Shown piece after piece: positions 1-34,580 of a DNA stretch of 34,580 bases (position 1 is its first letter; every line of letters begins with the position of its first letter). Both the position numbers and the translations under genes were made by a program. This stretch comes from an uncultured Legionellales bacterium (GTDB lineage: Bacteria > Pseudomonadota > Gammaproteobacteria > Eutrophobiales > Eutrophobiaceae). The notes beneath the pieces were generated by a model, which saw only the letters and a program-made list of their open reading frames with translations, did not search any database and was not told the DNA's origin. Where the stretch lies: positions 1-34,580 of the forward strand of contig CAJWRJ010000018.1 in assembly GCA_913046215.1 (NCBI GenBank). The letters run 5' to 3'.

Positions 1-686
1 TAATTGATGAATACGGGGCAGATACGGTTCGTTTATTTATGATGTTTGCATCACCCCCGGAACAAAGTCTTGAATGGAAGGATGAAGGTGTTGAGGGCGC
101 GCATCGTTTTCTAAAAAAACTATGGAAGTTTGCGAGTACACATATTAATGAAGGTCAATCTCCAACTCTGGATCCCGCTTCAATGACTGATGTGCAAAAA
201 GAGTTGCGTCGTAAGATTCATATGACAATTAATAAAGTAAATGACGATATTGGTCGTCGATATACTTTTAACACAGCAATTGCTGCGGTAATGGAAATGA
301 TTAATGCTTTATCACGAAGTGAGTTGAAAAGCGACAATGACCACGCAATTATGCGTGAGGGTATTGAAACAGCTGTTCTGCTGCTTTCTCCAATCGTTCC
401 GCACATAACTGATGCGCTTTGGGTTGAACTCGGGCATTGCGAACCCCTAATTGACACCGCATGGCCCAAATCAGATTCAGATGCATTAGAGCAAAATGAG
501 ATAGAAATGGTTGTTCAAATTAATGGCAAACTTCGTGGAAAGATAACCGTTACAAAAAATTCAAAACAAAAAGAAATTGAAAATCAAGCAGTTGAAGATG
601 AAAAAGTAAAACGAAATTTAGAAGGTAAAACTATTAAAAAAATCATCGTAATCCCAGAACGATTAGTGAACATCGTAGTATCATAG
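1..686 (+). CDS. leuS: Leucyl-tRNA synthetase, C-terminal part (5' end outside window)
   Basis: Charges tRNA-Leu with leucine in the cytoplasm. The frame is open from base 3, so the gene starts upstream of the window; the visible 228 codons begin with YGADTVRLF and MMFASPPEQSLEW, the conserved end of the catalytic domain of bacterial LeuRS. They continue through the helical anticodon-binding domain (about residues 25-150) to the small C-terminal domain, where VVQINGKLRGKI is typical. The stop is TAG at 684-686. It heads a run of same-strand genes (lptE, holA and so on), an order common in gammaproteobacteria. The family assignment is firm; regulation cannot be judged because the 5' end is missing. 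Confidence 0.97.
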   Translation, partial: IDEYGADTVRLFMMFASPPEQSLEWKDEGVEGAHRFLKKLWKFASTHINEGQSPTLDPASMTDVQKELRRKIHMTINKVNDDIGRRYTFNTAIAAVMEMINALSRSELKSDNDHAIMREGIETAVLLLSPIVPHITDALWVELGHCEPLIDTAWPKSDSDALEQNEIEMVVQINGKLRGKITVTKNSKQKEIENQAVEDEKVKRNLEGKTIKKIIVIPERLVNIVVS

Positions 687-734
687 GGTAATATACAATG
701 ATAATAACTTGTTAAAGCTATTAAGAGGAAATTA

Positions 735-1232
735 ATGAAAGTTCGTTTATTACTAATTTATTTCTTACTGTTAACTACGGCATGTGGTTTTCACTTGCGT
801 GGTTCTCAATCTGGAAACATTAATATTAATAATATCTATATCGATAGTATATCTGCTTCTCAACTAACTCAGGAAGTTAAATCACAATTGTCGGGTACTG
901 CAAATGTGTTTGCAAATTCAGCTCAGAGTGCATCATTTGTAGTTACTTTAAAGGAGGAAAGTTTTGAGAAATCAGTATTAAGTGTATCTCCAGAAACGGG
1001 AAAGGTTGAGGAATATCAAGTACTACTAAAAGCAAAAATGGATTTGGTCAAAGCTGATGGTACCTTCATCATTGAAGATGAAACATTAACAGTAATTAGG
1101 GATTTTGCGTTTGATGAAACTGCTGTACTAGGAGAATTTTCAGAAGAATCAATTATACAAGAAGATCTTATACGTCATGCTGCCAATCAGGTTATCCGCC
1201 GACTACAAGCATTAATCTCTTCGTCAAAATAA
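735..1232 (+). CDS. lptE: LPS-assembly lipoprotein LptE
   Basis: Outer-membrane lipoprotein that plugs the LptD barrel and helps insert lipopolysaccharide in the outer leaflet. The 165-residue protein has a lipoprotein signal (MKVRLLLIYFLLLTTAC) with the lipidated cysteine at residue 17, followed directly by GFHLRG, the family hallmark. Length fits the family (160-200 aa). A ribosome-binding site AAGAGGA at 723-729 lies 5 bases before the ATG. It sits between leuS and holA, the usual gammaproteobacterial position, and is likely co-transcribed with leuS. LptD is not in the window; KdsD, another LPS-pathway enzyme, is encoded at the far end. Confidence 0.95.
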   Translation: MKVRLLLIYFLLLTTACGFHLRGSQSGNININNIYIDSISASQLTQEVKSQLSGTANVFANSAQSASFVVTLKEESFEKSVLSVSPETGKVEEYQVLLKAKMDLVKADGTFIIEDETLTVIRDFAFDETAVLGEFSEESIIQEDLIRHAANQVIRRLQALISSSK

Positions 1233-1248
1233 TAATATTAAGTTAAAG

Positions 1249-2283
1249 ATGCGGCTAAAGATTAATCAACTTGAAACACATCTAAAAAATTCAACAAATA
1301 AACCAATCTATGTTGTAAGTGGTGATGAACCATTTCAAAAACAAGAGTGTATAGATCAAATTAGAAACCACTATAAAAAACAAGGCTTCAATGAGCGGGT
1401 CGTATTAAATGTTAGTAAAGGCTTTGATTGGAACTTAATCAACGAAGCAAATAATAATTTATCATTATTTTCTAATCAAAAGATAATTGAACTAAGAATG
1501 AAATCACCTAAGCCTGGAAGAGAAGGTGGCAATATACTGCAGGAATACGCTGCGAGACAAAATGATGATACCTTGCTGATCATTAGTTCGGATAAGATGG
1601 ATGCAGCAACAAAAAAAACAAAGTGGGTAAAATCAATTGATAAGATTGGAGTGCTAATAGACACATGGCCAATAGAATTTTGGCAACTACCGAGCTGGAT
1701 ACAGGAAAGAATGCGGAAGAAAGGAAAAAAAATAGCGCAGGATGCATCAAAATTAATTGCTGATAAAACTGAAGGAAACCTACTAGCAGCAGATCAAGAA
1801 ATTGAAAAGCTAGCATTGTTAGTTGAAAAAGATAATATTGATATTGATGATGTTCTAAATACAGTGATGGATAGCTCGCGTTATAATGTTTTCGATATGG
1901 TTGAGAGTGCGTTTCTCGGTGATAAAAAAAGGACGGTGCTCATGTTAAACGGCTTAAAAAATGAAGGTGTTGAACCGCTCGCTATATTTGGTGCATTCAT
2001 GTGGGAATATCGGAGGTTATGTGAAATTAAATATGAATATGAATCGGGTATTCAATTAGCAGAACTTTTTTCTAAGCACTTCGTCTGGAAAGAACAAAAA
2101 AAACGAGCAATAAATGCTGTTTTAAAACGACATTCCGTCGAGGAACTTGATAAGTTATTAAATTACTGCGCAAAAATTGATAAAACATTAAAAAGTGGAC
2201 AAAGAGAGAGTGCATGGGAACATTTTTCTGCAATACTGCTCGCTATAGCTGGTGTTAAGACAGATAAATTACAAACAATATAA
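1249..2283 (+). CDS. holA: DNA polymerase III subunit delta
   Basis: Delta subunit of the clamp-loader complex; it opens the beta sliding clamp during chromosome replication. The 344-aa length matches the family. The start [14 protein letters not shown] resembles the MRL..QL..HL start of gammaproteobacterial HolA, and [19 protein letters not shown] near residues 21-40 is the conserved N-terminal segment of the degenerate AAA+ module. The C-terminal alpha-helical domain (about 215-340) mediates clamp-loader oligomerisation in the family. The stop codon overlaps the proA start by one base (TAATG at 2281-2285), implying translational coupling. No clear ribosome-binding site is seen before its own ATG. 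Confidence 0.93.
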
Positions 2284-3539
2284 TGGATATAAAGCAATAC
2301 ATTAATGAGTTAGGCCAAAAAGCATATGATGCATCTCGGATTATGGCAGCTGCATCAACTCAAAAGAAAAATGATGCACTAAATGCTATTGCAGATGAAG
2401 TCGTGAAAAACAAAAAAGATTTAATAGAAACTAATGCTAAGGATCTAGAAAAAGCAAAAGAGTCTGGCTTGGAATCAGCGCTATTAGATAGACTTGAATT
2501 AACGGCTTCAAGAGTTGATGCAATGGCTGATGGTTTAAAACAAGTTGCCGACTTGGAAGATCTAATAGGTAAGACAACTGATTATGTTCAACAAGATAGT
2601 GGGATTAAAGTGGGGCGTATGCGAGTCCCGCTTGGTGTAATCGGTATTATTTATGAATCACGTCCTAATGTTACAGCAGACGCTGCTGGACTATGTTTAA
2701 AATCAGGAAATGCAACGATTCTACGTGGGGGCTCGGAGGCAATTTTCTCTAATCAGGCAATTGAGGAATGCATTCGCAGAGGGCTTAAAAGTGCAAAACT
2801 TCCAGAAGATGCGATACAACTAATCGAAACAACCGAGCGTGCTGCGGTTGGTGAACTTCTTAGAATGTCTGACTATGTGGATGTAATTGTACCTCGAGGT
2901 GGGAAAGGATTGATCGAGCGAGTCAGCGCAGAAGCAAAGATGCCGGTCATAAAACATCTGGATGGAATTTGCCATGTCTATATTGATGATGATGCCGATA
3001 TGGAAAAAGCAATTAATATTGCCTATAACGCTAAGACACAACGGTATGGTACATGCAACACAATGGAATGTTTATTAGTTGCTAAATCTCTAGCAAAAAC
3101 TGTCTTGGAGAAACTAGAACCAATGTATAGAAAAGAAAATGTTGAAATCCGAGGCTGCAAAGCATCAAAAGAAATACTGGCTGACATAAACATAGCAACC
3201 GATGAGGATTATGCAACTGAGTATCTAGCTCCAATACTATCGCTAAAGATAGTTAGTAATATTGATGAAGCGATGAGCCATATTGATAAATTTGGGTCTA
3301 AACATACCGATACAATTGTTACTGAAAATCAATCAAAAGCAGATCGTTTCCTCCGAGAGGTTGACTCCAGTTCGGTCATGCATAATGCCTCGACTCGTTT
3401 TGCTGATGGTTATGAATATGGTCTTGGTGCTGAGATTGGTATTAGTACGGATAAATTTCATGCACGTGGTCCGGTAGGACTTGAGGGACTGACATCACAA
3501 AAATATGTTGTATTAGGCGATGGAAATATTCGTACTTAA
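2283..3539 (+). CDS. proA: Gamma-glutamyl phosphate reductase
   Basis: Second step of proline synthesis: NADPH-dependent reduction of gamma-glutamyl phosphate to glutamate-5-semialdehyde in the cytoplasm. The 418-aa protein is of normal family length and belongs to the aldehyde dehydrogenase superfamily. Visible motifs are the substrate/NADP-binding region [18 protein letters not shown] (about 114-131), [13 protein letters not shown] (141-153), [12 protein letters not shown] (199-210) and the catalytic cysteine, Cys258, in GTCNTMECL. The C terminus has the family's [13 protein letters not shown]. The start overlaps the holA stop by one base. proB (glutamate 5-kinase) is not in the window. Insertion of proA between holA and nadD is found in several gammaproteobacteria. 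Confidence 0.97.
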
Positions 3540-3542
3540 ATA

Positions 3543-4178
3543 ATGCAACTAATAGGAGTTTTAGGCGGCACATTTGATCCAATACACAATGGACATCTTC
3601 ATCTTGCTAATGAGGTTCTAGAGAAATTAAAACTTGATGAGGTGAAATTAATACCTTCAAATATCCCCCCACATCGTCCAGAACCATCTGCATCTAGTGA
3701 GTGTAGAAAAAAAATGGTAGAACTTGCAATCTATGGCAAACAAAACTTATCTGTTGATTCGCGAGAAATAAGAAATAAAGATATTTCGTACACAATTGAT
3801 ACGCTTGAATCATTACATAAAGAATTCCCAAAAGATGCATTATTTCTAATTATTGGCGAAGATGTTTTTAAAAATATAAATACATGGAAAAGCTGGGAGT
3901 CATTATTAAACTATTGTCATATTCTCGTTGCAACACGCCCAGATAATAAAACGGATGTTTTATGTGAAGAAATAAAAAAATGGAAAGATGACAACAGAGC
4001 TGATGATTTTAATATTCTGAGAGCGGTGCCATCTGGTTATATCTATTTTATAGATATACCGATAATTGAAATATCATCAAGTATGATCAGAGAATGCTAT
4101 AAAATAAATAAACCAACTAATAATTACTTAGCCTCAGATATTATAGACTACATAAAAATAAATAATCTCTATAAATAA
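3543..4178 (+). CDS. nadD: Nicotinate-nucleotide adenylyltransferase
   Basis: Transfers AMP from ATP to nicotinate mononucleotide, giving deamido-NAD in NAD synthesis. The 211-aa protein carries the nucleotidyltransferase motif GGTFDPIHNGHL (residues 8-19), the conserved IPPHRP region (about 40-45), and ISSSMIRE near the C terminus, the ISSTxIR family motif. It starts three bases after the proA stop and is followed by rsfS, the classic nadD-rsfS-rlmH order. NadA, an earlier enzyme of the same pathway, is encoded at 17505. Confidence 0.96.
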   Translation: MQLIGVLGGTFDPIHNGHLHLANEVLEKLKLDEVKLIPSNIPPHRPEPSASSECRKKMVELAIYGKQNLSVDSREIRNKDISYTIDTLESLHKEFPKDALFLIIGEDVFKNINTWKSWESLLNYCHILVATRPDNKTDVLCEEIKKWKDDNRADDFNILRAVPSGYIYFIDIPIIEISSSMIRECYKINKPTNNYLASDIIDYIKINNLYK

Positions 4179-4183
4179 TAATA

Positions 4184-4504
4184 ATGGATATAAAAAAATT
4201 AATTGATGTTATTTTAACTTCATTAAATGATGGTAAAGCAACAAATATCGATGTATATGATATAAAAAAAATGACTAGCATGTCAGATTACATGCTGATA
4301 GCGAGTGGTCGTTCTAGAAGACAAGTAAGTGCTTTAGCTGAAAATTTAATACAAACTGTAAAAAAATATGAAGTACACGCCATTGGAGTTGAAGGAAAAA
4401 CAGAAGGTGAGTGGGTGCTAGTTGATTTGGGTGATATTATTATTCACATAATGCACCCAGATAGTCGTGAGTATTATCAGTTAGAAAAACTTTGGGGAAG
4501 ATAG
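4184..4504 (+). CDS. rsfS: Ribosome silencing factor RsfS
   Basis: Binds ribosomal protein uL14 on the 50S subunit and blocks subunit joining when nutrients are scarce. The 106-aa protein shows the compact DUF143 fold: the central MTSMSDYMLIASGRSRRQVSALAE (first part of the domain) and the strongly conserved VEGKTEGEWVLVDLGDIIIH..HP segment near the C terminus. Five bases separate it from nadD, and rlmH follows after nine bases, so it is almost certainly part of the same transcript. Confidence 0.95.
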   Translation: MDIKKLIDVILTSLNDGKATNIDVYDIKKMTSMSDYMLIASGRSRRQVSALAENLIQTVKKYEVHAIGVEGKTEGEWVLVDLGDIIIHIMHPDSREYYQLEKLWGR

Positions 4505-4513
4505 CTCTAGACT

Positions 4514-4984
4514 ATGAAATTAAACTTAATAGCTGTTGGCAAACGTATGCCAAAATGGGTAGATTTGGCTTTAACCGAATACATAAAACGACTTCCTAAA
4601 AATATCAATTTCAATCTGAATGAAATAGCACCTGAAAAACGCAGTAGAAATAGAAGCTTACAAGAACTAAAAAAAAATGAGGATGAAAAAATTAATACGC
4701 TCATCTCGTCAACTAATATTGTAATAGCACTGGATGAGAAAGGAGAATTGATAAGCAGTCATCGCCTTGCGGGAGAATTACAAATATGGATTGATCAACA
4801 ACTAGATGTTGGCATATTAATAGGCGGCGCAGATGGATTAAGTGATTCAATTAAAAATCGAGCTAGTAAAATTTGGTCGCTCTCTAAAATGACGCTTCCT
4901 CACGCACTGGCAAGAGTAATTTTTATCGAACAACTTTATCGCGCATCAACAATTCTTAATAAACATCCTTATCACCGTGAATAA
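4514..4984 (+). CDS. rlmH: 23S rRNA pseudouridine-1915 N3-methyltransferase RlmH
   Basis: SPOUT-class methyltransferase that modifies pseudouridine 1915 in helix 69 of 23S rRNA on the assembled 70S ribosome, using S-adenosylmethionine. The 156-aa protein has family length. The start MKLNLIAVGKRMPKWV, the internal IALDEKGELISS, the knotted SAM site LIGGADGLSD (about 102-111) and the C-terminal LPHALARVIFIEQLYRA with HPYHRE at the very end are all diagnostic. It follows rsfS in the usual order. Confidence 0.97.
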   Translation: MKLNLIAVGKRMPKWVDLALTEYIKRLPKNINFNLNEIAPEKRSRNRSLQELKKNEDEKINTLISSTNIVIALDEKGELISSHRLAGELQIWIDQQLDVGILIGGADGLSDSIKNRASKIWSLSKMTLPHALARVIFIEQLYRASTILNKHPYHRE

Positions 4985-4998
4985 AAATATTTCAAATA

Positions 4999-5550
4999 AT
5001 GAAAAAAGTTTATCTGGCATCACAGTCTCCTAGGCGAAAAAAACTACTGAGTCTAATTGGGATTGATTTTGAAGTTATTAATATTGATATAGATGAATCA
5101 TATAGAGATCATGAAACACCAATTGAGTATGTAAAAAGAATTTCAATTGAAAAAGCAAAACAAGGTAAATTACAAGCTGAATTAAATATCCCTATTCTTG
5201 CTGCTGATACGGCGGTTGTTTTGAAAAATATAATTCTAGGAAAAGCTGAATGTGCAGAAGATGCAAAAAACATGTTAAATAAACTATCAGGCTATACTCA
5301 TAGTGTTTTTTCTGCAGTAACTTTAATTGATAAAACTGAAAAAACGAAGGTAAGCATTAATGAAGTTACCTTTAAAAAATTAAGTATGAGTGAAATAAAT
5401 TCCTATTGCGAAACAGGCGAACCTATAGGTAAAGCTGGTGGATATGCAATACAAGGAAGAGGGATGCATTTTATTGATAATTTCAAAGGCAGCTATAGCG
5501 CTGTTATTGGGTTACCCTTGAAAGAAACTATAGAACTACTAGAAATATAA
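4999..5550 (+). CDS. Maf-family nucleotide pyrophosphatase (dTTP/UTP type)
   Basis: Cytoplasmic house-cleaning enzyme that hydrolyses non-canonical or excess nucleoside triphosphates to monophosphates. The 183-aa protein starts with the Maf signature LASQSPRRKKLL (residues 5-16), has the catalytic-Asp region ILAADTAVV (about 66-74) and ends with GYAIQGRGMHFID..GSYSAVIGLPL. These resemble the YhdE (dTTPase/UTPase) branch rather than the YceF (m7GTP) branch; substrate choice is an inference. The usual ILGKP motif reads ILGKA here. It closes the leuS-to-maf run; rng (RNase G), which often follows maf in gammaproteobacteria, is absent and a gene on the opposite strand begins 13 bases on. Confidence 0.93.
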   Translation: MKKVYLASQSPRRKKLLSLIGIDFEVINIDIDESYRDHETPIEYVKRISIEKAKQGKLQAELNIPILAADTAVVLKNIILGKAECAEDAKNMLNKLSGYTHSVFSAVTLIDKTEKTKVSINEVTFKKLSMSEINSYCETGEPIGKAGGYAIQGRGMHFIDNFKGSYSAVIGLPLKETIELLEI

Positions 5551-5563
5551 CTTCTTAACACAT

Positions 5564-6052
5564 CTATAAGTTAGACAACGCAATACAATATCCATAATAA
5601 TGGTCAACAATATAATAATAGATAGTGGACCAGTCCGGCTTACCATCCTCCTGTGTTGGCCACCACATTTTTCTGTTTCGCCAATAGTCGTGATAATGCT
5701 CGGCACATAAAGTAATAATCTCAGTATTTACACTGAGTTTTGCTTCATCCCTTGTGCTTGATTTAAAATAATCATCTAAAACATCGATATATGCATTCTT
5801 TAGTATGGGTTTATTATTTACTTCGCGTTTTAGGCGATCAACTTTTAAGGCGAAATTATCGCCGAGTTTAACAATCCTATCTGCCAAATACTCTCCTTGA
5901 AGCATTGCCTCAGCTTTTTGACAGCTTCCATGATTACCTTCATCACACATTCGTTGATGGTACTCACGCAGTGAATCTGCCGTAACTAATGGAGCATTTG
6001 AAAAAAAACCCAGAAATAAAAGGAAGCTACTAAACGTTTTCACCTTGACCAT
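5564..6052 (-). CDS. Exported protein of unknown function with four cysteines
   Basis: I do not recognise this 162-aa protein. Residues 1-25 look like a Sec signal peptide (MVKVKTF, hydrophobic SSFLLFLGFFSNAPLV, then TADS), so the mature protein is probably periplasmic. The mature part has four cysteines (36, 44, 116, 156), compatible with two disulfides, and an aromatic-rich tail (HDYWRNRKMWW near 121-131; STIYYYIVDHYYGYC near 142-156). The spacing CDEGNHGSCQKAEAM is faintly like the start of a Sel1-type repeat, but one copy is no basis for a call. It is a single minus-strand gene, convergent with maf and divergent from hppA. No strong ribosome-binding site is visible upstream of its ATG. 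Confidence 0.75.
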   Translation of the reverse strand: MVKVKTFSSFLLFLGFFSNAPLVTADSLREYHQRMCDEGNHGSCQKAEAMLQGEYLADRIVKLGDNFALKVDRLKREVNNKPILKNAYIDVLDDYFKSSTRDEAKLSVNTEIITLCAEHYHDYWRNRKMWWPTQEDGKPDWSTIYYYIVDHYYGYCIALSNL

Positions 6053-6136
6053 ATTAATGCATGCCCATGTTACTTAATATTATTTTTTAATAATTTAATA
6101 GTTAGCATTTCAACTTTAGACTCGTAATTACATCCT

Positions 6137-6165
6137 TTGACAGCACGTCATGATATAGGTATAAG
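6137..6165 (+). promoter_or_regulatory. Sigma-70-type promoter of hppA
   Basis: A perfect -35 box TTGACA (6137-6142), a 17-base spacer and a -10 box TATAAG (6160-6165, one mismatch to TATAAT) precede hppA. The predicted transcription start near 6172 leaves a leader of about 75 bases before the ATG at 6247. This is the closest match to consensus I saw in the window, suggesting strong, largely constitutive expression of the pyrophosphatase. Confidence 0.7.
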
Positions 6166-6246
6166 ATGTGCCCAAGATGTAATACAACGATAATAGTCAC
6201 TAGTTCACTATCAGTAAATAAACAGTTAAATAGAGAGGAAACTTTA

Positions 6247-8265
6247 ATGATTTCAAGTGCTTTTTTGCCAATTGGTTTAGGTTTATTTGGACTTTTTACA
6301 GCAGTATTTGTTTTTTTAAACATAAAAAAATCACCTGCTGGCGATGGAAAACTTAAAGAAATTGCTGATGCCATTCATCTGGGTGCGATGGTCTTTATGA
6401 ATAGTGAATATAAGCGTTTGGCTATATTCTGTGTTATCTGTATTAGTGCAATTTGGTTCTCCGAACTCGGACCAAATACAGCTTTGGCTTTTTTACTTGG
6501 AGCGATCTGCTCTGGCTCTGCTGGTTATTGGGGTATGTACACAGCAACCCACGCCAATGTCAGAACGGCGGTTGCAGCCAACACAAAAGGGGCCTCTGAA
6601 GCACTCAATATCGCTTTTTTTGGTGGGTCTATTATGGGGCTAACTGTTGCCTCAATGGGTCTATTTGGTATTGGTATTCTCTATTATTTTTTCGCAGGAG
6701 ACTCTCACACCATTCATGCAATTGAAGGATTCGCCATGGGCGCCTCCTCGGTAGCATTATTTTCACGTGTTGGTGGAGGGATCTTCACGAAGAGCGCTGA
6801 TGTTGGTGCGGATTTGGTGGGTAAAGTGGAAGCGGGGATTCCTGAAGATGACCCAAGAAACCCTGGTGTGATCGCAGATAACGTCGGTGACAATGTCGGT
6901 GATGTAGCTGGTATGGGTTCGGATATTTTCGAATCATATTGTGGCTCAATGATTGCAACTATGGCGCTTGCAGCAACCATGACTTCAACAAAAATATTCG
7001 ACTTGGCTCCAATCGGAGGACAAGAAATTTTAACCTTCATGCCTTTAGCGCTCGCTTCAATTGGTCTAATTTGTTCAATGATTGGAATTTATTCTGTAAA
7101 ACTCTTCTCCTCAAAAAGTCCTGAGGTCGCTCTTCGAATTGGCACAATGGGCTCTTCAATAATTTTTATTATTGCCGCATATATTTTAATTAAAGAATTA
7201 GGTGTTTCTGTTAATGTTTGGATTGCAGTATTGACAGGGGCTGTAGGTGGAATTGTTATAGGGCTTGTTACAGAATATTACACAGGCGGAGCACCTATCA
7301 AGAAAATTGCCAAGGGAGGAGAAACTGGTCCGGCCACAATCATGATTACTGGTCTTGCTGTTGGAATGCAATCTGTCGCCATACCTGTTATCACAATTTG
7401 TGCAATCATCTTCATAGCAAGCCATTTTACAGGACTATATGGTGTCGGTGTTGCCGCAGTCGGTATGTTAAGTACGGTTGGCATAACCATGGCAATCGAT
7501 GCATATGGACCGGTTGCAGATAACGCTGGCGGTATAGCTGAAATGGCAGAACTGGGTAAGGATACTCGCGAGATTACCGACTCGCTTGATGAGGTTGGAA
7601 ATACTACTGCGGCAATTGGAAAAGGTTTTGCAATTGGTGCAGCCGCCCTTGCGGCATTGGCATTGATCAGCGCATACATAGAAAAAGTATCTCTTGGAAA
7701 TGAGGATTTCATATTAAGAATAAATGATCCTCTAGTTTTAAGCGGGATGTTTCTTGGCGCTATCTTTCCCTATTTGGTCAGTTCAATCACCATGACCGCA
7801 GTAGGAGATGCTGCGTTTGATATGATTAAAGAAATACGACGTCAATTCAAAGAAATTCCTGGGTTAATGGAAGGCACGGGTAAACCAGACACAGCGAGAT
7901 GTGTTGATATTGCAACTCGTGCAGCATTAAGGCGCATGATTTTACCTGGCTCTCTAGCCGTACTTGCACCAGTTGTAGTTGGCTTTGGCCTGGGTCCTCA
8001 AGCGTTAGGTGGAATGCTTGGTGGCGCACTTATTTGCTGTGTAATGATGGCGCTAATGATGGCAAATGCAGGCGGTGCATGGGATAACGCAAAGAAGTAT
8101 GTTGAAAAAGGAAATCTAGGCGGGAAGGGATCAGATGTCCATAAAGCTGCCGTTGTGGGAGATACCGTTGGAGATCCTCTAAAAGATACATCGGGGCCAT
8201 CAATGAATATTCTTATTAATGTTATGGCAATTGTTAGTTTGGTAATTGCACCATTATTAGTTTAA
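6247..8265 (+). CDS. hppA: Membrane-bound ion-pumping pyrophosphatase, K+-dependent type
   Basis: Integral inner-membrane enzyme that couples hydrolysis of inorganic pyrophosphate to export of H+ and/or Na+. From the ATG at 6247 it is 672 aa with many membrane helices. The PPi site is clear: [19 protein letters not shown] then [18 protein letters not shown] (about 185-226). The determinant segment reads GNTTAA (about 451-456): alanine at the position that is lysine in K+-independent enzymes, so this one should need K+. The start at 6247 is preferred over an in-frame ATG at 6166 because AGAGAGGAA (6232-6240) lies 6 bases before it and the promoter would put the transcript start downstream of 6166. 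A terminator follows. Which ion is pumped cannot be read with certainty. Confidence 0.96.
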
Positions 8266-8289
8266 TCCATTAAATTAAAAAATAAATAA

Positions 8290-8316
8290 AGCCGTATTTT
8301 TGATACGGCTTTTTTT
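8290..8316. terminator. Bidirectional intrinsic terminator between hppA and the dsbA-like gene
   Basis: An 8-bp perfect stem AGCCGTAT / ATACGGCT (8290-8297 and 8303-8310) with loop TTTTG is followed on the plus strand by a run of T (8311-8316). Reading the minus strand, the same stem is followed by TTATTTATT, so it can also stop transcripts from the pfp/dsbA-like side; it lies just beyond the TAA of that gene. Confidence 0.85.
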
Positions 8317-8932
8317 ATATGGATGACTCAATCCTATTTAACATGGTATTAGCGTTAAGATAATCAGATTGTATTCTGATTTCTTTTTCCTTGTTTATAA
8401 AAAGTAAACTCGGTAGTGAGTTTAAATCTAGTTTTTTACACTGTTGAATTTCTTCTTTTAAAATTCTATCTGTTTCTGATGAGATAACATCCTCTGAAAA
8501 TTTATTTTTATCTGCACCAATCTCTTCTGCTAATTCAATTAGTGTTTCATAGTCTGATGGGTTGCGAGCATTCAAGTAATAAGCTTTTTGAATTGCTAAA
8601 GTCATTTCCTTATCGAATATTTTTTTTTGTTTTCGCGCGGCAATTACGGCGCGACATGCAGGATAAGTGCTGCGACGTGGAGCACATTCTTTCCAAAAAT
8701 TATAATTAAATTTTGTTTTGGGTACCTTCTTTTCAATAGCACGCCAATTTTCTAATACATACTCACGAATATTATCTGGCATAGGGATATCGCTATCAGG
8801 AGCAAGACCACCCAACAATCGGATGACATTAATTTCTTTTGGCAGCTTTTCAATCAATGCATCCATTGATGGTCTAAATGCCCAGCACCAACTACACATT
8901 GGATCATGAGCATAATAAAGTATCTTTTTCAA
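8315..8932 (-). CDS. DsbA-family (thioredoxin-fold) dithiol protein, cytoplasmic
   Basis: A 205-aa thioredoxin-superfamily protein of the DsbA/FrnE-like branch. The N-terminal strand leads to DPMCSWCWAFRPS, a CxxC redox pair at Cys13 and Cys16, and NSLPSLLFINKE near 172-183 supplies the expected cis-proline loop; the helical insert lies between. There is no signal peptide, so it should act in the cytoplasm as an oxidoreductase or isomerase; the substrate is unknown. The start is TTG (8930-8932) with no convincing ribosome-binding site; the first in-frame ATG falls at the CxxC itself and would remove the first strand. It lies 14 bases downstream of pfp and is probably co-transcribed with it. 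Confidence 0.85.
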   Translation of the reverse strand: MKKILYYAHDPMCSWCWAFRPSMDALIEKLPKEINVIRLLGGLAPDSDIPMPDNIREYVLENWRAIEKKVPKTKFNYNFWKECAPRRSTYPACRAVIAARKQKKIFDKEMTLAIQKAYYLNARNPSDYETLIELAEEIGADKNKFSEDVISSETDRILKEEIQQCKKLDLNSLPSLLFINKEKEIRIQSDYLNANTMLNRIESSI

Positions 8933-8946
8933 AACGAATATTAAAA

Positions 8947-10212
8947 CTATAATTTGAAGTCTGTCTTAACAATCTTTGCCACTGACTTATTTTTAAGCGT
9001 TACATACTCTGGCATCCCATTTTTATAGCTTGGATAATCCTCACCATCAATCAATGGCAGCAAGTAACGGCGACAAGCTTCGGTAATTCCAAAACCGTCA
9101 TCTGTTATAAATTCTTTTGGCATCATCTTTTCAACATTAGCGACATCTTCAAGTTTAGCCATACCTACTTCCCATACGTAAGGGCTATCTGATTTCCTAA
9201 TAATTGTTGGCATAACTGCATTCTCGCCAGCAATTGCCATATCAACAGCTGCCTTACCCAAAGCATAAGCCTGTTCAACATCTGTTTTTGATGCAATATG
9301 TCTTGCTGAACGCTGCAAATAATCTGCTACTGCCCAGTGATACTTATAGCCCAAGGCATCCTTGATCATATTAGCAACGACAGGTGCCGCTCCACCAAGT
9401 TGAGCATGCCCAAAAGCATCTTGTGTGCCCTGTTCTGCAAGAAATTTTCCATCAGGCCAGCATGCACCTTCGGATACCACGATTGAACAATATTCGTATT
9501 TCTTAACGTTGGCATCTACCTTTGATAAGAATGCTTTTTGATCAAATTTTATTTCGGGGAAAAGGATTACAATTGGAATATCATTATTTTCATCTGCTGC
9601 TAATCCACCAGCAGCAGCAATCCAGCCTGCATGTCGACCCATAACCTCGATAACAAATACTTTTGTTGATGTTTTCGCCATTGATAAAACATCAAAAGAT
9701 GCTTCTCTTGTGGATATTGCAATATATTTTGCAACCGAACCAAAACCAGGGCATACATCTGTTATTGGCAAGTCATTGTCGACTGTTTTCGGGATATGGA
9801 TTGCCTGAATTGGAAAATTCATTTCTGCCGAAAGTTTTGAAATTTTATAACAAGTATCGGCAGAATCCCCTCCACCATTATAGAAAAAGTAACCTATGTT
9901 ATGTGCTTTAAAAATTTCTATGAGTCTCTTATATTCGGCTAAATTCTCTTCGAGTCCTTTCAATTTATATCGACACGACCCAAAAGCACCTGATGGCGTA
10001 AATTTTAGGGCTGCTATATCAGCATCTGATTCTTGGCCTGTATCAATGAGATCCTCTGTTAATGCTCCAATAATGCCATTTCTTCCCGCATAGACGTTAT
10101 GAATTTTTTCGGGATGCTTTCTTGCTGATTCGATAACACCACAGGCACTAGCGTTAATAACAGAAGTAACGCCGCCAGATTGTGCGTAGAAGGCATTTTT
10201 AGTCTGGGCCAT
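8947..10212 (-). CDS. pfp: Pyrophosphate-dependent 6-phosphofructokinase
   Basis: Reversible phosphorylation of fructose 6-phosphate using PPi instead of ATP. The 421-aa protein has family markers: NGGGDSADTC (112-121) and IPKTVDNDLP (140-149), where Lys142 replaces the glycine of ATP-dependent enzymes (PGTIDND), plus MGRHAGW (191-197). Asp116 corresponds to the Gly104-to-Asp switch associated with PPi use; the preceding position is glycine instead of the usual aspartate. A good ribosome-binding site (AGGAG, 10223-10227 on this strand) precedes the ATG. The gene is convergent with hppA, with only the dsbA-like gene between. In methanotrophs and thiotrophic symbionts, Pfp is proposed to act also on sedoheptulose phosphates and to replace FBPase in the Calvin cycle; that role here is an inference. 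Confidence 0.95.
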   Translation of the reverse strand: MAQTKNAFYAQSGGVTSVINASACGVIESARKHPEKIHNVYAGRNGIIGALTEDLIDTGQESDADIAALKFTPSGAFGSCRYKLKGLEENLAEYKRLIEIFKAHNIGYFFYNGGGDSADTCYKISKLSAEMNFPIQAIHIPKTVDNDLPITDVCPGFGSVAKYIAISTREASFDVLSMAKTSTKVFVIEVMGRHAGWIAAAGGLAADENNDIPIVILFPEIKFDQKAFLSKVDANVKKYEYCSIVVSEGACWPDGKFLAEQGTQDAFGHAQLGGAAPVVANMIKDALGYKYHWAVADYLQRSARHIASKTDVEQAYALGKAAVDMAIAGENAVMPTIIRKSDSPYVWEVGMAKLEDVANVEKMMPKEFITDDGFGITEACRRYLLPLIDGEDYPSYKNGMPEYVTLKNKSVAKIVKTDFKL

Positions 10213-10332
10213 GAATAATCACTCCTAAATTGCTTATTCTTTATGAAACCAATATACGATAAATTCGGTCTATATTATTGTGATAGTTTACAATGATAAA
10301 TCAACTTGAGGGTAATCTACTAATATTAAGGT

Positions 10333-11829
10333 ATGAAGGTACTTAATTTAATGTGTTTTTCTAATATAAATTGTAAAAAGATTATAGGGAAACTTATTAT
10401 TCTATATTTATTTCTTCCAAGCATATTATTTGCTGGAGATGAAAATATTATATTGCCTGATATGGGTGATTCTTCCAGTAACGTATTTTCACAGAAATAT
10501 GAAAAAAGACTCAGCCAGATGTTCATGAAACAAATTAGGCGTTTTTCTGTAATCTTTGATGACCCAGAAATAGAGTCATACATACAGTCCCTTGGTAGTA
10601 ATTTGGTATCTAATAGTGAGAATGCAAAACAATCATTCAAATTTATGGTAATTAATGATTCGTCAATTAATGCGTTTGCAGGACCTGGGGGTATTATCGG
10701 TATCAATAGTGGAGTAATTTTGCATTCCACTGATGAGAGTGCGCTTGCCGGAGTCGTTGCTCACGAAATTGCACATGTGACACAAAAACATTTAGCTCGT
10801 GCATTTGAAGAAGCAAAAAAATATAGTCTCCCAACAGCTGCGGCAATGATAGGGGCTTTAATCATGGCTACCCAAAACCCCTCTGCGGGGCAAGCGATGT
10901 TAAGCGGTATATCTGGTCTCAATACACAAAATCAAATTAACTTTACTCGTGATAATGAAGAAGAAGCCGACAGAATAGGATTAAAGTTATTAGAGAAATC
11001 TGGTTACAACCCGCGTAGTGTGCCAGTATTTTTTGAAAAACTACAAAAAATATCAAAATTTACACAAACTGATACTCCTGAATATTTTCGTACTCACCCT
11101 CTAACAACCTCGCGCATTGCAGATGCCCGCTCAAGAGCGGAATCATACCCGAAAAAGCTATTTTCAAATTCACATGGATATGAACTTGTGCGTCATAAAT
11201 TAATCGCGATGACAATGAAAAAACCAAAGGATGCTATATTATTTCTACGTAATAAACTTGAAGAAAATAAAAGTGGATTAAAAAGTGAATTATATATCCG
11301 ATATGGTTTAGCCTATGCATACTTATTAGATAATGCATTTTCTCACGCAAATCAACAAGTCAAACATTTACTTAAAAATGACGACAGTGATCCTGCCTTC
11401 CTTTTATTAGCGGCTAGGCTTAGTAGTGCGCAATCAAACTACGAGTCAGCGCTAGACATTTATGCAAAGGCCTACGGACTTTATCCAGAACATAAACCTA
11501 TACTAGTAGCTTACACTAGAGCATTGATTGATGTAGAAAAAGCAAAAGAGGCCCGAGAGATTATAAAGCATTATGAACGTTATCATCCTCACGACTTAAA
11601 CTCATATTCATTACTAGGACAAGTTGAAGCTATGCTCGGTAATGAAATTGAAACTGCTATAATCCATTCCGAATACTATTATTTATCAGGCGAAACTAGG
11701 CTGGCAATTGAAAAATTAAAGTTTATAAAACAAAGATACAAAATGGATTATTATCAGGAACAGCGTGTAATGGCTCGCCTATCTGAACTTGAATATGAAT
11801 TTGAATTGGAAAAAGACATTAAACTATAG
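10333..11829 (+). CDS. bepA: BepA-like M48 metallopeptidase with TPR domain
   Basis: Periplasmic zinc protease and chaperone of the BepA (YfgC) type, which helps LptD mature or degrades it when assembly stalls. The 498-aa protein has a signal sequence (hydrophobic core about 19-34, IIGKLIILYLFLPSILFAG), the family start LPDMG (41-45), the zinc motif HEIAH (144-148), the downstream glutamate ligand in NEEEADR (208-214) and RTHP with His255, matching the regulatory His-switch of E. coli BepA. TPR-like helices fill about 300-490. The loop GPGGIIGINSGV is as in relatives. It appears to lead an operon with soxY (11 bases later), soxZ and a CPBP protease. The start is uncertain: an ATG at 10351 is also possible. 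Confidence 0.92.
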   Translation: MKVLNLMCFSNINCKKIIGKLIILYLFLPSILFAGDENIILPDMGDSSSNVFSQKYEKRLSQMFMKQIRRFSVIFDDPEIESYIQSLGSNLVSNSENAKQSFKFMVINDSSINAFAGPGGIIGINSGVILHSTDESALAGVVAHEIAHVTQKHLARAFEEAKKYSLPTAAAMIGALIMATQNPSAGQAMLSGISGLNTQNQINFTRDNEEEADRIGLKLLEKSGYNPRSVPVFFEKLQKISKFTQTDTPEYFRTHPLTTSRIADARSRAESYPKKLFSNSHGYELVRHKLIAMTMKKPKDAILFLRNKLEENKSGLKSELYIRYGLAYAYLLDNAFSHANQQVKHLLKNDDSDPAFLLLAARLSSAQSNYESALDIYAKAYGLYPEHKPILVAYTRALIDVEKAKEAREIIKHYERYHPHDLNSYSLLGQVEAMLGNEIETAIIHSEYYYLSGETRLAIEKLKFIKQRYKMDYYQEQRVMARLSELEYEFELEKDIKL

Positions 11830-11840
11830 GTGTAGCTTTT

Positions 11841-12293
11841 ATGATACGCAGGGTCTTCCTAAAAATATTAACTTCGAGTACTGTCGTTCTTGTTTCCGGG
11901 CTTACAACTCCCATAAGGCTTTTAGCTGAATGGAATGAATCAGCTTTTTCAGCAAAAAATATTGATAGCGCAATTAATAGCTATTTTCCTAATAAAGAAA
12001 TAAAAAGATCAGATAGAATTAAAGTAGAAATCTACGACGAAGTTGAAAATGGTGCTGTTGTTCCTGTAAAAATTAACACTGACTTGGAAAATGTCAAAAC
12101 GATTACCATTTTTGCAGATAAAAATCCTAATCCATTAATTGCTAATTTTAATCTTGGAGAAACTACGCTTGGTTTTGTTTCAACAAGAATAAAAGTTAGT
12201 GAGCCCTCAAATATTATCATCATTGTTAATTCTAATAATACATTGTACATGGCAAAAAAATTTGTCGTTGTTCATGAAAATGGGTGTGGTTAA
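11841..12293 (+). CDS. soxY: Sulfur carrier protein SoxY, Tat-exported
   Basis: SoxY, with SoxZ, holds sulfur intermediates as a thioadduct on a C-terminal cysteine during periplasmic thiosulfate oxidation. The 150-aa protein opens with a twin-arginine signal (IRRVFLK then a hydrophobic stretch to about residue 24). The body is an immunoglobulin-like beta fold (VPVKINTDLENVKTITIF; the NPNPLIANF region). The carrier cysteine is Cys149, in the ending NGCG; the family norm is GGCGG, so the swinging arm is one residue shorter and one glycine is lost. Start choice is supported by AGGTG at 11828-11832. soxZ starts directly after the stop. soxXA, soxB and soxCD are not nearby. Confidence 0.9.
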   Translation: MIRRVFLKILTSSTVVLVSGLTTPIRLLAEWNESAFSAKNIDSAINSYFPNKEIKRSDRIKVEIYDEVENGAVVPVKINTDLENVKTITIFADKNPNPLIANFNLGETTLGFVSTRIKVSEPSNIIIIVNSNNTLYMAKKFVVVHENGCG

Positions 12294-12608
12294 ATGAGTT
12301 CGTCTATTAGATTAAAAACAAAAATAAGAGATGATATTACAACAGTTAGAGCAATCATTCGTCACCCCATGGAAACAGGTTTTAGAATAGATGACGATAC
12401 TGCAAAGCTTGTGCCTGAACATTATATAAAAAAAATAAATTTTAAACATAATGGTAAAACGATATTTTCTTGTGACTGGAGTCGTGCTGTTTCTAAAAAC
12501 CCTTATCTTTCTTTTATGTTTAGTGATTCAAAAATTGGCGATAAGATAGAAATATCATGGCTCGATAATATCGGAAACACCGATAAACTAGAAACTTTAA
12601 TAGAATAA
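12294..12608 (+). CDS. soxZ: Sulfur compound chelating protein SoxZ
   Basis: Partner of SoxY in the periplasmic SoxYZ carrier heterodimer; it has no signal peptide and is exported with SoxY by the Tat route. The 104-aa protein shows SoxZ landmarks: IRHPMETGFRID (near 22-33), VPEHYIKKINFKHNG, and SKNPYLSFMF (about 67-76). The ATG begins directly after the soxY TAA (no gap), so translation is probably coupled. Length is normal for the family. A CPBP protease gene follows after 17 bases. Confidence 0.95.
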   Translation: MSSSIRLKTKIRDDITTVRAIIRHPMETGFRIDDDTAKLVPEHYIKKINFKHNGKTIFSCDWSRAVSKNPYLSFMFSDSKIGDKIEISWLDNIGNTDKLETLIE

Positions 12609-12625
12609 TATTCTCGAAAAATTAA

Positions 12626-13501
12626 ATGCGCACAATTATTTATTTTAGTCTGATTGTTATAATTACATTTATATTGGGTGCAATATTAGCCTACCCATTA
12701 AAATTACTTCTCGATCCAGTTTTTGAACTTGCTTTTCGCAAATACCTAAATTACGCAACATTAATTAGTGGAATAATTACCTGCTCAGTTTATCTAAAAA
12801 TAAATAATTTACTTACATATGAGGCCTTCGGTTTTGGTGGCGAAACCAATAAATTTCTAAAACGCTTTATATATGGCTTCCTCTATGGGCTGCTTATCAT
12901 GTCTATAATCGAGACTATTTTATTTATTTTAAAAATACATGAATTGGATGTGCATCGAAGTATCTGGTTATTTTCTAACCTTTCTTTTATTGCAAAAGCA
13001 TTAATTACAGGACTGTTAATTGCATTTATTGAAGAATTAATTTTTCGAGGAGCATTCTTTTCTGGTCTTTATAATAGAGCAGGAGCCCTCATTGCTATTA
13101 TATTCACTAGCTTTATATATTCAGCAGTTCACCACGTTCGGTATCCAGACCTACCGGCAGATACTGTGATTGAATGGTCAACAGGCATAACAATGATGCC
13201 TGATGCATTTCGCCGTTTCCATGAATGGGCTATTGCTGACTATTTTCTAACCCTATTTATTTTTGGAGTGCTGCTAGGTTTGTTACGCTTAAAGCATCGA
13301 AATATCGCTGCATGCATAGGTCTGCATGCTGGTGTTGTGGTGCTTATTAAGATAGCTGACTATTTTACAAACAGGTCAAGTGAAAGTAATTTTAGCTATC
13401 TTGTTAGCCCATATAATTCTACATTCGGATGGATTAGCTTTTTAGTCATCTTATTTTTTACAATTTTTTATTTTCTAAAATTACGAAAAAGTACTAAGTA
13501 A
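12626..13501 (+). CDS. CPBP-family intramembrane metalloprotease
   Basis: A 291-aa polytopic membrane protein with the three CPBP (Abi/CAAX-type, Rce1-like) motifs: EELIFRG (Glu136, Glu137, Arg141), SFIYSAVHH with His169/His170, and GLHAGVV with His234. About eight hydrophobic segments are visible; the last is near 268-286 and is followed by a short basic tail KLRKSTK. The family cleaves substrates within the membrane; in bacteria, members act in bacteriocin immunity or envelope processes, and the substrate here is unknown. It sits last in the bepA-soxY-soxZ run, convergent with the tupA-like gene 10 bases away and without a recognisable terminator between. Confidence 0.9.
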   Translation: MRTIIYFSLIVIITFILGAILAYPLKLLLDPVFELAFRKYLNYATLISGIITCSVYLKINNLLTYEAFGFGGETNKFLKRFIYGFLYGLLIMSIIETILFILKIHELDVHRSIWLFSNLSFIAKALITGLLIAFIEELIFRGAFFSGLYNRAGALIAIIFTSFIYSAVHHVRYPDLPADTVIEWSTGITMMPDAFRRFHEWAIADYFLTLFIFGVLLGLLRLKHRNIAACIGLHAGVVVLIKIADYFTNRSSESNFSYLVSPYNSTFGWISFLVILFFTIFYFLKLRKSTK

Positions 13502-13511
13502 AAATAAAAAA

Positions 13512-14306
13512 TTAGTATGGATGAAAAAGTATTTCTTCATGTAATTTATAATTTCTTATAATACTCTTTACTGACTCGCTTCTTAAAAAATTTGAATAAT
13601 CTCTAGCTAGATTAATATTAATATGTGGATACTTTTCTGGAGACACTAAAATGACATGGTAGGGATTTGATAATTCATTTTTATCTTCGAAAATTATATT
13701 TAATTCTATCCTATCTTTATAAGCAAGATATGTCCCTCTATCAGTTAATGTATAGGCCTGTTTTTCATTAGCAATAATTATTGTTTGTCCCATAGCCTGA
13801 CCCACAGAAAGATACCAAGATCCTTTCGGTATAATGCCCATTGCTTGCCACAAATTATTTTCTTTTTTGTGTGTACCAGAATCATCGCCACGGGAAATAA
13901 ATGTTTGATTAGCATTGATCAATTTTGACAGTGCCTCTGAAATATTTTTACTACCCTTAATGTCGGCAGGATCATCTTTAGGTCCTATCAAAACGTAGTC
14001 ATTTTTCATAATGGGTAAACGCTCTATACCAAAACCATCTTCCACGAGCTGCTCTTCCTCATCGGGAGCATGAACAAGAATTAAATCAACATCTCCATTT
14101 CTCGCCAAGCGAATTGCTTTGCCGGATCCAACGGCAACAACATTTAGCTCTATACCATATCTATCTTCAAATAATGGGTTTATCTTTTCAAGAAGCCCTG
14201 AATTATCGGTACTCGTTGTAGTGGCCAATAATAAGCGATTTTTATCTGCAGCAAAGCATATAAAACTCAAAAACGCGAGAGGAATGAACAGTAAAAAACG
14301 AAGCAT
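13512..14306 (-). CDS. Periplasmic tungstate-binding-type protein (TupA-like)
   Basis: Substrate-binding protein of the TupA/PBP-like family, which captures oxyanions such as tungstate for an ABC importer. The 264-aa protein has a signal peptide (MLRFLLFIPLAFLSFICFAA), then LLLATTTSTDNSGLL (25-39) and ISRGDDSGTHKKE (137-149), the two family segments that contact the anion. AGGAG lies four bases before the ATG. No permease or ATPase (tupB, tupC) is adjacent, so it is an orphan here; the importer could be elsewhere, or the protein could bind another oxyanion. tRNA-Lys is 55 bases upstream on the same strand and may share the transcript. Confidence 0.85.
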   Translation of the reverse strand: MLRFLLFIPLAFLSFICFAADKNRLLLATTTSTDNSGLLEKINPLFEDRYGIELNVVAVGSGKAIRLARNGDVDLILVHAPDEEEQLVEDGFGIERLPIMKNDYVLIGPKDDPADIKGSKNISEALSKLINANQTFISRGDDSGTHKKENNLWQAMGIIPKGSWYLSVGQAMGQTIIIANEKQAYTLTDRGTYLAYKDRIELNIIFEDKNELSNPYHVILVSPEKYPHININLARDYSNFLRSESVKSIIRNYKLHEEILFHPY

Positions 14307-14361
14307 AGGGCTCCTATTATATAGCCAATCGGAACAAACTCGATCTAGAAAACAATAGAAA

Positions 14362-14437
14362 TGGTGGGCCGTGGGCGATTCGAACGCCCGACCAATGGAT
14401 TAAAAATCCACTGCTCTACCGGCTGAGCTAACGGCCC
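14362..14437 (-). tRNA. tRNA-Lys (anticodon TTT)
   Basis: A complete cloverleaf on the minus strand, 76 bases including the encoded CCA. Acceptor stem GGGCCGT / ACGGCCC, D arm GCTC..GAGC, anticodon stem GTGGA / TCCAT around loop TTTTTAA (anticodon TTT), T arm GGGCG / CGCCC with loop TTCGAAT, discriminator A, then CCA. The anticodon and the general sequence fit tRNA-Lys(UUU). Confidence 0.97.
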
Positions 14438-14507
14438 CTTTCTTTGGTTCTCTAAATTTAACGATGGTTCAAAATATCAGTTGCTAATACACTAACGGCG
14501 GCGATAA

Positions 14508-14552
14508 TACCCAAGAATTGCCCTTGGGTAAAACATAAACTGTGAGTATACT
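14508..14552 (+). promoter_or_regulatory. Possible promoter with -35 inside a hairpin, upstream of fmdB-type gene
   Basis: The 199-base gap between tRNA-Lys and the zinc-ribbon gene holds an 8-bp inverted repeat, TACCCAAG / CTTGGGTA (14508-14515 and 14523-14530). TTGGGT in its right arm (14524-14529) lies 17 bases from TATACT (14547-14552), a plausible -35/-10 pair for the aspS operon. The -35 matches consensus in only its first three bases. No run of T follows the stem, so a terminator is unlikely. I saw no other gene in this gap. Confidence 0.4.
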
Positions 14553-14636
14553 ATTTTATTATCGAATATCTAAACATATCACCATGTTTTCTATGACAGA
14601 ACTCAGTTATTTAACTATTTGGGGTTTTTAAAATAA

Positions 14637-14951
14637 GTGCCGATATATGAATATAGGTGTGACCAATGCGGCCACCAGTTTGAAGTATTACAAAAGATAA
14701 GTGATGCTCCGGTAAAAAACTGCCCTAAATGTAATTCGAATAATCCTCGAAGACTCGTCTCGGCTGCTGCCTTTAAATTAAAGGGAACCGGATGGTACGA
14801 AACTGACTTTAAAACAAAAAAACCAAAAAAAGGTGACGAAATTAATAAAGCAAATCAAGACAAGAAGGATATAAATAAAAAAACCGCTGACCCGAAGAAA
14901 AATTCAAAAAATACTACTAATGGAAATAAAAAAAATAAAATACCTCAGTAA
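14637..14951 (+). CDS. FmdB-family zinc-ribbon protein
   Basis: Small cytoplasmic protein of the FmdB family (putative regulatory zinc ribbon). The 104-aa product begins MPIYEYRCDQCGHQFE and has two CxxC knuckles, Cys8/Cys11 and Cys29/Cys32, that should bind one zinc. LVSAAAFKLKGTGWYETDF (about 40-58) is the conserved C-terminal half of the domain. The rest is a lysine- and asparagine-rich, probably disordered tail. The start is GTG at 14637. The order fmdB-DUF502-aspS is widespread in proteobacteria, but the protein's job is not established. Confidence 0.9.
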   Translation: MPIYEYRCDQCGHQFEVLQKISDAPVKNCPKCNSNNPRRLVSAAAFKLKGTGWYETDFKTKKPKKGDEINKANQDKKDINKKTADPKKNSKNTTNGNKKNKIPQ

Positions 14952-14985
14952 AAAATACTGCTTCTTAAATATGATACTCAACTAA

Positions 14986-15639
14986 ATGACTTCATTAAAA
15001 AAATATATCATAGCAGGACTTCTAGTATGGCTACCATTCGCGGCTACTATCGTAATAATAAAACTATTAATTGATTTACTAGACAAAACTATATTGCTAT
15101 TGCCCCCCGAATGGCAGCCAGAAAATTTAATTGGAATTACAATCCCAGGTCTTGGCATTATATTAGCTGTATTAATATTGTTAATGACAGGGATGCTAGC
15201 TGCTAATCTATTTGGTCGTCGTTTGGTTGAATTCTGGGAGAAACTTCTAAATAGAATTCCATTTGTAAGATCAATTTACAGTAGTGTAAAACAGATCTCG
15301 AATACTATATTTGGTCCTAGTGGTAAAGCCTTTCGAAAAGTTATAATGATCCAATACCCAAGAAAGGGTCTATGGAGCATTGGGTTTTTAACAAATGATA
15401 ATTTAGGAAATGAGTTAGGTTCTGTAGATGATGAATTAGTTGCTGTTTTTATTCCAACTACACCAAATCCAACTTCGGGATTTATTATAATGTCCAGAAA
15501 AGATGAAATAGTTGAATTAGGTATGACCGTCGAAGATGGCTTCAAACTCGTCATTTCAATGGGAGTAATTACCCCGCAAGATTCAGCTTTAAAAAAAATG
15601 GAGTCTAATAAAGTTGCGCAATCGCAAGCTGAATCGTAA
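14986..15639 (+). CDS. DUF502 family membrane protein
   Basis: A 217-aa inner-membrane protein of unknown function. Two membrane helices are seen, about 7-28 (YIIAGLLVWLPFAATIVIIKLL) and 51-75 (around IPGLGIILAVLILLMTGML). The conserved segment NRIPFVRSIYSSVKQ (about 89-103) and a soluble C-terminal domain with VFIPTTPNPTSGF (about 150-162) are typical of DUF502. It lies between the fmdB-type gene and aspS, the usual arrangement in proteobacteria. The family has been linked to membrane trafficking in plants, which says little about the bacterial role. Confidence 0.92.
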   Translation: MTSLKKYIIAGLLVWLPFAATIVIIKLLIDLLDKTILLLPPEWQPENLIGITIPGLGIILAVLILLMTGMLAANLFGRRLVEFWEKLLNRIPFVRSIYSSVKQISNTIFGPSGKAFRKVIMIQYPRKGLWSIGFLTNDNLGNELGSVDDELVAVFIPTTPNPTSGFIIMSRKDEIVELGMTVEDGFKLVISMGVITPQDSALKKMESNKVAQSQAES

Positions 15640-15675
15640 TATTCCGCCTTTTGCTATCATTGTTTGGAAATAATT

Positions 15676-17448
15676 ATGCGTACTCATTATTGTGGTGAAT
15701 TAAACAGCGGTCACATCGATCAAGAGATTGAGCTTTGTGGTTGGGTGCACCGTCGAAGAGATCATGGGGGTGTTATATTTCTTGATCTTCGCGATCGTGA
15801 GGGATTAAGTCAGATTGTATTCAACCCAGATCACCCTGAACCGTTTGCGATTGCTGACTCTGTTAGGAATGAATTCGTAATAAAAATAGCTGGTAAAGTT
15901 AGAGTTCGCCCAGAGGGTTCAGTAAACCCCGATTTACCAACGGGTGAAATTGAAGTCGTTGGGCACAAGATAGAGATTTTGAATAAATCAAAAACACCAC
16001 CCATCCAAATGGATGACGAGGATGTGCATGAAGATATAAAACTTCGTTATCGATACATCGATTTACGCCGTCCTTTAATGCAAAAAAATCTTCAATTAAG
16101 ATCAAAAATTGTTAAAGAGATGAGAGCCTTTCTAGATAATAAAGGTTTTCTTGATATTGAAACACCAATGCTAACTAAAGCAACACCGGAAGGCGCGCGT
16201 GACTATCTTGTCCCCAGTCGTACGCAGCCTGGTAATTTTTTTGCACTGCCACAATCACCACAATTATTTAAACAATTATTAATGGTATCTGGTATGGATC
16301 GCTATTATCAGATAGTGCGATGTTTTCGTGATGAAGATTTACGTGCTGACCGGCAACCTGAATTTACGCAACTTGATATTGAAACATCTTTTTTAAATGA
16401 AGATGATATTACCAATATCATGGAAGAAATGATTAGCTTGCTTTTTAAAAATATTCTGAACATAGAGTTACCATCGCCTTTTCCATGCTTGAGTTATAAA
16501 AATGCGATGGATCGATTTGGTAGTGATAGACCTGATTTGAGAAATCCACTTGAATTAATCGATGTTGGCGATCTAATGAAAGAAGTAGATTTTAAAGTTT
16601 TCTCCGGTCCTGCAAATATGGAAGATGGTCGAGTTGCAGCATTAAATGTCCCGAGTGGTAGTTCGCTTACCCGTAAAGAAATTGATGATTACACTGCCTT
16701 CGTTAGTCAATATGGTGCCAAAGGGCTTGCGTATATAAAAGTCAATGATATTGAGTCCGGACTCGAAGGACTGCAATCACCTATATTGAAGTTTCTTCCG
16801 GATGAGGTGGTAAGTAAAATTATTGAACGAACTAAATCAGCTAATGGAGATTTAATATTTTTTGGTGCTGATAAAACCAAAATTGTTAATGATTCTTTGG
16901 GCTCACTTCGAAATAAACTAGGTCATGATTTAAAACTCATAAAAAATGAATGGGCGCCAGTCTGGGTCAAAGATTTCCCTATGTTCGAATACAATGAGGA
17001 TGAGAAGCGTTGGGAATCACTCCATCATCCATTTACTTCGCCGGAAGTAGAGGATATTGAATCAATAAAAAAAGATCCAAAAAATACTATTTCACGAGCA
17101 TACGATTTAGTAATGAATGGTTTTGAGCTTGGAGGAGGTTCAATTCGTATTCATAACGCTAAGATGCAAAAAGCAGTTTTGGAACTGCTTGGTATAAGTA
17201 GCGATGAAGCAAATGAAAAGTTTGGTTTTTTGCTCGACGCACTCGAATACGGATGTCCACCACATGGTGGGATTGCTTTTGGCCTAGACAGAATTGTAAT
17301 GTTAATGGCTGAGTGTGATTCTATTAGAGATGTAATTGCGTTTCCAAAAACTCAAACTGCTAGCTGCTTGCTTACTTCAGCGCCTGCCAGCGCAAATGAT
17401 AGACAATTAAAAGAGCTGGGTATTAAGCTTTCAAAAATAAAAAAATAG
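15676..17448 (+). CDS. aspS: Aspartyl-tRNA synthetase (bacterial type, probably non-discriminating)
   Basis: Attaches aspartate to tRNA-Asp. From the ATG at 15676 it is 590 aa and starts [10 protein letters not shown] like other gammaproteobacterial AspRS; an in-frame TTG at 15664 would only add four residues. It has the N-terminal OB-fold anticodon domain (1-105), class II motif 2 ([18 protein letters not shown], about 214-231), the bacterial GAD insertion and motif 3 ([12 protein letters not shown]). His30 in RRRDHGG and Gly81 in RPEG match residues tied in Pseudomonas aeruginosa to charging tRNA-Asn as well; E. coli has leucine at the first position. If so, the cell needs GatCAB to make Asn-tRNA. 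This specificity is inferred. Confidence 0.97.
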
Positions 17449-17468
17449 ATAATATATGTTTTCTTAAC

Positions 17469-17498
17469 TTGTATTAAACTGCTAAGTAAGTCTATATT
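17469..17498 (+). promoter_or_regulatory. Possible promoter of nadA
   Basis: TTGTAT (17469-17474), an 18-base spacer and TATATT (17493-17498) precede nadA in the 56-base gap after aspS. The expected transcription start falls on or next to the nadA ATG at 17505, and no ribosome-binding site is visible, so a leaderless transcript is possible. Confidence 0.4.
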
Positions 17499-17504
17499 TA
17501 CATA

Positions 17505-18578
17505 ATGAACTCGGAAACAACTTACCTTCGTTCCTACACACTAAAGAAAGAACAAATCCCCCCTGTTATTTCTGAAGATATAGATGATTATGAGCGTGAG
17601 AGTTTAAAAAAGAAAATTAAAGAGCTATTAGACCAACAAGAAGCGGTTATTGTCTCGCACTACTACACTGATTCAGACTTACAAATTTTAGCGGATGAGA
17701 CAGGTGGTTGTGTTTCTGATTCTCTGGATATGGCTCGTTTTGGGAATCAATCTAGCGCAAAAACTTTGATAGTCTGCGGCGTCAGGTTTATGGGCGAAAC
17801 TGCCAAAATACTAAATCCTGAGAAACGTATTCTGATGCCTGATATGGATGCAAATTGCTCATTAGATTTAGGTTGTCCAGAAGATGAATTTTCAAAATTT
17901 TGTGATGAAAACCCTGAGCATGTTGTTGTTGTCTATGCCAATACAAGTGCCGCGGTTAAAGCAAGAGCTGATTGGATGGTTACATCAGGAAGTGCAGTAG
18001 ATGTAATTAATTATCTTAAGAAAAAAAACAAAAAAATTATATGGGCGCCAGATAAATATCTTGGAGAATATGTTCAAAAAAAGTCTGGTGCTGAAATGTT
18101 AATATGGCAAGGTTCGTGTATCGTACACGAAGAGTTTAAGGGTAAAGAATTAGCTTCGCTTCGTAAAAACCATCCTGATGCTAAAGTTCTAGTGCATCCA
18201 GAATCACCATCTTCTGTCATTGAACAAGCTGATATGGTTGGCTCAACAACAGAAATAATTAAGGCGTTTGGTGATATGAACGCAAAAAAATTTATTGTTG
18301 CTACTGATAAGGGGATTTTTCATAAAATGAAAGAATTAGCCAATAATAAAATAATTATGGAGGCACCAACAGCAGGAAAAGGAGCAACCTGTACAAGTTG
18401 TGCGCACTGCCCATGGATGGCAATGAATAGTTTAAAAAAGTTATTGCATGTGCTTAAAACAGGAGAGAATGAAATTTTCGTCGAAGATCAAATTATTTCT
18501 AGCGCCAAAAACTCAATTGAAAAACTTCTAAAATTTACAAGTAACAATCAAAGTATTGGATTAGCTAATGATGCTTAA
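17505..18578 (+). CDS. nadA: Quinolinate synthase A
   Basis: Condenses iminoaspartate with dihydroxyacetone phosphate to quinolinate, the first dedicated intermediate of NAD synthesis from aspartate. The 357-aa protein has the N-terminal [15 protein letters not shown] (50-64) and the three 4Fe-4S ligands Cys118 (DANCSLD), Cys205 (QGSCIVHE) and Cys302 ([14 protein letters not shown]), matching Cys113, Cys200 and Cys297 of E. coli. nadB and nadC are not in the window; NadD, acting later, is encoded at 3543. It lies between aspS and yebC, where many gammaproteobacteria have no gene. Confidence 0.97.
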
Positions 18579-18593
18579 GGAAAAGGATGCTTT

Positions 18594-19220
18594 GTGTCTA
18601 GTGCGATAATCTTCATCCATGGTCTGTGGATGAATGGAAAAGATATGTACTTATTGAGATATCGTTTCAAAAAAATTGGCTACAAAACATTTCAATTTAA
18701 ATATAATAGCACTAAGCAAACACCAGTTGAAAATGCTCACTTACTTTCTGAATATATTGATTCAGTTAAGCATGAAAAAATAAATTTTGTTTGTCACAGT
18801 TTAGGAGGAATTGTTCTTCGTCACTATCTAAGTTTATATTCCACAAATAATATAGGAAATATTATTATGCTTGGCACTCCTAATAAAACCAGTGCTGTTG
18901 CAAGAAAGATTGTTAATTTGCCGCTTGGTAAGAAATTATTAGGAAAAAGTGTAGAAAACGGGCTCACCGGAATACTCCCAAAATGGAATAATAATGAAAA
19001 GCTTGGAATTATTGCTGGTCGTGTTCCATTTGCATCGGGGATGTTTTTTCCAATTATTAAAAGTCCAAATGATGGAACTGTTTCTGTTGAAGAAACACGC
19101 CTCGATGGCGCTTCAGATCATATTACACTTTATTTACCACACCTTGGTTTGCTATTTTCAAAAAAGGCATTTCTTCAAGCAAAGCACTTTTTAGAGCACT
19201 CATCTTTTATACATAGCTAG
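18594..19220 (+). CDS. Small alpha/beta-hydrolase, lipase-like
   Basis: A 208-aa cytoplasmic-looking alpha/beta-hydrolase. IFIHGLWMNGKDM (6-18) is the oxyanion-hole strand-loop, and VCHSLGG (66-72) is the nucleophile elbow with Ser69. Asp in SPNDGTVSVEE and a histidine in DHITLYLPHLG are the likely remaining triad members. It resembles small esterase/lipase-like proteins annotated as PGAP1- or EstA-type hydrolases; the substrate is unknown. No signal peptide. The start is GTG with AAGGA 6 bases upstream (18583-18587). It starts 15 bases after nadA, so the two are probably co-transcribed. Confidence 0.85.
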   Translation: MSSAIIFIHGLWMNGKDMYLLRYRFKKIGYKTFQFKYNSTKQTPVENAHLLSEYIDSVKHEKINFVCHSLGGIVLRHYLSLYSTNNIGNIIMLGTPNKTSAVARKIVNLPLGKKLLGKSVENGLTGILPKWNNNEKLGIIAGRVPFASGMFFPIIKSPNDGTVSVEETRLDGASDHITLYLPHLGLLFSKKAFLQAKHFLEHSSFIHS

Positions 19221-19266
19221 TCATTCTCACCCATGTCTTGGGTGTCTCTTAGGTGACTAGTATAAT
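19217..19266 (+). promoter_or_regulatory. Nested inverted repeats and likely promoter of the yebC-ruv operon
   Basis: An outer repeat CTAGTCA / TGACTAG (19217-19223, 19254-19260) encloses an inner hairpin CACCCA / TGGGTG (19228-19233, 19239-19244). TATAAT (19261-19266) follows at once and has TTGGGT (19238-19243) exactly 17 bases upstream, inside the inner right arm. This gives a convincing -10 with a weak -35; the start would be near 19273, about 42 bases before yebC. The outer repeat includes the stop codon of the hydrolase gene, so the structure might also attenuate readthrough. Confidence 0.5.
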
Positions 19267-19314
19267 TATGTATGTTTAAATAAAAAATCAACAAGCAAAG
19301 AGTACCAAATCATA

Positions 19315-20061
19315 ATGGCTGGTCATAGCAAATGGGCAAATATCCAACACCGCAAGGGTCGACAAGACGCAAAGCGTGGGAAACTTTTTACTAAACTAAT
19401 TAGAGAAATTACAGTTGCCGCAAAACTTGGAGGTGCAGACCCTGCCGCTAATCCTAGACTGCGAGCCGCAATCGATAATGGCCTGTCGAATAATATGACG
19501 AAAGATACCATTGACCGTGCTATTAAACGTGGTGCAGGTGGTGATGAAAGCGGTGATGTTGATGAGATTCGTTATGAGGGATATGGCCCAGGTGGAGTAG
19601 CGATAATGGTGGACACAATGACAGATAATAAAAATAGGACTGTGGCTGAAATACGACATACGTTCACAAAGTTTGGAGGTAACCTTGGTACAGATGGCTC
19701 TGTTTCTTACTTATTTACAAAAATCGGACTAATTTCATTTTCAGATAAAATTGATGAAGATACTATAATAGAATCAGCACTCGAGGCAGGAGCGGAGGAT
19801 GTAATCACTAACAATGACAAATCCGTGGACATTATTACTAATGCGGATAATCTAGTCGATGTTAAAGAAGCAATATTAGCCGCAGGCTTTGAGCCTGAAA
19901 ATGCTGAAATTACAATGCGAGCCTCGACTATGTGTGAATTAGATAAAAAAGGTTCAGATACAATGATAAAACTACTAGATGCATTAGATGATCTGGATGA
20001 CGTGCAAAAGATTTATTCTAATGCTGAAATTCCTGATGAAATATTGGCTGAATTAAATTGA
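19315..20061 (+). CDS. yebC: YebC/TACO1-family protein
   Basis: Cytoplasmic protein of the YebC family, described as a DNA-binding regulator and, in more recent work, as a translation factor that relieves ribosome stalling at proline-rich sites. The 248-aa protein is of standard length and begins with the signature [18 protein letters not shown]. Further family segments are [20 protein letters not shown] (about 51-70), [14 protein letters not shown] (84-97) and [15 protein letters not shown] (about 100-114). It precedes ruvC, overlapping it by four bases, which is the conserved yebC-ruvC-ruvA-ruvB order. Confidence 0.96.
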
Positions 20062-20576
20062 TAAAAATTTTAGGCATAGACCCTGGGTCAATTAATACCG
20101 GTTATGGAATTATTGAATCTAAAGGAAACCATAATAAACATATTAAAAATGGAATAATTAAAGTAAAGGGAAATACGCTAGGTGAAAAACTAAAAATAAT
20201 AAATACAAATGTAATAAAGATCATAGAAGAATTTCAGCCAGATGAAATTGCAATTGAAAAAGTTTTTATGCATCGAAACGCGGACTCCGCTCTAAAACTC
20301 GGGCAAGCTAGAGGTGCGGCAATTACTGCATGTGCCATGAATGACCTTCCGCTATTTGAATATAGTGCAAATCAAGTAAAACAGGCCTGTGTTGGAAAAG
20401 GGCATGCATCAAAAGAACAAGTTCAGCATATGATAAAGATTTTATTATGTTTAGAAAAAAAACCACTAACAGATGCAGCTGATGCTTTGGCAATTGCCTT
20501 GTGTCACGCAAATTCACGTGAAAGCTTAATAAGAATGCAGGGAGTCAATGGAATAAAATACGGACGACTACAATGA
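20058..20576 (+). CDS. ruvC: Holliday junction endonuclease RuvC
   Basis: Homodimeric nuclease that cuts Holliday junctions in recombination repair. The 172-aa protein has the four acidic active-site residues: Asp8 (GIDPGS), Glu67 (AIEKVF), Asp139 and Asp142 (TDAADALA). [14 protein letters not shown] (78-91) is also diagnostic. The start is TTG at 20058, overlapping the yebC stop (TTGA); an in-frame stop lies at 20049, so no earlier start is possible, and the next strand already contains Asp8. Its end overlaps ruvA by four bases (ATGA). Confidence 0.96.
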
Positions 20577-21163
20577 TTGGTTTTTTACGCGGGACTCTAC
20601 TAAAAAAACAACCGCCTCAGTTAATACTTGAAGTCAATGGTATCGGGTATGAAATTGAAGCTCCTATGACAACTTTTTATGTTTTACCGGATATTGGTAA
20701 TACAGTTGAATTATTTACACATCTTGTTGTGCGTGATGATGCACATTTATTATTTGGCTTTGCAACAGAGGGCGAAAGATATTTATTTAGAAGCTTAATA
20801 AAGGTTAATGGTGTTGGTGCAAAAATGGCGGTAACTATTTTATCAGGAATTGGGGCAGATGAATTTTCGTTATGTGTACAAAATAACAATGCTGAAAGAC
20901 TTACAAAACTTCCGGGAGTAGGCAAAAAAACAGCAGAGCGACTAATTATTGAAATGCGAGATCGCCTAGATAACTTGCCCAAAACTGTGCCTCAAACAGA
21001 TAATGCCAGCAGCCCCAACACTGCTGATGAAGCAATAAGCGCGCTAGTTTCGCTTGGCTTTAAGCCATCTGAAGCCAGTAAACACGTGCTTGCTATTGAA
21101 AAGGCAGATATGACTAGCGAAGATTTAATTCGTGAAGCGCTCAAACATTCAGTGAAAAAATAA
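20573..21163 (+). CDS. ruvA: Holliday junction helicase subunit RuvA
   Basis: Tetrameric DNA-binding subunit that holds the Holliday junction open and recruits RuvB. The 196-aa protein starts MIGFLRGTL, with the N-terminal OB fold (1-62), helix-hairpin-helix motifs around VNGVGAKMAVTILSG (about 80-94) and LPGVGKKTAERLIIEM (about 115-130), an acidic/polar linker (about 137-150), and the C-terminal UBA-like domain (DEAISALVSLGFKPSEA) that contacts RuvB. It overlaps ruvC by four bases. ruvB follows after 141 bases, a longer gap than is usual. Confidence 0.97.
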   Translation: MIGFLRGTLLKKQPPQLILEVNGIGYEIEAPMTTFYVLPDIGNTVELFTHLVVRDDAHLLFGFATEGERYLFRSLIKVNGVGAKMAVTILSGIGADEFSLCVQNNNAERLTKLPGVGKKTAERLIIEMRDRLDNLPKTVPQTDNASSPNTADEAISALVSLGFKPSEASKHVLAIEKADMTSEDLIREALKHSVKK

Positions 21164-21202
21164 TCTTTTTTAATGGTCAAATCAAAAAAAAGAATCACTA
21201 TT

Positions 21203-21234
21203 TTGTCATTTTGATAACATATGATTGTCATTTT
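21203..21234 (+). repeat. Short direct repeat in the ruvA-ruvB gap
   Basis: TTGTCATTTT occurs at 21203-21212 and again at 21225-21234, start to start 22 bases, about two helical turns. The 141-base gap is otherwise AT-rich with no gene. The spacing would suit binding of a regulator to one face of the DNA, but two 10-mers in AT-rich DNA may be chance. No LexA-type CTGT-N8-ACAG box was seen. Confidence 0.3.
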
Positions 21235-21304
21235 TCTATATTTAAATGAAAATTTAGATCTAACTGGTTTATCCTGTTATATGAGAAGAAAATAGGAATG
21301 AAAT

Positions 21305-22348
21305 ATGGCTGACCCCAATACAGTTGTTTCCGCACAAAGTGACACAGATGACATAGCTGCTGAAAATACTCTGCGGCCAAAAAATCTGAAAGATTATATG
21401 GGGCAAGAATCAGTACATGAACAAATGGAAATATTTATTAGTGCGGCCAAAAAAAGAAGTGAGTCTCTTGATCATGTGCTCATTTTTGGCCCACCTGGTT
21501 TAGGAAAAACCACTCTTGCCCATATCATCGCAAACGAGATGAATGTCAATATGAGACAAACCTCGGGACCCGTATTAGAAAGACCAGGTGATTTAGCTGC
21601 ATTATTAACTAACCTAGAACCGAATGATGTGCTTTTTATAGATGAAATACATCGTCTTAGCCCAATCGTAGAAGAAGTGCTGTACCCAGCAATGGAGGAC
21701 TACCAAATTGATATTATGATTGGTGAAGGACCTGCTGCACGGGCAGTCAAGCTTGATGTGCCAAAATTCACTTTAGTTGGAGCCACAACTCGCGCTGGCT
21801 TACTTACGTCTCCACTACGTGATCGCTTTGGTATTGTTCAAAGACTAGACTTTTATTCCGCTAATGAATTGACTCAAATTGTTAATCGCTCATCTAATAT
21901 CCTAGGTGTCGAAATTGAAGCTGCGGGTGCAGATGAAATAGCAGCTCGTTCTCGAGGTACGCCTCGTATTGCGAACCGTCTTTTAAGACGTGTGCGTGAT
22001 TATGCACAGGTTAAATCAAACGGAAAAATCTCCGGGAGTATATCCTCTGAAGCGCTTAATATGCTCAATGTAGATGCTCACGGTTTTGATATGATGGACA
22101 GAAAACTTTTGCTTGCGATCATAGAAAAATTTGATGGTGGGCCCGTTGGCGTTGACAGTATAGCGGCTGCAATAGGTGAGGAACGTGACACGATTGAAGA
22201 TGTTTTAGAACCATACTTAATTCAGCAGGGTTTTATGATGAGAACACCAAGGGGTAGAGTTGCAACACGTAATGCCTGGCTTCACTTTGGTTTAGACGCA
22301 CCAAAAGAATCTCAAGCAACTGATGATCTGTTCAATGAGAAAGAATAG
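21305..22348 (+). CDS. ruvB: Holliday junction branch-migration ATPase RuvB
   Basis: Hexameric AAA+ motor that drives branch migration of Holliday junctions with RuvA. The 347-aa protein has Walker [10 protein letters not shown] (62-70), Walker B LFIDEIHR (110-117), the sensor 1 segment [31 protein letters not shown] (sensor 2 region) and the C-terminal winged helix with [19 protein letters not shown] lies about nine bases before the ATG. The gene follows ruvA and precedes ybgC in the usual order. Confidence 0.97.
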
Positions 22349-22359
22349 CTAGGATTGTT

Positions 22360-22770
22360 ATGTTAAAAGAATTTATATGGAAGATTCGAGTCTACTACGA
22401 AGACACTGATGCTGGCGGTGTTGTATTTTATGCGAACTATCTGCGCTTTATGGAGCGTGCTAGAACTGAGTGGCTAAGAGATATTGGCTTTGATCATAAA
22501 AACTTGATTGAAAAATACAAATTAATATTTGCCGTGAAGAATTTAAAAATTAATTATATGAAACCTGGCTATCTTGATGATTTGCTGACGATAACATCCA
22601 AATTATTAAATAATCGCGGAGCTAGTCTCGTATTTCAGCAAGAAATAATTAATGAAAAAGATGAATTATTAACCCAAGCAGAGGTAAAAATTGCTTGTTT
22701 AAATTCAAATACGTTGAAAGCATCGCCAATGCCTGAGAAATTACTCATGGAGCTAACAAATGACAGCTGA
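22360..22770 (+). CDS. ybgC: Tol-Pal-associated acyl-CoA thioesterase YbgC
   Basis: Hot-dog-fold thioesterase, cytoplasmic, first gene of the tol-pal cluster. The 136-aa protein has VYYEDTDAGGVVFYANYLRFMERARTEW... in its first third; the aspartate of DTDAGG is the catalytic residue in the family. In E. coli the enzyme acts on acyl-CoA or acyl-ACP and links to phospholipid synthesis enzymes. Its last 11 bases overlap tolQ. Confidence 0.94.
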   Translation: MLKEFIWKIRVYYEDTDAGGVVFYANYLRFMERARTEWLRDIGFDHKNLIEKYKLIFAVKNLKINYMKPGYLDDLLTITSKLLNNRGASLVFQQEIINEKDELLTQAEVKIACLNSNTLKASPMPEKLLMELTNDS

Positions 22771-23434
22771 TCACTCATTTCTTGATTTAATTTTTAACGC
22801 AAGTCTGCTTGTGCAATTCGTTATGCTGATACTGGTCGTAGCGTCTATAGTATCGTGGACAATGATATTCAATAAACGCTTTCTTCTAAAACACTCTAAA
22901 AATAATGCGGATATATTTGAAGAAAGATTCTGGTCATCGGAAGACTTAAGTCCTTTATTTACGAGAATTACGTCTAGTCGTTATGAATCAAGTGGAATGG
23001 AAAAAATTTTTGAGGCTGGGTATAAAGAATTTTCTCGTCTTCAAAAACAAGAAAATATAGACCCTGAAGCAACGCTTGAAGGATCTCAAAGAGCAATGCG
23101 TATTGCTATGAATAAAGAAGTCGACCATCTTGAAACTAACCTTTCTTTTTTAGCTACTGTTGGATCGACTAGCCCCTATATAGGTTTATTTGGAACAGTA
23201 TGGGGGATTATGAATAGTTTTCAGGCACTGGGTACGGTACAACAAGCGACAATAGCGATGGTCGCGCCTGGTATAAGTGAGGCTTTAGTGGCAACTGCGA
23301 TGGGTTTATTTGCTGCAATACCTGCTGTAATTGCATACAACAGATACTCATATGATGTTGAACGTTTGATTAACCGATATGACAATTTTCTTGAAGAATT
23401 CGTAGCAATCTTACATCGTCATGCACATAGTTAA
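22760..23434 (+). CDS. tolQ: Tol-Pal system proton channel subunit TolQ
   Basis: Inner-membrane protein of the TolQR motor, which uses the proton gradient to energise TolA. The 224-aa protein (ExbB/MotA family) has three membrane helices: about 13-35 (SLLVQFVMLILVVASIVSW), 130-155 (LATVGSTSPYIGLFGTVWGIMNSF) and 165-190 (MVAPGISEALVATAMGLFAAIPAVIAY). The motifs GLFGTVWG and ISEALVATA..G are characteristic. It overlaps ybgC by 11 bases and is followed by tolR after 9. Confidence 0.96.
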   Translation: MTADHSFLDLIFNASLLVQFVMLILVVASIVSWTMIFNKRFLLKHSKNNADIFEERFWSSEDLSPLFTRITSSRYESSGMEKIFEAGYKEFSRLQKQENIDPEATLEGSQRAMRIAMNKEVDHLETNLSFLATVGSTSPYIGLFGTVWGIMNSFQALGTVQQATIAMVAPGISEALVATAMGLFAAIPAVIAYNRYSYDVERLINRYDNFLEEFVAILHRHAHS

Positions 23435-23443
23435 AAACTAGTT

Positions 23444-23866
23444 ATGAGACAGAGAGTAAAAAAACGCCCAATGTCTGAAATCAATGTTGTTCCTTATATT
23501 GATGTAATGCTAGTGCTTTTAATTATTTTTATGGTGACTGCTCCATTATTAACTCAAGGGGTAAATGTTGATTTACCACAAGCCCCCTCGGCTCCTCTTC
23601 CTCCAAATGAGAAAGAACCTGTAATTGTTAATATAGATAAAGAGGGGAACTTCTTCATAAACTATGGTGAAAATCAAGATAAGCCTGTATTACCAGATAC
23701 ACTACTTAATCGTGTGAGTGCTCTATTGAAATACCAGCCCGACATACCCGTTTTTGTTGGTGGTGACAAACAAGTTCCTTACGGTGATGTAATCGAACTA
23801 ATGACATTGCTTCAAAGAGCCGGAGTTCCATCAGTAGGTATGATTACCGACCCGCCTGAAAAATAG
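23444..23866 (+). CDS. tolR: Tol-Pal system motor subunit TolR
   Basis: ExbD/TolR-family partner of TolQ. The 140-aa protein has one membrane helix (about 16-36) with Asp20 in VVPYIDVMLVLL, the proton-accepting aspartate of the family, and a periplasmic domain from about residue 45 containing YGDVIELMTLLQRAGVPSVGMIT near its end. Length is normal. The tolQ-tolR-tolA-tolB-pal order is intact. Confidence 0.96.
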   Translation: MRQRVKKRPMSEINVVPYIDVMLVLLIIFMVTAPLLTQGVNVDLPQAPSAPLPPNEKEPVIVNIDKEGNFFINYGENQDKPVLPDTLLNRVSALLKYQPDIPVFVGGDKQVPYGDVIELMTLLQRAGVPSVGMITDPPEK

Positions 23867-23871
23867 CACTC

Positions 23872-24732
23872 ATGTTTACAAACTGGTACCACACTTTAAA
23901 ATCACTAAGTTTTTCTATCCTACTTCATATTGTTTTAGGATGCCTCCTAGTGTTTAGCTTTAAATTTCAAACTAAGCCAATAACAATCACTAAACCTACA
24001 ACTAATATTGTTAAAGCAACATCTGTTAACAAAGAACAAGTTGAGCTAGAACTAAAACGTCTACGAGAAATAGAAGAAAATAAAAAATCAAAAGAAATAA
24101 AACGACAAAAAGAACTTGAGAAAAAAGCAAATGAGGCTAAGAAAAAAAGAATAGCCGAGGAAAATAAACTTAAAAAAATAAAAAAGAAAAAAGAAGAAGA
24201 AAAGAAAAAAAGAATAGCCGAGGAAAATAAACTTAAAAAAATAAAAAAGAAAAAAGAAGAAGAAAAGAAAAAAAGAATAGCCGAGGAAAATAAACTTAAA
24301 AAAATTGAAAAAGAAAGAAAAGAACTAGAAAAAAAACAAAAAGAAGAAAAACAAAGAGCAGAAGAAGCTGAGCGTAAACGTAAAGCAGATGAAGAAAAAA
24401 AACTAAAAGAAAAAGCACTACAAGATGAGATAGAGGCTGAACAATTAGAATATGATAAGCGTGAAATATTAAAATATACTAGCGAAATTATAAAATCGAT
24501 TGAAAATAGATTTAATAGAACCAACCTAAAAGAGGGCCTATCTTGTAAAATATTAATTAGAATGATCGAGGGAGGGAAAATCATAGAAGCGAATATAGTA
24601 GAATCAAGCGGGAATGAACTATTTGATCAAAGAGCAGAAAAAGCTGTTTATTCTGCTTCACCGCTTCCAGTACCAACTGATGAAAAGTTGTTTAATAAAA
24701 TGCGTGCAATCCGAATAACTTTTGACCCATAG
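23872..24732 (+). CDS. tolA: Tol-Pal system protein TolA with internal repeat
   Basis: Spans the periplasm from the inner membrane to Pal and TolB. The 286-aa protein has a single N-terminal membrane helix (about 11-27, SFSILLHIVLGCLLVFSF), a long lysine/glutamate-rich helical rod (about 48-195) and a C-terminal domain (about 198-286: CKILIRMIEGGKIIEANIVESSG, AVYSASPLPVP) that binds partners. The rod contains an exact 63-bp repeat. It is shorter than E. coli TolA (421 aa), mainly in the rod. The gene sits in the standard position between tolR and tolB. Confidence 0.93.
   Translation: MFTNWYHTLKSLSFSILLHIVLGCLLVFSFKFQTKPITITKPTTNIVKATSVNKEQVELELKRLREIEENKKSKEIKRQKELEKKANEAKKKRIAEENKLKKIKKKKEEEKKKRIAEENKLKKIKKKKEEEKKKRIAEENKLKKIEKERKELEKKQKEEKQRAEEAERKRKADEEKKLKEKALQDEIEAEQLEYDKREILKYTSEIIKSIENRFNRTNLKEGLSCKILIRMIEGGKIIEANIVESSGNELFDQRAEKAVYSASPLPVPTDEKLFNKMRAIRITFDP
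24139..24305 (+). repeat. Tandem 63-bp in-frame repeat in the tolA rod
   Basis: Two complete copies (24139-24201 and 24202-24264) and a partial third (24265-24305) are identical at the nucleotide level as far as I could compare by eye. Each encodes 21 residues with the core KKKRIAEENKLKK. The repeat keeps frame and the lysine/glutamate helical character, so it lengthens the rod without disrupting it. Confidence 0.93.
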
Positions 24733-24747
24733 GGGTATAATAAAATT

Positions 24748-26052
24748 ATGAAAACTTTTACAAAAATTTTTTTAGTTATTTTTTTATATGCACCAATAAA
24801 AAGTTTTGCAATTCTTGATATAAAAATAACACAAGGTATTGAAACACCAATACCAATCGCAATATCACTCTTTGGTTGGTCTCAAGCTGGCAATGTTCCC
24901 CCAATAGATATAGCAGAAGTTATAACAAATAATCTGAAGCGAAGCGGGCGATTCGATGTTATGGATATTCAGGATCTGCCACAAAATCCAACAAGTTTTG
25001 AAGCTATTAATTTTGATGATTGGCGAAAACTTGGTATGGAGAATATTGTAATTGGTAATCTTGTTCTAACAGAATCAGGGGACTATGATGTTAGCTTCAG
25101 ATTGGTTGATATTTATCGCAAAAAACAAATTGCTGGATTTCGCATACCTACAAGACCAAAAGGCCTGAGAAGAGTTTCCCATCAAATTAGTGATATTATA
25201 TTTGAAAAATTGACTGGAATAGAAGGAGCCTTTAATACACGTGTTGCCTATATAACAGTTAAAAAAAGTAAAGAAAGAAAAATTCACACTTTACACATAG
25301 CAGATGCGGATGGCGAAAATATAAAAACATTACTCGAATCTCCTGAGCCATTGCTATCACCGTCTTGGTCTTATGATGGGAAAAAAATTGCTTATGTATC
25401 TTTCGAAGGAAAAAACTCTTCAATATTTATTCAAGATGTATCTACGGGAAATCGTGAACGTATTTCAAAATTTCAAGGAATAAATAGTTCTCCAAGCTGG
25501 TCACCTGATGGTACTAAACTTGCAATTACACTTTCAAAAGATGGAAACACAGAGATATATATTTTGGACTTAATAACGAAATCACTAAAACGTATAACTT
25601 ATAATGATGCTATAGATACAGAACCGAGCTGGTCACCTGATGGGAAAAAAATTGCTTTTACATCTGATAGAAGCGGTAGCCCGCAAATTTATGAAATTAG
25701 TATTGGAAAAAATAAAGCGAAAAGATTAAGTTTTGAGGGTATTTATAATGCTCGTGCTAGGTATTCCCCAGATGGTAAATTTATTACTCTCGTCCACTCA
25801 ACGGGTGGTTCGTACCACATAGCTATACTCGACCTATACAATAGTAATAGTTACATCAACGTTTTAACCAAAGGCCCTTTAGATGAATCGCCAAGTTTTG
25901 CGCCAAACGGTAGCATGATTATTTATGCCACCACTGGTCGGCGCGGTGGGCAATTAGCAGCAATTTCCGTTGATGGACGTATAAAACAGCGCTTGGGCGT
26001 TGATTATCAAGGAGATGTGCGTGAACCTGCATGGGGACCTTTTTTAAAATAA
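24748..26052 (+). CDS. tolB: Tol-Pal system beta-propeller protein TolB
   Basis: Periplasmic protein that binds Pal and is released by TolA during outer-membrane constriction. The 434-aa protein has a signal peptide (MKTFTKIFLVIFLYAPIKSFA), an N-terminal alpha/beta domain (to about 165) and a six-bladed propeller marked by repeated SWSPDGKKIAF/SWSYDGKKIAY-type units near 210, 250, 294 and 340. Length matches the family (about 430 aa). AGGGG occurs at 24731-24735. Confidence 0.96.
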   Translation: MKTFTKIFLVIFLYAPIKSFAILDIKITQGIETPIPIAISLFGWSQAGNVPPIDIAEVITNNLKRSGRFDVMDIQDLPQNPTSFEAINFDDWRKLGMENIVIGNLVLTESGDYDVSFRLVDIYRKKQIAGFRIPTRPKGLRRVSHQISDIIFEKLTGIEGAFNTRVAYITVKKSKERKIHTLHIADADGENIKTLLESPEPLLSPSWSYDGKKIAYVSFEGKNSSIFIQDVSTGNRERISKFQGINSSPSWSPDGTKLAITLSKDGNTEIYILDLITKSLKRITYNDAIDTEPSWSPDGKKIAFTSDRSGSPQIYEISIGKNKAKRLSFEGIYNARARYSPDGKFITLVHSTGGSYHIAILDLYNSNSYINVLTKGPLDESPSFAPNGSMIIYATTGRRGGQLAAISVDGRIKQRLGVDYQGDVREPAWGPFLK

Positions 26053-26089
26053 AACACCAAAAACCTTCTATGCCCATACTGCTTAGGAA

Positions 26090-26098
26090 TGTTATGCT
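26090..26098 (+). promoter_or_regulatory. Possible extended -10 promoter of pal
   Basis: TGTTATGCT (26090-26098) fits an extended -10 (TGn then TATGCT) in the 87-base gap between tolB and pal; no good -35 is present. A strong ribosome-binding site AAGGAGA (26128-26134) stands 5 bases before the pal ATG. In E. coli pal also has its own promoter, so extra expression of pal here would be in keeping. Confidence 0.35.
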
Positions 26099-26139
26099 AT
26101 ACACAAACAGCCTGTTAAAATGCTGATAAGGAGAAAACT

Positions 26140-26676
26140 ATGTCTATTCGTTTATTATTTGCAGTTACTTTAACCTGCCTGCTAATAGGTTGTAGTAAAG
26201 ACCAAGTTAAAGAAGATGGGCCTGCTGAAGTTACTGATCTTAGTGCTGATTCAACAACAGCAACGAGTGATGAAACGGCGGCGCAAGCCTATGGTGCTGA
26301 TAGCGATTCGGGTTCGGCATTTAGTGAGCTGGATGATCCACAAAGTCCATTATCAGTTCGTATAATTTACTTTGAATATGATAGCAGTGAAATAAGATCT
26401 GACTACAGATCGGCTATCGAGGCACATTCGCTCTATTTACAAAAAAATCCTAACACAACAATCACTTTAGAAGGACATGCAGACGAGAGAGGTTCCCGCG
26501 AATATAATCTTGCGCTAGGCGAAAAACGTGCAAAAGCAGTTAAGCAACAAATGCTGCTTCTCGGAGCATCTTCAAGTCAAATAAGACTAGTTAGTTACGG
26601 GGAAGAACGCCCTGCAAGTGATGGACATGATGACTATTCCTGGCAACAAAATAGACGTGTTGAGATTTTGTATTAA
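26140..26676 (+). CDS. pal: Peptidoglycan-associated lipoprotein Pal
   Basis: Outer-membrane lipoprotein that anchors the membrane to peptidoglycan and is positioned by Tol. The 178-aa protein has a lipoprotein signal with lipobox LLIGC (Cys18), a flexible Ser/Thr/Asp-rich linker (about 22-65) and an OmpA-like domain (about 75-178). The meso-DAP-binding segment LEGHADERGSREYNLALGEKRA (about 109-130) is intact. The ribosome-binding site is the best in this cluster, consistent with Pal's high abundance. Confidence 0.97.
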   Translation: MSIRLLFAVTLTCLLIGCSKDQVKEDGPAEVTDLSADSTTATSDETAAQAYGADSDSGSAFSELDDPQSPLSVRIIYFEYDSSEIRSDYRSAIEAHSLYLQKNPNTTITLEGHADERGSREYNLALGEKRAKAVKQQMLLLGASSSQIRLVSYGEERPASDGHDDYSWQQNRRVEILY

Positions 26677-26706
26677 ACCAAAATACTTAATTCATGGTTT
26701 GTACGA

Positions 26707-27600
26707 ATGCGCATTTTATTTTGCTTAATTAGTTTAACTTTTTATCATATTGCTTTAGCTGATGAAAATGATGTCAGTGAAAGCTTAACCCCTGTTATCG
26801 AGCCTGTTTCTAACGATATTACTACTCGCCTTGAAAAAATTGAAAATCAACTCAATAACAATGCTCTATTAGAAATGCTTGATTCAGTAGAATCTCTGAA
26901 GAAAGAAATTAATTCATTGCGTGGTGAAATTGAAATTCAAGGGCATACATTAAATAAATTAAAAGAAAAACAGCGAGATCTATATACCGACATAGACAGA
27001 CGATTAGAGCCTATAGAAAATAGCGGTGTTTCTGGCAATGTTTCTGTCGAAATAGATAATGATGCAGCAATTGATGATCTTCAGGTTTTAAATGCGCCTA
27101 GCAATGATACTGAATTATCAGATGAAAATAGCTTAAAAACTGAAGAAGCTCTTGTTATTGAAACCACGAGCGATATCGGTCAAAGCAATGGGGCTATTGA
27201 TAATAGTGATGAATATTTTGATCCAAGAGAAGCTGAAAAAGCTTACCGTGATGCTTTTAGATTATTAAAAGAAACACAATACAGCCAAGCATTAGATGAA
27301 TTTAAAAACTTCTTAAAAAATTATCCTAATAGTGATTATTCAAGTAATGCACAGTACTGGATAGGTGAAGCTAATTATGTAATGCAAAGGTATGATACTG
27401 CAATTAATGAATATCAGGCTTTACTAAATACTTATCCAGATAGCCAAAAAGTTTCACATGCCTTATTAAAAATTGGGTATAGCTTCACAGAGCTTGGCAA
27501 TATCGCAGATGCAAAAAAAATATTGAAAGACGTTATTCGACAATATCCTGATACTACTGCATCTAGACTTGCAAAAGAACGTTTGAGAAAAATTAATTAA
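26707..27600 (+). CDS. cpoB: Cell division coordinator CpoB (YbgF)
   Basis: Periplasmic protein that links Tol-driven constriction with PBP1B-dependent septal peptidoglycan synthesis. The 297-aa protein has a signal peptide (MRILFCLISLTFYHIALA), a coiled coil (about 38-95, LEKIENQLNNN to KEKQRDLYTDIDRRL) that trimerises in relatives, an acidic low-complexity linker (about 105-170) and C-terminal TPR repeats (about 175-297, AYRDAFRLLKETQYSQALDEF, AQYWIGEANYVMQRYDTAINEY). It is the last tol-pal gene, followed after 21 bases by queE. Confidence 0.94.
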   Translation: MRILFCLISLTFYHIALADENDVSESLTPVIEPVSNDITTRLEKIENQLNNNALLEMLDSVESLKKEINSLRGEIEIQGHTLNKLKEKQRDLYTDIDRRLEPIENSGVSGNVSVEIDNDAAIDDLQVLNAPSNDTELSDENSLKTEEALVIETTSDIGQSNGAIDNSDEYFDPREAEKAYRDAFRLLKETQYSQALDEFKNFLKNYPNSDYSSNAQYWIGEANYVMQRYDTAINEYQALLNTYPDSQKVSHALLKIGYSFTELGNIADAKKILKDVIRQYPDTTASRLAKERLRKIN

Positions 27601-27621
27601 CTATATTTCTGAATTTTTCAA

Positions 27622-28302
27622 ATGAGGTTAGTTAAAAATCCCTTTTCATCAATTCAAGAAGAAATTGAAGTTGTCGTAAATGAAATTTTCTATTCTTTAC
27701 AAGGTGAATCGTCAAGAGTCGGGTTACCTACAATATTCATTCGATTAACAGGCTGTCCATTGCGTTGTCAATATTGTGATACAGAATATGCATTCACAAA
27801 TGGTGAAAAGGTTTCATTAAAAGCAATCCTAAATAAGATAAAAAAATTTCCAACAAAGTATATTACTGTTACAGGTGGGGAGCCACTAGCTCAAAAATCA
27901 TGTTATAAATTACTAACTAAACTATGTGATATTGGGTATGAGGTTTCACTTGAAACTAGCGGGGCTATTAATATTTCAGATGTTGACAAAAGGGTAAAAA
28001 AAATTGTCGATATAAAAACACCTGGCTCTTCTGAGGTAGAAAAAAATAATTTTAAAAATCTACAATATTTAACAACTAAAGATGAAATAAAATTTGTTAT
28101 TTGTGATAAAGCTGATTATGTTTGGGCAAAAAAAGAGATAATTGAAAAAAATATGGATGGTATTTGTGAAATATGTTTCTCACCTGTTTATAAAACATTA
28201 ATGCCATCTAAGCTCGCAAATTGGATTCTTAAAGATCAATTAAATGTTCGAATGCAAATTCAGTTACATAAGCATCTTTGGGGGGACACCCCTGGTAAAT
28301 GA
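27622..28302 (+). CDS. queE: 7-carboxy-7-deazaguanine synthase QueE
   Basis: Radical-SAM enzyme that contracts 6-carboxytetrahydropterin to 7-carboxy-7-deazaguanine on the way to queuosine in tRNA. The 226-aa protein has [23 protein letters not shown] (about 19-41), the 4Fe-4S motif [10 protein letters not shown] (Cx3Cx2C) and VTGGEPLAQ. The final 4 bases overlap queC (ATGA). cpoB-queE-queC is a common gammaproteobacterial order. queD and queF are not in the window. Confidence 0.96.
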
Positions 28303-28976
28303 GAAATTCTAAAAAAGCCATAATACTATTATCTGGAGGTTTAGATTCTGCAACGACACTAGCAATCGCTAAAAAACTTGGTTTCGACTGCTATGCCCTG
28401 AGTTTTAATTATAAACAAAGACACATGTCTGAATTGAATGCTGCAAAAAATGTCGCAAAAAAATTAAAGCTGACCGAACATAAAATTATTGAAATAGATT
28501 TGACTCAAATTGGTGGTTCAGCTCTAACTGATAGTAAAATTGATGTTCCAAATTCACCAACTAAAGGAATACCTATTACTTATGTTCCAGCAAGAAATAC
28601 AATGTTTTTATCTTATGCATTAGCTTGGGCTGAGGTAATTGGTTCATCCGATATTTTTATTGGTGTTAATGCAGTTGACTACTCTGGATATCCTGACTGT
28701 CGACCTGAATATATAGAGGCTTATGAAAAACTGGCAGCTTTAGCTACAAAAGCTGGTGTTGAGGGGGTCGGCTTCAAAATACACGCCCCACTTATCAAGC
28801 TCAGCAAATCTGAAATTATAAAAGAAGGATTGGCCTTGGGTGTTGACTTTTCACAAACTGTCTCCTGTTACCAAGCGAATGATATGGGTTTTGCATGCGG
28901 CCTTTGTGATTCTTGCATGTTTAGAAAAGAGGGTTTTGATTCTGCGGGTGTGTCTGATCCAACTAAATACCAGTAG
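28299..28976 (+). CDS. queC: 7-cyano-7-deazaguanine synthase QueC
   Basis: Converts 7-carboxy-7-deazaguanine to preQ0 using ATP and ammonia. The 225-aa protein has the PP-loop [11 protein letters not shown] (about 10-20), [18 protein letters not shown] (about 95-112), and a zinc site from four cysteines in [21 protein letters not shown] near the C terminus. It is translationally coupled to queE and ends the long plus-strand run; the convergent gene ends 16 bases later, with an AGTAGTAT / ATACTACT inverted repeat (28972-28979, 28987-28994) over both stop codons. Confidence 0.96.
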
Positions 28977-28994
28977 TATTTTAAATATACTACT
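28972..28994. terminator. Possible hairpin at the queC / mltF-like convergent ends
   Basis: AGTAGTAT (28972-28979) and ATACTACT (28987-28994) form an 8-bp perfect stem with a 7-base AT loop. It overlaps the stop codons of both convergent genes. There is no run of T on either side, so it is not a standard intrinsic terminator; it could still protect 3' ends or pause polymerase. Confidence 0.3.
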
Positions 28995-31191
28995 AGTTGA
29001 TACTTGGTTTAAGTGATCTTGATGTGCTACTCATCGCGAGTTGTTGCGTCTCAGTTAGACGTATATAGTTAAAGTATCTAGTTCTTATTTCACGTACGTA
29101 GACGACTGTCTGCCCGCATCGACAGTTACGAATTTTCTTTCCGTTTTTTTCGTATGGTTTAGCCATAAGTAACATGGCTAATTCAACATTTTGAAACCAC
29201 TTGTTCTTATCTAGCCCCATTTTCTCAGCTAGCGCTCGTGCTTTCTTTAATCTTGTGTACCCAGAATTATAGGAGGCAACTGCAAACCACATCCTGTCAT
29301 CTATAAGTATTGAATTATCAAATTTTTCCCTGAGCTGGCTCAAATATCTAACACCCGCATCAATACTTTTTTCAACATTTTTTGTATCCCTTACCCCTAA
29401 TAATTCTGCTGTTAACTTTGTTAATTGCATTACACCTTTAGCACCGGCATACGAATTTGCATTTGGGTTAAACTGACTCTCCTGAAACATTAAAGCTATA
29501 ATAAGGCGCCAATCGAATCCATATTTCTCTGCATAATACTTTGTTTCATCATCATAAGGCGAAAGTGAATTTACTTTTACTAGTCCATTTTCTAACGATT
29601 CGCTTTCTAGTGGCTGTTCAAAATATTTTGCATGTAAAACATTATATTCAACACCACGATATTCACTTTTAATAAACATATTAAGATTATTATAGAGTTG
29701 TTTATTTTTAGCTCTTAATGCCCAGCGATGTGCTATTGGCTCTGATAAAGCAAAATGTGATTTTAATCCCATTTCACTTATACGATTCAATTTTATTTGA
29801 TGCCCACCTATAATAGTAAAGTCGTAAATACCAAATGCCACTTTTAATAAAACTGTTGCGACATCAGTATCCTCCTCAATAAGATCAAAGTCATACCCTC
29901 GTTCCTTCAATCCTAACATATAGTCCCAATAAGGATTGTCGCGTGACAAGCTAATTCTTTTCCCTATTAAACCCCTCACATCAATTATTTGTGGGTCTTT
30001 ACTTCTTCCTATTATTATTGGGCTTGCATAGTCATATGGTCTTGTATACTGAATTGACTTATTCTTAGATAACAAACCACTTGGTAATGATGCAGCTATG
30101 ACATCTCCTTTTCCTTCAAGTAAGAGTTGAAACATTTCTTCTTGCGAATTCGCAAGGACTACATTCACACGTAATTGATTTTTCTTTGCATACGCTCTAA
30201 GCAATTCATATTCAAAGCCATTTAATTTTCCATTCTTTAGGTAATAGTGTGATGGCTTAGCATCCGTAATGACACGAATAACACCTCGCTGTTTTATTAA
30301 TGTTAAATCATCTGTGTGAACTGATCCTATCCCATGCAAAATATGTTGCTTATTTAAGTATTGATTTAAAACTTTATGTAAATCTTTCGAATTACGATTT
30401 ACTGCCCAAGCCATACTACTATTATTTGTTAAACTTAGACTTGTCTGTAATTTATTCTTTGAAATTGGATACTTATTTAGAAAAAGACTATCAATAACTG
30501 CTAGGTCATATTGCCCTGTTTTGACTCTTTCCATCGTTTTTTTATGGGAAATATAATTAGGTATCTCTTCCAAGGTCATCCCAATCTGATTTTTAGATAA
30601 TTCAACAAGATGATCCCAAACTGGAGATACCCTATACGCTGCAATGTGTCTGCCCGCTAGATCACCTAGTTTTCTTATTCGACTATTATCTGAACGTTGA
30701 ACAATTTTATAATCAGAGTTTGCCCACGCATTTGTGTAATTTATATAAGCATTTTTTTTCTCTGAAATGTTTTGCCTTTGACCAGCTATGATATCTCCGT
30801 TTCCTTTGGCCAATTCTAAAACTAAATTCCAACTGTTGAAATAAACCCAATCTATTTTTAAGTCATACTCAACGGTAAATTTTTCTAATAACTCTTTTTC
30901 AATTTTACTAATTACACAACCATCATCCTTTTTTTCTATTAAAACTCTAAGAGTTCCTCTATTAAGTATCGCTTCAAGACTATTTTTATGCAGAGGATTT
31001 TTGTTGGTACTTATACTATTTTCGTGGATCTCATTAGCTTTAGGCGCGACACAAAAATCATCTGTAAAATTCTCATCGATCGTGCCTGCTAGGCCAAGAC
31101 TTGGTATTAGGAAAAAGGTGATGATAATTCTAAAAAAATTGGCAGGGGCAGATATATAGCTTGTATTGGCGGACTCCAAAATCAATTGCAT
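28993..31191 (-). CDS. MltF-like lytic transglycosylase with two solute-binding domains
   Basis: A 732-aa exported enzyme. After a signal/anchor segment (hydrophobic 20-36) come two domains of the bacterial extracellular solute-binding family 3: about 72-290 (begins LEAILNRGTLRVLIEKKDDG) and 296-525 (LIKQRGVIRVITDAKPSHYY). The end is an SLT lytic transglycosylase domain (about 548-705) with catalytic Glu571 in ALMFQESQFNP, then GAKGVMQL and AVASYNSG. It should cleave glycan strands of peptidoglycan to 1,6-anhydro products. Standard MltF (about 480-520 aa) has only one solute-binding domain. TAGAGGC (31200-31206 region) is its ribosome-binding site. Two cysteines near the end (NCRCG, 689-693) stand close together. 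Confidence 0.9.
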   Translation of the reverse strand: MQLILESANTSYISAPANFFRIIITFFLIPSLGLAGTIDENFTDDFCVAPKANEIHENSISTNKNPLHKNSLEAILNRGTLRVLIEKKDDGCVISKIEKELLEKFTVEYDLKIDWVYFNSWNLVLELAKGNGDIIAGQRQNISEKKNAYINYTNAWANSDYKIVQRSDNSRIRKLGDLAGRHIAAYRVSPVWDHLVELSKNQIGMTLEEIPNYISHKKTMERVKTGQYDLAVIDSLFLNKYPISKNKLQTSLSLTNNSSMAWAVNRNSKDLHKVLNQYLNKQHILHGIGSVHTDDLTLIKQRGVIRVITDAKPSHYYLKNGKLNGFEYELLRAYAKKNQLRVNVVLANSQEEMFQLLLEGKGDVIAASLPSGLLSKNKSIQYTRPYDYASPIIIGRSKDPQIIDVRGLIGKRISLSRDNPYWDYMLGLKERGYDFDLIEEDTDVATVLLKVAFGIYDFTIIGGHQIKLNRISEMGLKSHFALSEPIAHRWALRAKNKQLYNNLNMFIKSEYRGVEYNVLHAKYFEQPLESESLENGLVKVNSLSPYDDETKYYAEKYGFDWRLIIALMFQESQFNPNANSYAGAKGVMQLTKLTAELLGVRDTKNVEKSIDAGVRYLSQLREKFDNSILIDDRMWFAVASYNSGYTRLKKARALAEKMGLDKNKWFQNVELAMLLMAKPYEKNGKKIRNCRCGQTVVYVREIRTRYFNYIRLTETQQLAMSSTSRSLKPSIN

Positions 31192-31253
31192 GTAATTTGC
31201 CTCTAATCAAAGATGGCAGAATCATACCCTATTTTGCCTATAATATTCTATAT

Positions 31254-31281
31254 ATTGTATTACATTAAATAATAGACCCAA
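31254..31281 (-). promoter_or_regulatory. Possible promoter of the mltF-like gene
   Basis: On the minus strand TTGGGT (31276-31281), 16 bases, then TACAAT (31254-31259) precede the mltF-like gene, with a start near 31247 and a leader of about 55 bases. Just upstream are a tandem ATATTGAT pair (31283-31298) and an imperfect inverted repeat with TTGAT / ATCAA ends (31294-31315), in a position where a regulator could bind. The gap 31192-31393 contains no gene that I can support. Confidence 0.4.
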
Positions 31282-31379
31282 CATATTGATATATTGATTA
31301 AATTCAATTTATCAAATAAGCGGATGGCGAGATAACTAGAAAAATTTATTTAAGCCCAGTAGTGCTCTATAATTGATGA

Positions 31380-31397
31380 TTAGTAAGTACTTACTAA
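31380..31397. repeat. 18-bp perfect palindrome at the murU 3' end
   Basis: TTAGTAAGTACTTACTAA is identical to its reverse complement over all 18 bases. It spans the murU stop codon (TAG, 31394-31396 on the minus strand). As RNA it could fold into a 7-bp stem with a GTAC loop, but no run of U follows in either direction. Confidence 0.9.
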
Positions 31398-32068
31398 GTA
31401 GACTTATATTGCTCATTAATTTCATCTAAACGCTCTGGTGTACCAATATCACTCCAATATCCCAGAAAATTTTGACCGCTAAGTGTCTGATCCTCTATCG
31501 ATTTATGAAGGAGAGGTGCTAACGGAAAATGCTCTTTTTCTGGCATATATTTCTTAAAAAATCTTGGATGAAAGAGCCCTATCCCACTATATGTGAGCAT
31601 ATTAGATCCCGAATCCAAAACTTGTCCGTTTTTTAAAACAAAATCACCATCTAAATTATGTTTTGGATTATTAACTAGAACGATATGTGCATCGTAAGAA
31701 CCTAAATTCTTAGGTAATGAGCAATAATCAAAATTTGTAAAAATATCTGCATTAGTAAGAATGAATGATTTTTTGCCTAACAAAGGAAGCGCCTTTACAA
31801 CACCACCTGCAGTTTCAAGAGGAGAAGTGCCTTCATCAGAGTATTGTATGTCTACATTATAATTTTCACCTGAACCTAAAGTTTCGCAGATTTGATCTCC
31901 CAAACGCCCAGTATTTATTATAATTTTTTCTACGCCTGCTATTACCAATGACTCTATTTGGTAAACGATAAGTGGCTTTCCTTTAATCTTAAGAAGAGGT
32001 TTTGGTGTGTTTCTCGTTAATTGACCCATCCGTTCCCCACGCCCCGCTGCTAAAATCATTGCAATCAT
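31394..32068 (-). CDS. murU: N-acetylmuramate alpha-1-phosphate uridylyltransferase MurU
   Basis: Makes UDP-MurNAc from MurNAc alpha-1-phosphate and UTP in the peptidoglycan salvage route that bypasses de novo UDP-MurNAc synthesis (and hence the fosfomycin target MurA). The 224-aa nucleotidyltransferase has ILAAGRGERMGQLTRNTPKPLL (5-26), ETAGGVVKAL (about 84-93) and the metal-binding NADIF (about 104-108). The length, motifs and an adjacent amgK upstream on the same strand (its stop is immediately before this ATG) support MurU rather than a generic sugar nucleotidyltransferase. Confidence 0.92.
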   Translation of the reverse strand: MIAMILAAGRGERMGQLTRNTPKPLLKIKGKPLIVYQIESLVIAGVEKIIINTGRLGDQICETLGSGENYNVDIQYSDEGTSPLETAGGVVKALPLLGKKSFILTNADIFTNFDYCSLPKNLGSYDAHIVLVNNPKHNLDGDFVLKNGQVLDSGSNMLTYSGIGLFHPRFFKKYMPEKEHFPLAPLLHKSIEDQTLSGQNFLGYWSDIGTPERLDEINEQYKST

Positions 32069-33061
32069 TTACCTATCTTCCCGCATCTTTGGCAAAATTA
32101 ATTTCTCAATTAGATTGCCTACTGGCTGTAGGTCTTGGTATTTCTCTTTAAGCTCCACAATATATGATAGTGTTCTTGGTATATCATCCAGAAATTTATG
32201 TTTACCATCTCGATTTGATAACCTAGCAAAAATTCCACTCGCCTTTAGATGTCTCTGTACGCCCATCAAATCGAACCATTTAGTGAATTCGTCTCGATTG
32301 ATTTTAAATTCAGATTTTTCTTCAACGCGCCTAGCAAGATAAAAATCAATTAATCTATCAATTTCACTTTGCGGCAACTTTATATAACAATCCTTCAGCA
32401 AGGATACGAGATCGTAGGTAACCGGACCATATACTGCATCCTGATAATCTAAAATTCCTGGATTATTTTCATTCGTTACCATTAAGTTTCTTGAATGAAA
32501 ATCTCTGTGAACAAATACTTTTGGCTGTTCTAATGCATTATTCATTAATAAGTTAAATAATTTGTCGAGTGAACTAATATGTTCTTCATTTAATTTAATA
32601 TTAAGATGCTTCTCTACTAACCATTCTACAAACAAATCCATTTCGCTTTTAAAAAGCGAGCCACTATAATCATTAAGACCAGCAACATTTGATGATAGCT
32701 GCATGGTAACTAATGCGTTTATTGCGTCAGAATATAGATCATAAATAGACGAATTATTAACTGCGTCTAAATATAAATTATCTCCAAAATCGCTGAGCAA
32801 TAAAAAACCTTTCTCTAAATCTACATTATGAATTATTGGAACATTGATGTGACACGCAAGTAGTTTTTTAGTAATTTTTACGAACGATTTAGAATTTTCT
32901 TTTTCAGGGGGAGCGTCCATTACAATGAATGTTTTATTTTTTAAGAACAAACGATAGTAAGTTCTGAAGCTAGCATCTTCCGAAGCTAGCTCAATATTGA
33001 AGGCACTCGATCCTAAACTATCTGAAAGCCAATGCTCTAGTGTGTTATAACGCTCTGTCAT
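32069..33061 (-). CDS. amgK: N-acetylmuramate/N-acetylglucosamine kinase AmgK
   Basis: Anomeric kinase that phosphorylates MurNAc (and GlcNAc) at C1, feeding MurU. It belongs to the aminoglycoside phosphotransferase fold: ASFRTYYRL nucleotide-binding region, IVMDAPP, catalytic loop VFVHRDFHSRNLMV and metal-binding ILDYQDAVYGPVTYDLVSLL. The ATG at 33061 (330 aa) is chosen over an in-frame TTG at 33073 because TTGAGGG lies six bases before it as a ribosome-binding site. murU follows without a gap. It is divergent from caxA; the 128-base gap has no further gene. Confidence 0.93.
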   Translation of the reverse strand: MTERYNTLEHWLSDSLGSSAFNIELASEDASFRTYYRLFLKNKTFIVMDAPPEKENSKSFVKITKKLLACHINVPIIHNVDLEKGFLLLSDFGDNLYLDAVNNSSIYDLYSDAINALVTMQLSSNVAGLNDYSGSLFKSEMDLFVEWLVEKHLNIKLNEEHISSLDKLFNLLMNNALEQPKVFVHRDFHSRNLMVTNENNPGILDYQDAVYGPVTYDLVSLLKDCYIKLPQSEIDRLIDFYLARRVEEKSEFKINRDEFTKWFDLMGVQRHLKASGIFARLSNRDGKHKFLDDIPRTLSYIVELKEKYQDLQPVGNLIEKLILPKMREDR

Positions 33062-33189
33062 AAATGCCCTCAAATTGATAAAACTATCTGTATTTTAAAA
33101 GTTCAAATAAACATAATAAATATATAGAATCATCATATAAACTGCCATTATCTTCAATTATTCTTTAATTAGTACAGGAAATAGAGCGT

Positions 33190-34182
33190 ATGGACATTAT
33201 CTCAGCATCAACCTATATATTAATTGGGTTATTTCTACTCATTGTCAGCGCTAATTTTTTTATTGATGCAACTGCAAATATTGCTCTTCAATTTAGAATA
33301 CCGCCCCTTATTATCGGTCTTGTTATAGTTGGTTTTGCAACTTCAGCCCCTGAAATCATTGTTGGTATAGAGGCAGCTTGGCAAAATAAAATTGATTTAG
33401 CGATAGGTAATGCAATAGGCTCAAATATTGCCAATATAGGACTGATTCTAGGAATAACCGCTCTTTTTTTATCTCCAATAATTATTAAAAGCGTAGCAAT
33501 AAAGAAAATATATATGTTGATGTTTCTTACCATGTTTATCCCTTTAGCTTTAATGAAGCATGAGTCGAATCTGAGCCATTATGATGGTTTCATTTTACTA
33601 TTATGTCTCGTTATTTCGTTTTTTATTCTAAAAAAAATTGCTGCTACTATCGATAGTAACGATCCTGTAAATAGTCAATTCTCAGAAGAGCTTTTGGAGA
33701 TAGATAATAAAAATAAAATGAAAGCCTTTACCATATTGATTATAAGCCTCGTGGCTCTTCTAGTGGGTGCGCATGTTCTCGTTTTGGGTGCGGTAGCAAT
33801 AGCAGAGCAACTTGAAATTAGTGATCTTATTATAGGCCTAACTATTGTTGCTGTTGGAACTAGTCTACCTGAAATTGCAGCTTCGGCAGCAAGCATCATG
33901 AAAAATAAAGCTGATATAGCAATAGGCAATGTTATAGGTTCTAATATGTTCAACATGCTAGCGGTGCTAGGTATCCCAGCTATTATTCAGGATTTGCCGG
34001 TTAGTAAGCTTAACCCAGACCTTTTCATTAGGGATATCGCAGTAATGTTCTTTCTAACAGTTATGCTCGCGATTATGCTATTTGGTCCCAAGAGAGTTAA
34101 ACTTACAAAAACTAAGGGGGCGTTTTTATTAGCCTTTTTTGCAGGGTACCAATACTTTATCTATCTAAATATAACAGGTTAA
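33190..34182 (+). CDS. Calcium/sodium antiporter, CaxA/YrbG family
   Basis: Ten-helix inner-membrane K+-independent Na+/Ca2+ exchanger-like protein. The 330-aa protein has the two inverted alpha repeats: VGFATSAPEIIVGIEAA with GNAIGSNIANIGLILG (about 47-85), and VAVGTSLPEIAASAAS with GNVIGSNMFNMLAVLG (about 218-258). An acidic loop (about 155-178) separates the halves. It lies 4 bases upstream of kdsD, matching yrbG-kdsD in E. coli and relatives, where it leads the kdsD-kdsC-lptC-lptA-lptB cluster. The transported ion is inferred from the family. Confidence 0.93.
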   Translation: MDIISASTYILIGLFLLIVSANFFIDATANIALQFRIPPLIIGLVIVGFATSAPEIIVGIEAAWQNKIDLAIGNAIGSNIANIGLILGITALFLSPIIIKSVAIKKIYMLMFLTMFIPLALMKHESNLSHYDGFILLLCLVISFFILKKIAATIDSNDPVNSQFSEELLEIDNKNKMKAFTILIISLVALLVGAHVLVLGAVAIAEQLEISDLIIGLTIVAVGTSLPEIAASAASIMKNKADIAIGNVIGSNMFNMLAVLGIPAIIQDLPVSKLNPDLFIRDIAVMFFLTVMLAIMLFGPKRVKLTKTKGAFLLAFFAGYQYFIYLNITG

Positions 34183-34186
34183 AAAA

Positions 34187-34580
34187 TTGAAAAATATAAG
34201 TTCAGAAAAACTGAAGAAATTAGCAAAAGCAGTGATTAAAACTGAACAAGTTGCGCTTTCAGCATTAGTGGATCGTATTGACGATAACTTTGTTGATGCT
34301 TGCAACATAATTCTAGATTGTGATGGTCGTGTTGTTATAACTGGCATGGGAAAATCTGGGCATATAGCAAACAAAATTGCTGCAACACTTGCAAGCACCG
34401 GAACACCAGCCTTTTTTGTACATCCTGGCGAAGCTAGTCATGGTGATCTTGGCATGATTACTCCTAAGGACGTTGTTATTGCATTATCAAATTCGGGTGA
34501 GACTGATGAAATTGTCGGGTTATTACCAGTTATAAAGAGATTAAACATTAGTCTTATAACATTAACCGGAAATTCAGATT
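34187..34580 (+). CDS. kdsD: D-arabinose 5-phosphate isomerase, N-terminal part (runs off window)
   Basis: Converts ribulose 5-phosphate to arabinose 5-phosphate, the precursor of Kdo in the LPS inner core. The 131 visible codons encode a SIS domain: VVITGMGKSGHIANKIAATLASTG (about 48-71), FFVHPGEASHGDLGMI (about 75-90) and ALSNSGETDEIVGLLP (about 97-112), the sugar-phosphate loop. The best start is TTG at 34187 with AGG eight bases upstream; an in-frame stop at 34172 rules out anything further upstream. The CBS domains expected later in the protein lie outside the window. Confidence 0.94.
   Translation, partial: MKNISSEKLKKLAKAVIKTEQVALSALVDRIDDNFVDACNIILDCDGRVVITGMGKSGHIANKIAATLASTGTPAFFVHPGEASHGDLGMITPKDVVIALSNSGETDEIVGLLPVIKRLNISLITLTGNSD

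Follow-up and report, generated by a model that had tools for sequence, protein, structure and literature searches.

Four genes lie on the + strand between positions 10333 and 13501 of the window, by which we mean the whole stretch of 34,580 nucleotides that was analyzed. They are a bepA-like gene, soxY, soxZ and a CPBP gene, with intergenic gaps of 11, 0 and 17 bases. The preliminary description had put soxYZ between a BepA-like protease and a CPBP protease with this spacing, and the open reading frames and family matches bear it out. The bepA-like gene (10333..11829, +) encodes 498 aa with a signal peptide, an M48 zinc metalloprotease domain containing HEIAH, and C-terminal TPR repeats. Its product matches Peptidase_M48 (PF01435, 114 bits) as well as TPR. 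It aligns at full length to the solved BepA structure 6sar (E 6.9e-71, residues 33-487) and keeps HExxH as well as the EADR and THPL stretches. We call it BepA-like because its score against NF052400 (BepA) is 400.4 bits, which does not reach the equivalog cut-off of 570. The last gene (12626..13501, +) encodes a CPBP/Rce1-like intramembrane protease of 291 aa with an EELIFR stretch (PF02517, 56.2 bits, gathering cut-off 22.4). A solved relative of it was looked for by sequence and none was found. The divergent neighbor pfp (8947..10212, -) encodes a PPi-dependent phosphofructokinase (NF010675, 641 bits, cut-off 273). It is outside the operon and marks a conserved locus, since it holds the same position in genomes of the window's family and in L060 of another family. 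A promoter and terminator scan gave fewer promoter-like sites than shuffled sequence does (14, with a mean of 21.9 for the shuffles), and 2 terminator-like sites against 2.4.

The soxY gene (11841..12293, +) encodes 150 aa and passes PF13501 (93.1 bits, gathering cut-off 28.4). The start codon of soxZ (12294..12608, +; 104 aa) abuts the soxY stop. The pair resembles the SoxYZ of thiosulfate oxidizers such as Paracoccus pantotrophus and Allochromatium vinosum (TIGR04488/TIGR04490). These are genes for a heterodimer with a twin arginine on SoxY only (MIRRVF..., RR at residues 3-4), and no signal peptide was seen on the SoxZ product. There is one cysteine on the C-terminal arm, at residue 149. 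SoxZ is over its equivalog cut-off (TIGR04490, 115.4 bits against 76; PF08770, 112 bits). SoxY, however, scores 117.6 bits against TIGR04488, the "true GGCGG" model, and does not reach the cut-off of 125. It ends in ...HENGCG rather than ...GGCGG. Its last three codons, G-C-G (12282..12290, +), leave the carrier cysteine as the penultimate residue, and we compared this end with 101 other SoxY ends. In an alignment with the solved SoxY structures 2nnc and 4uwq, this end is matched by GGCG.

Sox partners in the genome and the family

It is worth considering what this carrier could work with. The window's genome (98.8% complete, 52 contigs) has one PF13501 match, and it is the soxY of the window. 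This disposes of the earlier suggestion that the locus holds a second SoxYZ copy. It had also been stated that SoxXA, SoxB and SoxCD are not in the window. The profile searches extend this, as SoxB, SoxA, SoxC and DsrA have no match anywhere in the genome, unlike Sox systems for thiosulfate oxidation. The searches covered these four proteins, and the SoxA search took in families other than f61. Among the 37 genomes of the window's family (f1) SoxB and DsrA are over the cut-off in none and SoxA in 1.

SoxC is over the cut-off in 29 of the 37, including all five congeners searched, and a cytochrome c gene adjoins soxC downstream. At the site where the five congeners have soxC, the window's genome cleanly lacks both this gene and the cytochrome gene that goes with it. 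There, 4 bases separate the GAF/HD and tlpA genes, between which soxC-soxD lies in the congeners. One can imagine an assembly artefact, where SoxB and SoxAX are present but fell into gaps of a metagenome-assembled genome in 52 contigs. This is hardly credible given the completeness, the lack of SoxB across the family, the 36 genomes without SoxA over the cut-off, and a soxCD that is absent from an intact locus.

The frequency of SoxC suggested that SoxYZ is the partner of SoxCD in this family. The corresponding scenario is a shortened Sox pathway, in which SoxYZ and SoxCD oxidize sulfane sulfur and the window's genome lost SoxCD recently. The congeners and the cytochrome c gene after soxC are in line with it. 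However, bepA-linked SoxYZ and SoxC are independent of each other in the family, where all four combinations of presence and absence are seen. Four genomes have bepA-SoxYZ without SoxC (the window's own G000, G017, G025 and G029), and 7 have the reverse. Within the family soxC can also directly adjoin a different, fused SoxYZ (TIGR04557, 217 bits, cut-off 140), as at L105 and also L107, L108 and L114, and this fused form was not found in the window's genome. Since the soxCD site there is empty as well, the SoxCD partnership is weakened and we do not keep it as the main reading. We consider the shortened pathway quite unlikely.

Linkage of bepA and soxYZ

We checked whether the neighborhood is conserved in relatives. 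It is: bepA directly precedes soxY in 24 of the 26 SoxYZ-bearing genomes of the family. In one of the two exceptions (G012) the contig ends there, and in the other (G007) soxYZ is beside soxA elsewhere. The CPBP gene follows soxZ in 20 of the 26. It comes directly after bepA in 6 of the 8 genomes without soxYZ that were examined, and in G007. It is thus bepA, not soxYZ, that the CPBP gene goes with. The bepA-linked SoxYZ is missing from 11 of the 37 genomes, so it is dispensable.

The unit is also found beyond the family, in f12 (L060), f61, f86, f100, f105 and f118. The SoxB-bearing Gammaproteobacteria have a recurrent bepA-(cytochrome c)-soxYZ-soxA-soxB arrangement. Across the class, bepA and SoxY are at most 4 kb apart in 36 of the 64 genomes with both places among the matches listed, so chance does not account for the pairing. 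To have soxYZ linked to bepA is a common gammaproteobacterial arrangement, and it is old.

A wider rule can be considered, namely that BepA goes with sulfur carriers in general. The idea came from Pseudomonas, where PA1006 presumably adjoins PA1005, which we take to be a bepA homologue. It is unsupported. In a scan of 10 soxYZ-less bepA loci the next gene was type II secretion ATPase-like, RDD, thioredoxin, cNMP-binding, flagellar rod, MlaA or unknown, and there was no TusA among them. PA1006 of Pseudomonas aeruginosa is a sulfur carrier like SoxYZ (TusA-like and persulfide-modified), but it is cytoplasmic, has an unrelated fold and is tied to molybdenum, going by the accessible parts of PMC3568144 and PMC3568122.

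The pairing of SoxYZ with bepA is already partly in print, in Sudo et al. 2024 (PMC11237559) and in a table row of PMC11267869, as far as the accessible parts of both go. In the latter, Alvin_2110-2112 of A. vinosum are an M48 peptidase, SoxY and SoxZ with consecutive locus tags. On pyrite they rise together (2.50, 2.92 and 2.40), while SoxB, SoxA and SoxX are at 1.07-1.22 in the same data. A. vinosum has these last three elsewhere (Alvin_2167-2169), whereas the window's genome gave no SoxB or SoxA match. No comment on the M48 peptidase was seen in the accessible part of that paper. The pairing can be tested in A. vinosum, because it exists in that model sulfur bacterium.

Does SoxYZ work with BepA directly? 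It could be a client, an adaptor or a thiol helper of the protease while outer-membrane proteins are assembled, with LptD disulfide exchange as one example. E. coli BepA works without SoxYZ, which argues against this. The linked SoxYZ of SoxB-bearing genomes also have the canonical arm and sit beside soxA or soxB, so they are explicable as ordinary Sox carriers. In favor of a partnership are the depth of the linkage, which occurs in genomes with and without Sox, and the joint induction in A. vinosum. BepA also promotes LptD maturation, disulfide rearrangement included (PMC8423444, in the part accessible). On balance we find a direct partnership decidedly improbable.

The SoxY arm and selection

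SoxY ends in GGCGG in 49 of 53 sequences from genomes with SoxB and in 4 of 49 from genomes without it (Fisher 2.4e-19, uncorrected for relatedness, with one family supplying 26 of the 49 SoxB-less rows). The carrier cysteine is present in 49/49 of the latter. Left out of the count were 10 fused SoxYZ and 2 rows truncated where a contig or stretch ends; the G265 row, one of the fused ones, is truncated too. It must be noted that the sample is not random, as L129-L158 and most later loci are the best-scoring among the matches listed. We added 20 bepA loci from SoxB-bearing genomes whose SoxY ranked lower or was unmatched to bepA, and all 8 readable SoxY there end in GGCGG. The SoxB-less genomes that keep GGCGG are G208, G315 and G261, which carry SoxA and may be cases of SoxB lost to assembly gaps, and G196, with no SoxB and no SoxA match.

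The SoxYZ of the window falls in a bepA-linked clade of 25 rows from six families with zero SoxB matches (SH-aLRT 93; the SoxY trees come from quick searches that have SH-aLRT as their sole support measure, with the window's family reduced from 26 to 17 rows). Residues 65, 67, 68 and 145 (window numbering) do not vary across 49 canonical SoxY, and the 34 clade rows, the window's among them, have lost them. The cysteine and the twin arginine are in 34/34. These sequences point to one main SoxB-less SoxY clade, and we make no claim on the number of origins. In phylogenetically independent pairs the contrast between GGCGG and SoxB is not significant (4 pairs, p 0.5). A test of whether all SoxY without the GGCGG end are monophyletic gave no rejection (p-AU 0.42), so a single origin could explain the tail pattern. 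For these reasons we do not claim that GGCGG was repeatedly and independently lost along with SoxB. The contrast in SoxY ends between SoxB-bearing and SoxB-less genomes appears to be what is new here. No SoxYZ class that is free of SoxB and recognizable by its SoxY end turned up in a search of full-text papers other than subscription journals and preprints.

Has the arm drifted because the protein no longer does anything? SoxYZ could be a hitch-hiker or slow relic, left in the bepA operon after Sox was lost and retained chiefly through the structure of the operon, while doing little or nothing. The drift itself agrees with this, as do the 11 family genomes that lost SoxYZ and the bepA-CPBP pair that remains in 6 of 8. 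In f3 two SoxB-bearing genomes (G038 and G351) have a bepA-linked SoxY without the cysteine. With a pN of 0.26, compared with 0.13 for the canonical SoxY that both genomes also carry, these copies are the faster-evolving ones. They are a poor fit to a purely cysteine-based job, and they could instead mean a role as a protein and not as a carrier, as a BepA partnership would have it. However, the reading frames in the window are intact and dN/dS is 0.14-0.20 for soxY and 0.10-0.15 for soxZ, with synonymous distances of about 1 or more. For bepA it is 0.096-0.138 against the congeners. The SoxYZ of the window is under purifying selection, although the rate of soxY is a little above that of bepA and roughly threefold that of pfp, a point against the carrier reading proposed below. 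A relic would also not be expected to keep the cysteine and twin arginine in every clade row or to be found across six families. We think the relic unlikely, and it is the alternative we would take most seriously.

A proposed carrier outside thiosulfate oxidation

We argue that bepA-soxY-soxZ-CPBP is a conserved, operon-like unit whose SoxYZ is a periplasmic sulfur or thiol carrier that has been freed from SoxB and SoxAX and is produced together with BepA. Our confidence in this is middling. The protein would be a heterodimer exported by Tat to the periplasm, and its C-terminal arm would bear a single carrier cysteine. It probably descends from the old gammaproteobacterial bepA-(cytochrome c)-soxYZ arrangement. 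The window's lineage would have lost SoxAX and SoxB. The arm and the residues that are otherwise invariant in SoxB-bearing genomes could then drift, while selection presumably kept the cysteine, the twin-arginine signal and the residues that mark the fold. SoxYZ would act as a carrier or buffer of sulfane sulfur or thiols in the periplasm. Its SoxY cysteine may take up sulfur, perhaps in persulfide form, from some donor that replaces thiosulfate via SoxAX, and would pass it on without SoxB. SoxYZ and BepA, which serves outer-membrane protein assembly and clearance, may be made together because the same state of the envelope calls for both.

The lack of SoxB, SoxA and SoxC matches, the altered arm and the purifying selection together indicate a job outside thiosulfate oxidation. 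This suggests that the SoxYZ carrier in the window's genome has a second job. The preliminary description had proposed another sulfur donor, and this gains indirect support from the same facts even though they do not name the donor. Its other proposal was a link of carrier load to envelope quality control. The deep linkage and the joint induction in A. vinosum can be reconciled with such a link, the functional side of which is putative.

One can imagine a bolder scenario where BepA and SoxYZ make up a single envelope system that predates thiosulfate oxidation and can be separated from it. SoxYZ would supply thiol or sulfane-sulfur chemistry, or just a protein partner, to the outer-membrane assembly that BepA guides, with LptD disulfide exchange as an example. 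The gammaproteobacterial Sox carrier would then still be wired to outer-membrane quality control, and genomes without SoxB and SoxAX would have the bare system with an arm freed from SoxB. We regard this as speculative and would bet against it.

If the carrier does work without SoxB, it offers a clean setting in which to study other cysteine chemistry of SoxYZ and the reason why it travels with the gene of an outer-membrane protease. At the very least, soxY and soxZ, which serve as markers of thiosulfate oxidation in metagenomes, can mislead, because the SoxYZ clade of six families lacks any SoxB match. The last residues of SoxY may separate the two kinds.

Two described groups come close. SoxY-S1b of Sedimenticola and thyasirid symbionts is a divergent SoxY beside genes for beta-barrel assembly-enhancing proteases, with what its authors call a one-residue change, in the VTIGGC signature, clade 1 (Sudo et al. 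2024, PMC11237559, accessible part). Its hosts, in contrast, are sulfur oxidizers with Sox genes, and the authors ascribe thiosulfate oxidation to it; we liken it to the clade here by description only. The fused SoxYZ-like carrier beside PQQ dehydrogenases (TIGR04557; SoxYZ-S2/S4 in the accessible part of Sudo et al.) is also a SoxYZ outside thiosulfate oxidation, and congeners carry it. Unlike the pair in the window, it is one gene, has other neighbors and belongs to another clade.

The bepA-soxYZ unit and its distribution

The four genes at 10333-13501 on the forward strand are separated by 11, 0 and 17 bases, and the window sequence bears out the preliminary description of this layout. By family profile search, the first gene (10333-11829) encodes an M48 metalloprotease whose C-terminal part carries TPR repeats. 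It scores 400.4 bits against the NCBIfam BepA cut-off of 570, so it falls below it. Residues 33-487 align with the solved E. coli-type BepA 6sar (E 6.9e-71), and the HEIAH, EADR and THPL stretches are kept in that alignment. The window's SoxY is above the Pfam cut-off and below that of TIGR04488, a model of SoxY with a GGCGG end. It ends in HENGCG, with the carrier cysteine as the penultimate residue. SoxZ is above its own equivalog cut-off, and the fourth gene encodes a CPBP/Rce1-like membrane protease.

The block holA-proA-nadD-rlmH-maf-hppA-pfp-bepA recurs in relatives. Genes for a sodium- or proton-pumping pyrophosphatase and a PPi-dependent phosphofructokinase lie at 6166-10212. A DsbA-like thioredoxin-fold gene sits between them, and this block is conserved in the window's family, f1. 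An lptE-like gene (735-1232), so named for its place after leuS and before holA, precedes bepA by 9 kb; LptD, to which LptE is a partner, is a BepA client. Downstream of CPBP on the opposite strand is a TupA-like substrate-binding protein gene (13512-14306; 228 bits to NF041772, below the cut-off of 400). It is conserved at that place in many f1 genomes, and no permease or ATPase gene was seen adjoining it.

The bepA-soxYZ finding is real and not peculiar to one window. We surveyed 370 genomes of the class, each at least 90% complete, using PF13501 for SoxY and counting fused forms. Of these, 199 have SoxY, 315 a bepA-like match and 160 SoxB; 46 carry SoxY with no SoxB. Among the matches listed, bepA and SoxY are at most 4 kb apart in 36 of the 64 genomes with both places. 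SoxB-bearing genomes can carry bepA-cytochrome c-soxYZ-soxA-soxB, whole or in parts (e.g. G124, G142, G119, G371, G310, G109, G238, G132 and G388). The fetched loci also include bepA-soxYZ in SoxB-less genomes of families f12, f61, f86, f100, f105 and f118. Other bepA loci have no soxYZ (for instance G273, G383, G176 and G143), and families f90 and f70 are mixed. In some SoxB-bearing genomes (G111, G076 and G123) bepA is followed by the cytochrome c gene and then soxA, and soxYZ is missing between these two; L218, L245 and L250 are examples among the loci L111-L250. The pairing itself belongs to a known arrangement, reported in part by Sudo et al. 2024 (PMC11237559). What is new is a clade of SoxYZ that has no SoxB and whose arm is altered.

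Arm, clade and constraint

The SoxY arm was compared in 102 separate, uncut sequences. GGCGG ends 49 of 53 SoxY from SoxB-bearing genomes versus 4 of 49 from SoxB-less ones (Fisher 2.4e-19, relatedness uncorrected); f1 contributes 26 of these 49. Among the families with SoxB-less rows, 11 show ends other than GGCGG, 2 are mixed and 2 show GGCGG. Another 8 of 8 SoxY from SoxB-bearing genomes end in GGCGG. Three of the four SoxB-less genomes with GGCGG (G208, G315, G261) have SoxA and may lack SoxB only through assembly gaps. The fourth, G196, has no SoxA match and is, as far as tested, a true exception. The SoxB-bearing exceptions are G093, a second copy in G050 and bepA-linked second copies in G038 and G351 of family f3.

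The carrier cysteine is kept in 49/49 SoxB-less SoxY. The arm has drifted around a fixed cysteine. The only two cysteine-less rows are the bepA-linked copies of G038 (L090:7524-8015) and G351 (L211:5997-6488), which end in VVIGGDA and VYAGGNA. Their frames are intact and overlap bepA and soxZ, and both genomes carry SoxB and canonical SoxYZ elsewhere. A relative with no SoxB match, G180, ends in GGCA.

A quick-search tree of SoxY minus the arm, joined to SoxZ (93 rows, f1 thinned), has one group of 25 rows holding f1, f12, f61, f86, f105 and f118 (SH-aLRT 93). SoxB is present in 0/25 of these genomes and bepA linkage is flagged in 24/25. No SoxA was above cut-off in the members of f12, f86, f105 and f118 searched. 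Outside the group fall f100, f3 with G105, G086, and G068 with G365. The test did not reject a single origin for every SoxY that lacks the GGCGG end (p-AU 0.42). Joint descent also fits the bepA tree, which needs one change, at a support of only 18. Several positions that vary little or not at all among 49 canonical SoxY have lost their residue in the 34 clade SoxY (65 P, 67 I, 68 A and 145 T, also 143 K and 146 I; window numbering). All 34 keep E69, G71, P75, N95, V144, G148, C149 and the twin arginine.

Comparison of the window with four congeners, at synonymous distances of 0.86 to 2.6, gives dN/dS of 0.136-0.200 for soxY, 0.101-0.149 for soxZ, 0.096-0.138 for bepA, 0.068-0.120 for CPBP and 0.044-0.061 for pfp. 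Synonymous sites of the bepA-linked genes are saturated in the f3 pair G038/G351, where nonsynonymous differences are 26% for cysteine-less SoxY, 24% for bepA and 13% for canonical SoxY. Constraint on the cysteine-less SoxY persists, and is weaker than on canonical SoxY.

A proposed role

The actions of SoxAX, SoxB and SoxCD on the carrier arm are set out in PMC5336275. Our favoured reading, to which we give about even chances, is that SoxYZ carries sulfur or a thiol in the periplasm, has lost contact with SoxB and SoxAX, and is made together with BepA. The analysis demonstrates the gene anatomy, the linkage, the loss of partners, the arm drift around a fixed cysteine and the selection; a donor, an acceptor and any contact with BepA are inferred. 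The two f3 copies without the cysteine argue that not every bepA-linked SoxYZ works through its cysteine alone, and some may act as protein partners. PMC8423444 links BepA to the maturation of LptD, a process that includes disulfide rearrangement. The only expression evidence we found for an M48 peptidase-SoxYZ pairing is in PMC11267869, from a SoxB-bearing species. Pyrite-induced rises there are 2.50 for Alvin_2110 (peptidase M48), 2.92 for Alvin_2111 (SoxY) and 2.40 for Alvin_2112 (SoxZ), against 1.07-1.22 for SoxB, SoxA and SoxX. We read these as log2, since that text states five-fold for SoxYZ.

Sox genes in f1 and the window's genome

The f1 survey covers 37 genomes, the window's included. 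Above cut-off are SoxB in 0/37, DsrA in 0/37, SoxA in 1/37 (G007) and SoxC in 29/37. A separate SoxZ is present in 26, and bepA is immediately upstream of soxY in 24 of these. In G012 the contig ends at soxY's upstream side and bepA is at another contig's end; in G007 soxYZ adjoins soxA, away from bepA. CPBP follows soxZ in 20 of the 26. SoxYZ and SoxC occur together in 22 genomes, SoxYZ alone in 4, SoxC alone in 7 and neither in 4. Separate SoxYZ is missing from 11 genomes; we retrieved the bepA locus of 8 of them, and in 6 CPBP directly follows bepA (G010, G016, G021, G022, G028, G036), as it does in G007. We argue that loss of soxYZ in these genomes is likelier than gain elsewhere, because G047 of f12 has pfp-bepA-soxYZ in matching surroundings.

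The window makes up the whole of contig C18 in an assembly (G000) that totals 1.40 Mb in 52 contigs and is 98.8% complete. Profile searches of this genome gave one SoxY match and no match to SoxB, SoxA, SoxC or DsrA anywhere. In 5/5 searched congeners a GAF/HD-domain gene, then soxC and a cytochrome c gene, lie downstream of htpG. The corresponding locus (L121) reads htpG, GAF/HD, tlpA, aroC, MFS, with GAF/HD and tlpA only 4 bases apart (L121:7053-9234, G000:C4). Both soxC and its cytochrome gene are cleanly absent here, and the rest of the locus is intact. In congeners a PQQ dehydrogenase gene adjoins a gene for a fused SoxYZ-like protein (TIGR04557), which PF13501 did not find in G000. That search can detect it, since the fused SoxYZ of L105 scores 102.6 bits. 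Since f1 lacks SoxB, fused SoxYZ and SoxCD are a possible SoxB-free unit. The fused gene is directly upstream of soxC and the cytochrome c gene in four f1 loci (L105:5904-8712, L107, L108 and L114).
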